49,306 nucleotides of DNA from Clostridia bacterium (GTDB taxonomy: Bacteria > Bacillota > Clostridia > Christensenellales > Aristaeellaceae). The notes below the pieces were generated by a model. It was not told where the DNA came from, did no database searches, and saw nothing but the letters and a program-made list of their open reading frames with translations. The position numbers and the translations under genes were made by a program. The stretch is taken from positions 1 to 49,306 of the forward strand of contig JAFTPN010000033.1 of assembly GCA_017463245.1 (NCBI GenBank), read 5' to 3'. Positions 1 to 49,306 of this stretch are shown piece by piece (the stretch's first letter is position 1; every line of letters starts with the position of its first letter).

Positions 1-585
1 CTTGCTGGCGCGGATGTCCGTCAGGTGGCGGGACAGCGCGCCCACATTGGGCGCAATGGACATTTCGTTGTCGTTGAGGATCACGATCAGCTTGGTGGAG
101 GCATTGCCCGCATCGTTCAGCGCCTCATAGCACATGCCGCCAGTCAGGGCACCATCGCCCACCAGGGCGATCACGGAATGCCTCTCTCCCTTGTAGTCCC
201 GCGCCCTGGCCAGACCCAGCGCCGCAGAGATGGCCGTGGAGGAATGCCCGGTCTCGAACACGTCATATTCGCTTTCCCCGCGCTTGGGGAAGCCGGAAAG
301 CCCGCCAAAGCTGCGCAGGGTGTGGAACAGCGAATAGCGTCCCGTGAGCAGCTTATGCACATAGCTCTGATGCCCCACATCAAAGACGATCTTGTCCCGA
401 GGCAGGTCAAACACACGATGGAGCGCCATGGTCAGCTCCACCACACCCAGGTTGGATGCCAGGTGTCCGCCCCGCTGGGCGACCGTGGACACCAGCTCCT
501 CGCGGATCTGGGCGGCCAGGTCATTCAGCTCCTCATAACTCAGACCCTTCAGGTCTGCCGGAGCCTTCACATCCTTGAGGTGCAT
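1..585 (-). CDS. dxs: 1-deoxy-D-xylulose-5-phosphate synthase, N-terminal part
   Basis: The first 195 codons of DXS, which condenses pyruvate and glyceraldehyde 3-phosphate in the MEP isoprenoid pathway using thiamine diphosphate. The gene runs off the left edge of the window. Visible family landmarks are an N-terminal LRxx[11 protein letters not shown]-type region, the FDVGHQSY motif and the thiamine-diphosphate motif GDGALTGG followed by NDNEMSI. The start is ATG at 585, preceded by GAGGAGG at a good distance. It is the last visible gene of a minus-strand run (hydrolase, murF, ddl, small membrane protein, dxs), so it may be co-expressed with peptidoglycan precursor genes; MEP products feed undecaprenyl phosphate. 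The identification is firm; the C-terminal two thirds cannot be assessed. Confidence 0.95.
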
Positions 586-598
586 CGAATCCTCCTCA

Positions 599-1081
599 TC
601 AGTTCAAGCGATCAAGCTTGTGGCCGATCACCGGCAGCACAAACCGCGCTCCCCGCCAGGCGAAGAACATCATCCTCACCCGCAGGATCAGCATCACGAT
701 GGCCGCGGCGATATAAATGATCCACAGCCACATATTCAGCAAAAATCCAAGATACGGTATGCCGCCGAAGATGGCGTTCACCGCCATCAGCACCACCGCC
801 AGAGCGATGTGGCACACCGTCAGCGCCAGGGACTGGATGGCAAAGTGCCGCATCGCCCGGCTTTTCTTTTCAGCAAAGAACAAAAACAGCGCAAAGGGCG
901 GCAGCATGGCCGCCAGCGTACAGGTCAGAAGCACCATGCGGTTGGTGGCGATGATCTCCTCCACCCTGTCCCGCAGCGGCTCTTCCTCCACAGGCTCGGC
1001 CTCGTAATACTGCTCGTCCTCCCAGACTTCGTCCTGCCAGGGGCGGCGCTGCGCCGTGTTGGTTCTGCGTTGGCGATCCAT
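599..1081 (-). CDS. Small membrane protein, DUF4870-like
   Basis: A 160-residue protein with a charged, Glu/Arg-rich cytoplasmic N-terminus (residues 1-48), then three hydrophobic segments at about 50-72, 82-108 and 112-138, and a short basic tail ending in HKLDRLN. The layout ([18 protein letters not shown] between helices 1 and 2, then two long helices) resembles the DUF4870/Tic20-like small membrane proteins, whose function is unknown. It lies 13 bases upstream of dxs and 15 bases downstream of ddl on the same strand, so it is probably in the same transcript. No catalytic residues are recognisable. Confidence 0.7.
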
Positions 1082-1096
1082 GCTCTTCCTCCGTGC

Positions 1097-2317
1097 TTAC
1101 AGCTTGGCGGCTTTACAGCCCTTGGATCCCTTGGCACCCTTGGCACCACCCAGGCTCACGCTCTTCAAAATATCCGAGGTAAAGGCGTAATTCCGCAGGT
1201 TCTTGTCCTCGTGGGCGCGCTGGGCGCAGGTCACCATGCGGTCAATGAGCCTGGCATACTTCACGCCCGCATTCTCCCACAGGTAGAAGGCCAGGGAGCC
1301 GGGAATGGTGTTGATCTCGGTGATGTATATCTCGTCGGAATTGCGATCCCACATATAGTCGATGCGCACCACGCCCTTGCAGTCCATCATGCGGAAGATA
1401 TCGCAGCTCAGCGCCTGAATGCGGTCGCGCAGCTCCTCCGGGATAGGCGCAGGCAGGATGCGGTGCAGGCTGGCCATACCCTTGCTGCCGCCGCTGGCCA
1501 GGTACTTTTCATTAAAGTCCAGGAACTTCTCGGCAGAAATGGGCATTTCGATGGGCGAAGCCTCCACATCGTCGTCGTAGCCCAGCACAGAGCAGTTCAG
1601 CTCAATGGGCTTGTCGAGACCCTTCTCCACCAGCACCCGGCGGTCGTAGTCAAAGGCCAGGTCAAGGGAATCCTCCAGGCCTTCCCGGTCGTCGGCGCGG
1701 CTCACGCCAATGGAGCTGCCCAGGTTGGCAGGCTTCACAAACACAGGATAGCCCAGCTGCTGCTCCACATCCTCCAGGATGGCGGTGCGGTTGGCCTCCC
1801 ACATGGAGCGGGTGTACCAGGTGCCGGGCAGCACCGGCAGATCAGCCCCCTTGAAGAACTGCTTCATCATGATCTTGTCCATGCCGATGGCGCTGCCCGC
1901 CACCCCCGTGGAGGTATAGGGCAGGTTCGCCAGCTCCAGCATGCCCTGCAGGGTGCCGTCCTCGCCATTGAGGCCGTGCATCACCACCACGCACACCTCC
2001 AGGCGAGCCGCCACCACCTGCTCCGGCTTGCCGAAAAGCCCCTTGCCGGGGCGGGTAGCCAGCAGCGCGCCGGAACCGGCGGTGATGTCCAGATGCACCT
2101 GCTCAATGCCCTTGGCATCGGGGTTGAAATTCTTGTAGGTCTCGATCTTCCGCAGCGCCTCGCCGGTGTACCACATGCCCTGCTCGCTGATATACACGGG
2201 GATCACGTCGTACTTCTCGGTATCCACGTTGTTCATCAGCTGCACAGCGCTGATGATCGCCACCTCGCGCTCGCAGCTGCGGCTGCCGAAGATCACGCCA
2301 AGCTGGATCTTGCTCAT
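1097..2317 (-). CDS. ddl: D-alanine--D-alanine ligase (ATP-grasp)
   Basis: A 406-residue ATP-grasp enzyme that makes the D-Ala-D-Ala dipeptide used by MurF. Visible landmarks: an N-terminal FGSRSCEREVAIISA motif (equivalent of GGxSxEHEVS), the glycine-rich HGLNGEDGTLQGMLEL segment, FVKPANLGSSIGVS in the ATP-binding region, an omega-loop-like DFNEKY segment, and the metal-binding EINTIPGS near the C-terminus. It is longer than the classical enzymes (about 300-370 residues) and ends in an unusual Lys/Gly-rich tail, GAKGAKGSKGCKAAKL. It sits directly after murF on the same strand, which supports the assignment. A D-Ala-D-Ser (VanG-like) specificity cannot be excluded from sequence alone, but no serine racemase or VanR/S partner is visible. 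Confidence 0.9.
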   Translation of the reverse strand: MSKIQLGVIFGSRSCEREVAIISAVQLMNNVDTEKYDVIPVYISEQGMWYTGEALRKIETYKNFNPDAKGIEQVHLDITAGSGALLATRPGKGLFGKPEQVVAARLEVCVVVMHGLNGEDGTLQGMLELANLPYTSTGVAGSAIGMDKIMMKQFFKGADLPVLPGTWYTRSMWEANRTAILEDVEQQLGYPVFVKPANLGSSIGVSRADDREGLEDSLDLAFDYDRRVLVEKGLDKPIELNCSVLGYDDDVEASPIEMPISAEKFLDFNEKYLASGGSKGMASLHRILPAPIPEELRDRIQALSCDIFRMMDCKGVVRIDYMWDRNSDEIYITEINTIPGSLAFYLWENAGVKYARLIDRMVTCAQRAHEDKNLRNYAFTSDILKSVSLGGAKGAKGSKGCKAAKL

Positions 2318-2332
2318 GGAGCATTCTCCTCC

Positions 2333-3886
2333 TTATTGTTCGGAATAATTGTCGGGCAGGTCGTTTTCAAACAGCGCCACATCACCGGGTCTGCCGATCT
2401 GCCGCAGCAGCGCCGCCGCCTCGTCCAGGCTCCTCACGGGATGGATGTTCCCCTCCCCGAAGCCTGCCTCTTTCAGCCCCTCTGCAATGGGCTGGGTGTG
2501 CTTCACGCCCACCAGGATGGCCACATCCACGCAATCGGCCATCTTGCGGCCAAAGACGCGGTTGAATTCGTCCTCGCCCTCGCCCAGCTCCACCATGCCG
2601 GGGGTAATGATGATGCGCCGCCCCGGGAATTCCCGGATCACCTTCAGCGCAGCCTCCGCGCCCCGGGGATTGCTGTTGAATGCGTCGTCAATGATGGTCA
2701 CGCCGGTGGAGGGAATCAGCTGCAGGCGATGCTCCACAGGAGACAGCCGGGCAATGCCGCGGCTGATCTGCCGCAGGGTCAAGCCCAGGTGCAGGCACAC
2801 CGTGGCCGCCAGCAGGATGTTCTGGATATTATGCTCGCCCAGCAGCTTGGTTTCGCAAGCAATGCTGCCGTCCTTCGTGCAAAGCATGAAGTGGCTGCCC
2901 GCCGGGGACACCGTCACATCTTCCGCCCACACATCGGCTGTGCCGTTGCCGTTCAGGCAGCACAGGCGCTTGGTCTTGGTGGTCTTGTCAAACAATTCGC
3001 GGCAGATGGCGCCGTCGTCCGGGAAGAAGCAACAGCCTCCCTCGGGGATAGCGTCCATCAGCTCATACTTGGTTTTCTTGATGCGGTCAATGGTCTTGAA
3101 GGTATCCAGGTGCTGGGGGCCAACGCTGGTCAGCACGCCGTAGGTGGGATGCACCAGTCGGCACATTTCCTTGATGTCGCCCACGTGCCGTGCACCCATC
3201 TCCGCCACAAATACCTGGTGGGCAGGCTGCAGCTTGGTGCGGATGATCTTCGTCACGCCCATGGGGGTGTTGAAGCTTGAGGGCGTCACCAGCGTCTGAT
3301 ACTTCTCCGAGAGCATGGTGCCCAGGATGAACTTCACGCTGGTCTTGCCATAGCTGCCCGTGATGCCGATCTTGATCAGGTCAGGCCGAGCCTTCAGCAT
3401 CCGCTGGGCATCCCGGAAGTACATTTCGCTGATGAGCTTCTCAATGGGCCAGGCCAGCAGACCCGCCAGCGCCACCCACAGGGGCAAAAGCAGCGGGAAT
3501 GTCCAGTTAAAGGGCAGCACCCAGCAGATCAGGAAATATACCACCGCCGCCACGGCATAGAGGCGCTTCACGCGAGGGGTGAACACCAGCGGCTTCTTGG
3601 CCTTTTTCACGTTCAGCAGATCGAAATGACCAATCGCCCCCAGGGTGATCAGCAACGCACACAGGGTCACCAGCACCCGCAAAACGGCGCTGTCCGCATT
3701 CCGCAGGAAGAATCCCACCGCCAGCAGCACTACCGTCAGCAGCAGGCCAGGCAGCAGGGCGTTCTTCCAGTTTCTTTTCAGGGTGCGGAAATAGCCGGGG
3801 AACTGATAGCTTTCCAGCTGAAAATAGTGGATCAATCCGCGGGATGCCAGCAGGCAAGCCGCCGCCACCGCCAATGCATACAGCAT
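2333..3886 (-). CDS. murF: MurF-type ligase with N-terminal membrane segments
   Basis: UDP-N-acetylmuramoyl-tripeptide--D-alanyl-D-alanine ligase, the last cytoplasmic step of the peptidoglycan precursor. The 517-residue protein has four hydrophobic segments in its first 150 residues (about 1-20, 43-62, 69-88 and 110-147), then the Mur ligase core: P-loop GITGSYGKTS at 174-183, SSFNTPMG, the EMGARHVGDI motif, the HNIQNILLA segment and the C-terminal DDAFNSNPRGAEAAL motif. Ordinary MurF is soluble and about 450 residues, so the membrane anchor replaces the usual N-terminal UDP-binding domain. Its gene is followed by ddl 15 bases later, so the dipeptide ligase and the enzyme that consumes its product are coupled. 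Folate or cyanophycin ligase homologues are less likely in this context. Confidence 0.87.
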   Translation of the reverse strand: MLYALAVAAACLLASRGLIHYFQLESYQFPGYFRTLKRNWKNALLPGLLLTVVLLAVGFFLRNADSAVLRVLVTLCALLITLGAIGHFDLLNVKKAKKPLVFTPRVKRLYAVAAVVYFLICWVLPFNWTFPLLLPLWVALAGLLAWPIEKLISEMYFRDAQRMLKARPDLIKIGITGSYGKTSVKFILGTMLSEKYQTLVTPSSFNTPMGVTKIIRTKLQPAHQVFVAEMGARHVGDIKEMCRLVHPTYGVLTSVGPQHLDTFKTIDRIKKTKYELMDAIPEGGCCFFPDDGAICRELFDKTTKTKRLCCLNGNGTADVWAEDVTVSPAGSHFMLCTKDGSIACETKLLGEHNIQNILLAATVCLHLGLTLRQISRGIARLSPVEHRLQLIPSTGVTIIDDAFNSNPRGAEAALKVIREFPGRRIIITPGMVELGEGEDEFNRVFGRKMADCVDVAILVGVKHTQPIAEGLKEAGFGEGNIHPVRSLDEAAALLRQIGRPGDVALFENDLPDNYSEQ

Positions 3887-3887
3887 A

Positions 3888-4667
3888 TTACTCCTCCATC
3901 AGGAAAACATGAGCGATTTTGTTGAACCGCTGCACCTGCTCCAGATACGCAAAGTGCGTGCCGCCCTCCAGCACCACAAGACCGGCGTCGGGGATGTCCT
4001 TCTCCATCTGCCGACCCATCCACAGGGGCGTTTCCGTGTCCTGGTCGCCCCAGATGAGCAGCGTGGGCTGCTGGATCTTCGCATACCTGTCGCTGAGATC
4101 CAGGCTGATGACCTTCACGAAGGTCTGGCGCATTTCTGCGTCCAGCGCGTTATAGTCCCGGCTGCCGTACTTGTGGCGGAGCTTCTCCTCCATCTTATCC
4201 GGCAGAGAACCAAAGATTTTCATCTTCTTGGCCGTCTGGCACAGGGCTTTGAGCTTCTTGAACTCCTCGCTGCGCTTGCGGCTTTCCTCGGTCTGGGGCT
4301 TTTTGATGCCCGCCGCGCCTGTGAGGATGATCTTGGTAAACAGCGTTGCATCCTCCGCCGCCAGCTGCGCTACGATGCGCCCGCCAAAGGAGTGGGCGAT
4401 CACCGCGCAGGGCAGGAAGTTCAGCTGGCGCAGCACCTCCAGCGTAGCCTCAGCATACTCCGGCACGCCCCAGGGTTCCGGGGGGCGGCTGCTCTGGCCG
4501 TGGCCGGGGAAATCGATGCTCAGCACCTGCATATCCTTGGCCAAGTAGTCGGCCACCGGCTTCATCAGGCTTACATCACAGCCCCAGCCATGCAAAAGAA
4601 CGACGCGGGCATTCCCCTGCCCCGCCAGTTCATAATGGAAGACCGCACCCCTTGCACGGATCTCCAT
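3888..4667 (-). CDS. Alpha/beta hydrolase
   Basis: A 259-residue alpha/beta-hydrolase fold protein without a signal peptide. The oxyanion-hole HGWGCD motif lies near residue 26, the nucleophile elbow is AHSFGG (Ser about residue 93), an acidic residue follows in LIWGDQDTETP, and the catalytic His is in GGTHFAYLEQ near the C-terminus, so the Ser-Asp-His triad looks complete. It is the first gene of the minus-strand run leading into murF and ddl, one base before murF, so it is probably translated together with it. The substrate is unknown; the cap region (about residues 115-180) is Lys-rich. Confidence 0.85.
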   Translation of the reverse strand: MEIRARGAVFHYELAGQGNARVVLLHGWGCDVSLMKPVADYLAKDMQVLSIDFPGHGQSSRPPEPWGVPEYAEATLEVLRQLNFLPCAVIAHSFGGRIVAQLAAEDATLFTKIILTGAAGIKKPQTEESRKRSEEFKKLKALCQTAKKMKIFGSLPDKMEEKLRHKYGSRDYNALDAEMRQTFVKVISLDLSDRYAKIQQPTLLIWGDQDTETPLWMGRQMEKDIPDAGLVVLEGGTHFAYLEQVQRFNKIAHVFLMEE

Positions 4668-4705
4668 GCCCTCGCTCCCTTCGCGCGGCAGACCGCCGCT
4701 GCTTT

Positions 4706-4734
4706 ATCATACCATGGTTCCCATGGAAAGTATG
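4706..4734 (-). promoter_or_regulatory. Possible promoter with palindrome, cell-wall operon
   Basis: Upstream of the hydrolase-murF-ddl run there is a TATGAT that could serve as -10 (4706-4711), immediately preceded by the palindrome CCATGGTTCCCATGG (4712-4726). No good -35 lies 16-18 bases upstream, so an activator or palindrome-binding regulator may be needed. Weak evidence. Confidence 0.3.
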
Positions 4735-4740
4735 CTGCAT

Positions 4741-5196
4741 TCAATCATCCAGCCGCCAGATGTAGCGGCACTTCACCGGGCTGATCTCCCAGCGGCTGCG
4801 AATTTCCTTCGGCACATCCACGATGCGCTCCATTTCGCAGCCCAGCGCCTCGCAGGTGCGTCGGCTGGGAATGTTGTCCGGGTCGGTGGTGATCACCACG
4901 CTCTGCTTGCCCCGCTCCTTCATCAGCGGCTTCAGCAGCGCACAGGCGCGGCGGGCATACCGCTTGCCCCGGTAGGGCGGATCCACATGATACCCGATGT
5001 GGCCGAAATAGTACACGCAGGGGCTTTCCCCCAGCCGCAGGCTGATGCGCCCCGCTTCCCGGCTCACGCCATGGGGTGCGATGATGTAATCATAGCATTC
5101 GCCAAAGCCCATGGCGCTATCCGGCGGGTAAAGCCGGATGGGCACCAGGTCGATGACCCCATCGGTGAACGCAGGCTGGAACCTTCTGAAAAACAT
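4741..5196 (-). CDS. GNAT-family N-acetyltransferase
   Basis: A 151-residue single-domain GNAT. The acetyl-CoA loop is represented by VDPPYRGKRYARRACALL (residues about 78-95), followed by the NIPSRRTCEALGCE motif typical of the RimJ/RimL-like branch. It begins one base after the PfkB-type kinase gene ends, so the two are almost certainly one transcript. The substrate is unknown; GNATs of this branch acetylate protein N-termini, amino sugars or small amines. Confidence 0.8.
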   Translation of the reverse strand: MFFRRFQPAFTDGVIDLVPIRLYPPDSAMGFGECYDYIIAPHGVSREAGRISLRLGESPCVYYFGHIGYHVDPPYRGKRYARRACALLKPLMKERGKQSVVITTDPDNIPSRRTCEALGCEMERIVDVPKEIRSRWEISPVKCRYIWRLDD

Positions 5197-5197
5197 C

Positions 5198-6121
5198 TTA
5201 CACTTCCTGAACCTTCACCTGACCCAGCAGGCTGTCAAAATCCTCCGGCACGATCAGCTGCGTACCCTCGGTCATCACGCTGGCAGCGCCCGCCGCCACG
5301 CCGTAGCGGAAGGCATGCGCCATATCGCCTTCCACTTCAAGACCCTTCAGCAATCCGCCCACCATGGCGTCGCCAGCACCCACGGTGGACTTGGCCTCCA
5401 CCCGCAGGGCCGGGGCAAACAGCGTCTTTTCCTTGGAAACATACATGGCGCCCATGCTGCCCATGGACACGATCACGTGCTGCACGCCCTTGCGCAGGAA
5501 AATCAGCGCCGCATCCCGGATGGAGCGCAGCGTGCGCAGCTCCAGCCCCAGGGTGGCTTCCAGCTCGGAAAGGTTGGGTTTGATCAGGAAGGGATGCGCC
5601 TCCGCGCCCAGCTCCAGCTCCTTGCCGCCCACATCCAGGATGCAGTTCACACCCTCCAGGGCGCGCATCAGGTCGCGGTAAGTACCCACCGGGCATCCCG
5701 GGGGCAGCGAACCGGTCAGCACCGCATAGCGGCTGCCGGCGGTCTTTTCCCTGGCCAGGTCGAAGAAGGCCTTCAGCTGCGTCTCGTTCATGGGCGCACC
5801 GGCCTCGTTCAGCTCCGTCACACCCTTGCCGTCCAGGCTGACGATCTTGGTGTTGGTGCGCACGCTGCCCGGCACGGTGAGGAAGGCGTTCTTCATGCCT
5901 TCCTTGTTCAGCATGGCCTGCAGGCGGTCAGCACCGTCCTCGCCCATCACACCCAGGCATTGGCAGTTCAGGCCAAGGCGCTGCGCTACCACAGCCACAT
6001 TGATGCCCTTGCCGCCCATATCGGTGCGGGAGGTACGGATGCGGTTCACCTCGCCCACTTCCAGCGCAGGAACCTCCACCGTCTTATCAAAAGAGGGATT
6101 CATGCAAATCGACGTAATCAT
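5198..6121 (-). CDS. 1-phosphofructokinase family (PfkB) kinase
   Basis: A 307-residue PfkB-family sugar-phosphate kinase, closest in pattern to 1-phosphofructokinase/tagatose-6-phosphate kinase: N-terminal CMNPSFDKTVEV, the GGKGINVA signature, TGSLPPG, KPNLSELE and the catalytic STVGAGDAMVGG near residue 250. It would phosphorylate a sugar phosphate at C1 or C6 with ATP. The ATG at 6121 with GGGGGTG seven bases upstream is chosen over the upstream TTG. No PTS gene accompanies it in the window, so the exact substrate (fructose 1-P, tagatose 6-P) is open. A strong promoter lies upstream. Confidence 0.85.
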   Translation of the reverse strand: MITSICMNPSFDKTVEVPALEVGEVNRIRTSRTDMGGKGINVAVVAQRLGLNCQCLGVMGEDGADRLQAMLNKEGMKNAFLTVPGSVRTNTKIVSLDGKGVTELNEAGAPMNETQLKAFFDLAREKTAGSRYAVLTGSLPPGCPVGTYRDLMRALEGVNCILDVGGKELELGAEAHPFLIKPNLSELEATLGLELRTLRSIRDAALIFLRKGVQHVIVSMGSMGAMYVSKEKTLFAPALRVEAKSTVGAGDAMVGGLLKGLEVEGDMAHAFRYGVAAGAASVMTEGTQLIVPEDFDSLLGQVKVQEV

Positions 6122-6151
6122 CAAAGCACCCCCATGTTCTCATACTGTCCT

Positions 6152-6180
6152 ATTATACCATTTTGTTGCACATCATGCAA
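6152..6180 (-). promoter_or_regulatory. Sigma-A promoter for PfkB kinase-GNAT
   Basis: TTGCAT (6175-6180) and a perfect TATAAT (6152-6157) are separated by 17 bases. The start codon follows about 30 bases downstream of the -10. Confidence 0.75.
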
Positions 6181-6185
6181 CCACA

Positions 6186-6223
6186 GAAAAAACGCCCCCG
6201 CACAGAGCCAGGCCTGTACGGGG
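6186..6223 (-). terminator. Intrinsic terminator after MFS gene
   Basis: A 10-bp stem, CCCCGTACAG pairing with CTGTGCGGGG (one G-U), with an 8-base loop, is followed by six U residues, 31 bases past the MFS stop codon. Confidence 0.88.
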
Positions 6224-6253
6224 ACGCCCACCCACGCGGGATGGTCGAATCAA

Positions 6254-7549
6254 TTATTTTTCAAGCTCCTTATACACCGGCTTTCCAATGCGGGTCAGGC
6301 AAAGGCTGCACCCCAGCACACCCACGATGAAGAACATCAGGGCAATGCCGTCGCCCTTCCCCGTGCCGAACACCGCGCCTGCGATCCGCTGCATGGCAGC
6401 ATTTCCGGCCATCATGGGTTCAAACACATGGTCAGCCAGCACGCCGCCCAGCAGAAGCCCCAAAGGCACCGTGCAGTTTTGCAGCGTATCCTTCACGGAA
6501 AAGACGCGCCCCTGCATCTCCATGGGAACGCACTCCCGCAGCACGGCCATCAGGTTGGCATTCATGTACGCCGCCGTCATATAGGTGGCAAAAGCAGCCG
6601 CGCACCACACCCAGGGCGACCGGGAGAGGCTCTGCATGATGTTGCCCGAAAACACAAAGGCATAGGCAAGAAACATGGCCTTCGTCTTGTTCTTTGCCGG
6701 CTTCATCACGGCAACGATCAGGCTTCCCGCCAGCAGCCCCAGGGCAATGTAGCTTTGCACCATGCCCAGCGCCTGCTGGTCGTTGCCCGTTCTGCCCAGC
6801 ACAAAGGGTGCAAGCATGCCGTCGTTGCCCATTTTCGCAAGCAGGTTCACCACCGCCAGGAACAGCGTCAGGTGCAGGATGGCCTTATGCTCCCCAAGGA
6901 AGCGGATGCCATCCATCAGGCTCTTTCTGAACGGCTCTGCTGCTTCCTTCTTTGCTCTTGCCACCTCCGGCAGCCTGATGAACAGCAGCAGCGATAAGAA
7001 CGCCACCGCAAAGCTTGCCAGATCGCAGATCAGCACCAGCTTCAATCCGCCCCGCGCCAGCAGCACGCCGCCCAGCGCCGGAGAGAGAATGGACACCGCC
7101 GCACCCGCAAAGCCTTGCAGCCCGCCAGCCCTGGCATAATGCTCCTTGGGTACCAGCAGGCTTGTGGCCACATAGGAGGCCGGAACCTGAAAGGCATTCA
7201 TCAGGCTCAGCAGCACATTGATGAGATACAAATGCCATATCCTGAGTGCAGACAAGGAATACAGCGCCAGCACCGCCGCTGTGCCGCAGGCCGCCGCCAG
7301 GTCAGAAATCAGCATGATGCGCTTCTTATCCCAGCAGTCTGCCAGCGTTCCGGCAATGAAGCGGAAGAGGATCGTGGGCAAAAAGGAACACAGCGTCAGC
7401 AGCGTTGTGCTGGAGGCGGTTCCCTCCTGGCCGTAAACCCAGATGGTCAGCGCATAATTGGTCATGGCTGTACCAAGGGCAGATACAGCCTGGGAACTCC
7501 ACAGGATCAGAAACTTCCGCAGTTCTTTGATGATCGTAAACTTTTTCAT
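6254..7549 (-). CDS. MFS efflux transporter, Mef-like (DHA3 type)
   Basis: A 431-residue, 12-helix major facilitator. The N-terminus (KKFTIIKELRKFLILWSSQA) and the first intracellular loop AGTLADCWDKKRIMLISDL match the drug:H+ antiporter branch that contains Mef macrolide pumps and enterobactin exporters. It would expel a drug or natural product using the proton gradient. The ATG at 7549 has AAGGAG seven bases upstream, but that ribosome binding site is inside an RNA hairpin (see 7550-7669) and follows an 18-codon ORF, so expression is probably inducible. It ends at a strong terminator and is monocistronic. A macrolide or other ribosome-targeting antibiotic as substrate is an inference from the leader arrangement, not from the protein. 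Confidence 0.87.
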   Translation of the reverse strand: MKKFTIIKELRKFLILWSSQAVSALGTAMTNYALTIWVYGQEGTASSTTLLTLCSFLPTILFRFIAGTLADCWDKKRIMLISDLAAACGTAAVLALYSLSALRIWHLYLINVLLSLMNAFQVPASYVATSLLVPKEHYARAGGLQGFAGAAVSILSPALGGVLLARGGLKLVLICDLASFAVAFLSLLLFIRLPEVARAKKEAAEPFRKSLMDGIRFLGEHKAILHLTLFLAVVNLLAKMGNDGMLAPFVLGRTGNDQQALGMVQSYIALGLLAGSLIVAVMKPAKNKTKAMFLAYAFVFSGNIMQSLSRSPWVWCAAAFATYMTAAYMNANLMAVLRECVPMEMQGRVFSVKDTLQNCTVPLGLLLGGVLADHVFEPMMAGNAAMQRIAGAVFGTGKGDGIALMFFIVGVLGCSLCLTRIGKPVYKELEK

Positions 7550-7669
7550 GGCTTTGCTCCTTACAATTATTTTGAATCATGTAAGCAGCGCAAAGCCCAA
7601 TGCGGACGATCAGTCAATCAGGTCACTTGCTCCGTGCAGGCATCGTCCTATCAGACCTTGCGCGGAGCA
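7550..7669 (-). promoter_or_regulatory. Putative translational attenuator of the MFS gene
   Basis: Three inverted repeats are visible in the leader transcript. Stem A: TGCTCCG, within the last codons of the small ORF (7663-7669), with CGGAGCA (7628-7634). Stem B: GGACGAT (7642-7648) with ATCGTCC (7604-7610); A and B interlock and cannot easily coexist. Stem C: GGCTTTGC (7590-7597) with GCAAAGCC (7550-7557), reinforced by CTTAC/GTAAG (7581-7585 and 7560-7564); it ends at the MFS start codon and hides AAGGAG (7557-7562). No U-tract follows stem C, so control would be at translation. The arrangement parallels ErmC-type attenuation, by inference. Confidence 0.6.
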
Positions 7670-7707
7670 GAGACATCTGCGGGCAAAGGCAGCCAGGTGA
7701 TGGGCAT
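7651..7707 (-). CDS. 18-residue leader peptide MPITWLPLPADVSAPRKV
   Basis: A tiny ORF of 18 codons plus TGA. It has a strong ribosome binding site (GGAGGT, seven bases before the ATG) and follows a good promoter by about 37 bases. The peptide is Pro-rich (four prolines, WLPLP in the middle) and ends in Pro-Arg-Lys-Val, which could favour ribosome arrest. Its last codons form the left arm of stem A of the downstream hairpin system. It does not match the leader peptides of ermC, ermB or mef(A) that I remember. Role by inference: sensor ORF for antibiotic-dependent ribosome stalling that opens the MFS ribosome binding site. Confidence 0.62.
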   Translation of the reverse strand: MPITWLPLPADVSAPRKV

Positions 7708-7744
7708 GGTAGCACCTCCATTTTCAATGAATTTCTGTTATTTC

Positions 7745-7773
7745 ATTATAGCATAGTTCAAACCATCGGTAAA
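7745..7773 (-). promoter_or_regulatory. Sigma-A promoter for leader ORF and MFS gene
   Basis: TTTACC (7768-7773) and a perfect TATAAT (7745-7750) are separated by 17 bases. Transcription should start near 7738, about 30 bases before the leader ORF, leaving a leader of about 190 bases before the MFS gene. Confidence 0.75.
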
Positions 7774-7810
7774 GAAAAAACAGCCCGGGAAGCTTCTTCT
7801 CCCCAGGCTG
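7774..7810 (-). terminator. Intrinsic terminator of metG-tatD operon
   Basis: CAGCCTGGG pairs with CCCGGGCTG (one G-U) and is followed by six U residues, directly after the Nudix remnant. Confidence 0.85.
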
Positions 7811-7814
7811 CCGT

Positions 7815-8042
7815 TCACTTTAGTCCCACAAGCTCAAACACATGGTGCGCATGAAAATCCTTCAGGATCGCATCCGGCAGCAGCCTTTCGCATTCCGCCC
7901 GGTCAGCCCAGCAGTATGCCTGATGCTCGCAGCTCAGCTGCACCTGCCGGGATTGCGTATAGCAAAGGTAAGCAATGATTAGCAGCGGCTTGTGCAGCTC
8001 ACGGTTCAGTATGATAGCCTTGACCGCCAGCTTTGCTTCCAC
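7815..8042 (-). CDS. Nudix hydrolase remnant, internally deleted
   Basis: A 75-residue protein starting with GTG at 8042 (GGAG 10 bases upstream), six bases after the tatD stop. The first 15 residues (MEAKLAVKAIILNRE) look like the first strand of a Nudix domain, and the rest (HKPLLIIAYLCY, EHQAYCWADRAECERLLP, LKDFHAH) looks like the C-terminal half of the same family. The intervening region, where the GX5EX7REUXEEXGU Nudix box should be, is absent, so the protein cannot hydrolyse nucleoside diphosphate derivatives in the usual way. The frame is open across the junction, so it is either a clean in-frame deletion or a decayed gene that is still translated. Last gene of the metG-tatD operon. 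Confidence 0.55.
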   Translation of the reverse strand: MEAKLAVKAIILNRELHKPLLIIAYLCYTQSRQVQLSCEHQAYCWADRAECERLLPDAILKDFHAHHVFELVGLK

Positions 8043-8048
8043 TTTGCA

Positions 8049-8825
8049 TCACTCCTTGATGCGATACACATCCATGGCATTCTGTGTGGTATACGCCGCC
8101 AGCTCTTCCAGCGTTTCACCGCGAAGCGCAGCGATCTTCTCCGCCACATAGCGCACATTGCCAGGCTCGTTGCGGCGGCCGCGCACGGGTTCCGGCGCAA
8201 GGTACGGGCTGTCCGTCTCGATCAGCAGCCTGTCCCGCGGCACATTGATGGCCGCCTCCTGCAATTTGGGTGCCTTCTTGAAGGTCACCGGCCCGGCAAA
8301 GCTGATGTAGTACCCCAGCTTGAGGTACTCCTTGGCGATCTCCCAGCTGCCGGAAAAGCAATGGATGATGCCGCCGGTCAGCTTCCCCTTGTGGCGCTTC
8401 ATCAGGTCGATCATATCCTGATGGGCGTCCCGCACATGGTAGGCCACGGGAACGTTCAGCTGCCAGGCCAGCTCCATCTGCTGCTCGCACACGGCCAATT
8501 GAACCTCCCGGGGCGAAAGGTCGTAGTAGTAGTCCAGGCCGATCTCCCCCAGCGCCACCACCTTGTCCTCCTTCAGCCACGCGGCCAGCAGGTCAAGATC
8601 GCCATCCTTCATGGTTTTGGCCTCATGGGGATGAATGCCCACGGCGGCGTAGCAGCCCCCGTGGCACGCAGCAAAGTCCGCCGCGTGCCGGGAGCTTTCC
8701 ATGTCAGAGCCGATCACCGCATACCGGGTCACGCCCCGCTCCAGCATTCGGGCAAGAGCCTCGTCCCGGTCGGCGTCAAACTTGGGTTCGTCCACATGGC
8801 AATGGGAATCAAACAGCTCCATCAT
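8049..8825 (-). CDS. tatD: TatD-family metal-dependent deoxyribonuclease
   Basis: A 258-residue amidohydrolase-fold nuclease. Metal and catalytic residues are all visible: HxH in DSHCHVD, the Glu in GEIGLDYYYD, His in YHVRDAH, His in IHCFSG and Asp in ETDSPYLAPEP. TatD proteins act as 3'-5' exonucleases in DNA repair and turnover. It overlaps the metG stop codon by four bases, so translation is coupled; the metG-tatD gene pair is common in Bacillota. Confidence 0.95.
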   Translation of the reverse strand: MMELFDSHCHVDEPKFDADRDEALARMLERGVTRYAVIGSDMESSRHAADFAACHGGCYAAVGIHPHEAKTMKDGDLDLLAAWLKEDKVVALGEIGLDYYYDLSPREVQLAVCEQQMELAWQLNVPVAYHVRDAHQDMIDLMKRHKGKLTGGIIHCFSGSWEIAKEYLKLGYYISFAGPVTFKKAPKLQEAAINVPRDRLLIETDSPYLAPEPVRGRRNEPGNVRYVAEKIAALRGETLEELAAYTTQNAMDVYRIKE

Positions 8826-10837
8826 CCCACGATGGCACCGTCCTCCACGCCCTCGCCCACGGAGACCAGGCGCAGGTTGTCGTTGCCATCCACCGCGGAA
8901 AGGATCATGCCGTGGCTCTCAATGCCCATCATCATGCGGGGTTTCAGGTTGGTGATGGCCACGATCTGCTTGCCCACCAGCGCGGCGGGATCGGGATAAT
9001 ACTGGGCAATGCCGGAGAGGATGGTGCGTTCGCCGTCCTTGCCGAAGGACAGGCGGAACTGCAAAAGCTTCTTGGACTTGGGCACATTGGTGCATTCCAG
9101 CACACGACCCACCTGGATCTTCGACTGGAAGAAGGTATCAATGTTGATCTCCGCAGGATACTCCGGCTCCTCGTGCTTCTTCTCCTGCTTTTTTTCGGCC
9201 TTCTTTTCCTGCTTGGGTTCAGCCTTGGGGGCTTCCTCCGGCTGGGAAGGATTCAGCACTTCCAGCTCCTTCTTCACGTCAATGCGGGGGAACAGCGCCT
9301 CACCCTTGCACACCTTGGTGCCTTCGGGCAGCTGGCCGAAGGTGGCCAGGGAATCCCAGGTCTTGAGGGCTTCGTCGGTCACGCCCAGCTGCTGGAAGAT
9401 GCGCTCCGGCGTTGTAGGCATGAAGGGATAGATCAGCACCGCCACATAGCGGACGCACTCCGCCAGCGTCAGCAGCACATTGGCCAGGCGATCCTTCTTC
9501 GCGGGATCCTTGCCCAGGATCCAGGGCTGGGTCAGGTCGATATACTTATTGCACTCGCCGATGACCTTCCAGATCTCCGCCAGCGCCTGGCTGTACTGCA
9601 GCTTATCCATCTGCGCCTCCACCAGGGAGGGCAGCGCCGCGCAATGCTCATGCAGGGGCTTGTCCAGCTCGGCGTCCACGGCGTCCGTCCAGGCGGGCAC
9701 CACGCCGCCGAAGTACTTCTCGATCATTGCCACCGTGCGGCTCACCAGGTTGCCCAGGTCGTTGGCCAGGTCGGCGTTCATGCGGGTCAGGAAGGCCTCG
9801 TTGGTGTAGTTGCCGTCGGCGCCGAAGGGCATCTCGCGCATGAGGTAGTAGCGCAGGGCGTCGCAGCCGTAGCGAGCCACGATGGGCTGGGCATACTGCA
9901 CATTGCCCTTGGACTTGGCCATACGGTCGCCGCCGAAGAGCAGCCAGCCGTGGCCGAACACCTGCTTGGGCAGCTCCAGACCCAGGGCATGCAGCATGAT
10001 GGGCCAGTAAATGGTGTGGAAGCGCACGATCTCCTTGCCCACCAGATGCACATTGGCAGGCCAGTATTTCTGCATCAGCTCGTCGTGATCGGTGCCGTAG
10101 CCCAGGGCGGTGATGTAGTTGCTCAGGGCGTCGATCCACACATACACCACGTGCTTGTCGTCAAAGTCCACAGGCACGCCCCACTTGAAGCTGGTGCGGC
10201 TCACGCACAGATCCTGCAGGCCGGGACGCAGGAAGTTGTTCAGCATCTCGTTTGCACGGGCAGCAGGCTGGATGAAATCAGGATGGGTCTCGATGTAGTC
10301 GATCAGCCAGTCCTGATACTTGCTCATGCGGAAGAAGTAGCTTTCCTCCTTCATGGGCTGGCAGGGACGGCCGCAGTCGGGGCAGACCTTCTCGCCGTTC
10401 TTCTCCACCAGCTGGCTGGGCGTCCAGAAGGACTCGCAGGGCGTGCAGTACATGCCCTCGTATTCGCTCTTGTAGATGTCGCCCTGCTCGTAGAACTGGC
10501 GGAAGATCTTCTGCACGATCTTCTCGTGGCGCTCGTCGGTGGTGCGGATGAAATCATCGTACTGGATGTTCATCAGCTCCCACAGCTTCTTGGTCTCCGC
10601 CACGATCTTGTCCACGAACTCCTTTGGGGTCACGCCCGCCTCGGCAGCCTTCATTTCGATCTTCTGGCCATGCTCGTCCGTGCCGGTGAGGAAATAGGCG
10701 TCATGGCCGGTCAGGCGCTTGAAGCGGGTCATGGTATCGGCAGCCACGGTGGTGTAGGTGTGGCCGATGTGCATATTGCCGCTGGGGTAGTAGATGGGTG
10801 TGGTGATGTAGAACTTCTTCTTGCACTCCTGGCACAT
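8822..10837 (-). CDS. metG: Methionyl-tRNA synthetase
   Basis: A 671-residue class I aminoacyl-tRNA synthetase charging tRNA-Met. The HIGH motif is in NMHIGHTYTT (residues about 20-29). A zinc-knuckle insertion has two Cys pairs (CTPC and CPDC), the KMSKS loop is RMAKSKGN, and a Lys/Glu-rich linker (about residues 520-550) leads to a C-terminal Trbp111-like OB fold for tRNA binding and dimerisation (IQVGRVLECTNVPKSKKLL to the end). The ATG at 10837 has AGGAGG upstream. It is preceded by a T-box leader reading a Met codon, so expression should rise when tRNA-Met is uncharged. First gene of the metG-tatD-Nudix remnant operon. Confidence 0.97.
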   Translation of the reverse strand: MCQECKKKFYITTPIYYPSGNMHIGHTYTTVAADTMTRFKRLTGHDAYFLTGTDEHGQKIEMKAAEAGVTPKEFVDKIVAETKKLWELMNIQYDDFIRTTDERHEKIVQKIFRQFYEQGDIYKSEYEGMYCTPCESFWTPSQLVEKNGEKVCPDCGRPCQPMKEESYFFRMSKYQDWLIDYIETHPDFIQPAARANEMLNNFLRPGLQDLCVSRTSFKWGVPVDFDDKHVVYVWIDALSNYITALGYGTDHDELMQKYWPANVHLVGKEIVRFHTIYWPIMLHALGLELPKQVFGHGWLLFGGDRMAKSKGNVQYAQPIVARYGCDALRYYLMREMPFGADGNYTNEAFLTRMNADLANDLGNLVSRTVAMIEKYFGGVVPAWTDAVDAELDKPLHEHCAALPSLVEAQMDKLQYSQALAEIWKVIGECNKYIDLTQPWILGKDPAKKDRLANVLLTLAECVRYVAVLIYPFMPTTPERIFQQLGVTDEALKTWDSLATFGQLPEGTKVCKGEALFPRIDVKKELEVLNPSQPEEAPKAEPKQEKKAEKKQEKKHEEPEYPAEINIDTFFQSKIQVGRVLECTNVPKSKKLLQFRLSFGKDGERTILSGIAQYYPDPAALVGKQIVAITNLKPRMMMGIESHGMILSAVDGNDNLRLVSVGEGVEDGAIVG

Positions 10838-10861
10838 GGGGGTATCCTCCTTGTTGATGGG

Positions 10862-11126
10862 GCAGACAAAAGAAAAACTCCACCCCTCTTGTGATCGAGG
10901 GGCGGAGAAAAGCGAGACACTTTAATGGGACGAAGTCCCTCTCTCCGCGTTGCCACCCTGATTTGTCGCTCATCATACGCATAACGGCGCGACCCGTCGC
11001 AGCCTAAGGCGAACCCTCAGCCGCGAAGCTCCGGAGCCATGTTCCCCCGCCCTCCGCGGCTGCCTCTCACCTACCGCAGCTCTCTTGGCACATTGGCACA
11101 GGGTACTCTCTCTTTCAACGCTTGTA
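10862..11126 (-). promoter_or_regulatory. T-box riboswitch (tRNA-Met) upstream of metG
   Basis: The transcript contains the T-box core AGGGTGGCAACGCGGAGA (10942-10959), followed by an 11-bp terminator stem (CTCCGCCCCTC with GAGGGGTGGAG, 10878-10907) and a U-rich tract (10867-10877). Upstream lies a long Stem I region whose specifier loop carries GAACATGGC; the ATG at 11038-11040 fits a methionine specifier, in agreement with metG. Uncharged tRNA-Met should stabilise the antiterminator. The start is set by the promoter at 11133-11162. Confidence 0.88.
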
Positions 11127-11132
11127 AGGCAT

Positions 11133-11162
11133 ATTATAGCCAACAAGCAGAAGGATTGTCAA
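11133..11162 (-). promoter_or_regulatory. Sigma-A promoter of the metG T-box transcript
   Basis: Perfect TTGACA (11157-11162) and perfect TATAAT (11133-11138), spacer 18 bases. Confidence 0.85.
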
Positions 11163-11172
11163 GCTTTTTCCG

Positions 11173-11757
11173 TCAAAGCAGCTTGGTGAAAAGCTTATCC
11201 ATCAGCTCACATATGATAAACGTACCGATGAAAGCAATCGCACCGATCAAAAACTGCTGATAAGGGCGTTTTCCTTCTTCCTTTGCCTTTTCCAATTGCG
11301 TTAATTGTTTGCCCTCCGAATAGGCCACGATCTCCTGGAATGTGTAGATGTTGTGCTTCTTCTTATACGCCTCGAGCTTGAAAGCAAAAACCGCCACGGC
11401 CCCCGCCAGGATCAGCCACGCCAGTATGCCCCACCATCCCATGAAGTGACCAAGCGGCACAGGCGTCAGCACCAGCAAAACAAGCAGCACGCCAAAGATC
11501 ACACTATTTCTTCGGATCTCTCTTTCTTCCTGCGCATTGATTTCCATTTTCATTGTTTCCACGTCTCCTTTGATCAATGTGTCAAGGGACACAGAAAACA
11601 CTTCGCCAAGCAGCAGCAGGCTCTTGATGTCCGGGTAGGTTTTATCGTTCTCCCAGTTGGAAATCGACTGACGGGATACAAACACCTTCTCCGCCAATTC
11701 CTCCTGGGAAAGATTCTGCTCCGCCCGGAGCCTCTTGATCTGTTCGCCAAGCTTCAT
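11173..11757 (-). CDS. XRE-family regulator with membrane domain
   Basis: A 194-residue protein with an N-terminal helix-turn-helix (LSQEELAEKVFVSRQSISNWENDKTYPDIKSLL, roughly residues 16-49; each stretch canonical for XRE/Cro) and a C-terminal part with hydrophobic segments at about 83-101, 104-125 and 167-189. Such membrane-bound XRE proteins are frequent in Clostridia and are thought to respond to envelope stress or ligands, but the signal here is unknown. GC content is lower than in the neighbours. An inverted repeat 90 bases upstream may be its own operator. It stops just before the metG promoter. Confidence 0.82.
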   Translation of the reverse strand: MKLGEQIKRLRAEQNLSQEELAEKVFVSRQSISNWENDKTYPDIKSLLLLGEVFSVSLDTLIKGDVETMKMEINAQEEREIRRNSVIFGVLLVLLVLTPVPLGHFMGWWGILAWLILAGAVAVFAFKLEAYKKKHNIYTFQEIVAYSEGKQLTQLEKAKEEGKRPYQQFLIGAIAFIGTFIICELMDKLFTKLL

Positions 11758-11843
11758 GTTTCTGCGCCTCCTTGCATCGGCAGGATAACGTGGTTTTCAT
11801 CCGTTCGTCTATCAAAATCGCTTGTCATCGGTCAAAACCAACC

Positions 11844-11861
11844 TGTCAAAACCCTTTGACA
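11844..11861. promoter_or_regulatory. Inverted repeat TGTCAA-N6-TTGACA upstream of XRE gene
   Basis: TGTCAAAACCCTTTGACA is a near-perfect dyad between the GNAT stop and the XRE start. It also contains TTGACA hexamers on both strands and could be part of a promoter or an operator for the XRE regulator. A further half-site-like TTTTGACC lies 15 bases closer to the gene. Confidence 0.35.
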
Positions 11862-11872
11862 ATCAAATACGG

Positions 11873-12742
11873 TCAGTGTTTCTCCCAATACGTCCATCGC
11901 ACCACCGGCTCATACCCGATCTTCTGATAGAAGGGATTCGTCCCGCCCGTCATGTGCGTGGCGCCCAGGGGCTTCAGCCTGCGGTAGAGCTCGCTGAGCG
12001 CCGCCGCAGCCAGACCCTTGTGCTGATGCTCCGGCACGGTGCAAAGCGGCTCCATGTACGCCAGGTGATTCTCCGGCGTCCACCACATGCCCGCATAGCA
12101 CACATACTCGCCCGCCTCGTTCTCAATGGCAATGGCGTGTTCAAAGGTGGCATGGGGTGCAGCCAGCAGGGACATATCCATCTCGCAGCTGCCGGGCCAG
12201 GGGCCTTCCTCTGCTTCATGGCCGAAACCCTTCCAGCAGCATTCGGATATCTTCGCCACATCCAGCGGAATATCCGCAAAACGATACCCCGACCGCAGCT
12301 GATACTCCAGCGGCTTGGAAAAATCATAGATGCAGTCCACATCTTCCCAGACCTTCTTGTAGCCAGCCTTCTCTGCCGCACAGAGCAGCGCCGTCTGTCC
12401 GCCGAAGAGGATCAGTCGCTGCTTGCCCTCCATGTTGGGCATATGGTCGCGGGCGTAGGCGATCATCTCCTCCGCCAGCTCCTCATAGCCGGGGCGCAGG
12501 GAGAAATATGCATCCGTCACCGGGTTCTCCATGAACACCATGGCCACGATCTTCTCCCCGTCCTTCCAGATGCGGCAGCGGTGCATATAGCTCTTGTCCA
12601 TCCAGTCGGAGCAAAGGGCGTATTCCAGGAAGGGCGCAGGCACACCGTTGCGCCAGTCCCGCTCGTAGATTTCCGTCATGAATTGATACACATCCATGTG
12701 ATCGCACAGGATGCGGTATTGATGGTGGGTAATGTTTTTCAT
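11873..12742 (-). CDS. GNAT-family N-acetyltransferase
   Basis: A 289-residue protein with a GNAT fold in its C-terminal half (YMEPLCTVPEHQHKGLAAAA is the acetyl-CoA loop, ending GGTNPFYQKIGYE) and a second, less clear GNAT-like half at the N-terminus (LRPGYEELAEEMIAYA). The ATG at 12742 is preferred because AAGGAG lies seven bases upstream; a longer reading frame upstream lacks a ribosome binding site. Two-domain GNATs of this size often modify aminoglycosides, amino acids or are of unknown substrate. Its neighbours do not suggest a pathway. Confidence 0.78.
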   Translation of the reverse strand: MKNITHHQYRILCDHMDVYQFMTEIYERDWRNGVPAPFLEYALCSDWMDKSYMHRCRIWKDGEKIVAMVFMENPVTDAYFSLRPGYEELAEEMIAYARDHMPNMEGKQRLILFGGQTALLCAAEKAGYKKVWEDVDCIYDFSKPLEYQLRSGYRFADIPLDVAKISECCWKGFGHEAEEGPWPGSCEMDMSLLAAPHATFEHAIAIENEAGEYVCYAGMWWTPENHLAYMEPLCTVPEHQHKGLAAAALSELYRRLKPLGATHMTGGTNPFYQKIGYEPVVRWTYWEKH

Positions 12743-12755
12743 CGTTTGTCTCCTT

Positions 12756-12784
12756 ATTATGATTTTCGGCTCGCCAAACATCAA
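12756..12784 (-). promoter_or_regulatory. Promoter for the GNAT gene
   Basis: TTGATG (12779-12784) and CATAAT (12756-12761) with a 17-base spacer, directly upstream of the AAGGAG site. Confidence 0.5.
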
Positions 12785-12811
12785 ATCACCATCGTAATCT
12801 CCCCCATATGC

Positions 12812-12841
12812 AAAAAAGGACAACAGCCTGCGCTGCTGCCC
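12812..12841 (-). terminator. Intrinsic terminator after the 6S RNA candidate
   Basis: GGGCAGCAG pairs with CTGTTGTCC (G-U pairs included) around a 6-base loop and is followed by six U residues. Confidence 0.8.
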
Positions 12842-12849
12842 ATGCTTGA

Positions 12850-13046
12850 CTAAAAATAGCCCCAGAGTACCGATGCGCCCGTATTTTCACCCGCTCTGTT
12901 AAGCAGGCTGGTGCCCTGCCGATAGCCTCTGCCGTCCCCTGGCATCCTTGCGGACGGGGGCATGACATCACTACACTTGGACCCGGGCTCCATTTATGAA
13001 ATGTCGGGGAACAATCGGAACGCTGTCGCGCACCCCAGGAGCTTCT
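12850..13046 (-). ncRNA. ssrS: Probable 6S RNA
   Basis: A stretch of about 197 bases without a credible ORF, with a perfect promoter in front and a terminator behind. The ends pair: AGCTCC near the 5' end (13038-13043) with GGGGCT near the 3' end (12858-12863), and GTGCGC with GCGCAT just inside. A large internal loop follows, containing a small 3' hairpin (GCAGG/CCTGC), then an apical stem beginning CCGAT/ATCGG with distal hairpins GACAT/ATGTC and CCGTCC/GGACGG. Rod shape, central bubble with a 3'-side hairpin and length match 6S RNA, which binds sigma-70-type RNA polymerase in stationary phase. No sequence signature of SRP RNA, RNase P or tmRNA was found. Assigned from structure only. Confidence 0.62.
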
Positions 13047-13052
13047 GGGAAC

Positions 13053-13081
13053 ATTATATGCCGGAAGGCACCCGCTGTCAA
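13053..13081 (-). promoter_or_regulatory. Promoter of the 6S RNA candidate
   Basis: Perfect TTGACA (13076-13081) and perfect TATAAT (13053-13058) with a 17-base spacer; transcription should start near 13046. Confidence 0.85.
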
Positions 13082-13095
13082 GAACCAATTCGTGC

Positions 13096-13138
13096 AAAAA
13101 GGAAAGCTCCCTGCACAGCAAAAGTCTATGCAGGGAGC
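13096..13138 (-). terminator. Intrinsic terminator after the TPM genes
   Basis: A perfect 10-bp stem, GCTCCCTGCA with TGCAGGGAGC, followed by a U-rich tract (TTTCCTTTTT). Confidence 0.88.
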
Positions 13139-13166
13139 CCAAGCATCATGCTGGAAAATCACAGCA

Positions 13167-14012
13167 TCAGAACCGGCGACCCACGCCGCCGCCATGGGAG
13201 CGTCCGCCGGAGGAACGGTGCACGCTGCTGCCGCGGCTGCTTCCGCCGCTGTAGCCGCCGCCGCTGCGCCCGCCATTGTTGGTGGCGTGGCGCATCACAT
13301 TGGTGCTCTGACGCAGGTACTGTTCCTCGTTTTTCGTAAACTGGCAGTCAGTGTTTGCCCCTCGGTCATAGCGGTAGGTGCTGCCCTTCAGGTTATACTT
13401 GCCGCTGACGCTGGTGTACATCACCACCGCCACCACCAGACCCACCACCGCAGCAATGAGCATCTCGGTGCCCGTCAGCGCATTGTACAGGCCGGAAAGC
13501 CGCTGGCCAGTCTCGGCATCATAGCGGAAGGAACCCTCCTGGCGGCCTTCCTCCAGGAAGCGCTCCAGGTATTGCAGCAGCGCCACAGCTGCCCGGCCAT
13601 AGTCGCCCGTAGCCAGCCGGTCATAGCTCACATTGAACAGCGTGTCCAGCCGATCATCGGTGATGTAGTCGATCATCACGCCGCTGGTGGAAATGCAGGG
13701 CGCACGGTTGGTCATGTCGATCATATAGAGCAGACCCGCGCTGTCCTCGCCCAGGCCGTAGCCGTGCTGGTCGAAGTAATTGTCCGCATAGTCCTGGATG
13801 GCATAGTCGCTGTAGGTCTGGGGCACGTCGTAGGTGGTCAGCACCAGAATATCCATCTGATACTCCGCCTCGATGCGCTGGATGATCTGCTCCATGTCGC
13901 TGATCTCATAGGAGCTGAACAGGTTCGCGTCGTCGATGACCATCTCGTTGGCCAGCGCCGCGCAGGGCAGCAGCAGCGCCAGAAGCAGCATGCACAGGAT
14001 GCGCTTTACCAT
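13167..14012 (-). CDS. TPM-domain membrane protein, full-length copy (copy B)
   Basis: A 281-residue protein: signal peptide (about 1-22, MVKRILCMLLLALLLPCAALA), a TPM domain (about 24-150; VIDDANLFSSYE start, LVLTTYDVPQ, SAGLLYMIDMTNR), a transmembrane helix near 175-195, and a Gly/Ser/Arg-rich tail ending GGRSHGGGVGRRF, as in the YgcG/TPM_phosphatase family. TPM proteins are extracytoplasmic and linked to envelope or photosystem repair; the bacterial role is unsettled. ATG at 14012 has GGAGGT and overlaps the end of the preceding TPM gene. Its first 130 residues are nearly identical to those of the preceding gene. Confidence 0.85.
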   Translation of the reverse strand: MVKRILCMLLLALLLPCAALANEMVIDDANLFSSYEISDMEQIIQRIEAEYQMDILVLTTYDVPQTYSDYAIQDYADNYFDQHGYGLGEDSAGLLYMIDMTNRAPCISTSGVMIDYITDDRLDTLFNVSYDRLATGDYGRAAVALLQYLERFLEEGRQEGSFRYDAETGQRLSGLYNALTGTEMLIAAVVGLVVAVVMYTSVSGKYNLKGSTYRYDRGANTDCQFTKNEEQYLRQSTNVMRHATNNGGRSGGGYSGGSSRGSSVHRSSGGRSHGGGVGRRF

Positions 14013-14035
14013 ATCACAGCACCTCCAATGCACAT
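13621..14035. repeat. Direct repeat, copy 1 of a ~415-bp duplication
   Basis: Matches 14232-14646 at a constant offset of 611 bases with about ten mismatches, roughly 97-98 percent identity. It spans the last codons of the upstream reading frame, the shared ribosome binding site and the N-terminal TPM coding region. Confidence 0.92.
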
Positions 14036-14623
14036 TAGAATAAACACATAAACACTTGTTAGCGCAGCTTCAAGCATAACATTCGAAATAGATTTGCTTG
14101 ATTCGTTCAAAATCATTCCCGTTTCCGCATTATAACGGAAAGAACCGTCCGGTATACCTTGTTCCATTTGGCTCTCTAATGTATTAAGCAAAACGATCGT
14201 TGCTTTGCCATAGTTTCCATTGCAAAGATCATCATAGCTCGCATTGAACAGCGTGTCCAGCCGATCATCGGTAATATAGTCGATCATCACGCCGCTGGTG
14301 GAAATACAGGGCGCACGGTTGGTCATGTCGATCATGTAGAGCAGACCCGCGCTGTCCTCGCCCAGGCCGTAGCCGTGCTGGTCGAAGTAATTGTCCGCAT
14401 AGTCCTGGATGGCATAGTCGCTGTAGGTCTGGGGCACGTCGTAGGTGGTCAGCACCAGAATGTCCATCTGATACTCCGCCTCAATGCGCTGAATGATCTG
14501 CTCCATGTCGCTGATCTCATAGGAGCTGAACAGCTTCGCGTCGTCGATGACCATCTCGTTGGCCAGCGCCGCGCAGGGCAGCAGCAGCGCCAGAAGAAGC
14601 ATGCACAGGATGCGCTTTACCAT
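14006..14623 (-). CDS. TPM-domain protein, shortened chimeric copy (copy A)
   Basis: A 205-residue paralogue of the next gene. The signal peptide and most of the TPM domain (residues 1 to about 130) differ by only a few positions. From NASYDDLCNGNYGKATIVL onward the sequence diverges and the DNA becomes clearly AT-richer (14036-14231). The Gly-rich tail is missing; instead the protein ends VFILMCIGGAVIW, whose last eight residues are the same as the end of the upstream zinc-ribbon protein because that segment was included in the duplication. The ATG at 14623 overlaps the zinc-ribbon gene by seven bases (ATGGTAA), so translation is coupled. Confidence 0.8.
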   Translation of the reverse strand: MVKRILCMLLLALLLPCAALANEMVIDDAKLFSSYEISDMEQIIQRIEAEYQMDILVLTTYDVPQTYSDYAIQDYADNYFDQHGYGLGEDSAGLLYMIDMTNRAPCISTSGVMIDYITDDRLDTLFNASYDDLCNGNYGKATIVLLNTLESQMEQGIPDGSFRYNAETGMILNESSKSISNVMLEAALTSVYVFILMCIGGAVIW

Positions 14624-14646
14624 ATCACAGCACCTCCAATGCACAG
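14232..14646. repeat. Direct repeat, copy 2 of the ~415-bp duplication
   Basis: Partner of 13621-14035. It covers the last eight codons of the zinc-ribbon gene and the N-terminal coding region of TPM copy A. Confidence 0.92.
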
Positions 14647-15654
14647 GGCGATGCACACCGCAGCGCCCGCCAGCAGGCTCCACAACAGCAGCTTGCCCTT
14701 CTTCAGGGGCAGCTTGCCGCACACAGCGCCAGTCTGTCCGTTCATCATGTAGTAATACGGCTCGCCGCCCTTTTCGCCCTTGTAGGTCAGCACCCAGGCA
14801 GGCAGGAGCATATACTTCATGTCGGCCTTCTTCACCCGGAATTCCGTGCTGCCGCTCAGGCTGTTGTAGTCAGCCTTGCTGCTCATCATGCTCTGGGCAT
14901 AGCCGTGCGCCTCCTGCAGCACCTCCGGCTTCACCGCATCGGCCTCAATGTCCCGCTTCTCCGCCAGAAAGCCGCTGAGATACCCCATGGCAAAGGGCTT
15001 CACTTCATCAATGTTATAAGGGTGGATGCCGTCGCTCAGCTTGCGGTCAGCCTTGGTCAGCGCCTTGCGCACCATGTTGCGGAAGCTGAGCTTGCCCTCG
15101 CGCTGCACGGCAAAAAAGCGGGTGGTGGTCACCGTCTGCTTGGGGGTGGACACCACGCTAACCCGGGTACCCTGGCCATTGAAGCTGGCCTCGCCCTCCA
15201 CATCGGCAAACCAGTAGGGATAATACACGCCGCTGAAGTCCTCCATCTGTTGGGGAGCAAAGAAATCCTTGTCGATGAACTTCTTGCTCTCCACATACTG
15301 ACGGAACTTTTCCTCCGCGGCCTTGCGATCCAGCTGGAAGGGGATCACCCCATCCGGCTCAAAATCCTCCGTGAGGCGATCGGTCATCACCACCGGGTTG
15401 TGGCAATAATAGCACCGGGTGGCCGCCGTAGTATCGTCCGTCACGATCTCCGCGCCGCACATCTGGCAATGATAGCTCCGCAGGCTGCCAGAAGGAGCCG
15501 CTTCCACCGCCGCTTCTTTTGCTTCCGACTGCTGATGGATCTCCTCATCATTGAAGGAAGCACCGCAATAAGGACAAAGGAACCGCTGTCCCTCCGGATC
15601 GAACTCCAGATACCCGCCGCAGGACGGGCACTTGAACGTCGCCGTCTGGCTCAT
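14617..15654 (-). CDS. Zinc-ribbon membrane protein of TPM operons
   Basis: A 345-residue protein with two zinc ribbons at the N-terminus (CPSCGG...CPYCG near residues 9-30, CQMCGAE...CYYCHNP near 63-86), a long central soluble domain (SGVYYPYWFADVEGEASFNG, TRFFAVQREG) and a single C-terminal helix (about 322-343) ending CIGGAVIW. This pattern is found in proteins often annotated as zinc-ribbon or PriA-like and located beside TPM-domain genes; no helicase motifs are present, so PriA is wrong. The partnership with TPM proteins suggests an envelope-associated complex. Function unknown. Confidence 0.78.
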   Translation of the reverse strand: MSQTATFKCPSCGGYLEFDPEGQRFLCPYCGASFNDEEIHQQSEAKEAAVEAAPSGSLRSYHCQMCGAEIVTDDTTAATRCYYCHNPVVMTDRLTEDFEPDGVIPFQLDRKAAEEKFRQYVESKKFIDKDFFAPQQMEDFSGVYYPYWFADVEGEASFNGQGTRVSVVSTPKQTVTTTRFFAVQREGKLSFRNMVRKALTKADRKLSDGIHPYNIDEVKPFAMGYLSGFLAEKRDIEADAVKPEVLQEAHGYAQSMMSSKADYNSLSGSTEFRVKKADMKYMLLPAWVLTYKGEKGGEPYYYMMNGQTGAVCGKLPLKKGKLLLWSLLAGAAVCIALCIGGAVIW

Positions 15655-15687
15655 GGCATTCCCTCCTTCACTTCCATAGTTATATAT

Positions 15688-15716
15688 ATTTTACCATATC
15701 CCACCCCCATGTGCAA
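15688..15716 (-). promoter_or_regulatory. Promoter of the zinc-ribbon-TPM operon
   Basis: TTGCAC (15711-15716) and TAAAAT (15688-15693), spacer 17 bases; start codon about 35 bases downstream. Confidence 0.65.
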
Positions 15717-15763
15717 GCATAGCTTCCCCACCACAAAATCTGCGAATTTTTTCATTTCCCCTC

Positions 15764-15792
15764 TTGACAATCCCCCGCCCCATGTGTATAAT
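15764..15792 (+). promoter_or_regulatory. Promoter of tRNA-Ser
   Basis: Perfect TTGACA (15764-15769) and TATAAT (15787-15792), spacer 17 bases, about 33 bases before the tRNA. Confidence 0.85.
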
Positions 15793-15825
15793 AGGCAATG
15801 TTGCGGGTGACCGACGTAACATCAT

Positions 15826-15916
15826 GGAGAGTTGGCTGAGTGGTCTAAGGCGCACGACTGGAAATCGTGTGTGGGCTTATACCCCACCTAGGGTTCAAAT
15901 CCCTAACTCTCCGCCA
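15826..15916 (+). tRNA. tRNA-Ser (GGA)
   Basis: A class II tRNA. Acceptor GGAGAGT pairs with ACTCTCC; the anticodon arm CACGA-CTGGAAA-TCGTG gives anticodon GGA; a long variable arm (GTGGG...CCCAC) and a T arm with GGTTCAAATCC follow; CCA is encoded. Reads UCC/UCU serine codons. Confidence 0.95.
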
Positions 15917-15917
15917 C

Positions 15918-15952
15918 AAGAACCAGTTTTGAAAGAGACTGGTTCTTTTTTT
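15918..15952 (+). terminator. Terminator of tRNA-Ser
   Basis: GAACCAGT pairs with ACTGGTTC, followed by seven T residues. Nearly the same hairpin ends the tRNA-Trp gene at 34941-34977. Confidence 0.88.
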
Positions 15953-15978
15953 GTGTTCATCGCTCCACGCAGCGTAGG

Positions 15979-16007
15979 TTGTGCCATGCTGGCGGCTGTG
16001 CTATACT
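15979..16007 (+). promoter_or_regulatory. Promoter of the XRE-desulfoferrodoxin gene
   Basis: TTGTGC (15979-15984) and TATACT (16002-16007), spacer 17 bases. The start codon lies 26 bases after the -10, so the 5' leader is short. Confidence 0.65.
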
Positions 16008-16032
16008 GCGGCCATGAAAGGAGGATCATCAC

Positions 16033-16632
16033 ATGAATCAATACGTCACCGGCGCCATGATCCGCCGCTTGCGCGAAGCCAAAGGCCTCACCCAGGAGGA
16101 GCTGGCCGCGCAGCTGCACGTGACCAGCAAGGCCGTCAGCAAGTGGGAGACCGCCCAGGGCTTCCCTGATATCTCCCTGTTGGAATCCCTGGCCAGGGCG
16201 CTGGATATTTCCATCATCGAGCTGTTTTCCGGTGAGAGCGTCACCAACCGCAACCGTGCCTCCAACCTGCTGCGCTCGGTGCTGTATATCTGCCCGGTGT
16301 GCGGCAACGGCATTCTTTCCTTTGGACAGGCGGTGGTCAGCTGCTGCGGCATCACCCTGCCTCCCCTCCAGCCGGAGGAGCCGGACAACGCCCACGCCAT
16401 TCAGCTATGCCTGGATGATGGCGAATACTACGTTACCCTCGACCATCCCATGGAGAAGGATCACTTCATCACCTGTATCGCCGCTGTGTCGGATAACGCC
16501 CTGCAACTGGTGAAAACCTTCCCCGAGGGCAGCGCCGAGGCGCGCTTCCGCCCCCAACGGGTCAGGTGGATCTACGCCTGCTGCAACCGCCACGGGCTTT
16601 TCCGCGTCGATACGAAAAACATCAGACGATGA
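16033..16632 (+). CDS. XRE regulator fused to a desulfoferrodoxin domain
   Basis: A 199-residue fusion. Residues 5-62 are an XRE helix-turn-helix (LTQEELAAQLHVTSKAVSKW). Residues 80-195 align along the length of desulfoferrodoxin. The rubredoxin-like FeS4 centre has all four Cys (87, 90, 104, 105: CPVCGN...SCCG). The superoxide reductase centre has all five iron ligands (His121, His138 in HPM, His144, Cys184 and His187 in CNRHG). The Glu-Lys pair that precedes the first His in active enzymes (EKHVP) is replaced by Asn-Ala (NAHAI). The protein probably uses the iron sites to sense superoxide, oxygen or iron and to control DNA binding; this is an inference. AAGGAGG precedes the ATG. Monocistronic. 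Confidence 0.85.
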   Translation: MNQYVTGAMIRRLREAKGLTQEELAAQLHVTSKAVSKWETAQGFPDISLLESLARALDISIIELFSGESVTNRNRASNLLRSVLYICPVCGNGILSFGQAVVSCCGITLPPLQPEEPDNAHAIQLCLDDGEYYVTLDHPMEKDHFITCIAAVSDNALQLVKTFPEGSAEARFRPQRVRWIYACCNRHGLFRVDTKNIRR

Positions 16633-16639
16633 TCGCAGC

Positions 16640-16673
16640 AAAAAACCACCAGCTTTCGCCGGTGGTTTTTTTC
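16640..16673. terminator. Bidirectional terminator between convergent genes
   Basis: AAAAAACCACC and GGTGGTTTTTTT flank a 10-base loop, so U-tracts are produced on both strands; it can end the plus-strand XRE fusion gene and the minus-strand DUF4317 gene. Confidence 0.85.
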
Positions 16674-16677
16674 ATCA

Positions 16678-17853
16678 TCATTCCCCAATGGTCACGTTCA
16701 CGCCGTTCACCGCCACATCGCCGTCGGCCAGCACAAGAATGTACCGCCGCCCGTCGATGATGCGGGTCTCGATCAAATCACTATGCGCCGGATCCACATT
16801 GATGGTCACGCTGGGGGTGTTCACCTTGAAGGATCTGGGCGTTACCATATTCACCGCAGGCAGCTCGGTGTACGCGCCGAAGGCCTGGGTGTACTGCTGG
16901 TCAAAGGCGTCCATCTTTTCCTGGGATACGCCGCTGCTTTCCAGCACTTCCTTCACATCCTGCCGGGTCAGGCGCAGGGGTTCGGCGTGCTTGTCGGCCT
17001 TGCGTTCTTCGATCATGCTGCTCACGGTCTCATGCACGGCCTGCATCACATCCAGGCTGCATTCCTCCTGCAGGGATTCCTGCAGCACCGCCTGGAAGGT
17101 CTCCTTCTGGGTGCTGGCGGGCATCTGGGGCTCAGCGCCGAAGATGGCCTTCATGAATTCATCATGCAGGTTGGCGCTGTCACGGGTGTAGAACATGGCG
17201 TTGTAGATGTTGGCGCTGCGCTCTTCAAAGGTGGGGAACAGGAAGCCCAGCTCCGGCATGGCCACCATCCAGTCGGAGGGCTTGTTGTGGAACTCCCCTT
17301 CCGAGGCGAAATAGCCCAGCGCAGGCTTGGTGGGCTTCACCGGGCACACGGCGCAAAGGATGTAGCTGAACACGTCCGTGGAGCGCTCGGCGTCTGCCTC
17401 GTCATTGCCGTCCTTGTAGGGCACGTCGTAGCCATCGTAGGTCAGCAGGATCAGATAATTGCAGGCCGTTTGCGCCGCCTCCACCGACTGCACCTCCTGC
17501 TCCTTGAGCGCCTGGATGTAGCTGATGGCCTTCTCGTAGAACTCATTCACGGCCATGTCATCCTTCAGGGCGGTGGCGCGCAGATCCATCAGCAGCTTGT
17601 GTTCCTCGCCCTCCATGGTCTGTTTGGCGGTAAACTCCACCGGCAGCAGGTTCTGGTTGGCGGTGCCGCTAAGGGTCTTTTTGAAAATGGCCATGTACTT
17701 CTCCACTTCCTCCTGCGCCATGCCATAAAGGGGCTGGGCAAAGGTGGAGATCACCTGACCCTCGTGGCTCACATAGCAGCCACGGATCACATGCTGGTTT
17801 CGCTTGTCCGGGTTCAAACGGCGGCGAAGCTCAGAAAAATCACGCTGATTCAT
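16678..17853 (-). CDS. DUF4317 family protein
   Basis: A 391-residue cytoplasmic protein starting MNQRDFSELRRRLNPDK, the characteristic beginning of DUF4317 proteins of Clostridia, followed by RGCYVSHEGQVISTF. No signal peptide or membrane helix is apparent, and no catalytic motif is recognised. The C-terminal 60 residues (VTPRSFKVNTPSVTINVDP, RYILVLADGDVAVNGVNV) look like a small beta domain. The ATG at 17853 is chosen over an in-frame GTG four codons upstream because it starts the conserved family N-terminus; GAGGTG lies nine bases before it. Family function is unknown. Confidence 0.85.
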   Translation of the reverse strand: MNQRDFSELRRRLNPDKRNQHVIRGCYVSHEGQVISTFAQPLYGMAQEEVEKYMAIFKKTLSGTANQNLLPVEFTAKQTMEGEEHKLLMDLRATALKDDMAVNEFYEKAISYIQALKEQEVQSVEAAQTACNYLILLTYDGYDVPYKDGNDEADAERSTDVFSYILCAVCPVKPTKPALGYFASEGEFHNKPSDWMVAMPELGFLFPTFEERSANIYNAMFYTRDSANLHDEFMKAIFGAEPQMPASTQKETFQAVLQESLQEECSLDVMQAVHETVSSMIEERKADKHAEPLRLTRQDVKEVLESSGVSQEKMDAFDQQYTQAFGAYTELPAVNMVTPRSFKVNTPSVTINVDPAHSDLIETRIIDGRRYILVLADGDVAVNGVNVTIGE

Positions 17854-17890
17854 AACAGGAAGCACCTCGTTTACTCAACATTGCCACAGC

Positions 17891-17919
17891 ATTGTAACAC
17901 ATTTTTGATATTTTCGCAA
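17891..17919 (-). promoter_or_regulatory. Promoter of the DUF4317 gene
   Basis: TTGCGA (17914-17919) and TACAAT (17891-17896), spacer 17 bases. Confidence 0.7.
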
Positions 17920-17920
17920 C

Positions 17921-17955
17921 AAGAAAGGCAGCCCGCATCTTCACGAGCTGCCCTT
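17921..17955 (-). terminator. Terminator after the ribokinase-family gene
   Basis: AAAGGGCAGC and GCTGCCTTT flank a 14-base loop, followed by a short U-rich stretch (TTTCTTGTT). Confidence 0.7.
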
Positions 17956-17959
17956 TGGT

Positions 17960-18847
17960 TTATCCAACGATCGCTTGCACTTCGCTATACTGCGGAATGG
18001 ACGGCTCCGCTCCCTTGCGGGACACCGCGATCCCCGCTGCCACCGAGGCCATGCGCAGCGCCCTGTTCGCCTCGCCGTGCCGCAGCATTTCCGAGAGGAA
18101 ATACCCCGTAAAGGTATCCCCTGCTGCGGTGGTGTCCACCGCCTGCACCGGATGCACACCGCAGGCGTAGCGCTGCCCATCGCAGCTCTGATACATCGAG
18201 CCATCCCCGCCCAGGGTCAGCACCACATTCAGGTGGGGATACCGGGCATGGAGTGCTTCCAGCATGGCTTCCGGCGCTTCGACGCCCGCCATGGCCGCGC
18301 CTTCCGTTTCGTTCACCAGCAGATAGTCCACGCAGGTCATATCACATTCAGCAATTTTGCCATCGTAGGGCGAGGGATTGAAGGCCACGATCATCCCCTT
18401 CTCATGGGCACAGCGGATGATCTGCGGCACGCAGGAGATCTCGTTTTGCAGCACGATCAGATCGCCCTTGTCGAAGCCCGCCAGCGTTTTCTCCACATCC
18501 TCCGGGGTGATCTCCCCATTGGCGCCGGCCAGAATGATGATGCAGTTCTGCCCCCTGGCGTCCAGCTGGATGATGGCATGGCCGGTGGCGCCGGCAGTCT
18601 GCTTCACATAGCGCCGGTCAATGCCGTTGCGATCCAGATTGTCCAGCAGCATGCCGCCATCCTGCCCCACCGCCCCGGCAAAGAACACCTCGTTCCCCGC
18701 CCGGCGCAGGGCAATGGCCTGGTTGAACCCCTTGCCGCCGCAGAATTGCTCCATCCGCACAGCCGAAATGGTCTGCCCGGGGCGCACAAAGTCCTCCACG
18801 GTGTAGGTCTTGTCGATGTTCAGGGAGCCGAAAACAACCATCTTCAT
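17960..18847 (-). CDS. Ribokinase-family sugar kinase
   Basis: A 295-residue PfkB/ribokinase-family kinase. The N-terminal GSLNIDKTYTVEDFVRPGQT, the GGKGFNQAIAL motif, AGAVGQDG, and the C-terminal anion-hole and catalytic-base motif DTTAAGDTFTGYF (around residue 240) are typical of RbsK. It lies 19 bases after the PL9 lyase gene on the same strand and probably shares its transcript. In a pectin context the substrate could instead be 2-keto-3-deoxygluconate, the product of UxaA, for which no other kinase is visible here; the sequence pattern nevertheless looks more like ribokinase. No ribose transporter or rbsD is adjacent. Confidence 0.82.
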   Translation of the reverse strand: MKMVVFGSLNIDKTYTVEDFVRPGQTISAVRMEQFCGGKGFNQAIALRRAGNEVFFAGAVGQDGGMLLDNLDRNGIDRRYVKQTAGATGHAIIQLDARGQNCIIILAGANGEITPEDVEKTLAGFDKGDLIVLQNEISCVPQIIRCAHEKGMIVAFNPSPYDGKIAECDMTCVDYLLVNETEGAAMAGVEAPEAMLEALHARYPHLNVVLTLGGDGSMYQSCDGQRYACGVHPVQAVDTTAAGDTFTGYFLSEMLRHGEANRALRMASVAAGIAVSRKGAEPSIPQYSEVQAIVG

Positions 18848-18866
18848 CGCCTGTCACCTCAGTCCC

Positions 18867-21800
18867 TTACTTGCGCTGCAAAAAGCCTTGCAGGTCAATG
18901 GAGCCATCCTCGTGCCGCTCCACACCCTTGAATTCCAGGGAAACAAAGTCCTCTGCGGTGATCTGCTCGCCGGAGGCATTGGCGCACACCGCACCATTCC
19001 AGTAGTAGCAGGTGTCGTTCTGGAAATCCGCCATGTTTTGCGCGCCCTTGGGCTTGAACTCATCCCCCTCGGAGGCGTCGCCGCCCTCAATGGTGGCGTC
19101 CTTGAAGGAGATCAGCCCGCTGGCCTTGTAGGCGGTGTCCTGCTCAATATTGGTGTAGAAGGCCACATTGTAGCGCAGGTTGTTGTAGCTCACGCAATTC
19201 TCCACCATCACGTCCGGGCAGGAGTTGGAGTCGATGCCCTTGGAGCGGTTGAAGAACGCATAGGAATCGATCAGCTGATGGCCGCCGGGCATGTTGGAGC
19301 CGCCCAGCTTGAAGCCGTTGCCGTTGCCCGCAATGGTGCCGTCCTCCAGAATGCCGTTGGCGTAGGCCACGGAGTTGCGGATCACCACCACCCCGATGGG
19401 GCCCGTCTCGATCTTGGCATAGAGGTCGTAGCCGTCGTCCGCATTGTTGTAGGCCACGCAGCCGTCAAACACATTTCCCTCGCCGCAGGTCAGCTTGGCG
19501 GCAAAGCCGTCGGCGTCCTCATAGCCTGCGTCCGCATTGCCCCAGGAGGTGCAGTTGAGGATCAGGTTGTGGCTGGGCCACTCGCTCACCGGGTCAGAGC
19601 CCGCATAGCGGCTGATCTGGATGCCCGTGTTGCCGTTGTGGTAGGTGTGCAGGTCTTCCAGCGTGTTGTAATGGCCGGAGACCTGGAAGCCCTTCTGGTT
19701 GTTGGCGGCGTGGATCACGTCAAAGCCCTTGAAGTGCCAGTAGTCACCGCCATGGATGATGCCCGCGCTGAGCTTCTGGAAGTCCAGCACCGGGCGGCTG
19801 GCCGCATCCGGCGCAGGCATCATGCGAATGGGCTGCTCCGCCGTGCCGTCGATTCCATGGGGAATGCGCAGCGGCTCGTGCAGCTTGTAGGTGCCTTCCG
19901 CCAGCAGAATGGTCTGGCCGGGACGGGCGTACTTCACCGCCGTCACCAGGTTCAGGGGGCTTTCCTTGGTGCCCAGGCCGCTGGGGGTGCCGGAGGTGGT
20001 CACATAGATTTCATCCAGCTTGGCATAGGTGTTGACATACACCACATTGGCCGTGGCCGAAACGCTGCGGGTGGAGGCCAGCTCCCGGCTCTCGCCCATA
20101 TCCTGCTCCGGGTCGGGGGTCAGCACGATGCGGATCTGCATCTCGCCGATCATGGGCAGGGGCAGGTCGTAGTCGTTGCGGATTTCCGCCAGCGAGGGAA
20201 TGCCGCCGCACACCTTTTCCAGTTCGCCCTCCGGCTCGCCAACGTACACATCCAGCGTGCCCGCCACATTGCTCACCCAGGACAGGGGGTAAACTTCGCT
20301 GTTGGAGGATGCGCCGGACACGATGCTCACCGCGGGCGTTACCTTCTCCGTGGGGCGCTCTTCCACCGCCGCATCCTCCGCCGGATCGATCACCGTCAGC
20401 TGCACGTCGGAGAAGGTCGCCCTAGCGCGGCGGGCGGCAAAGAAGCCCACATACACATTCTCAGCGTCCATCAGCGTCAGCGCCGCAGGATCATAGTCTT
20501 TGTACTGGCTGATGATTTCGCCGTTTTCATCGTAATACGTAATGAAATAGCCGGTGTTGTTCCGCTGGATCTCCAGGTCGAAGTCCGTCATTTCCGCAAT
20601 GGTGGCGGCGGTCTTGTCCAGAATGTCCCGGTTGGTGTTGTTGCCAATCACGTTGTAGTTGGACACATCCTCAATGGGACGGGCGGGCGCGGTGGTGTCC
20701 AGCGGATAGGTCACGCCCAGAATGGCCTCGGTGGTTTCCGGCGTGCGACCCAGCTTGGCCAGCACGCCCAGGCCCAGGCGCATGGTGTACTTCTTGCCGG
20801 AATCGCTGAGCTTGCCGTTGTTCCAGTAATACTCGATCTTGGAGGCCAGCGCCATGTACTGGTTGGTCAGGTAGCTCTCCGTGCCCATAGCAGGCACGCT
20901 GTCCGCGGCCATCAGGCCAAAGCCCTCCTGGCCGTTGGAATAATCCCAGTTGTCCACATGCACCTTGGCACGCAGGGTAAAGTTCTTGTCGGCAGGGATG
21001 GTCGTATAGTAGAAGGCCAGGCCGTCGTCCGCGTTGGGCTGAATTTTGCCCTTGCCATTCTCGGAATACACGGTCACAGCGCCATCCTCGTTGATGGAGC
21101 CGATGTAGCCATTGTCCGTCTCATTGGTGGAAGGACCGTACACCACAAAGCTCCATGCCCGCTGGGCTTCCTCGGTGGCCACAGCAGAAACCTCGCCGGA
21201 AGCCTCGCCCTTCTCCTCGCCCCGCAGCGCGCTGACGCTGAAGGCATACTTCTCGCCCACCGTGAGGCCGGAAACAGCGTAGCTCAGTTCAACACAGCTG
21301 CCCACCACCTCGCCATTGCACAGCACCTCATAGCCGGTGGCTTCCTTCACCGCCGACCACACCACACGCACAGCGCCAGCACCCTCGCTGGTGGCGCTGC
21401 TGATGGCAGGCACGCCCAGAGGCAGCACGAATTTCTTGGTCTTCGGGTCGGAGATCTTGCCTTCCTCGCCCTCGCGGTTCAGCGAGGCAGAAAAGGTATA
21501 CTCCCCCGTGGCAGGCAGTTCCAGCTTCAGCACATGGGTGTCCGCTTCCGCAATGGAGCGGCGGCTGGCCACCACATTGCCCTGGGCGTCGGTAGCCGTC
21601 ACCACCACCTCGTCGCCGCCGTCGTAGCCGACGCTGGTGCGCACCGTCAGCTCCATGGTGCCGTCGCCCAGATCCTTCACACCCCGGAACCAGGGCGGCA
21701 GCACCGCAGCCCAGGCGCGGCGGCTGGCCTTGATGGTCTCCAATTCGCCGCTGGTGACCTTGATCTTGAACAGATAGTTGCTGCCATCCGGCACACCCAG

Positions 21801-22283
21801 GTAGTAGGTGCCGCCCTCGGTCAGCTGGAAATCAGTAATATACAGGGCATTCTTGGCGGAATTGACGGCGGTCTTTTCCAGCACCACACCCTCGGCATTG
21901 TAGAGGGCAAACTGCCGCCCCTCGCCGCCGGAGACCCACCAGATGCGCACCGTGGCGGGGCCTTCCGCCGTAAAGCGCACGGAGTTGATCATTCCCTTGC
22001 CCGGCTGGGTCTTGCCGCCAAAGTTCAGGCGCTGGGTGGCGGTGTACCCATCGTCAAACTCCTTGTTGGAGCCATCGATCTTGGTTTTTGCAGAATAGTG
22101 GATGGTGAACCCCTTCACCTCATCGGTGTCGCCATCCTGCTTGGCGCCCTGGCTCATGGGCGTCAGGTCGGCCGTGGCGTCAAAGATCATGTCCCCCTCT
22201 GCCCCGGCGCAGGCCATGGAAAGAACCATCATGCCGCACAGCAGCATGATCAGCAATACAGCTTTTGCCCAACGTCTGTTCAT
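18867..22283 (-). CDS. Large secreted pectate lyase, PL9 type
   Basis: A 1138-residue extracellular protein. A signal peptide occupies residues 1-28 (cut near SMACAGAEG). About 30-180 is a beta-rich domain of unknown type (ending near GTYYLGVPDGSNYLFKIKVT), about 288-371 a fibronectin type III-like module (YEVLCNG...GLTVGEKYAFSVSAL), and about 375-700 a concanavalin/laminin-G-like region. From about 750 a right-handed beta-helix follows (DEIYVTTSGTPSGLGTKESP, AVKYARPGQTILLAEGTY) with PL9 landmarks: EDADGFAAKLTCGEGN and NNADDGYDLYAK, whose Asp residues fit the calcium site and whose Lys could be the catalytic base. It would cleave polygalacturonate by beta-elimination outside the cell. No LPXTG or SLH anchor is seen. 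AGGAGG precedes the ATG. Confidence 0.87.
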   Translation of the reverse strand: MNRRWAKAVLLIMLLCGMMVLSMACAGAEGDMIFDATADLTPMSQGAKQDGDTDEVKGFTIHYSAKTKIDGSNKEFDDGYTATQRLNFGGKTQPGKGMINSVRFTAEGPATVRIWWVSGGEGRQFALYNAEGVVLEKTAVNSAKNALYITDFQLTEGGTYYLGVPDGSNYLFKIKVTSGELETIKASRRAWAAVLPPWFRGVKDLGDGTMELTVRTSVGYDGGDEVVVTATDAQGNVVASRRSIAEADTHVLKLELPATGEYTFSASLNREGEEGKISDPKTKKFVLPLGVPAISSATSEGAGAVRVVWSAVKEATGYEVLCNGEVVGSCVELSYAVSGLTVGEKYAFSVSALRGEEKGEASGEVSAVATEEAQRAWSFVVYGPSTNETDNGYIGSINEDGAVTVYSENGKGKIQPNADDGLAFYYTTIPADKNFTLRAKVHVDNWDYSNGQEGFGLMAADSVPAMGTESYLTNQYMALASKIEYYWNNGKLSDSGKKYTMRLGLGVLAKLGRTPETTEAILGVTYPLDTTAPARPIEDVSNYNVIGNNTNRDILDKTAATIAEMTDFDLEIQRNNTGYFITYYDENGEIISQYKDYDPAALTLMDAENVYVGFFAARRARATFSDVQLTVIDPAEDAAVEERPTEKVTPAVSIVSGASSNSEVYPLSWVSNVAGTLDVYVGEPEGELEKVCGGIPSLAEIRNDYDLPLPMIGEMQIRIVLTPDPEQDMGESRELASTRSVSATANVVYVNTYAKLDEIYVTTSGTPSGLGTKESPLNLVTAVKYARPGQTILLAEGTYKLHEPLRIPHGIDGTAEQPIRMMPAPDAASRPVLDFQKLSAGIIHGGDYWHFKGFDVIHAANNQKGFQVSGHYNTLEDLHTYHNGNTGIQISRYAGSDPVSEWPSHNLILNCTSWGNADAGYEDADGFAAKLTCGEGNVFDGCVAYNNADDGYDLYAKIETGPIGVVVIRNSVAYANGILEDGTIAGNGNGFKLGGSNMPGGHQLIDSYAFFNRSKGIDSNSCPDVMVENCVSYNNLRYNVAFYTNIEQDTAYKASGLISFKDATIEGGDASEGDEFKPKGAQNMADFQNDTCYYWNGAVCANASGEQITAEDFVSLEFKGVERHEDGSIDLQGFLQRK

Positions 22284-22307
22284 GAAATGAACCTCCTGTT
22301 CAGTTGA

Positions 22308-22336
22308 TGAAAGCGCTTACTTATGCCCCTATCATA
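22308..22336 (-). promoter_or_regulatory. Promoter and cre-like operator of the pectate lyase gene
   Basis: An extended -10 (TGCTATGAT; TATGAT at 22331-22336) is followed a few bases downstream by AGTAAGCGCTTTCA (22308-22321), which fits the CcpA cre consensus (TGNAARCGNWWWCA) at all but the first position. Binding there would block initiation or early elongation. A local LacI-family regulator could use the same dyad. Confidence 0.6.
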
Positions 22337-22394
22337 GCACAGAATCGACCTGTGCGCCAGCCCCTGCGCAAAAAAAGTGCAGCAAATGAGCACA

Positions 22395-22430
22395 CGAAAA
22401 GGGACGCCCCGCTGGAGGAGCGTCCCTTTG
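22395..22430 (-). terminator. Terminator after the YdjI-like gene
   Basis: AAAGGGACG pairs with CGTCCCTTTT around a loop of about 14 bases. Located directly after the stop at 22440. Confidence 0.8.
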
Positions 22431-22439
22431 ATGATTGAC

Positions 22440-23498
22440 TTACAGCTTCTGGCCGCAGTTGGCGCAGAACTTGGCGCCGGGCTGCACCGCATTGCCGCAG
22501 CCGGGGCAAGCGTTGGCCGCCTCCTGCTTCTGGCCGCAATTGGGGCAGAACTTGGCGCCGGGGATCATCTGCTGGCCGCAGCCGGTGCAGAACGCGCCGC
22601 CCTGGGCAGGAGCCTGCTGCACGGGAGCCGCCTGCTGCTGGGGCTGTGCCATGGCCTGGGCAAACATCTGACCCATGCTCACGCCAGCGCCCATGCCAAC
22701 GCCCATGCCGGCCACGCCGCCGGGGTTGTTGGCAGCCTCGCGCATGGCCTCGGCAGCCTGATACTGGGTATACTTGTTCAGATCGCCCAGCACACCCATG
22801 GAGGTGCGCTTGTCCATGGACTTCTCCACCTCTTCAGGCAGGGAGATGTTCTCGATCACAAAGCTGGTCAGCCCCAGACCCAGAGGAGCGATCTTGGGGT
22901 TGATGGCCTGGATGGCGTAGTTGGCCAGCTCGTCGTAGTTGGCAGCCAGATCAAGGGCAGGGATCTTGCTCTCGGCAATGGCGTCGCTCAGGCCGCTGAC
23001 CAGCGTGCGCTTGATCTGGCCTTCCACGCCGTCCACGGTGAACAGGCTGGAGGTGCCGAACACTTCCTTCAGGAAGGCCTCGGGATCGGTGACCCGGAAG
23101 GAGTAGATACCAAAGGCGCGCAGGCGGATCATGCCGAACTCGCTATCGCGCATCATCACAGGATTGGAGGTGCCCCACTTCAGATCCAGGAACTGCTTGG
23201 TGTTGATGAAATACACATCAGACTTGAAGGGGCTGTTGAAGCCGAACTTCCAGGCCTTCAGCGCCGTCATGATGGGCATGTTGGAGGTGCTCAGCTCGTA
23301 ACGGCCGGGCTGGAACACGTCGGCCAGCTGGCCTTCGTTCACGAAGATCGCCACCTGGCTCTCCCGCACGGTGAGCTGGGCGCCCATCATGATCTCCTTG
23401 CCATTCATGTCATACTTGTAGACCATGGTATCATTGCTGGAATCCGTCCACTCGATGACATCAATGAGTTGTCCCTTCAGAATATCGAAAATGCCCAT
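22440..23498 (-). CDS. YdjI-like SPFH protein with zinc ribbons
   Basis: A 352-residue protein. The N-terminal 240 residues form an SPFH/band-7-type domain related to B. subtilis YdjI (MGIFDILKGQLIDVIEWTD, GMIRLRAFGIYSFRVTDPEAF). A Gly/Met/Gln-rich linker (about 262-300) follows, then two double zinc ribbons (CTGCGQQ...CPNCGQ, CPGCGN...CANCGQ). YdjI acts with the phage-shock-type PspA system and the FtsH-linked YdjG-YdjH in Bacillus membrane stress; none of these partners is adjacent here. It starts 33 bases after the receiver-like gene and shares its promoter. Confidence 0.85.
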   Translation of the reverse strand: MGIFDILKGQLIDVIEWTDSSNDTMVYKYDMNGKEIMMGAQLTVRESQVAIFVNEGQLADVFQPGRYELSTSNMPIMTALKAWKFGFNSPFKSDVYFINTKQFLDLKWGTSNPVMMRDSEFGMIRLRAFGIYSFRVTDPEAFLKEVFGTSSLFTVDGVEGQIKRTLVSGLSDAIAESKIPALDLAANYDELANYAIQAINPKIAPLGLGLTSFVIENISLPEEVEKSMDKRTSMGVLGDLNKYTQYQAAEAMREAANNPGGVAGMGVGMGAGVSMGQMFAQAMAQPQQQAAPVQQAPAQGGAFCTGCGQQMIPGAKFCPNCGQKQEAANACPGCGNAVQPGAKFCANCGQKL

Positions 23499-23531
23499 TG
23501 TTTTCCCCTCCTCAGTTGGTTCAGTCTAATC

Positions 23532-24326
23532 TTATGCATTCACTGCCAGCGCCGTCAGCCCGGGCAGAACGCGAATACCGGCAATCGTCAGGTGCAAGCC
23601 CAGGTACTCCCGCACATGGGCAATGCTCTCCTCCGCATGGTGATGCACCACACCGGAAATGGAGTCCACCGCTTCCTCGCCAAGCATGGGGCAGGCCAGC
23701 AGGTAGATGCGCTCGTCCGGCAGCACCGACACCAGAATGCGCATACCCTCCAGCTCCATGCCGAAGAAGTTGCGCAGCGCCACCTCCAGGCGATCGCTGC
23801 CATAGTGCCAGCGCCCGGTGAGGAAGCTGTCGCCCTCGGGCATTGCCAGCTCCAGCAGCACACAGGGCTTATCGGGACTCATGCGGCTGCGCAGAAGGTT
23901 CAGCCGGCGGATCACATCGGCCTTTTCGGCCACCTTGCCGCCGATCAGCGCACGGAAGAACTCGTGCCTGCAAAGCTGCATCATGTCAGCCTCGCCAAAG
24001 CTGTCGTTGGAAAAATCGGCACGGGTACGGTTGAGCAGCGAGCGCAGCTCCACCACCGCATCCGTCACCTGTCCGGCGTTCCTGCCCGCAGCAATAATGG
24101 GCAGGATCGGATATTCCTGGGACAGATAATTCATCAGGGCGTCGTTTTCCTCTTCGTCAAAGGCAAAGGCGATGCCGTCGGCGTGGTGCTTTTTCAGGCT
24201 GTCCATTGCGCCCTGCACCGTGCTCACCATTCGCGGCACCTTGAAGCCCAGGCTCTCCCAGGAGCCAACTGCCTGAAAAGCCTCCATGATCTCCGGCTTG
24301 TCCGTCGCCAGCAGAAGCTTGTACAT
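23532..24326 (-). CDS. Receiver-like protein without output domain, unknown function
   Basis: A 264-residue soluble protein. The first 120 residues resemble the N-terminal receiver of YesN/AraC-type response regulators (YKLLLATDKPEIMEAF, WESLGF, VSTVQGAMDSLKKHHADGI), but the phosphoacceptor Asp and the acidic pocket are not evident. The second part (LCRHEFFRALIGG to the end; CVLLELAMPEGDSFL, RILVSVLPDERIYLLAC) resembles the middle region found between receiver and AraC domains in such regulators. There is no DNA-binding domain. It is upstream of, and probably co-transcribed with, the YdjI-like gene. It could be a truncated or repurposed regulator acting by protein contact; this is an inference. 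Confidence 0.6.
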   Translation of the reverse strand: MYKLLLATDKPEIMEAFQAVGSWESLGFKVPRMVSTVQGAMDSLKKHHADGIAFAFDEEENDALMNYLSQEYPILPIIAAGRNAGQVTDAVVELRSLLNRTRADFSNDSFGEADMMQLCRHEFFRALIGGKVAEKADVIRRLNLLRSRMSPDKPCVLLELAMPEGDSFLTGRWHYGSDRLEVALRNFFGMELEGMRILVSVLPDERIYLLACPMLGEEAVDSISGVVHHHAEESIAHVREYLGLHLTIAGIRVLPGLTALAVNA

Positions 24327-24363
24327 CCGTCATCCTCCAAAGCACATAATTCGATACAGTATC

Positions 24364-24392
24364 ATTATACCTTGCTTCGGCCAAAAACACAA
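24364..24392 (-). promoter_or_regulatory. Promoter of the receiver-like/YdjI operon
   Basis: TTGTGT (24387-24392) and TATAAT (24364-24369), spacer 17 bases. Confidence 0.75.
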
Positions 24393-24433
24393 ATGTTTTA
24401 TCGAAATTTGGTCACAAAACCGCCTTTTTCCGC

Positions 24434-25123
24434 TCACACCTGGCGCAGCAGCTGCTCAACAACCTTCACCGAGTGGTCAGCCGCCAGCTTCACAAAGGTG
24501 GGATAGTCCATATCGCTATGACCATCCGCCTGGTCGGAAATGGAGCGCAGCACCCCGCAGGGAATGCCGTGCATATAGCAGGCATGCGCCACCGCGCCGC
24601 CTTCCATTTCCACCGCCTTGGCATTGAACAGCTCATGGATGCGCTGGCGCACCTCGCCCTTGTTGATAAACTGGTCGCCCGTGGCAATAATACCCTGGTG
24701 GACGTTCACATCGGTCAGTACTTCGGCAGCCTTCACCAGGCGGGCACGCAGCACCTCGTCGCAAGGCAGCTCCACCAGGTTGATCTTGCTCACCAGACCC
24801 ATAGGGTCGCCAATGGGCGAGGTATCGCAGTCGTGCTGCACGGCGGCGGTGGCAATGACCATATCGCCAATGCTCACGCTGCTCTCGCCTGCCCCGGCCA
24901 CACCCAGGTTCAGCACCCATTCCGGGTGGAAATGCTGGATCATGCTCTGGGCGCACAGCGCGGCGTTGATCTTGCCGGGGCCGCACACCGCCAGCACGGC
25001 TTCCTGCCCGAACAGCTTGCCGCTGACGAACACATCCATGCCGATGCGCGTCTCCTGCTTATCCTCCACCTGCGCCATCAGGCTTTCCACTTCCACGGCC
25101 ATTGCGCCGATCAATCCAACCAT
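24434..25123 (-). CDS. mtnN: 5'-methylthioadenosine/S-adenosylhomocysteine nucleosidase
   Basis: A 229-residue nucleoside phosphorylase-fold enzyme that cleaves adenine from methylthioadenosine and S-adenosylhomocysteine. Family landmarks: MVGLIGAMAVEVESL at the start (the Glu acts on the nucleoside), NLGVAGAG, the VEMEGGAVAHAC ribose-binding Met-Glu motif, and SDQAD with the catalytic Asp. A much longer upstream frame exists, but the ATG at 25123 has GGAGGG eight bases before it, starts the conserved domain and follows the promoter, so it is the true start. Confidence 0.95.
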   Translation of the reverse strand: MVGLIGAMAVEVESLMAQVEDKQETRIGMDVFVSGKLFGQEAVLAVCGPGKINAALCAQSMIQHFHPEWVLNLGVAGAGESSVSIGDMVIATAAVQHDCDTSPIGDPMGLVSKINLVELPCDEVLRARLVKAAEVLTDVNVHQGIIATGDQFINKGEVRQRIHELFNAKAVEMEGGAVAHACYMHGIPCGVLRSISDQADGHSDMDYPTFVKLAADHSVKVVEQLLRQV

Positions 25124-25153
25124 GCTGATCCCTCCATTGATACGAATGCAATC

Positions 25154-25182
25154 ATTATATATGCTTTTTTCCCATCCGTCAA
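25154..25182 (-). promoter_or_regulatory. Promoter of mtnN
   Basis: TTGACG (25177-25182) and TATAAT (25154-25159), spacer 17 bases, in the gap shared with the divergent sporulation genes. Confidence 0.8.
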
Positions 25183-25198
25183 ACACCAGGAGGCCGCC

Positions 25199-25687
25199 AT
25201 GCCTGTTCTTCTGCTGCTTTTGCTTTTCACCGCCCCGGTAAAGTTCACCCTCCTCTACGACCAAGCCCTGACCCTCGATGTGCGCATCTGGGGGCTTGGC
25301 CGCAGCTGGCAGCCGCATTTCACCGCCGGAATGCCCGCCCAGCCCAAGTCCCTCCTGCGCTCCCTGGGCACTCTTTTGCGCAGCAACCACGCCCGCCGAC
25401 TGTTTCGGATGGACAGCCAGCTCCGCCTGCAAGCCCTGCTTCGCCTCGGCCTTGATGACGCCGCCCGCACAGCGCTCCTCACCGGGCTGTTGCAGCAGGC
25501 AGCCCGTTTTCTTCCCCATCAGGCAGACATCCGCATCCAGCCGGATTTCCTCGGCCGCACCCGCCTGCAGGCGCGATGCATACTCTTCACCCATCTGGGA
25601 ACGCTACTCATCACAGCGGCCATGCTGCTCACCGCCTATCTGCTGGAAGGGCGCGAGCATCCCCAGCCGCAGCCAAAGGAGGCGTAA
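25199..25687 (+). CDS. DUF2953-like protein (YtfI type)
   Basis: A 162-residue protein with an N-terminal hydrophobic segment (PVLLLLLLFTAPVKFTLLYD) and a second near residues 130-147. The text after the first helix (ALTLDVRIWGL) resembles the beginning of DUF2953 proteins. The stronger argument is position: in B. subtilis the DUF2953 gene ytfI lies immediately before ytfJ/gerW, exactly as here (three bases apart). The ATG at 25199 has AGGAGG. A spore-specific role is inferred from the neighbour. Confidence 0.65.
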   Translation: MPVLLLLLLFTAPVKFTLLYDQALTLDVRIWGLGRSWQPHFTAGMPAQPKSLLRSLGTLLRSNHARRLFRMDSQLRLQALLRLGLDDAARTALLTGLLQQAARFLPHQADIRIQPDFLGRTRLQARCILFTHLGTLLITAAMLLTAYLLEGREHPQPQPKEA

Positions 25688-25690
25688 CAA

Positions 25691-26089
25691 ATGGAACATC
25701 CCATTGGTGAATTGATGCAAACCGCCATGACCTCCATCAAGGACATGGTGGACGTGAACACCGTCATCGGCGAGCCGGTGGTAGCCACCTCCGGGGCGAC
25801 CATCATCCCCATTTCCAAGGTCAGCTTCGGCTATGTCACCGCCGGGGGCGACCTGCCCCATCAGGACAAGAAAAGCCAGCCCATCAATGCCCAGCAGGAT
25901 TTCCCCTTTGCTGGCGGCAGCGGCGCAGGCGTTTCGGTGCAGCCGGTGGGCTTCCTGGTGGTGACCGGCGACTCGGTGCGGATGCTCCCCGCCCAGTCCC
26001 TCACCGTGGCGGATCGCATGGTGGAGCTGATCCCCGGCGTGGTGGAGGATGTGAAGAACCTCTTCGCCAAGCCCCAGGGCATGATGTGA
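25691..26089 (+). CDS. ytfJ: GerW-family sporulation protein
   Basis: A 132-residue YtfJ/GerW family protein: EHPIGELMQTAMTSIKDMVDVNTVIG start, the GATIIPISKVSFGY core, a Gly-rich AGGSGAGVSVQPVGFLVV segment, and a C-terminal helix. In B. subtilis GerW is a spore protein needed for normal L-alanine germination. It is the middle gene of a plus-strand operon (DUF2953, gerW, dacF), overlapping dacF by one base. Confidence 0.92.
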   Translation: MEHPIGELMQTAMTSIKDMVDVNTVIGEPVVATSGATIIPISKVSFGYVTAGGDLPHQDKKSQPINAQQDFPFAGGSGAGVSVQPVGFLVVTGDSVRMLPAQSLTVADRMVELIPGVVEDVKNLFAKPQGMM

Positions 26090-27198
26090 TGAAGAAGCTG
26101 CTGATATTCTTGACGCTCCTGCTGCTCCCCCTCTCTGCCCACGGGCAGGAGGTGTCCACCTCCGCCAAGGCCTGCGTCATCATCGACCAGGCCACCGGGC
26201 GCATCCTGCTGGAGCACAATGCCGCCGCGCCCCTGCCCATGGCCTCCACCACCAAGGTCATGACGGCGCTGCTCGCCATCGAAAAGGGCGACCTGACCGC
26301 CCCCGTCACCTGCAGCCGCAACGCCTTTGGCGTGCCTGGCACCAGCATCTACCTCTCCCAGGGTGAAACGCTGACCCTGGAGCAGATGCTCTACGGCCTG
26401 ATGCTGGCCTCCGGCAACGACGCAGCCGTAGCCATTGCCGAGCACATCGGCGGCAGCGTGGAGGACTTCTGCCGCATGATGACCGCCCGCGCCGCCGAGC
26501 TGGGCTGCCAAAATACCGTGTTTCTCACCCCTCACGGTCTGCCCCAGGAGGGCCACTACACCACCGCCCACGACCTGGCGCTCATCGCCCGTGAAGCCAT
26601 GACCCACGAGACCTTCCGCACCATTGTCTCCACCCAGCGTGGGAAGATCCCCTGGGAAGGCCGGGACTACGACCGGGTGCTGAACAACAAAAACAAGCTG
26701 CTCTCCACCTATGAGGGCGCTACCGGCATCAAGACCGGCTACACCAAGGCCGCCGGGCGCTGCCTGGTGTTCGGTGCGGAACGGGACGGCATGAGCATCA
26801 TCGGCGTGGTGCTGAATTGCTATGACTGGTTCAACGAGGCCGCCCGCCTGATGGACACGGCCTTCGCCCAGTATGAGTCCATCACCCTGATGAACGCCGG
26901 CGAGTGCATCCGCACCCTGCCTGTGGAGGTTGCCGACGGTGCCGAGGTAGGCGCTGTTCTCACCGCCGATCTGACGGGCGTTGTGCCGAAGAACACATTC
27001 CCGCAAATAGAAATCGACCTGCCCCAGAGCCTCGAAGCCCCGGTGCAGGCCGGTGATATTCTTGGTGAAGTCCGTATGCTGCATGGCGACACGGTGCTGT
27101 GCGCCGTTCCCCTTGCCGCCGCAAGCGACGTAGCACGGGATGACTTTGCCTCCCGCTGGGAGACCTTTGTGCATGGGTGGCCGCTGTTGGCCAGATGA
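26089..27198 (+). CDS. dacF: D-alanyl-D-alanine carboxypeptidase (DacF-like)
   Basis: A 369-residue penicillin-binding protein of the S11 family. It has a signal peptide (MKKLLIFLTLLLLPLSAHGQ), the S-x-x-K active site in MASTTKVMTALLA, the SGN motif in LASGNDAAVA and the KTG motif in GIKTGYTKAAG, then the C-terminal beta domain (about 270-360). It trims the terminal D-Ala of peptidoglycan. With GerW and DUF2953 upstream, a role in spore cortex or forespore wall (as DacF or DacB) is likely but inferred. ATG at 26089 overlaps the gerW stop (TGATG). No clear C-terminal membrane anchor. Confidence 0.92.
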   Translation: MKKLLIFLTLLLLPLSAHGQEVSTSAKACVIIDQATGRILLEHNAAAPLPMASTTKVMTALLAIEKGDLTAPVTCSRNAFGVPGTSIYLSQGETLTLEQMLYGLMLASGNDAAVAIAEHIGGSVEDFCRMMTARAAELGCQNTVFLTPHGLPQEGHYTTAHDLALIAREAMTHETFRTIVSTQRGKIPWEGRDYDRVLNNKNKLLSTYEGATGIKTGYTKAAGRCLVFGAERDGMSIIGVVLNCYDWFNEAARLMDTAFAQYESITLMNAGECIRTLPVEVADGAEVGAVLTADLTGVVPKNTFPQIEIDLPQSLEAPVQAGDILGEVRMLHGDTVLCAVPLAAASDVARDDFASRWETFVHGWPLLAR

Positions 27199-27215
27199 TC
27201 AGCCGATCATCTGGC
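27190..27215. terminator. Hairpin between convergent dacF and GNAT genes
   Basis: A perfect 11-bp inverted repeat, GCCAGATGATC/GATCATCTGGC with a 4-base loop, that includes the dacF stop codon. It lacks a U-tract on both sides, so it may act as a weak terminator or as protection of the mRNA end. Confidence 0.5.
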
Positions 27216-27743
27216 TCATTTCAGTTTCTTGGCCATGTACAGCACCAGGTCGTCGTCAACGGTGCAAACCGTTTCGTATTGCACGCATTGCTTGTCCTGA
27301 TACCACACGCCTGAGCCATCCGGAATGTACCCCCGCCTGACATACATCCGCTGGGCGGTGCCATACTCCCGGCTCAGGCCAACGCCCAGGCAAACGGTGT
27401 CCGCATACTGCCCTGCGAGCTGCTCCGCCACATCCATCATCCGGCTGCCGATGCCTTTTCTCTGGTACTTCTTCAGCACATTGAAATCCACGATGATCGG
27501 CCAGTTCGTCCCCTTGAAAAGACCTTCATTCGCTTTCAGGTACAAAAACACATTACCCGCAGGATGGCCCTGAAATTCTGCTGTCAGGGCAACGCATTTC
27601 CCTTCCGCCTGTTCCCTGATCCGCATCAGATAATAGTCAACATCCGAGTGCCATCCCTGGGCTGTATATTCATCCGTAAGAATTTGTGCGTCCGCTTCTT
27701 CCATGTTGCGGATCACCAGATCTTCGTCTTTGTAGTAAGTCAT
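27216..27743 (-). CDS. GNAT-family N-acetyltransferase
   Basis: A 175-residue single GNAT domain: LVIRNMEEADAQIL start, VDFNVLKKYQRKGIGSRMMD as the acetyl-CoA-binding loop (residues about 92-110), RMYVRRGYIPDGSGVWY near the end. Resembles GNATs of the AAC(6')/phosphinothricin type in overall pattern, without clear specificity. ATG at 27743 with GAGGAGG. It is the last gene of the attenuator-controlled ABC exporter operon, 11 bases after the preceding acetyltransferase. Confidence 0.8.
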   Translation of the reverse strand: MTYYKDEDLVIRNMEEADAQILTDEYTAQGWHSDVDYYLMRIREQAEGKCVALTAEFQGHPAGNVFLYLKANEGLFKGTNWPIIVDFNVLKKYQRKGIGSRMMDVAEQLAGQYADTVCLGVGLSREYGTAQRMYVRRGYIPDGSGVWYQDKQCVQYETVCTVDDDLVLYMAKKLK

Positions 27744-27754
27744 TTTGTACCTCC

Positions 27755-28657
27755 TCAGCAGTCGATCCAAATCCCCTCGTCCCGGATGATAGCGCCCTGC
27801 ATACTGCGGTAGAACCGCTGTGCTTCTTCATTGGCAGCGATCAGCCCCACCAGGGTATCGATGCCCCGGCCAGCCAGCTCCCTGCGCAGCACTGCCATCA
27901 AGGCCTGCGCCACACCCCGGTGCCGCCAGCTTTTCAGCACGCATATCCAGTCCAGGTAGCATTTCACGGAGCCATCGAAGTGCGTGGGAATCAGCGAGGC
28001 GTCGATGCGCCCCACGATCTCCCCGCCTTCGGCCACCGCCACCAGCGTCAGGGCGTTGGCAAAGCGTCCATCATGGAAGGATGCCCGCACCTTGTCCTGA
28101 TAGTCGGCTTCCTCCGTCCAGCGGTAGTAGCCCGGCTCTTCCTCGCTCAGCCTGCGCTCGAAGTCAAACACTTGAGGCAGCATGGCTTCCGTCAGTTCAG
28201 CGATGCGGAAATCCGGCTTGCGCACATACACCCGGCTGTCCTCGCCGTAGATGGACACGCGGTTCTCCAGATAGGTGAAGCCGTATTTTTCATACAGTCC
28301 CACATGGTCGGTGCAGATGTACACCTGCTCCGCGCCATGCTGGCCAGCCACGTTCACCGCATGGTCAATGAGCTGCCCCGCGCACCTGCGCCCGCGATAT
28401 TCCGGCGCCGTATGCACAAAGCCGATCCAGGGCGTATACTCCGGCGCATCAATGCAGTCCCGCTCCGCCAGCGTCACGAAGGAGGCCAGCGTATCGCCAT
28501 CTGTCAGCAGATACAGCGTGCTTTTGCCGAGGGTATCGTGAAAGGTACCCTCGGCCAGCAGCTGTGCCAGGAATTTGGCCGCACGCCACTCATACTGAGC
28601 GATTTGCGCCCGCCAATGTTCCTGTCTTTCGTCTTTGAAATAGTCAATGATCTTCAT
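27755..28657 (-). CDS. Tandem-domain GNAT acetyltransferase
   Basis: A 300-residue protein with two GNAT units: the first has PWIGFVHTAPEYRGRRCAGQL (about residues 77-97) and GLYEKYGF; the second has LDWICVLKSWRHRGVAQALM (about 232-251) and NEEAQRFYRSMQGA. Substrate unknown. It starts three bases after the second ABC subunit ends and is therefore probably translated from the same mRNA. An operon of drug exporter plus two acetyltransferases suggests detoxification, by inference. Confidence 0.8.
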   Translation of the reverse strand: MKIIDYFKDERQEHWRAQIAQYEWRAAKFLAQLLAEGTFHDTLGKSTLYLLTDGDTLASFVTLAERDCIDAPEYTPWIGFVHTAPEYRGRRCAGQLIDHAVNVAGQHGAEQVYICTDHVGLYEKYGFTYLENRVSIYGEDSRVYVRKPDFRIAELTEAMLPQVFDFERRLSEEEPGYYRWTEEADYQDKVRASFHDGRFANALTLVAVAEGGEIVGRIDASLIPTHFDGSVKCYLDWICVLKSWRHRGVAQALMAVLRRELAGRGIDTLVGLIAANEEAQRFYRSMQGAIIRDEGIWIDC

Positions 28658-28660
28658 GTA

Positions 28661-30481
28661 TTACCCCGCAGAAAATGCGTTGGAAATCGCCTCGTCCTCA
28701 TACTGGCGGGTGTAGAGGTTGTAGTAGTGTCCCTTGGCCTTCAGCAGCTCGTCGTGACGACCCTGCTCGATGATCTTGCCGTCCCGCACCACCAGGATCA
28801 GGTCGGCATTCTTCACCGTCGACAGGCGGTGGGCGATCACCAGCGAGGTGCGACCCTTGATGATGGTCTCAATGGCCGACTGGATCTTCTGCTCCGTCAG
28901 CGTGTCTACAGAGGCGGTGGCCTCGTCCAGCACCAGGATGCGCGGATCAGCCAGAATAGCACGGGCAAAGGAGATCAGCTGCTTTTCGCCCGTGGAGAGC
29001 ATATCGCCGCCCTCGCCCACGTCGCTGTCCAGACCCTTTTCCATGCGATCCACCACCTCGGTGGCGCTGACCAGCTCCAGGGCGCGGCGGATTTCTTCCT
29101 CCGTGGCATTGGGATTGCCGTACAGCAGGTTCTCCCGCACCGTGCCGGAGAAGAGGTGGGGCGTTTGCAGCACATAGCCGATGGCGGAGTGCAGCCACAG
29201 CTGGGAGCGCTCCCGGGCGTCACGGCCGTCGATCAGCACCTGACCCTTCGTCGGCTCAAAGAAGCGGCACACCAGGTTCACCAGCGTGGATTTGCCCGCG
29301 CCGGTCTCGCCCACGATGGCGATGTTGGAGCCGAAGGGTATTTTGAGGCTGAAGTTCTCCAGCACATACTCGTCACCATCGGGATACTTGAAGTCCACAT
29401 CCTTGAACTCGATATCGCCGCGGATGGGTTCCCAGTTCTCCCGCTTGGGGTTGAAGGAATCGCCGTACTTCTCAATGACCTCCTGGGAGTCAGCCACGTC
29501 AGACTTGGTTTCCAGCAGGCGGGAGAAGCGCTCGATGTTCACCTGGGTGGTGATCAGGTCGGAAATGGCGTCGATGATCCAGCGCACAGGCTCCATCATG
29601 CCCTGGGCATAGGACATGAACATGGAGAAGGTGCCCACCTCGCTGGCGGCAATGTAACCGCCCTGCCACAGCACAATGGCCAAGGCCATGGAAGAGGCAA
29701 TGTTCAGCGTGGCGGAGAACAGGCCGCGCAGGTGCGCCACCTTCACGGACTTTTTGCGCATGGCGCTGGTGTCCTCCACAAAGTCATGCACCATCTTGTC
29801 CTCGATCACCAGCGCCTTGATGGTCTTGGCGCCGGTAATGCCCTCATTGAAGTCGCTGGTGATCTGGGAGTTCAGTTCGCGCACCTCGCGGTTCACGCGG
29901 ATCAATTTGCGCTGGAACACCGAGAACAGGATCACGATCAGCGGCAGAATGGTAATGACCAGCAGCGCCAGCTTGGTGTTCACCAGCAGCATCACCACCA
30001 CCGCGCCCACCAGGTAGGACAGGTGCCACACGCTGTCCATCAGCGACCAGCTTACCAGCGAGCCGATGCGGCTGGTATCGCTGATGACGCGAGCATGGAT
30101 GTAGCCCACGCTGTTCTGGTTGAAATAGGAAAAGGACAGCGTTTGCAGGTGGGAGAAGGCCGCGTTGCGCAGGTCGCGGTTCACGCAGACCTCGGTCTTC
30201 ATGGCATAGGTACAGGAAATGTAGTTCAGCACGCCCGTCAGCACAATGGTGATCAGATACACAATGATGAACAGGGGCAGGCTGTCCAGGGTATTTTCGG
30301 CAATGTAGTGGTTCAGGGCATAGCGCTGGAACTGGGGAACCAGCAGGTCAACGCCGGTGGAACCCAGGCCGCAGATCACCATGGCCAGCATCACGGCTTT
30401 ATACTTTTTCAGGAAGGGCAGCACCTTGCCGATTCCGAAAAACGGCAGGGAGCGCTGCTCCTTTTTTTCGTTCTGTTGCAT
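28661..30481 (-). CDS. Heterodimeric ABC exporter subunit 2
   Basis: A 606-residue half-transporter: six-helix ABC1 membrane domain (about 25-310) and a nucleotide-binding domain with Walker A GETGAGKST, Q-loop VLQTPHLFSG, a non-canonical signature LSTGEKQ, and Walker B ILVLDEATASVD with the catalytic Glu intact. The unusual signature matches the degenerate site formed with subunit 1, as in BmrCD/LmrCD-type multidrug exporters. Its ATG overlaps the stop of subunit 1 by one base (TAATG). Confidence 0.92.
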   Translation of the reverse strand: MQQNEKKEQRSLPFFGIGKVLPFLKKYKAVMLAMVICGLGSTGVDLLVPQFQRYALNHYIAENTLDSLPLFIIVYLITIVLTGVLNYISCTYAMKTEVCVNRDLRNAAFSHLQTLSFSYFNQNSVGYIHARVISDTSRIGSLVSWSLMDSVWHLSYLVGAVVVMLLVNTKLALLVITILPLIVILFSVFQRKLIRVNREVRELNSQITSDFNEGITGAKTIKALVIEDKMVHDFVEDTSAMRKKSVKVAHLRGLFSATLNIASSMALAIVLWQGGYIAASEVGTFSMFMSYAQGMMEPVRWIIDAISDLITTQVNIERFSRLLETKSDVADSQEVIEKYGDSFNPKRENWEPIRGDIEFKDVDFKYPDGDEYVLENFSLKIPFGSNIAIVGETGAGKSTLVNLVCRFFEPTKGQVLIDGRDARERSQLWLHSAIGYVLQTPHLFSGTVRENLLYGNPNATEEEIRRALELVSATEVVDRMEKGLDSDVGEGGDMLSTGEKQLISFARAILADPRILVLDEATASVDTLTEQKIQSAIETIIKGRTSLVIAHRLSTVKNADLILVVRDGKIIEQGRHDELLKAKGHYYNLYTRQYEDEAISNAFSAG

Positions 30482-32304
30482 TACGCATCCACCTCCTCTT
30501 TGGAGAGCGACTGAATCTCGTAGATCTTCTGATACAATCCGCCCGCCTTTTCCAGTTCGGCAGGCGTACCCATTTCAGCAATGCGGCCCCGATCCAGCAC
30601 GATCACCTGATCCGCCTTGGACAGCGTGGTGATGCGGTGGCTGATCAGGATGATGCTGGCGCTGCCGAAGCGCTGCTCCAGCGCCTTGCGGATCTTCGCG
30701 TCCGTCTCCGCGTCCACCGCGGACAGGGAGTCGTCGAAGATCATGATGGGCGTGTGCTGGGTCAGCATACGGGCAATGGCCGCACGCTGCTTCTGGCCGC
30801 CGGAGAGGGTCACGCCGCGCTCGCCCACAAAGGTGTCATACCCCTTGGCAAAGCCCTGAATGGTCTCGTCCAGGCAGGCGGCCCGGGCAGCCTCGCGGAT
30901 GTCGGTGAGGGTCAGGCCGTCGTTGGTGATGGCCAGGTTCTCCTGCAGGGTGCGGGAGAACAGGAAGGGCTCCTGCAGCACGATGCCGATGTTCTTGCGC
31001 AGATGGTCGCGCTTCATATCCGCAATATCCACACCGCCGATGGTGATGCGCCCATCGCCCTCGGGCAGGTCGTAGAGGCGATCCAGCAGGAGCATCAGCG
31101 TGGACTTGCCGCTGCCCGTGCCGCCCAGGATGCCCAGGGTGGTGCCGGCCTTCATGGTGAAGTTGATGTCGTGGAGCATCTGCGGGCAGCCGTCATAGGC
31201 AAAGTTCACATGCTCAAAGGCGATATCACCGGTCATGTCGGGGGTGCAGGCATTCTCCTTGTCCTTCTCCGTTTCAGAGCTGATGATGTAGCCGATACGA
31301 TCCACCGCCACGCCAGCCTTGCTCATTTCGGAGATCATGCGTCCCAGCTGACGGATGGGCCACACCAGCTGCGCATTGTAGGAAATGAAGGCAATGTATT
31401 CGCCGGAGGTCATTTCGCCCCGCAGGCAGAACACCACGCCGAAAACCACCACCAGCATGATCTGGATGCCGCTGAGGATGTCGGACACCGACCAGAAGCG
31501 GCTCATCACCTTGGCCAGGCGCACCCACAGCCCGGTGTATTCCTCGTTGTGCTTCTCAAAGCGATCCTTCTCATAGCGCTCGCGGCCAAAGGCGCGCACC
31601 ACGCGCACGCCGGTGAGGTTCTCCTGCGCCATGGCAGAGAGGCGACCTTCGCTCTCGTCGCACTCTTTGAAGCCCTCGCCGATCTTGTTGTGGAACCGCA
31701 GGGAATACAGCACAATGATGGGCATGGGCAGCAGGGCGATCACCGCAAGCATTGTATTCATGGAGAACATGAACACGATGGACAGCACCACCAGGATCAT
31801 GATGCGGAACAGCCCCGTCATCTGTCCGGCCACGAAATTGCGGGTGGTCTCGATGTCGGAGGTGCAGCGCTGGATGATATCGCCGGTGTGGTTCTTCATG
31901 TGCCAGGAAAAGGGCAGATGCTCGATGTGGGTATAAAGCATATCGCGCATGGTCTTCACCAGGGTCTCCGAGGCACGGGTGTTGGTCACCAGGAACCCAT
32001 ACTGTGAGAGCACCTTCACCAGCGCCACGGCCAGCACCGCCAGCGCCATGATCCATAAGTTTTTGCCCAGATACTCAAAGCCGCCCACCGCGTTGACCAG
32101 CTTCATCACCGCGGGGCCAAAGGTGGGCTCGTTGCCGCCGATGGCATTGTCCACCGCCGCGCGGATGATCTGCGGCGTGACCATATCCGTCAGCGCCGTC
32201 AGCGCCGCCAGCAGGATGCTGGCAACGAACATGACCTTGCTCCCCTTCAGGAAGCGCCAGATCAGCTTCATCATGGGGATCTGGGACTTTTGCTTCTGTT
32301 CCAT
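30481..32304 (-). CDS. Heterodimeric ABC exporter subunit 1
   Basis: A 607-residue half-transporter with six membrane helices (about 22-320), Walker A GGTGSGKST, Q-loop VLQEPFLFSR, canonical signature LSGGQKQR and Walker B IMIFDDSLSAVD, in which the catalytic Glu is replaced by Asp. Together with the non-canonical signature of subunit 2 this makes one inactive ATP site, the hallmark of heterodimeric exporters such as BmrCD, LmrCD and TM287/288. ATG at 32304 with AAAGGAG; an upstream in-frame extension runs through the terminator and is unlikely. Preceded by a leader ORF and terminator (32335-32541), so expression is probably attenuation-controlled. The substrate is unknown, most likely drugs. 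Confidence 0.92.
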   Translation of the reverse strand: MEQKQKSQIPMMKLIWRFLKGSKVMFVASILLAALTALTDMVTPQIIRAAVDNAIGGNEPTFGPAVMKLVNAVGGFEYLGKNLWIMALAVLAVALVKVLSQYGFLVTNTRASETLVKTMRDMLYTHIEHLPFSWHMKNHTGDIIQRCTSDIETTRNFVAGQMTGLFRIMILVVLSIVFMFSMNTMLAVIALLPMPIIVLYSLRFHNKIGEGFKECDESEGRLSAMAQENLTGVRVVRAFGRERYEKDRFEKHNEEYTGLWVRLAKVMSRFWSVSDILSGIQIMLVVVFGVVFCLRGEMTSGEYIAFISYNAQLVWPIRQLGRMISEMSKAGVAVDRIGYIISSETEKDKENACTPDMTGDIAFEHVNFAYDGCPQMLHDINFTMKAGTTLGILGGTGSGKSTLMLLLDRLYDLPEGDGRITIGGVDIADMKRDHLRKNIGIVLQEPFLFSRTLQENLAITNDGLTLTDIREAARAACLDETIQGFAKGYDTFVGERGVTLSGGQKQRAAIARMLTQHTPIMIFDDSLSAVDAETDAKIRKALEQRFGSASIILISHRITTLSKADQVIVLDRGRIAEMGTPAELEKAGGLYQKIYEIQSLSKEEVDA

Positions 32305-32334
32305 AAATAACTCCTTTCCGTCTCCAGGGACAAT

Positions 32335-32368
32335 AAAAAACACCAGTCACATGCTATGCGACCGGTGT
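32335..32368 (-). terminator. Attenuator terminator between leader ORF and ABC genes
   Basis: ACACCGGTC (32360-32368) pairs with GACTGGTGT (32340-32348) with one G-U, followed by six U residues, 31 bases before the ABC start codon and 27 bases after the leader ORF stop. An intrinsic terminator inside the operon leader must be overcome for ABC expression. Confidence 0.8.
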
Positions 32369-32395
32369 TGTATGCGTAGGCAGATATGCGCAGGC

Positions 32396-32473
32396 TTAGC
32401 CGCGCACCTCCTCACAGACAGACAAGGCCGCAGAATTCTTCATGGTTCCAAATGCAAAGTTCTTGTAATACAT
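32396..32473 (-). CDS. 25-residue leader peptide of the ABC exporter operon
   Basis: A 25-codon ORF beginning MYYKNFAFGTMKNSA and ending CEEVRG, then TAA. It has an excellent ribosome binding site (AAAGGAGG, eight bases before ATG) and follows a strong promoter by about 33 bases. A second hairpin (TGCGCGGC with GCCTGCGCA) overlaps its stop codon. By analogy with B. subtilis BmrB, whose translation controls the bmrCD ABC exporter genes by transcription attenuation, stalling here could prevent formation of the downstream terminator. Alternative: a small secreted or modified peptide exported by the ABC pair; a single Cys and no leader-like cleavage motif make that less likely. Confidence 0.68.
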   Translation of the reverse strand: MYYKNFAFGTMKNSAALSVCEEVRG

Positions 32474-32512
32474 TCTCGCGGCCTCCTTTCTGTAAGTTTT
32501 GATTTCCTTGGC

Positions 32513-32541
32513 AGTATAGCGCAGGAATACGCATTCGTCAA
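32513..32541 (-). promoter_or_regulatory. Promoter of the leader peptide-ABC operon
   Basis: TTGACG (32536-32541) and TATACT (32513-32518), spacer 17 bases. Confidence 0.8.
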
Positions 32542-32543
32542 GG

Positions 32544-32560
32544 GGTTTTTGGCAAAAACC
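32544..32560. promoter_or_regulatory. Palindrome upstream of the ABC operon -35
   Basis: GGTTTTTGGCAAAAACC is a perfect 8+1+8 palindrome two bases upstream of the -35. It could be an operator for a dimeric regulator. It could also help end the preceding hydrolase transcript, but there is no U-tract. Confidence 0.4.
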
Positions 32561-32591
32561 TGAACATTTTTTCCAATTCAGTTCAGGATAT

Positions 32592-33359
32592 TCAGCAAAT
32601 GCCCGCCACCATGGCGCCAATGTCCTGAATGGCGCGTTCCGCCAGCGGCACGTCCGTCCCGTTGGAGAGGAAGCACACCACGCATTTCTCCTCCCCGAAG
32701 ATCACGCCCACATCGTGGGTAATGCCGCTGTCCTCGCCAGTCTTGTGGGCGCAGTCGATGTCCCGGCTGTGCAGGTAGAAGGGCAGCTTGCCGTTCAGCC
32801 GCTGGTCGCCCAATATCTCCAGCATCCGTGCCGAAGCCTCCGCGCTGACGATCTCACCCGCCAGCAGCCCCTGCAATATCTTCCCCATATCCACCGCAGA
32901 AACATAGTTTTGAATTCCCTGCCGGGAAAGCTCCGGCCGGAACAGCATCCGGTTCAGCCGGGTGCCGGTCAGGCCAAGCTCCTCGATGGTCATGTTGATG
33001 TTGTCGATGCCCAGCATATCGATGAGCAGATTGGTGGCGGTGTTGTCGCTGAGAATGATCATCAGCGTCACCAGATCCCCCACCGGCACGGTCACACCGT
33101 CGTGCATATAGGTCAGCGCGCCGCAGGAGGGCAGCTTGTCCTTGGCCAAGATGGTCACCGGCTTTTCAAAGTCGATCAGCCCTGCTTCCTTCTGGCGGAA
33201 GGCCTCCACCATAATGGGCAGCTTGATCACGCTGGCCGCCTCCAGGGGCATATCCGCATTGAAACCATAGCCCACGCCGCTGTCCGGGTAGCACACATAC
33301 AGGCCGATTTTCCCCGGCAGCTCCTTCACCCGCGCCTCGATGCGTTCAAACAAGTTCAT
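32592..33359 (-). CDS. Class A beta-lactamase-like serine hydrolase
   Basis: A 255-residue penicillin-recognising fold protein: Ser43-x-x-Lys46 (SVIK), the SDN motif at 104-106, RPEL near 141-144 where the omega-loop Glu would be, and KTG at 206-208. No signal peptide is present, so it appears cytoplasmic, unlike true secreted class A beta-lactamases. Cytosolic relatives are annotated as serine hydrolases of unknown substrate. It overlaps the glycosyltransferase gene by four bases, so they are translationally coupled. Confidence 0.85.
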   Translation of the reverse strand: MNLFERIEARVKELPGKIGLYVCYPDSGVGYGFNADMPLEAASVIKLPIMVEAFRQKEAGLIDFEKPVTILAKDKLPSCGALTYMHDGVTVPVGDLVTLMIILSDNTATNLLIDMLGIDNINMTIEELGLTGTRLNRMLFRPELSRQGIQNYVSAVDMGKILQGLLAGEIVSAEASARMLEILGDQRLNGKLPFYLHSRDIDCAHKTGEDSGITHDVGVIFGEEKCVVCFLSNGTDVPLAERAIQDIGAMVAGIC

Positions 33360-34621
33360 TTCTGGCTCTCCTTCCAGGCAAGGATCTCCCGCTCCACAAT
33401 GTCCGCAGCATTCTTGGTGCCGGTCTCCATGCTCAGGCGCGCGCCCAGCTCCTCCGCCGCCACACGGTAGCTGGCGTGGGTGGTCAGGTCAATGAGACCC
33501 TTGGTCAGGCGCTGCACGGTCATCCTGTCGCGGCTGATGGGCTTGGGGCCGCAGCCAATGGCGTTCACCCGGTTGCCCCAGAAGGGCTGATCGCCGCCAA
33601 AGGGAACCACCAGCGTGGGCTTGCCATAGCGCAGACCCGCCGCCGTGGTACCTGCGCCGCCATGATGCACCACCGCCCGCACCCGCGGGAACAGCCAGTC
33701 GTGGGGCACATAATCCGCAAAATACACCCGGTTGTTGGACTTGAGGTGCATATCCTTGCCGCCCCAGCCCAGGTTGATCACCGCGCGCACGCGGGAGGCG
33801 CGCACGGCCTTCAGCACCTTGGTGAAGGTCTTGTTCATGTCGCCGCTGACCATGGAGCCAAAGCCGATGTAGATGGGCTGCTCGCCGTTCTCCAGAAAGT
33901 CCTTCAGGTCCTGGGGCGCATCCCATTCCACAGGCTCATCGTCCCACCAGAAGCCGGACATATGGATATGCTCATTCCACGCCTTGGGGCGGGGCAGCAC
34001 CATAGGGCTCACCGCATAGATCACCGGCACCGTGCGGTCGCCCACGCGGTAATCGGGCTTGGTCTGCAGCTTGCGCACCTCCATACCGTTGTCGATGCGC
34101 CACTGGGTCAGGTACCGCTTCTCCAACAGGCCAATGAGCAGATAGCCCAGCTTGTAGGAGGTGCGGTTCCACGCCTTGCCCAGCCGCTGCCCCGGGGCAG
34201 AGGAAATGGGCGTGGCATCGTTGGGATCCATGGGGAAATAGTGGGTCTGAATGCAGGGAATGTTGTGCTTCTCGGCAATGGAATAATACAGGCTGCCGAA
34301 GAAGGTGCACATCATGGCGTCCGCATCATCGCAGGCATGGGTCAGGTCGTCCAGCAAAACGGGCGCGATGTCCCGGATGGAGTCCTCGAACTCTTTCAAA
34401 AAGGACACGCCGTTCACGCCGGGCTTCATCACATTGGCCATCAGCTTCATCACGTCGCCGGAGAGGGGGTAATACTTCAGCCCATTCTCGGCGATCAGCT
34501 TTTCAAAGCCAGCGAACGCCGCAATGGTGATCTCATGCCCGCGGGCTTTCAGCTCCCTGCCCAGCAGCACATAGGGGCGCACATCCCCCGTGGAGCCAAT
34601 GGTCAGCATGGTTATCTTCAT
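33356..34621 (-). CDS. UGT-type glycosyltransferase (GT1 family)
   Basis: A 421-residue GT-B glycosyltransferase: N-terminal MLTIGSTGDVRPYVLLGRELKARGHE, and the C-terminal nucleotide-sugar signature HHGGAGTTAAGLRYGKPTLVVPFGGDQPFWGNRV (residues about 335-368). The pattern is that of sterol/macrolide/glycopeptide glucosyltransferases that use UDP- or dTDP-sugars on hydrophobic acceptors. Macrolide inactivation by glucosylation is one possibility; glycolipid synthesis is another. It is the first gene of a two-gene operon with the beta-lactamase-like hydrolase. GAGGTG lies eight bases before the ATG. Confidence 0.87.
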   Translation of the reverse strand: MKITMLTIGSTGDVRPYVLLGRELKARGHEITIAAFAGFEKLIAENGLKYYPLSGDVMKLMANVMKPGVNGVSFLKEFEDSIRDIAPVLLDDLTHACDDADAMMCTFFGSLYYSIAEKHNIPCIQTHYFPMDPNDATPISSAPGQRLGKAWNRTSYKLGYLLIGLLEKRYLTQWRIDNGMEVRKLQTKPDYRVGDRTVPVIYAVSPMVLPRPKAWNEHIHMSGFWWDDEPVEWDAPQDLKDFLENGEQPIYIGFGSMVSGDMNKTFTKVLKAVRASRVRAVINLGWGGKDMHLKSNNRVYFADYVPHDWLFPRVRAVVHHGGAGTTAAGLRYGKPTLVVPFGGDQPFWGNRVNAIGCGPKPISRDRMTVQRLTKGLIDLTTHASYRVAAEELGARLSMETGTKNAADIVEREILAWKESQK

Positions 34622-34711
34622 ACTTGTTCACCTCATTGCATTGGGCAGGCACCGCCCGCCGTTTCACGCCGCGCCCCGCGCAGCCACACCCTCAACCATA
34701 TATCCATCGTG

Positions 34712-34741
34712 ATTTTACCATAAACAAACCATTTTCGTAAA
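34712..34741 (-). promoter_or_regulatory. Promoter of the glycosyltransferase operon
   Basis: TTTACG (34736-34741) and TAAAAT (34712-34717), spacer 18 bases, leaving a 5' leader of about 85 bases. Confidence 0.55.
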
Positions 34742-34811
34742 GCCCCGGCGCACTTTTCTCATCAACTCTTAACCCCCACCGCCGCCAAAAGAAAAAATGT
34801 CAAATTAGGGC

Positions 34812-34840
34812 TTGACAATCCCCTTTCGACCAGCTATAAT
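34812..34840 (+). promoter_or_regulatory. Promoter of tRNA-Trp
   Basis: Perfect TTGACA (34812-34817) and TATAAT (34835-34840), spacer 17 bases. Confidence 0.87.
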
Positions 34841-34863
34841 ATCAAACGTTGCACGAAGTGCAT

Positions 34864-34937
34864 AGGGGTATGGTGTAATGGTAACACGTGGGTCTCCAAA
34901 ACCTTTGTTCTGGGTTCGAGTCCTAGTGCCCCTGCCA
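34864..34937 (+). tRNA. tRNA-Trp (CCA)
   Basis: Acceptor AGGGGTA pairs with TGCCCCT; D arm GTGT/ACAC; anticodon loop CTCCAAA gives anticodon CCA; T arm with GGTTCGAGTCC; G discriminator; CCA encoded. The outer pair of the anticodon stem is a T-T mismatch. Confidence 0.93.
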
Positions 34938-34940
34938 ATG

Positions 34941-34977
34941 AGAACCAGTTTCGCAAGAGACTGGTTCTTTTCTTTTT
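34941..34977 (+). terminator. Terminator of tRNA-Trp
   Basis: GAACCAGT and ACTGGTTC form the stem, followed by TTTTCTTTTT. Near-copy of the tRNA-Ser terminator. Confidence 0.88.
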
Positions 34978-34980
34978 GCC

Positions 34981-35015
34981 AATAGAAAAGAGCCTCCCTC
35001 GGTGAGGAGGGAGGC
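34981..35015 (-). terminator. Terminator of the secreted protein gene at 35030
   Basis: GCCTCCCT and AGGGAGGC form the stem on the minus strand, followed by TCTTTTCTATT. Confidence 0.75.
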
Positions 35016-35029
35016 GAGATCGACTGTAT

Positions 35030-35689
35030 TCAGTTGGTGAATCCGTTGAAATAGGAATAGCCGCCTGCGTCGCGGAAGCATTGGAACATTTCTTTGATTT
35101 CACGAACGCTGCCGGAAGGAAGGTTAAAGTCCAATTGCCCCTTGCTTCCCTTCAGTCGCACTTTGACAGGACCCGTTGATTCAATCCAGGCATCCATAAA
35201 CTCCGTATCAGTGCATACGCACACCATTTTCTCTGTCGTCCATCCGCTTCCGTAATACCAGGACTTGGAGTCTGTCGTGTTACCAAAGGTATTACCTTCA
35301 AAAGTACAAGTCATATCGCCGACCTTAATGATCACGCTTTGCACCATCATCCAGCCATAGATGTTGTACTTTGAATGCATATCAAGCCAGATACGAGGAT
35401 ACGGCACAAACTTGCTCGTGCCATATTTACCAAGATAAACATCGGGCGTCACTCTGATGCGGCGGCAATCACCGCCAATCATGCTATCACTATAAATGTA
35501 TTCTGGCTGGTAACTCATATCAGCACTCATAACATCTCTACTGTCTATGAAGCCGCGCTGCTCCATATCGTCAACGGTGATTTTCCAATTGTTATCCTCG
35601 AATACCTTCGTGTCAAAGCCAGCAGCCATACCTGTTCCAACAACAGCGCACATCAACAGAGCCAACAGCAATGCAACAAAACGTTTCAC
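35030..35689 (-). CDS. Secreted protein of unknown function
   Basis: A 219-residue protein with a clear signal peptide (about 1-22, MKRFVALLLALLMCAVVGTG, cut near AAG). The mature part is rich in Tyr, Trp and Asp (YQPEYIYSDSMIGGDCRRIRV, SKSWYYGSGWTTEKMV) and has no lipobox, anchor or recognised domain. GTG start at 35689 with TAGGAGG nine bases upstream. The DNA is clearly AT-richer than its neighbours, which suggests acquisition. No partner gene is evident. Confidence 0.72.
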   Translation of the reverse strand: MKRFVALLLALLMCAVVGTGMAAGFDTKVFEDNNWKITVDDMEQRGFIDSRDVMSADMSYQPEYIYSDSMIGGDCRRIRVTPDVYLGKYGTSKFVPYPRIWLDMHSKYNIYGWMMVQSVIIKVGDMTCTFEGNTFGNTTDSKSWYYGSGWTTEKMVCVCTDTEFMDAWIESTGPVKVRLKGSKGQLDFNLPSGSVREIKEMFQCFRDAGGYSYFNGFTN

Positions 35690-35798
35690 TTTTGCAATCC
35701 TCCTACAATATGATTCTTTCTCTTCACAATTATGTTATCTCCACCATTCGCTACACCATTTCCATCTCTCCCTGCCGCTTGTTTCTCTTGTTGGTATT

Positions 35799-35818
35799 AT
35801 AGTCTCTTTAGCGACTAT
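35799..35818. promoter_or_regulatory. Inverted repeat upstream of the small XRE gene
   Basis: ATAGTC-N8-GACTAT, within a TATA-rich stretch about 60 bases before the XRE start. It may be the operator of the XRE protein; the exact promoter is not clear. Confidence 0.4.
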
Positions 35819-35876
35819 AGTCAAGAAAAAGTTCATATCATATCATACAGGAAAAGGCATGAAGGAATGTGGAGCC

Positions 35877-36095
35877 ATGATTTCGTATGCACCCTTTTGG
35901 CAGACGTTGCGGGACTCGCAGGAGTCCACCTATACGCTGATCAAAAACCACCGTATTTCCAGCTCCACCATTGATAAGCTCCGCAAAAACAAGCCCGTCA
36001 ATGTCACCACCATCAACGACCTGTGCCGCATCCTGAATTGCAATGTTGCCGATGTCATGACCTACGTCCCCTCTGAGGACGATCAGATCCTATAA
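35877..36095 (+). CDS. Small XRE-family DNA-binding protein
   Basis: A 72-residue protein that is only a helix-turn-helix: MISYAPFWQTLRDSQESTYTL, ISSSTIDKLRKNKPVNVTT, LCRILNCNVADVMTYV. It belongs to the YozG-like short XRE regulators of Bacillota, which often sit beside membrane or toxin-like genes; the divergent neighbour here is the secreted protein at 35030. The start at 35877 begins the family domain; an ATG at 35859 is an alternative. Confidence 0.82.
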   Translation: MISYAPFWQTLRDSQESTYTLIKNHRISSSTIDKLRKNKPVNVTTINDLCRILNCNVADVMTYVPSEDDQIL

Positions 36096-36104
36096 CGCCC
36101 TTCC

Positions 36105-36127
36105 GCCAGCCCCGCGCTGGCTTTTTT
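36105..36127 (+). terminator. Terminator after the small XRE gene
   Basis: GCCAGC-CCCGC-GCTGGC followed by six T residues. Confidence 0.87.
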
Positions 36128-36165
36128 CATTTCCGCAACCCAGGAAAGGTTTTCCCGCCGATCCA

Positions 36166-36174
36166 TGCTATAAT
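36166..36174 (+). promoter_or_regulatory. Extended -10 promoter of the AraC-phosphotransferase gene
   Basis: TGCTATAAT, an extended -10 with perfect TATAAT; no convincing -35. The ribosome binding site GGGAGGT and ATG follow within 41 bases. Confidence 0.6.
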
Positions 36175-36214
36175 GACCTCACCAGCTGGAAACACACGAA
36201 GGGAGGTGCCCGCC

Positions 36215-37507
36215 ATGTCGCCGGAGATCAGGGACATTATCCAAACGAGCCTGGATGCCATCGAGGCCAATCTGCGCGCCGAGCTTTCCGCCCAGGAGCT
36301 GGCCGACGCCGCCGGCTTCTCCCTCTACCACTACTACCATGTCTTTGAGGCCGTTACGGGCATGAGCCTGGGGCGATACATCACCCACCGCCGCCTGCTC
36401 CACGCCCTCTGGGACATGAGCCGGGGCAAGGACGCCATCACCGCCGCGCTGGACTACGGCTTTGACACCCACGCCGGGTTTTACAAGGCCTTCCGCAAGG
36501 AGTTTGGCTGTGCGCCCTCGCGCTATCTGCGCAGCCACCGCGCCGCCCGTCCGCCCCGCGTGAACCTGAAGGAGGAACCCCGCATGATCGACATGAAGAC
36601 CCTCTCCCGCGCCCTTTCTGCCTGGGGCATGGCGCAGGAGCCTGTTTCCCACATCTATTACACCAACACCGGCCACCGCAGCGAGACCACCTTTGCCGTG
36701 GGGCAGAAGCACTACCTCAAAACCTCCACCCAGCTGGGTGAACTGGAGCGCCAGGCCGCCCTGCAGCAGGCGCTGCGGACACAGGGGCTGGCCGCAGCCA
36801 TCATTCCCACCCAGAGCGGCGAAACCGTGCTGCACCAGGACGGCCTGGACCTGATGCTCATGGAGCGCGCCTCCGGCCAGCCGGTGGATCCCCTTGCCCT
36901 GCTGGATGACCCCACCCAGGCTCGCGCCCTGGGCGAAGGACTGGCACGACTCCACGCCGCTCTGCGGTCGTGCGATCCCCTGCTCTGCTATGCCGAGGAC
37001 TACACCGCCACCCTGCGGGATTGGGCGATCCCCGCCGCCCGCGCCGCCATGGTGCCCGAGCCCCTGTGGCTGAAGGACTACCAGGCGCGCATGGAGGCCG
37101 CCTTCCCCGCCCTGCCCACGCAGATCATCCACCGCGACCCCAACCCAGATAACCTTCTCCTGGCGGACGGCCGAGTGGTGGGCTTCCTGGATTTCGACCT
37201 GACCCGCATCCTGCCCCGCATCTTCGACATCTGCTACGCCGCCACGGGCATCCTCTGCGATGCCTGGCCCCACGCCACCGAGGTGCAGCGCCTGCGCTTC
37301 TTCGACGTGACCAAGGCCATCTGGCAGGGCTACGATGCCGCCTCGCCCCTCACCCCGGAGGAATGGACGGCCCTGCCGGACATGGTGCTGGCCATCCAGC
37401 TCACCTGCGTGGCGGCCTTTGCCGGGTCGAATAAGCTGGTGCAGCAGTTTGAGGTGAACCAGCACATGCTGCAATTCATCCTCACAAACCTCCACCGTTT
37501 CCAATAA
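36215..37507 (+). CDS. AraC DNA-binding domain fused to APH-type phosphotransferase
   Basis: A 430-residue fusion. Residues about 5-108 form an AraC double helix-turn-helix (LSAQELADAAGFSLYHYYHVF, AALDYGFDTHAGFYKAFRKEFG). Residues about 128-425 form an aminoglycoside/choline-kinase-like fold: ATP-binding lobe with VGQKHYLKTS, the Brenner-type catalytic loop HRDPNPDN (His306, Asp308, Asn313) and the metal-binding FLDFDLTRI about 12 residues later. The catalytic residues look intact. It could phosphorylate a small molecule and also regulate its own gene, or use the kinase fold to sense a ligand. Start ATG at 36215 with GGGAGGT. Monocistronic. Confidence 0.84.
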   Translation: MSPEIRDIIQTSLDAIEANLRAELSAQELADAAGFSLYHYYHVFEAVTGMSLGRYITHRRLLHALWDMSRGKDAITAALDYGFDTHAGFYKAFRKEFGCAPSRYLRSHRAARPPRVNLKEEPRMIDMKTLSRALSAWGMAQEPVSHIYYTNTGHRSETTFAVGQKHYLKTSTQLGELERQAALQQALRTQGLAAAIIPTQSGETVLHQDGLDLMLMERASGQPVDPLALLDDPTQARALGEGLARLHAALRSCDPLLCYAEDYTATLRDWAIPAARAAMVPEPLWLKDYQARMEAAFPALPTQIIHRDPNPDNLLLADGRVVGFLDFDLTRILPRIFDICYAATGILCDAWPHATEVQRLRFFDVTKAIWQGYDAASPLTPEEWTALPDMVLAIQLTCVAAFAGSNKLVQQFEVNQHMLQFILTNLHRFQ

Positions 37508-37513
37508 CATAGC

Positions 37514-37552
37514 AAAGCGGAACCAGCCCTGACACGACTGGTTCCGCTTTTT
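37514..37552 (+). terminator. Terminator of the AraC-phosphotransferase gene
   Basis: AAGCGGAACCAG and CTGGTTCCGCTT form a 12-bp stem followed by T residues. The core resembles the tRNA terminators in this window. Confidence 0.87.
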
Positions 37553-37608
37553 GCTGCCATAAGAGACCCGCCCCCCTCAACGGTGAGAAAGGCGGGAATA
37601 TCCAACGA

Positions 37609-38364
37609 TTATAGTCCTTCAAGATCAACACCGATTGTGGTTTCTCCGGGAGCAAGAAGGTCAGCAAAATACGCAAACGTTTCTTCTGCGCAATCCGAAA
37701 TATAAATCAATCTGTGTTCGAAGCTTCCGTAGAGCTGAAGGCGACGCTTCAAAACCACCATTGCATTATTGGCGCTGGATTTCCAAACCGTGTGAGTCAC
37801 GGAGTATTGGAATATGTCCGAGCTATACCACCCGGAAACGGCGTCCTGATTAGGCAAATCACCCAGAGCATTTTTTAGTTCAGCACCTTCAAAGAAGGGT
37901 TCACCATAGACAAGCTCCAGCTTCTCTTTCAGGTCGTCATACTGTGCCTGTTCGTTCGAGAAGAAGCTATACTCGCCTGCATAAAAAACAGCTTCACCCT
38001 CATTTTGAATCAGGACGCCATCCTGTTGCGGGTAAACAAACCACAGTGTCAGATCTGCATCGTATCCACCAACCTTGCTGCCCTCCTTCAATCGGGCTGT
38101 GAAACAATAGGCTGTACCCATATTCCGCATGGATGCCTCTTCGCTGACACGGCTAAGTGCATCTGCAAGAAAGCGAGCGCTGTATCGTCCATACTTGAAA
38201 TCAATGGTAGCAATCAGGTTTTCGCTGCGGATCTCATCGAAAGTCTTGCCAAATTCAAATCCGGCAAAAGTAATAGGCTTGCTGGTTTCAACGCCGCTGG
38301 CAAAGCCGGTGACCGATGTGAGCATCACTACCAGGCACAACAAAACAGAAAGGAAACGCTTCAC
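37609..38364 (-). CDS. Secreted protein of unknown function, possibly phase variable
   Basis: A 251-residue protein with a signal peptide (MKRFLSVLLCLVVMLTSVTG, cut near GFASG). The mature part begins ITFAGFEFGKTFDEIRSENL, a pattern seen in small secreted Clostridia proteins that bind or sense unknown ligands; the rest (YDDLKEKLELVYGEPFF) resembles them too, but I recognise no named family. GTG start at 38364 with GGAGGT six bases before it. AT-richer than its neighbours. Its promoter contains a run of ten G residues (38429-38456). Confidence 0.7.
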   Translation of the reverse strand: MKRFLSVLLCLVVMLTSVTGFASGVETSKPITFAGFEFGKTFDEIRSENLIATIDFKYGRYSARFLADALSRVSEEASMRNMGTAYCFTARLKEGSKVGGYDADLTLWFVYPQQDGVLIQNEGEAVFYAGEYSFFSNEQAQYDDLKEKLELVYGEPFFEGAELKNALGDLPNQDAVSGWYSSDIFQYSVTHTVWKSSANNAMVVLKRRLQLYGSFEHRLIYISDCAEETFAYFADLLAPGETTIGVDLEGL

Positions 38365-38428
38365 AGAAAGACCTCCCATCGTTTTTCGCAACACCGCACA
38401 CAGGCTGTGCTGTGTTTTAGTCAATTCT

Positions 38429-38456
38429 AACATACCCCCCCCCCGCTGATTGTCAA
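38429..38456 (-). promoter_or_regulatory. Promoter with (G)10 tract in the spacer
   Basis: TTGACA (38451-38456) and TATGTT (38429-38434) are separated by 16 bases, of which ten are a G homopolymer (38435-38444 as C on the plus strand). Slippage by one base would change the spacer to 17 and alter promoter strength, as in known phase-variable promoters. Confidence 0.55.
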
Positions 38457-38497
38457 GCCTTTTGGTGAGTTTGCCTATTTTCCCTTTCCGTTGCACC

Positions 38498-38530
38498 ATA
38501 AAAGGACTGGCACACCGCCAGTCCTTCTCT
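38498..38530 (-). terminator. Terminator of the YczE-type gene
   Basis: AAGGACTGG pairs with CCAGTCCTT around a short loop, followed by TTTATGG. Confidence 0.75.
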
Positions 38531-38531
38531 T

Positions 38532-39161
38532 TTACTCAAACCAAGGCCGGAATTTCTTCGCGATGGCCGAAATGATCGGCCCCAGGAAGAATCCCATGAT
38601 GATGGTCACCATGCCCACCGTGCCGCCCAGCAGGAAGCCCAGCGCCGCGGCGCTCACATCCCAGAGGATGCGGATGGTGGTGAAGTTCATTTTCTTCACC
38701 CGGCTGCTGATGATCTGCGGAATGGCGTCGTAGGGCGCTACGCCCAGCTCCACACACATGTAGAAGGCCGCCACCACCATGAACATGATGATCGTCGGCA
38801 CAAACACGATCAGCTTCACGGCCATGGGATCGTTATACAGCGGGTGGATCATGTTGATGATCCAGGTGGTAAAGTCCGCCGCATAGCCCACCACCACCAT
38901 GTTGGCCAGGGTGCCCAGGCCGATGCGCCTGCCCTCCTTCATCAGAAGGATCAGCGCCAGCAGGAGAAAGTTGAACACCAGCTGATAGTTGCCAAAGCTC
39001 CAGCCCAGCTTGCGGCTCATGGCCAGGTTCAGCACCGAGCAGGGATCCGTGCCAAAGCCCAGCTGGTCAAGGATGGCCACGCCCACACCCATCATGAATA
39101 CGCTGCAAAACAACACGATCACCCGCCGCGCCATGTGCGGCTTGCCAAACAGCTGCTGCAT
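38532..39161 (-). CDS. YczE/YitT-type integral membrane protein
   Basis: A 209-residue protein with five or six helices, beginning with a helix near residues 12-32 (RVIVLFCSVFMMGVGVAIL) and containing the family segments LGFGTDPCSVLNLAMSRKL and ELGVAPYDAIPQIIS, in which repeated G-x-x-P/A-x-D motifs are typical of the YczE/YyaS family. Transport activity is suspected for the family but no substrate is known. ATG at 39161 with GAGGG nine bases upstream is preferred to an upstream GTG without a ribosome binding site. Confidence 0.8.
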   Translation of the reverse strand: MQQLFGKPHMARRVIVLFCSVFMMGVGVAILDQLGFGTDPCSVLNLAMSRKLGWSFGNYQLVFNFLLLALILLMKEGRRIGLGTLANMVVVGYAADFTTWIINMIHPLYNDPMAVKLIVFVPTIIMFMVVAAFYMCVELGVAPYDAIPQIISSRVKKMNFTTIRILWDVSAAALGFLLGGTVGMVTIIMGFFLGPIISAIAKKFRPWFE

Positions 39162-39200
39162 ATCATCAAACCCTCGCTTGTGCACTTGGAAATCGCCTGT

Positions 39201-39228
39201 ATTATAGCACGGCGCAGGGGTTTGTCAA
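39201..39228 (-). promoter_or_regulatory. Promoter of the YczE-type gene
   Basis: Perfect TTGACA (39223-39228) and TATAAT (39201-39206), spacer 16 bases. Confidence 0.8.
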
Positions 39229-39265
39229 GCCAGAAAAAATCCTGCGCTGTTAAGCTGTTAGCTTA

Positions 39266-39294
39266 TTGTATCTTTCCATTTTCTATGATACAAT
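39266..39294 (+). promoter_or_regulatory. Promoter of the GH94 phosphorylase gene
   Basis: TTGTAT (39266-39271) and TACAAT (39289-39294), spacer 17 bases; start near 39301. Confidence 0.7.
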
Positions 39295-39337
39295 GATCGA
39301 AGAAAGAGACGTTGCGGCTTTTTGCTGTGCAGAAAGC

Positions 39338-39351
39338 CTAAAACGTTTTAG
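39338..39351. promoter_or_regulatory. LacI-type operator in the GH94 leader
   Basis: CTAAAACGTTTTAG is a perfect 14-bp palindrome with the central CG of LacI-family operators, about 40 bases downstream of the predicted transcription start, where a bound repressor could block elongation. Confidence 0.6.
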
Positions 39352-39383
39352 AAAAACACCTACCATTTAAGGAGGCATCCCTC

Positions 39384-41777
39384 ATGCAGTACGGCTATTT
39401 TGACGACAAAGCCCGTGAGTACGTCATTACCAATCCCCGTACCCCCATGGCCTGGGCCAACTACCTGGGTGATCCTGAATACGGTGCCATCGTGACCCAG
39501 AATGCTGGCGGCTACAGCTTCGTGAAGTCCGGCGCCGCTGGTCGTATCATCCGCTATTCCTTCAACCAGTTCGACGAGCCCGGCCGCTACGTCTACCTGC
39601 GCGACGACGAGACCGGCGACTACTGGTCTGCTTCCTGGCGTCCTGTGGAAAAGCCCCTGGAGCAGTACAAGACCATCACCCGCCACGGCACCGCCTACAC
39701 CGAGATCGAGAGCGAATACGCCGGTATCGCCTCCAAGGTGCTGTACTATGTGCCCAAGGGTGCTACCCACGAGGTGTGGCGCGTTGAGGTGACCAACACC
39801 TCCGACAAGCCCCGCAAGATCTCTGCCATGAGCTACTGCGAGTTCACCACCGAATCCAACTACGAGCAGGATCTGGTGAACCTCCAGTACACCCAGTTCA
39901 TCACCACCACCACCTTCCACGATGATTTCATCCTCCAGCACATCAACCAGTATTGCCACGTGGGCGAGAATGGTGAAAACGGCTCCGAGCGCTTCTTCGG
40001 CCTGGCTGGCAGCCCCGTGAAGAGCTACTGCGGCCGCCGCGAAGCCTTCACCGGCCGCAACCGCTTCCACAATCCCCAGGCTGTGATCGACGGCGATCTG
40101 GGCAACAAGCTGAGCTTCAACGGCAACCCCTGCGGCTCCCTGCACACCGTGCTGGAGCTCCAGCCTGGCGAGAGCAAGTCCATCGCCTTCGTCCTGGGCA
40201 TGAAGGGTCCCTCCGCCGCCCGCAAGCTGCTGGATTCCTATGCTGACGTGAAGACCAAGGTGGACGCCGAGCTGAAGGAGCTGATCGCCTACTGGCACGG
40301 CAAGCTGAGCGCCCTGCAGGTGAACACCCCCGACGCCAACTTCAACACCATGATCAACACCTGGAACGCCTTCCAGTGCTTCATCACCTTCGTGTGGAGC
40401 CGCGCCGCGTCCCTGATCTACTGCGGCCAGCGCAACGGCCTGGGCTATCGCGACACCGTGCAGGACATCCAGGGCATCATCCATCTGGATCCTGAAATGG
40501 CCAAGGGTCGCCTGGTGCATATGCTGTCTGCCCAGGTGCACCACGGCGGCGGCCTGCCCCTGGTGAAGTTCGACCACAACGCCGGTCACGAGGATTCTCC
40601 CGAGGACGAGAGCTATGTCCGCACCACCGGCCATCCCAGCTACCGTGCCGACGACGCCCTGTGGCTCTTCCCCACCGTGTATAAGTACGTTGCCGAGACC
40701 GGCAACACCGATTTCATGAACGAGGTCGTTCCCTACGCCACCCATGGCGAAGGCACCGTGCTGGATCACCTCAAGCGCGCCATCGACTTCTCCATGAACC
40801 ACCTGGGCGTGCATGGCATGCCCGCTGGCCTCCATGCCGACTGGAACGACTGCCTGCGCCTGGGCGCTGCCGGCGAAAGCTCCTTCGTGGCCATGCAGCT
40901 GTACCTGGCCATGAACATCCTGGACGAGCTGATGCCCAACACCCCCGAAAACGAAGAATACCGCGCCTACCTGCGTGAGAAGGCCGCCGAGCAGAAGAAG
41001 CTCATCAACGAGCACTTCTGGGAGGACGACCGCTTCCGCCGCGGCTATTCCGAAGAGGGCTTCATCATCGGCAGCAAGGAGAATGTGGAAGGCTCCATGT
41101 GGCTGAATCCCCAGTCCTGGTCCGTCATTTCCAAGCTGGCCACCAAGGAGCAGGCCGAGGCCGCTCTGCAGACCGTCAACGAGCAGCTGAACACCTGCTA
41201 CGGCGTTGAGGTCATGACTCCCTGCTACAAGGAGCATTACTTCGACGGCGCTCTGATGAAGCTGTTCAACGCCACCACCAAGGAGAACGGCGGCATCTTC
41301 TGCCAGGCACAGGGCTGGATCATCCTGGCCGAGTCCCTCATGGGTCACGGCGGCCGCGCCTTCCAGTACTTCCAGGAGAGCTGCCCCGCTTCCTTCAACG
41401 ACAAGGCCGACCTGCGTGAGTGCGAGCCCTATGTCCACACCCAGTTCATCGAGGGTCACGAGTCTCCCCAGCATGGCCGCGCCCATGTGCATTGGCTGAC
41501 TGGCACCGCCTCCACCGTGATGGTGGGCTGCGTGGAAGGCATCCTTGGCCTGCGTCCCACCCCCGAAGGCCTGGTCATCTCCCCCGCCATTCCCGCCGAA
41601 TGGGACGGCTTCACCATGGAAAAGACCTTCCGCGGCAAGAAGCTGTATATCACCGTTGACAACTCTGCCCACCACGAAGGCGGCGTGCAGAAGACCCTGG
41701 TCAACGGCGTGGAAGTCACCGGCGTCCTCACCGACGACGTGCTGACCGACGGCGCCAAGATCACCGTGGTGATGTAA
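39384..41777 (+). CDS. Cellobiose phosphorylase (GH94)
   Basis: A 797-residue cytoplasmic GH94 enzyme that splits a beta-linked disaccharide with phosphate, giving a sugar 1-phosphate and a free sugar. Visible: the N-terminal beta-sandwich domain starting MQYGYFDDKAREYVITNPRT, the (alpha/alpha)6 barrel with YRDTVQDIQG and HHGGGLPLVKFD, the catalytic Asp in DWNDCLRLG, and the C-terminal segment GHESPQHGRAHVHWLTGTAS. Length and motifs fit cellobiose phosphorylase; chitobiose or laminaribiose phosphorylase are alternatives in the same family. AAGGAGG precedes the ATG. Codon use is strongly biased to the preferred codons, suggesting high expression. No transporter is adjacent. Confidence 0.93.
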   Translation: MQYGYFDDKAREYVITNPRTPMAWANYLGDPEYGAIVTQNAGGYSFVKSGAAGRIIRYSFNQFDEPGRYVYLRDDETGDYWSASWRPVEKPLEQYKTITRHGTAYTEIESEYAGIASKVLYYVPKGATHEVWRVEVTNTSDKPRKISAMSYCEFTTESNYEQDLVNLQYTQFITTTTFHDDFILQHINQYCHVGENGENGSERFFGLAGSPVKSYCGRREAFTGRNRFHNPQAVIDGDLGNKLSFNGNPCGSLHTVLELQPGESKSIAFVLGMKGPSAARKLLDSYADVKTKVDAELKELIAYWHGKLSALQVNTPDANFNTMINTWNAFQCFITFVWSRAASLIYCGQRNGLGYRDTVQDIQGIIHLDPEMAKGRLVHMLSAQVHHGGGLPLVKFDHNAGHEDSPEDESYVRTTGHPSYRADDALWLFPTVYKYVAETGNTDFMNEVVPYATHGEGTVLDHLKRAIDFSMNHLGVHGMPAGLHADWNDCLRLGAAGESSFVAMQLYLAMNILDELMPNTPENEEYRAYLREKAAEQKKLINEHFWEDDRFRRGYSEEGFIIGSKENVEGSMWLNPQSWSVISKLATKEQAEAALQTVNEQLNTCYGVEVMTPCYKEHYFDGALMKLFNATTKENGGIFCQAQGWIILAESLMGHGGRAFQYFQESCPASFNDKADLRECEPYVHTQFIEGHESPQHGRAHVHWLTGTASTVMVGCVEGILGLRPTPEGLVISPAIPAEWDGFTMEKTFRGKKLYITVDNSAHHEGGVQKTLVNGVEVTGVLTDDVLTDGAKITVVM

Positions 41778-41786
41778 TTTCAAAAG

Positions 41787-41821
41787 CCAAGCCGGGTCGG
41801 AGCAATTCCGGCCCGGCGTTT
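41787..41821 (+). terminator. Hairpin after the GH94 gene
   Basis: GCCGGGTCGGA pairs with TCCGGCCCGGC (one G-U) with a 5-base loop and a short GTTT tail; a fairly weak terminator. Confidence 0.6.
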
Positions 41822-41839
41822 CCATTGAGGATGATTCAG

Positions 41840-42376
41840 ATGATCGACCCCAAAGACCTGCACATCGTCAACTATTGCCATCCCAGCTGCACCCCCCTGC
41901 AAAACATCCTGTGGCTGCCCAGGGACGAGGCCTTTCAGCTTGCTCACCAGCTTGCGCAGGCCAATGCCGGAGCTACCGCCTTCTGGCGCTTTGCAGATTT
42001 TGAAAACTACTATCCCCGCCGCATGGAGACTGACCGTCTGCTGCATCAGGCCTTCATCCGCCTGGGCGGCAAGCCGGAGGTGGAGCATCCCCTCTCCTTC
42101 GTGCTGCAAGGCAGCGACTACCTCCACGGCTGGTTTGACCACGGCACCATCACGACCTTGCCGCTGTCCAGCATCCCGGACAAGGTTTTCAGCTTCACCC
42201 TGGGTGACAGCATGTCCGCCCCTCGGCCGGATGGCACCATCCATGTTTTTACCAAGGAAATGCTGCTGCAAAAAGTCGCAGCATACCAGGGCACGCTTGA
42301 TGAGTTCATGCAGGAGATCGCCAACACCTGTCACTATATCGAGGTGCAGGTGTGGCGCAAGCTTTCAACAGAATAA
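41840..42376 (+). CDS. Conserved-looking protein of unknown function
   Basis: A 178-residue soluble protein without signal peptide or membrane helix. Recognisable features are NYCHPSCTPLQNILWLPRDEAFQLAHQLA near the start, RFADFENYYPRRMETDRLLH, and HPLSFVLQGSDYLHGWFD in the middle. I do not recognise a family. It starts 62 bases after GH94 and a hairpin intervenes, so read-through expression is possible. Start ATG at 41840 with GAGG nine bases upstream; ATG at 41831 is an alternative. Ends at a strong terminator. Confidence 0.68.
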   Translation: MIDPKDLHIVNYCHPSCTPLQNILWLPRDEAFQLAHQLAQANAGATAFWRFADFENYYPRRMETDRLLHQAFIRLGGKPEVEHPLSFVLQGSDYLHGWFDHGTITTLPLSSIPDKVFSFTLGDSMSAPRPDGTIHVFTKEMLLQKVAAYQGTLDEFMQEIANTCHYIEVQVWRKLSTE

Positions 42377-42412
42377 CAAAAACGCCCCGGAAAGCACTTG
42401 CTCTCCGGGGTT
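42377..42412. terminator. Bidirectional terminator
   Basis: CCCCGGA and TCCGGGG flank a GC-poor loop; the minus strand continues into GCGTTTTTGTT (for the M18 aminopeptidase gene) and the plus strand into TTCTGTTC (for the unknown gene). Confidence 0.8.
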
Positions 42413-42426
42413 CTGTTCATTTTCAA

Positions 42427-43824
42427 TTAGAATGCCTTGGCACCCTTCAGGAAGGCGCAGTAGCACTTGTAGCCCTCATACAGGTCAGCCTTGCTGATCA
42501 TCTCCCAGGGGGCGTGCATGCTCAGCACGGCAATGCCGCAGTCGATGCAGTTCATGCCGTAGTTGGCGCAGATGTAGGCGATGGTGCCGCCGCCGCCCAC
42601 GTCCACCTTGCCCAGCTCGGCGGTCTGCCAGTCCACATTGGCCTCGTCCAGAATGGCGCGGATCTGTGCGATGAACTCAGGGTTGGCATCGTTGGAGCCG
42701 CTCTTGCCGCGGGAGCCGGTGAACTTGTTGAAGCACACGCCCCTGCCCACGATGGCGGCGTTCTTCTTCTCAAACACGCCCGCAAAATTGGGATCATAGC
42801 CCGCGCTCACGTCGCTGGACAGCATACGGCTGTTCTGCAAAGTGCGGGTCACGCCCAGGGCGCAGTAGCCATGCACGCAGTTGTACAGCTCGGCCACGGT
42901 GTTCTCGAAATACTTGGCGCTCATGCCGGTAGCGCCCACGGAGCCGATCTCCTCCTTGTCGGTCAGCACGGCGCACAGGGTGTAGGCGGGGGTGCCCTCA
43001 TAGTCCAGCACGGCAGCCATGGAGGGATAGGCGCACACGCGGTCGTCGTGGCCATAGCCAGCGATCAGCGCCCGGTCAAAGCCCACGTCGCGGCTCTTGC
43101 CAGCAGGCACGATCTCCAGCTCCGCAGAGATGAAGTCCTCCTCTTCCACGTCGTACTTGTCCTTCAGCAGCTTGAGGACATTGGCCTTCACGGCCTCCTT
43201 CTCCTCGCCCTTCAGGGGCTGGCTGCCGATGATCAGGTTCAGCGCCTCGCCCTCGATGACCTTGGCAGCGGTGGCGCTCATCTGGTCGGCGGCCAGGTGG
43301 ATCAGCAGGTCGGAAATGTAGAACACGGGGTCGTTTTCGTCCTCGCCGATGGCAATGGTCACGGTGGTACCGTCCTTCTTGCAGATCACGCCGTGCATGG
43401 CCAGCGGGATGGTCACCCACTGATACTTCTTGATGCCGCCATAGTAGTGAGTATCCAGGTAGGCGATGCCCTCGTCCTCATAAAGGGGGTTCTGCTTCAC
43501 GTCGATGCGGGGAGAATCGATGTGAGCGCCCAGGATGTTCATGCCCTCCTGCATGGGCTTCTCGCCCACGATGAACAGCATGATGTCCTTGCCCATCCAG
43601 TTGCGGTACACGCGGTCACCAGCCTGGAGCTTGCCGCCCTCGGCGATCACCTTGTCCAGGTCGGCAAAGCCCGCCGCCTCAGCCAGCTTCACGGCCTCGG
43701 TGACGCACTCGCGCTCGGTCTTGCCAGCATCCAGGTAAGCCTTATACTTGGCCGCAAAGGCCTCCACCTTGGCCAGCTCGGCCTCGTCATATTGTTCCCA
43801 GGCATTCTTCTTGTACATATTCAT
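42427..43824 (-). CDS. M18-family aminopeptidase
   Basis: A 465-residue zinc aminopeptidase of the aspartyl aminopeptidase family, cytosolic, forming large tetrahedral assemblies in known members. Metal and catalytic motifs are visible: HID in GAHIDSPRIDVK, GHDDRVCAY with an Asp, DKEEIGSVGATG with the Glu pair, and the last His in SMHAPWEMISKADLY. It removes N-terminal, mostly acidic or hydrophobic, residues from peptides. The ATG at 43824 has AAAGGA just upstream; the next Met (43818) is an alternative start. It is monocistronic with its own promoter and terminator. Confidence 0.93.
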   Translation of the reverse strand: MNMYKKNAWEQYDEAELAKVEAFAAKYKAYLDAGKTERECVTEAVKLAEAAGFADLDKVIAEGGKLQAGDRVYRNWMGKDIMLFIVGEKPMQEGMNILGAHIDSPRIDVKQNPLYEDEGIAYLDTHYYGGIKKYQWVTIPLAMHGVICKKDGTTVTIAIGEDENDPVFYISDLLIHLAADQMSATAAKVIEGEALNLIIGSQPLKGEEKEAVKANVLKLLKDKYDVEEEDFISAELEIVPAGKSRDVGFDRALIAGYGHDDRVCAYPSMAAVLDYEGTPAYTLCAVLTDKEEIGSVGATGMSAKYFENTVAELYNCVHGYCALGVTRTLQNSRMLSSDVSAGYDPNFAGVFEKKNAAIVGRGVCFNKFTGSRGKSGSNDANPEFIAQIRAILDEANVDWQTAELGKVDVGGGGTIAYICANYGMNCIDCGIAVLSMHAPWEMISKADLYEGYKCYCAFLKGAKAF

Positions 43825-43862
43825 ATCATCCTTTCGCAAAAAAGCGGAATTTGCTTGCCTCC

Positions 43863-43891
43863 ATTATAGCCTTGCCACGCAGGAAATGCAA
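43863..43891 (-). promoter_or_regulatory. Promoter of the M18 aminopeptidase gene
   Basis: TTGCAT (43886-43891) and TATAAT (43863-43868), spacer 17 bases. The -35 lies just beyond the uxaC terminator. Confidence 0.78.
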
Positions 43892-43892
43892 G

Positions 43893-43927
43893 CACAGAAA
43901 AGGAGCCGGAAACAACTTCCGGCTCCT
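43893..43927 (-). terminator. Terminator of the lacI-uxaC operon
   Basis: AGGAGCCGGAA pairs with TTCCGGCTCCT (11 bp) followed by TTTTCTG. Confidence 0.88.
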
Positions 43928-43932
43928 GCAAA

Positions 43933-45342
43933 TTACTTCTGGGCGAAGTTGAAATAGTTGCGGGCGTTCACGCAGCTGATGCCGGTGACGATCTCGCCCA
44001 GGATATCGTAGTCCTGGGGGAAGCGGCCGTCCTCCACCCACTGACCCAGCAGGCGGCACAGGATGCGGCGGAAGTACTCGTGGCGGGGATAGCTCAGGAA
44101 GGAGCGGCTGTCGGTGAGCATGCCCACAAAGCCAGCCAGGTAGCCCAGCTGCGCCAGGGAGGTCAGCTGATCGGTCATGCCCTCGAAGTGGTCGTTGAAC
44201 CACCAGGCGGAGCCGTGCTGGATCTTGCTCACAGCCTCGCTGGACTGGAAGCAGCCGCAGATGGTGTCGATGGCAGCGTTGTCGTTGGGGTTCAGGCTGT
44301 AGAGGATGGTCTTGGGCAGGTTGCCAGCCTTCTCCACAGCGCCCAGGAACGCAGCAGTCTGGCCGGCGGGAGCAAAGTTGTCGATGGTGTCATAGCCGGT
44401 GTCCGGGCCCAGCTTGGCATACTGGGTCAGGTTGTTGTCGCGGCGGCAGCCGTAGTGCAGCTGCATCACCCAGTTCAGGCGCTTGTACTCGCCCGCGAAG
44501 AACATCAGGCAGGCGGTCTTGTAGGCAGCCTCTTCCTTGGCGGTGACGGTCTCGCCAGCCATGCGCTTGGCGAAGATGGCTTCCACCTCTTCCTCGGTGG
44601 CGGGCTCGAACATCACATAGTTGATGCCGTGGTCGCTCAGGCAGCACTTGTTTTCGTGGAAGTACTCCATGCGCTTGGTGAGGGCGGCCTTCAGGTCGGC
44701 GAAGGACTTGATCTCCATCTCCGCCGCCGCAGCCAGCTTGGCCAGGTAGTCGGCAAAGTCGGGCTTCTCGATGTTCACAGCCTTGTCAGGACGCCAGGCA
44801 GGCCACACATTGGTCTTGAAGGACTTGTCGCCAGCCAGCTTCTGGTGCCATTCCAGGTTGTCGATGGGATCATCGGTGGTGCAGATGGTCTCCACATTGC
44901 TCATTTCGATCAGGCCGCGCACGGAGTAGCCCGCAGACTGCAGCTTGGCATTGGCAATGTTCCACACCTCGTCGGCGGTCTTGGCACTCAGGGCGCCGTT
45001 GTAGCCGAAGAAGCGCTGCAGCTCCAGGTGGCTCCAATGGTACAGCGGGTTGCCGATGGCCTTGCCCACCACCTCTGCCCACTTGCAGAACTTTTCGTAG
45101 TCGGAGGCGTCGCCGGTGATGTACTTCTCGTCCACGCCAGCGCAGCGCATCAGGCGCCACTTGTAGTGGTCGCCGCCCAGCCACACCTGGGTGATGTTCT
45201 CATACTGCAGATCGTCCCAGATCTGCTTGGGGCTGATGTGGCAATGGTAGTCGATGATGGGGCACTTGGCTGCATACTCGTGATAGAGCTTGCGCGCCGT
45301 TTCCGTGTTCAGCAGAAAATCCTTGTCCATAAATGCCTGCAT
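43933..45342 (-). CDS. uxaC: Glucuronate/galacturonate isomerase
   Basis: A 469-residue uronate isomerase (amidohydrolase superfamily) that converts D-galacturonate to D-tagaturonate and D-glucuronate to D-fructuronate. Visible: MQAFMDKDFLLNTETARKLY at the start, HCHISP (first metal-binding HxH), the ETICTTDDP segment, MQLHYG, and the end ISCVNARNYFNF. ATG at 45342 with GGAGAG. It follows the LacI regulator gene by 59 bases on the same strand and is probably co-transcribed with it; the next two pathway enzymes are encoded on the opposite strand from the same intergenic region. Confidence 0.97.
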   Translation of the reverse strand: MQAFMDKDFLLNTETARKLYHEYAAKCPIIDYHCHISPKQIWDDLQYENITQVWLGGDHYKWRLMRCAGVDEKYITGDASDYEKFCKWAEVVGKAIGNPLYHWSHLELQRFFGYNGALSAKTADEVWNIANAKLQSAGYSVRGLIEMSNVETICTTDDPIDNLEWHQKLAGDKSFKTNVWPAWRPDKAVNIEKPDFADYLAKLAAAAEMEIKSFADLKAALTKRMEYFHENKCCLSDHGINYVMFEPATEEEVEAIFAKRMAGETVTAKEEAAYKTACLMFFAGEYKRLNWVMQLHYGCRRDNNLTQYAKLGPDTGYDTIDNFAPAGQTAAFLGAVEKAGNLPKTILYSLNPNDNAAIDTICGCFQSSEAVSKIQHGSAWWFNDHFEGMTDQLTSLAQLGYLAGFVGMLTDSRSFLSYPRHEYFRRILCRLLGQWVEDGRFPQDYDILGEIVTGISCVNARNYFNFAQK

Positions 45343-45401
45343 GGTTCTCTCTCCTTCAAGCAAATTGATCGTTATGTTCAAATCCACTCCTGTGGATCCG
45401 G

Positions 45402-46412
45402 TCACTTTCTGGTAGACTGGCGCAGCACCACTTCACCGGTGAACACCGTCTTCTGGGGCATTTCCTTGCCCTCCAGCACGCCCATCATGGTCTCGACGAT
45501 GTGATCGCAGATGGCCTTGAGCTTGTTGTCCACGCTGGTCAATTCCGGCTCGGTAAACAGGCAGAAGCTGGAGTTGTTGTAGCCCACCACGCTCATGTCC
45601 TCCGGGATGCGCTTGCCCGCCGCCCTGGCGTACTTCATGGCGCCAATGGCCAGGCTGTCCTCGCTGGCCAGCACCGCGTCGAAGCTCACGCCCTTCTTTT
45701 CCATTTCCAGCAGGTGATCCCGCACGTCCAGCACGCTCATCTTGTCCTGGTCGAAGTAGCACAGCAGCTCGTCATCCAGCTCCACGCCCCTGTTTTTCAG
45801 CGCGGCGCGGTAGCCCGCCAGCTTCTTGCGGCCGGAGTAGTTCTTGCTGTGGTACAGATACAGGATGCGCTTGCACCCGGTGTCCAGCAGGTGCTGGGCA
45901 GCCTCCATGGTGGCGCGCTGATCATCGCACAGCACGCAGTACACCCGCTCGCAGGCAAAGGAGCCGTTGAGCAGGATCAGCGGCACGCTCTTGGCGGCCT
46001 GGCGGATGTAGTCGTTGTCCTTATCATTGTTCTCAATAAAGGAAGAACCCATCAGCACCATGCCGTCCACATGGCGGGACTTCAGCTGCTCCACGCCGGT
46101 GGTGCGGGCTTCCAGGGTTTTGCCGGTGCAGCTCAGCACACAATCGTAATTCCGGCTGCGGAAGGCGTTTTCCAGGTAGGCCAGCGCCTGGGACTGATAG
46201 GTATCGGAGGCGTCAGGACACAGAAGGCCGATGGTCTTCATGGTGTTCAGGCCCAGTCCCCGGGCAAAGGCGTTGGGGACATAGCCGCTGTCGTTGATCA
46301 CCGCCATGACCCGCTGGCGCGTCGCAGGGCTGACGTGGGGGCTGTCGTTCAGCACACGGCTCACCGTGGCAATGGAAACGCCCGCCCGCTTGGAAATATC
46401 GTAAATATTCAC
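45402..46412 (-). CDS. LacI-family regulator of the galacturonate genes
   Basis: A 336-residue LacI/GalR regulator. The N-terminal helix-turn-helix and hinge are textbook (NIYDISKRAGVSIATVSRVL, residues 2-21; SPATRQRVMAVINDSGYVPN), followed by a periplasmic-binding-protein-like sensor domain (TIGLLCPDASDTY to EVVLRQSTRK). GTG start at 46412; the long upstream frame has no ribosome binding site and crosses the promoter. Two TGTAA-N4-TTACA operators flank the divergent promoters, one in its own 5' region and one before uxaB, so it probably autoregulates and represses uxaB-uxaA and uxaC until a uronate intermediate binds. KdgR/UxuR-like role inferred from position. Confidence 0.92.
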   Translation of the reverse strand: MNIYDISKRAGVSIATVSRVLNDSPHVSPATRQRVMAVINDSGYVPNAFARGLGLNTMKTIGLLCPDASDTYQSQALAYLENAFRSRNYDCVLSCTGKTLEARTTGVEQLKSRHVDGMVLMGSSFIENNDKDNDYIRQAAKSVPLILLNGSFACERVYCVLCDDQRATMEAAQHLLDTGCKRILYLYHSKNYSGRKKLAGYRAALKNRGVELDDELLCYFDQDKMSVLDVRDHLLEMEKKGVSFDAVLASEDSLAIGAMKYARAAGKRIPEDMSVVGYNNSSFCLFTEPELTSVDNKLKAICDHIVETMMGVLEGKEMPQKTVFTGEVVLRQSTRK

Positions 46413-46434
46413 GTTGACGCCCCTTCCGCAAAAG

Positions 46435-46448
46435 TGTAAGTGTTTACA
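46435..46448. promoter_or_regulatory. Operator 1 of the uronate LacI regulator
   Basis: TGTAAGTGTTTACA, a TGTAA-N4-TTACA dyad about 12-25 bases downstream of the predicted lacI transcription start. Confidence 0.7.
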
Positions 46449-46466
46449 GAGAATGATTCCGTTTGA

Positions 46467-46495
46467 ATTATACACGCTTTTCATCACTTTTGCAA
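46467..46495 (-). promoter_or_regulatory. Promoter of lacI-uxaC
   Basis: TTGCAA (46490-46495) and TATAAT (46467-46472), spacer 17 bases. Confidence 0.78.
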
Positions 46496-46556
46496 CCATA
46501 TTTTCACGAAACACCGCCCAATCCGGCAAAATCTTTGCCGCATTGCGCAAAATCCA

Positions 46557-46585
46557 TTGACGAACGCACCAAAACAGAGTAAAAT
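46557..46585 (+). promoter_or_regulatory. Promoter of uxaB-uxaA
   Basis: TTGACG (46557-46562) and TAAAAT (46580-46585), spacer 17 bases. Confidence 0.75.
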
Positions 46586-46599
46586 GATGCTGGAAATGA

Positions 46600-46613
46600 T
46601 GTAATCATTTACA
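46600..46613. promoter_or_regulatory. Operator 2 of the uronate LacI regulator
   Basis: TGTAATCATTTACA, same TGTAA-N4-TTACA dyad as at 46435, about 8-22 bases downstream of the predicted uxaB transcription start. Confidence 0.7.
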
Positions 46614-46669
46614 CGCTTGTGATAATCCGGTACTGAATATACCGATCAAAATGATGGAGGGATCAACCT

Positions 46670-48139
46670 ATGGAACGACTCACCGCCGCCAAGGCGCCCG
46701 CTGCTTCCCGCCCTGTGAAGGTGCTGCAATTCGGCGAAGGCAACTTCCTGCGTGCCTTCGTGGACTATTTCATCGACATCGCCAACGAAAAGACTGACTT
46801 CAACGGCTCCGTTGCGCTGGTGAAGCCCATCTCCATCGGCACGCTGTTCCCCGCCTTCAAGGAGCAGGACTACCGCTACACCGTGCTGCTGCGCGGCCTG
46901 GTGGACGGCCAGGCGGTGGAGCAGTCCCGCGTGGTGACCTCCGTCAGCGACGCGGTGGACGCCTATGCCGATTACGATGCCTACGCTGCCTACGCCAAGT
47001 GCGAGACCCTGCGCTTCATCGTTTCCAACACCACCGAGGCTGGCATCGTCCTGGACGAAAGCGACAAGCTGGAGCTCTGCCCGCCCAACTCCTACCCCGG
47101 CAAGCTCACCAAGCTGCTCTACGAGCGCGCCGAGCATTTCAACTACGCCCAGGACAAGGGTCTCATCATCCTGCCCGTGGAGCTGATCGACGATAACGGC
47201 ATCATGCTGAAGAAGTGCGTCAAGGCGCTGTGCAAGCTGTGGAACCTGGGCGAGAAGTTCGAGCGCTGGCTGGACGAAGCCTGCGTGTTCACCTCCACCC
47301 TGGTGGATCGCATCGTCACCGGCTATCCCCGGGGCGAGGATCAGGCCATCTGGCAGCAGCTGGGCTATGAGGATCGCATTCTTGTCACCGCCGAACCCTT
47401 CGGCCTGTGGGTTATTGAGAGCGAAAAGGACATTTCCAGTGAGCTACCCCTGCCTGCGTGCGGCCTGCCGGTGATCTACACCGACAACCAGAAGCCCTAC
47501 AAGCAGCGCAAGGTGCGCATCCTCAACGGCGCCCACACCTCCTTCGTCCCCATGGCCTTCCAGTGCGGCTACGACTATGTGCTGGACGCCATGAACGATC
47601 CCATGATCAAGAAGTTCATGCAGGATACCCTCTACGATGAGGTCATCCCCACCCTCACCCTGCCCAAGGATGACCTGATGGCCTTTGCCGAGGCTGTCAC
47701 CGGCCGCTTCATGAATCCTTACATCAAGCACGCCCTGCTGTCCATCTGCCTCAACAGCGTTTCCAAGTGGCGCGCCCGCTGCATGCCCAGCCTGCTGGTC
47801 TATGCCGAAAAGGAAGGCAAGCTGCCCCAGCACCTGACCTTCTCCCTGGCGGCGCTGATGGGTCTGTACCACGGCGGCAAGATCGTGGATGGCAAGCTGG
47901 AATGCACCCGCGACGGCGAGACCTACACCCTGCAGGACGACGCCGCCGTGCTGTGCTTCTTCGCTGAAAAGTCCACCCTGCCCGCCCGCGAGATGGTGGA
48001 GGCCTTCCTGGGCAACGAGAGCTTCTTCGGCAGCGAGTTGATCAAGGTTCCCGGCATTGTGGAGAGCGTCACCGCCTCTCTGGAGGACATTCTCGCCCGC
48101 GGCATGAAGGCTGTTATGACCGAGCGTTTCGGAGGCTGA
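46670..48139 (+). CDS. uxaB: Tagaturonate reductase
   Basis: A 489-residue NAD-dependent long-chain polyol dehydrogenase that reduces D-tagaturonate to D-altronate. Visible: VKVLQFGEGNFLRAFVDYFI (nucleotide-binding start), RFIVSNTTEAGI, LPVELIDDNG, TSTLVDRIVTGYPR, and the catalytic KVRILNGAHTSFVPMAF motif around residue 285, with Lys and His/Asn residues of the family. AATGGAGGG precedes the ATG. It is immediately followed by uxaA. Fructuronate reductase (UxuB) is a related enzyme, but UxaC-UxaB-UxaA clustering favours altronate. Confidence 0.95.
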   Translation: MERLTAAKAPAASRPVKVLQFGEGNFLRAFVDYFIDIANEKTDFNGSVALVKPISIGTLFPAFKEQDYRYTVLLRGLVDGQAVEQSRVVTSVSDAVDAYADYDAYAAYAKCETLRFIVSNTTEAGIVLDESDKLELCPPNSYPGKLTKLLYERAEHFNYAQDKGLIILPVELIDDNGIMLKKCVKALCKLWNLGEKFERWLDEACVFTSTLVDRIVTGYPRGEDQAIWQQLGYEDRILVTAEPFGLWVIESEKDISSELPLPACGLPVIYTDNQKPYKQRKVRILNGAHTSFVPMAFQCGYDYVLDAMNDPMIKKFMQDTLYDEVIPTLTLPKDDLMAFAEAVTGRFMNPYIKHALLSICLNSVSKWRARCMPSLLVYAEKEGKLPQHLTFSLAALMGLYHGGKIVDGKLECTRDGETYTLQDDAAVLCFFAEKSTLPAREMVEAFLGNESFFGSELIKVPGIVESVTASLEDILARGMKAVMTERFGG

Positions 48140-48142
48140 ACC

Positions 48143-49306
48143 ATGGCTGAATTGCTTCGCATCACCCCCAAAGACAATGTGGCCGTGGCGCTGACCGGTC
48201 TGAACGCTGGAACCACCCTCACCGTGGAGGACGTGACCCTCACCCTGCGCACCGATGTACCCGCCGGGCATAAGGTGGCGCTCACCGATATCCCCAAGGA
48301 CGGCCACATCATCAAATACGGCTTCCCCATCGGCTACGCCAAGGAAGACATCGCCAAGGGCAGCCACATCCATGTGCAGAATCTGCACACCCTGCTCTCC
48401 GGCGAGCTGGAATACGAATATCACCCCACCCATCCCACCGTTGAGGCCGCCCAGCCCGCCACCTTCATGGGCTATCCCCGGCAGGATGGCAAGGTGGGCG
48501 TGCGCAATGAACTGTGGATCCTCCCCACCGTGGGTTGCGTGAACGACATCGCCCGCGCCCTGGAAAAGGAAGCGCAATCCCTGGTGGGCGGCGGCGTGGA
48601 GAATGTGTACGCCTTCCCCCACCCCTACGGCTGCTCCCAGATGGGCGACGATCAGGACAACACCCGTCAAATTCTGGCCGACCTGGCCACCCACCCCAAT
48701 GTGGGCGGCGTGCTGGTGCTTGGTCTGGGCTGCGAAAACAGCTCCGTGCAGTTCATTGAGGAGCGCATGGGCGACTACGACAAGTCCCGCGTGCGCTTCC
48801 TGGTGTGCCAGCAGGTGGAGGACGAATTCACCGAGGCCATGAAGCTCCTTGCCGAGCTGGCCGACCGCATGCGCGATGAAGTCCGCGTTCCCTGCCCTGC
48901 CTCCAAGCTGGTCATCGGCCTGAAGTGCGGCGGCTCCGATGGCTTCAGCGGCATCACTGCCAACCCGGTCATCGGCGGCTTCTCCGATCTCCTGGTAGCC
49001 CAGGGCGGCACCACCATCCTCACCGAGGTGCCGGAAATGTTCGGCGCTGAGACCATCCTGATGGATCGCTGCGAAACCGAGGACATGTTCCGCAAAACCG
49101 TCGCCCTGATCAACGATTTCAAGCGCTATTTTGAAGAGCATCACCAGACCATCTACGAGAATCCCTCTCCCGGCAACAAGGCGGGCGGCATTTCCACCCT
49201 GGAGGACAAGGCTCTGGGCTGCACCCAGAAGAGCGGCTTTGCCCCTGTGAAGGACGTGCTGGCCTATGGCGAGAAGGTCAAAACCCCCGGCCTGAACCTG
49301 CTCTCC
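48143..49306 (+). CDS. uxaA: Altronate dehydratase, N-terminal part
   Basis: The first 388 codons of altronate dehydratase, which makes 2-keto-3-deoxy-D-gluconate from D-altronate; the gene continues past the right edge. The N-terminal SAF domain (residues about 10-95; LTDIPKDGHIIKYGFPIGYA) precedes the catalytic part with GYPRQDGKVGVRNELWILPTVGCVN, the Cys-containing HPYGCSQMGDD and LGLGCEN, and KCGGSDGFSGITANP, as in the UxaA/GarD family. The ATG at 48143 has GGAGG seven bases before it, inside the uxaB end, so the two genes are translationally coupled. Confidence 0.96.
   Translation, partial: MAELLRITPKDNVAVALTGLNAGTTLTVEDVTLTLRTDVPAGHKVALTDIPKDGHIIKYGFPIGYAKEDIAKGSHIHVQNLHTLLSGELEYEYHPTHPTVEAAQPATFMGYPRQDGKVGVRNELWILPTVGCVNDIARALEKEAQSLVGGGVENVYAFPHPYGCSQMGDDQDNTRQILADLATHPNVGGVLVLGLGCENSSVQFIEERMGDYDKSRVRFLVCQQVEDEFTEAMKLLAELADRMRDEVRVPCPASKLVIGLKCGGSDGFSGITANPVIGGFSDLLVAQGGTTILTEVPEMFGAETILMDRCETEDMFRKTVALINDFKRYFEEHHQTIYENPSPGNKAGGISTLEDKALGCTQKSGFAPVKDVLAYGEKVKTPGLNLLS

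Follow-up and report, generated by a model that had tools for sequence, protein, structure and literature searches.

The DNA upstream of an MFS drug-exporter-like gene in the window (the whole stretch of 49,306 nucleotides that was analysed) probably constitutes a portable translation attenuator that senses ribosomes and in which ribosome arrest triggers the formation of an antisequestor; the probability of this reading is put at roughly 0.7. The antisequestor is built on a helix newly found here, 1b:3, into which the last codons of the leader open reading frame (ORF) enter themselves. As shown by comparison of related leaders, the element comprises an ORF whose last codons serve as arm 1, a hairpin 1:1′, an arm 3 complementary to the Shine–Dalgarno sequence (SD), and an antisequestor that excludes the competing folds.

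Organization of the locus

All parts named in the original prediction are present in the window, on the minus strand, which had been left unstated. The good promoter it had claimed is a sigma-A type site (7745–7773, minus strand) with 10/12 consensus matches, composed of a −35 element TTTACC (7773–7768), a 17-nt spacer, and a −10 element TATAAT (7750–7745) extended by a preceding TG; a promoter scan returned one site in the region as compared with a mean of 0.6 in shuffles. The intrinsic-terminator-like hairpin located just upstream of the promoter and outside the switch (7779–7812, minus strand) suggests that the leader and the MFS gene form a separate unit. The announced leader ORF of 18 codons (MPITWLPLPADVSAPRKV, then TGA; 7651–7707, minus strand) is likewise present, preceded by its ribosome binding site GGAGGT (7714–7719, minus strand). 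It is followed by the gene of a 431-aa MFS drug-exporter-like protein (6254–7549, minus strand; ATG at 7549) with the SD AAGGAG (7562–7557, minus strand). The protein reaches 96.9 bits on MFS_1 (cut-off 33.4), and its scores on TIGR00900 and the Mef models all lie below the model cut-offs, with 99.7 (MefA), 98.7 (MefB), 89.8 (MefC), and 79.7 bits (MefEN2) against curated Mef cut-offs of 675–870. The earlier description of the gene as Mef-like, and of its host lineage as Clostridia, holds with scores below these cut-offs. No solved structure of a relative was found at E 0.001, and 45 of 72,556 plasmid records match the pump, every one at <60% identity, so that carriage of the window pump on plasmids was rejected. 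Elsewhere in the window, a T-box leader (RF00230, 102 bits) occupies 10923–11127 (minus strand); the gene behind it (10837–8822) resembles, by eye, a methionyl-tRNA synthetase.

For this layout, a transcription attenuator of the kind seen in mef/msr and ABC-F leaders is extremely improbable. One leader of the uup type (L100, by eye) does have a terminator-like hairpin behind it; in the window, however, arm 3′ of the switch adjoins and overlaps the SD, and the minus strand from promoter to MFS start, including the interval between leader ORF and gene, is without a terminator-like site, the two sites found (at 7779–7812) both lying upstream of the promoter.

Conservation of the element

A DNA search of 100 genomes, including the window's own, gave matches in 9/100, with two loci (L010, L011) that look like chance. 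In the genome of the window, one match is a second copy on contig C89, where the MFS gene behind it is a paralogue. When an alignment of 8 such MFS proteins was used to search named genome contigs, 130 relatives were obtained, and the best 80 of these, together with the window, L013, and L008, make up the 83 leaders examined. The element was recognised by script in 75/83 leaders before MFS relatives. Six leaders were set aside with no element seen (L040, L065, L088, L089, L092, L093) and two as degenerate (L022, L023); the latter were later matched by a covariance model with 40.2 and 42.4 bits, respectively, and L065 was matched with 49.8 bits about 230 nt further upstream. Among the carriers are Paenibacillus (L035, L045), the culturable Lacrimispora celerecrescens (L044), and the spirochaete Breznakiella homolactica (L034). 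Both the ORF and the stems, whose conservation in relatives the original prediction had made its check, are kept in nearly all of the 75 leaders, and this conservation speaks against a mere chance arrangement.

Alternative pairings in the leader

From 5′ to 3′, the minus strand carries arm 1 (1a and 1b), TGA, 2a, 1′, 2a′, 3, and 3′ beside the SD, which together can form four helices, 1:1′, 2a:2a′, 3:3′, and 1b:3. Arm 1a (GCTCC, 7664–7668) has 1′ as its sole partner. Arm 1b (GCGCAAGGTC, 10 nt, 7654–7663) is made of the last leader codons. In the OFF hairpin, 1′ takes up the first 4 nt of 1b, and in the antisequestor arm 3 takes up the full 10 nt. Arm 1′ (GCACGGAGC, 7629–7637) is the partner of arm 1 in the OFF hairpin, and stem 1 runs from GCTCC at 7668 to GGAGC ending at 7629. 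Arm 2a (GGACGAT, 7642–7648) pairs with arm 2a′ (ATCGTCC, 7604–7610), which lengthens the antisequestor. Arm 3 (GGCTTTGCGC, 7588–7597), the anti-SD arm, pairs with either 3′ (OFF) or 1b (ON); the third stem joins GGCTTTGC (7597–7590) to GCAAAGCC (7557–7550), i.e., arm 3′, which with the SD occupies 7550–7562. The two mutually exclusive stems, the third stem over the MFS ribosome binding site, and the location of the left arm of stem 1 inside the last leader codons were all correctly predicted. What the prediction missed is the decisive pairing of the leader end with the anti-SD arm, 1b:3. The antisequestor, made of 1b:3 and 2a:2a′, is incompatible with both the hairpin 1:1′ and the sequestor 3:3′.

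Covariation was assessed in an alignment of 65/75 leaders, the others (L046, L053, L054, L055, L064, L068, L079, L082, L083, L087) being left out mostly for long or odd linkers. In helix 1b:3, 95.4% of cells are paired as against 90.4% in shuffles (0/500 as high), 53 cells have changed on both sides as against 15.1 in shuffles, and sliding the arms out of register leaves 15–46% paired. Helix 1:1′ has 94.9% of cells paired (0/500 shuffles as high) and 50 double changes (shuffles 16.3). Counts over all 75 leaders agree, with 94.5% and 95.3% for 1b:3 and 1:1′. The slid controls and double changes weigh more than the shuffles, since kin sequences can beat shuffles without structure. Helix 2a:2a′ attains a best-helix score of 19.15 as compared with 14.61 when partners are swapped between the 75 leaders (maximum of 200 swaps, 15.66), and in the 17 leaders that lack GGACG/GGGCG it scores 17.5 with the leader's own partner and 12.2 with those of others. 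Compensatory changes, proposed earlier as a check, are therefore present, 1:1′, 1b:3, and 2a:2a′ all covarying. For 3:3′, pairs are formed in 67–74/75 leaders at each of 8 positions; these are pair counts only, and they are biased to pairing, the 3′ arm having been chosen by script as the best complement. By the same script, a convincing 3′ arm at the SD is absent in 5/75 leaders (L021, L041, L082, L083, L087).

Helix 1b:3 ends abruptly at GCTCC, the next pair being made in 3/75 leaders. At its other end, 2a:2a′ sits within 1b:3, and both therefore form one long antisequestor; the two are contiguous by eye in L068, and the predicted antisequestor of the window is almost unbroken (fold −38.5 kcal/mol). 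The stability of the window leader folded alone is unremarkable (z −1.57; 16/200 shuffles fold as well). The order of arms 1, 2a, 1′, and 2a′ would also permit 1:1′ and 2a:2a′ to form an H-type pseudoknot that binds a small molecule, making the element a true riboswitch with an incidental ORF; in addition, the Rfam uup motif, which scores 21.2 bits here, is discussed among riboswitch-like motifs in the literature. This alternative is very unlikely. Helix 2a:2a′ prolongs 1b:3, which covaries and excludes 1:1′, and the pseudoknot was dropped for this reason. Moreover, an SD-led ORF in the right frame (72/75 leaders), synonymous codon change at −10/−9, and a predicted fold that varies with ribosome position all speak against it.

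Leader peptide and position of the ribosome

A start with an SD match lies in the frame of arm 1 in 72/75 leaders, as compared with 18/75 and 10/75 in the other two frames. The ORF is variable in length, and its conserved codons outside the arms are those for residues −10 to −8, counted back from the stop. Residue −10 is Leu in 42 and Ala in 14 of 75 leaders, residue −9 is Cys (38) or Ala (33), together 71/75, and residue −8 is Ile (36), Asp (17), or Gln (7). Among distinct single-step codon pairs at −10/−9, 22/43 are synonymous, where 13.4 are expected. Codon −8 ends mostly in T in the 75 MFS leaders, and codon −7 (window 7674–7672) starts with G in 69/75 despite a varying residue (Val, Ala, Gly, Asp, Glu).

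The effect of ribosome position was predicted by a virtual-ribosome scan, in which the leader is covered up to the start of the P-site codon +15 and the RNA downstream of the ribosome is folded. The scan comprised the 65/75 leaders with a reliable assignment of the 3′ arm (left out were L021, L026, L035, L038, L039, L041, L042, L082, L083, and L087). The mean probability of the sequestor, P(3:3′), is 0.41 without a ribosome, 0.21 and 0.22 with the P site at −9 and −8, 0.90 at −7, and 0.96–0.97 from −6 to the stop. In the window, P(3:3′) is 0.00 at −9, 0.00 at −8, and 0.80 at −7, and P(1b:3) is 1.00 at both −9 and −8 and 0.07 at −7. Of the 65 leaders, 57 have their highest SD accessibility at −9 (36) or −8 (21). 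A scan at nucleotide resolution, carried out with 33 of the 65, puts the minimum of P(3:3′) (0.17–0.31) at first free bases +3 to +7 relative to GCTCC; at +8, the probability has risen to 0.70. The predicted ON positions are the same codons whose residues are conserved outside the arms, and the predicted arrest site of the window comprises codons −9 (GCA, Ala10) and −8 (GAT, Asp11; 7675–7680, minus strand). Ala-Asp is found at −9/−8 in 17/75 leaders.

The idea that a stalled ribosome alters folding was therefore correct, the predicted fold varying with ribosome position; the stall had been placed at the end of the ORF, where the scan yields OFF (at the last codons, the sequestor has a mean probability of 0.96). 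In that reading, which can draw on the last five codons being the most conserved of the ORF and on a stop placed directly behind codon −1 in 64/75 leaders, the SD would be opened by a ribosome arrested on the C-terminal PRKV-stop of a Pro-rich peptide. This is nevertheless very unlikely, since these codons are pairing arms with compensatory changes, a ribosome located there hides 1b and 2a, and the stop is missing at that place in 11/75 leaders; a stall at the stop codon was dropped on the outcome of the folding scan. The new Pro-rich arrest peptide itself finds no support. WLPLP, one of two motifs whose conservation was to be checked, occurs in 3/75 leaders, APRKV in 13/75, and APCKV in 22/75, and conservation of the other, PRKV, mainly reflects RNA pairing.

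Two predictions argue against a simple scheme. Without a ribosome, the leader does not settle in the OFF fold at equilibrium, P(1b:3) being 0.84 in the window and 0.54 on average, and repression must therefore make use of translation or of folding kinetics. In the ON fold of the window, a local hairpin still pairs part of the SD (SD-unpaired probability 0.28 at −9 vs 0.21 without a ribosome).

Proposed mechanism

In the absence of drug, ribosomes would traverse the leader ORF and cover 1b, such that 3:3′ can form; 1b would then be caught by 1:1′, and the pump gene would stay OFF. In the presence of a translation inhibitor, a ribosome would be arrested with codon −9 or −8 (Ala10 or Asp11 in the window) in its P site. 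The leading edge of the arrested ribosome would hide GCTCC alone and thereby prevent hairpin 1:1′, 1b-2a would pair with 2a′-3, and the SD would be freed for translation of the pump. With the ribosome one codon further on, the sequestor would prevail; the element gives a sharp geometric rule for the position at which a ribosome must stop. Of the traits of a drug-inducible translation attenuator, an SD-led ORF in a fixed register with the pairing arms and an SD held in a hairpin are present, and a mutually exclusive fold that frees the SD with the ribosome at a particular codon is predicted, SD release being predicted to be weak in the window.

Genes behind the switch

A covariance model built from element leaders (R1) was applied to genome samples that overlap and include the source leaders of R1. 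At E 0.01 or better, it matched 28/391 class, 32/100 family, and 6/398 phylum genomes, and at E 0.001 it matched 29/146, 2/20, and 21/148 genomes in the families of G412, G367, and G750. The last of these is probably Paenibacillaceae, as suggested by leader likeness to L045. An E of 0.01 for each genome implies about four matches by chance among 391 genomes, and L162 (E 0.004) looks like one; the 363/391 class genomes without an R1 match were used as a chance control. Downstream of the 91 loci returned (L104–L194), blastp identified MFS proteins (65), the CD3324 family (9), Cfr (5), CAT (3), and others (6), with none found at 3. Two of the five Cfr proteins were scanned and exceed the TIGR04432 cut-off of 550 with 598 and 621 bits, and the CAT-like proteins score 194–201 bits on PF00302 (cut-off 23.5) and 210–214 bits on the CatA equivalog, under its cut-off of 270. 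Members of the CD3324 family (106–119 bits, cut-off 65; 4 of 9 scanned) are small proteins with a Mor-like HTH that are often found behind the switch (L130, L131, L165, L166, L186, L187, L190, L192, L193, and 12 of L198–L218); the literature found under the name CD3324 deals with nematodes.

The family of G750 contributes 21 new loci, which by eye comprise 3 MFS genes, 12 CD3324-like genes (L201 scanned), 4 genes of a 217-aa protein (L208, L209, L211, L212), and 2 ambiguous cases. One of the four 217-aa proteins was scanned: EF-G-binding_N and FBP_C exceed their Pfam cut-offs, the best NCBIfam models, FusD and FusB, stay below theirs, and Far1 structures are matched. A ceramidase-like protein lies directly behind the leader at L167 and L169; the one scanned reaches 36.4 bits (cut-off 32.1), in a match confined to the N-terminal 100 residues. 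Ceramide and chloramphenicol have a 2-acylamino-1,3-diol unit in common, and this hydrolase could therefore be a chloramphenicol amidase. L171 encodes a 185-aa protein that is nucleotidyltransferase-like by eye, without a Pfam or NCBIfam match. R1 had no match in the plasmid regions of cfr(A), cfr(B), and cfr(C), of which two are informative because the cfr(A) locus spans just 15 bases upstream; the known plasmid cfr genes were thus rejected as carriers.

Folding of 15 non-MFS leaders gave an ON window in L125, L127, L128 (weak), L165, L130, and L216, a broad or partial one in L126, L167, L201, L208, and L212, and a weak one in L193; in L124, L186, and L203 the 3′ arm was misplaced by the script. 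By eye, the ORF frame at GCTCC is GCT-CCA in MFS and CAT-like leaders and CTC-CAT or CGC-TCC in Cfr and several CD3324 leaders. This variation by gene class, together with control of genes that answer different drugs (CAT-like, Cfr, FusB-like), would fit a switch that senses a general slowing of translation rather than specific drugs, with the ORF sequence of minor importance and any pause within the sensitive stretch flipping the fold. Such a switch is rather unlikely, since Cys or Ala at −9 in 71/75 leaders indicates a residue-level requirement in the MFS class. The element, which is real, conserved, and covarying, is common to MFS, Cfr, CAT-like, FusB-like, and CD3324 genes and is read as a switch that unrelated genes for resistance to translation inhibitors share. 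It is conceivable, at somewhat less than even odds, that one portable switch with codon-precise reading of arrest governs unrelated defences against translation inhibitors, i.e., efflux, drug acetylation, 23S rRNA methylation, and EF-G protection, in Clostridia, Paenibacillus, and at least one spirochaete, and that it hence marks new resistance genes, such as those of the CD3324 family and the ceramidase-like hydrolase. The element would in this way constitute a sequence handle for undescribed resistance genes.

The inducer

Phenicols are substrates of CAT enzymes and fall within the resistance range of Cfr as well. With the same switch ahead of CAT-like and Cfr genes, the macrolides suggested by the original analogy to erm and mef are not the first choice as inducers. 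For the pump version, a phenicol would be the most likely one; the pump family would respond to an antibiotic of the peptidyl transferase centre, and the MFS protein would export the same drug. The annotation of plasmid cfr reads phenicol/lincosamide/oxazolidinone/pleuromutilin/streptogramin. On the leader of CmlA (KNAD), ribosomes arrested by chloramphenicol carry Asp in the P site after a penultimate Ala (PMC11190716); chloramphenicol and linezolid favour penultimate Ala, then Ser/Thr (PMC8987054), and an incoming Gly is reported to counter chloramphenicol (PMC10192921). Ala10-Asp11 of the window, and Ala-Asp in the 17/75 leaders, fit the chloramphenicol context if codon −8 occupies the P site. 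The published Ala/Ser/Thr contexts do not include Cys, the residue at −9 in 38/75 leaders; Gly is present at −7 in 14/75 leaders and, by eye, at −9 in two of the three CAT-like leaders; and FusB-like genes suggest fusidic acid rather than phenicols. Because Cys or Gly at −9, the differing frames of Cfr and CD3324 leaders, and the FusB-like genes escape the phenicol rule, an inducer is proposed for the pump class only. Both the inducer and the substrate of many uncharacterised gut Mef-like pumps become testable in this way.

Comparison with known systems

No Rfam family matches the element of the window at its gathering score, and among the open-licence papers that literature searches brought up, none was recognised as describing the leader. 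The best Rfam hit in the region is the uup RNA motif (RF03060), on hairpin 1, with 21.2 bits and E 0.07. Identity with uup RNA was rejected: the gathering score is 36.8, 9 other element leaders are without a uup match up to E 5, and R1 scores ≤22.3 bits on 9 uup loci, the two best matches lying on the opposite strand. True uup RNAs were found in nine of 291 genomes (L095–L103), and the three downstream proteins scanned are all MatE transporters. Like the element, uup members have, by eye, an SD-led ORF that runs into a hairpin, a second pairing from the hairpin loop, and a CTTTG arm; the second loop pairing of L096 is CCGATGAAA/TTTCATCGG. Since an SD-led ORF enters the hairpin and a second loop pairing exists, uup RNA, an orphan riboswitch candidate, may also be a leader-ORF attenuator.

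In ermC-type attenuators (PMC5418344), a stalled ribosome toggles between SD-sequestering and SD-free folds, as is predicted for the element, but the arms and their order differ from those found here. No erm gene is among the identified downstream genes, and no macrolide-arrest motif was recognised in the leaders. The leaders of the ABC-F genes CplR, VmlR, and Lmo0919 resemble the element in that a uORF induced by antibiotics controls intrinsic resistance in Firmicutes; unlike it, they terminate transcription prematurely and have uORFs that are very short, such as MRI in CplR (PMC10201436).

The cat, cmlA, and fexA attenuators are single SD hairpins opened by a ribosome. With these (PMC5418344), the element has in common a short leader ORF, a drug-arrested ribosome, which is predicted here, and translational control of a CAT or an MFS exporter, and the KNAD arrest of CmlAL, with Ala penultimate and Asp in the P site (PMC11190716), matches the Ala10-Asp11 site offered here. 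In contrast to these attenuators, the element is made of competing helices, with an antisequestor formed from the leader's own last codons, and it covaries and stands before unrelated genes. Whereas known attenuators have, to our knowledge, mostly been described one gene at a time, one covarying element is here common to gene families that are alike in little but ribosome-targeting drugs.
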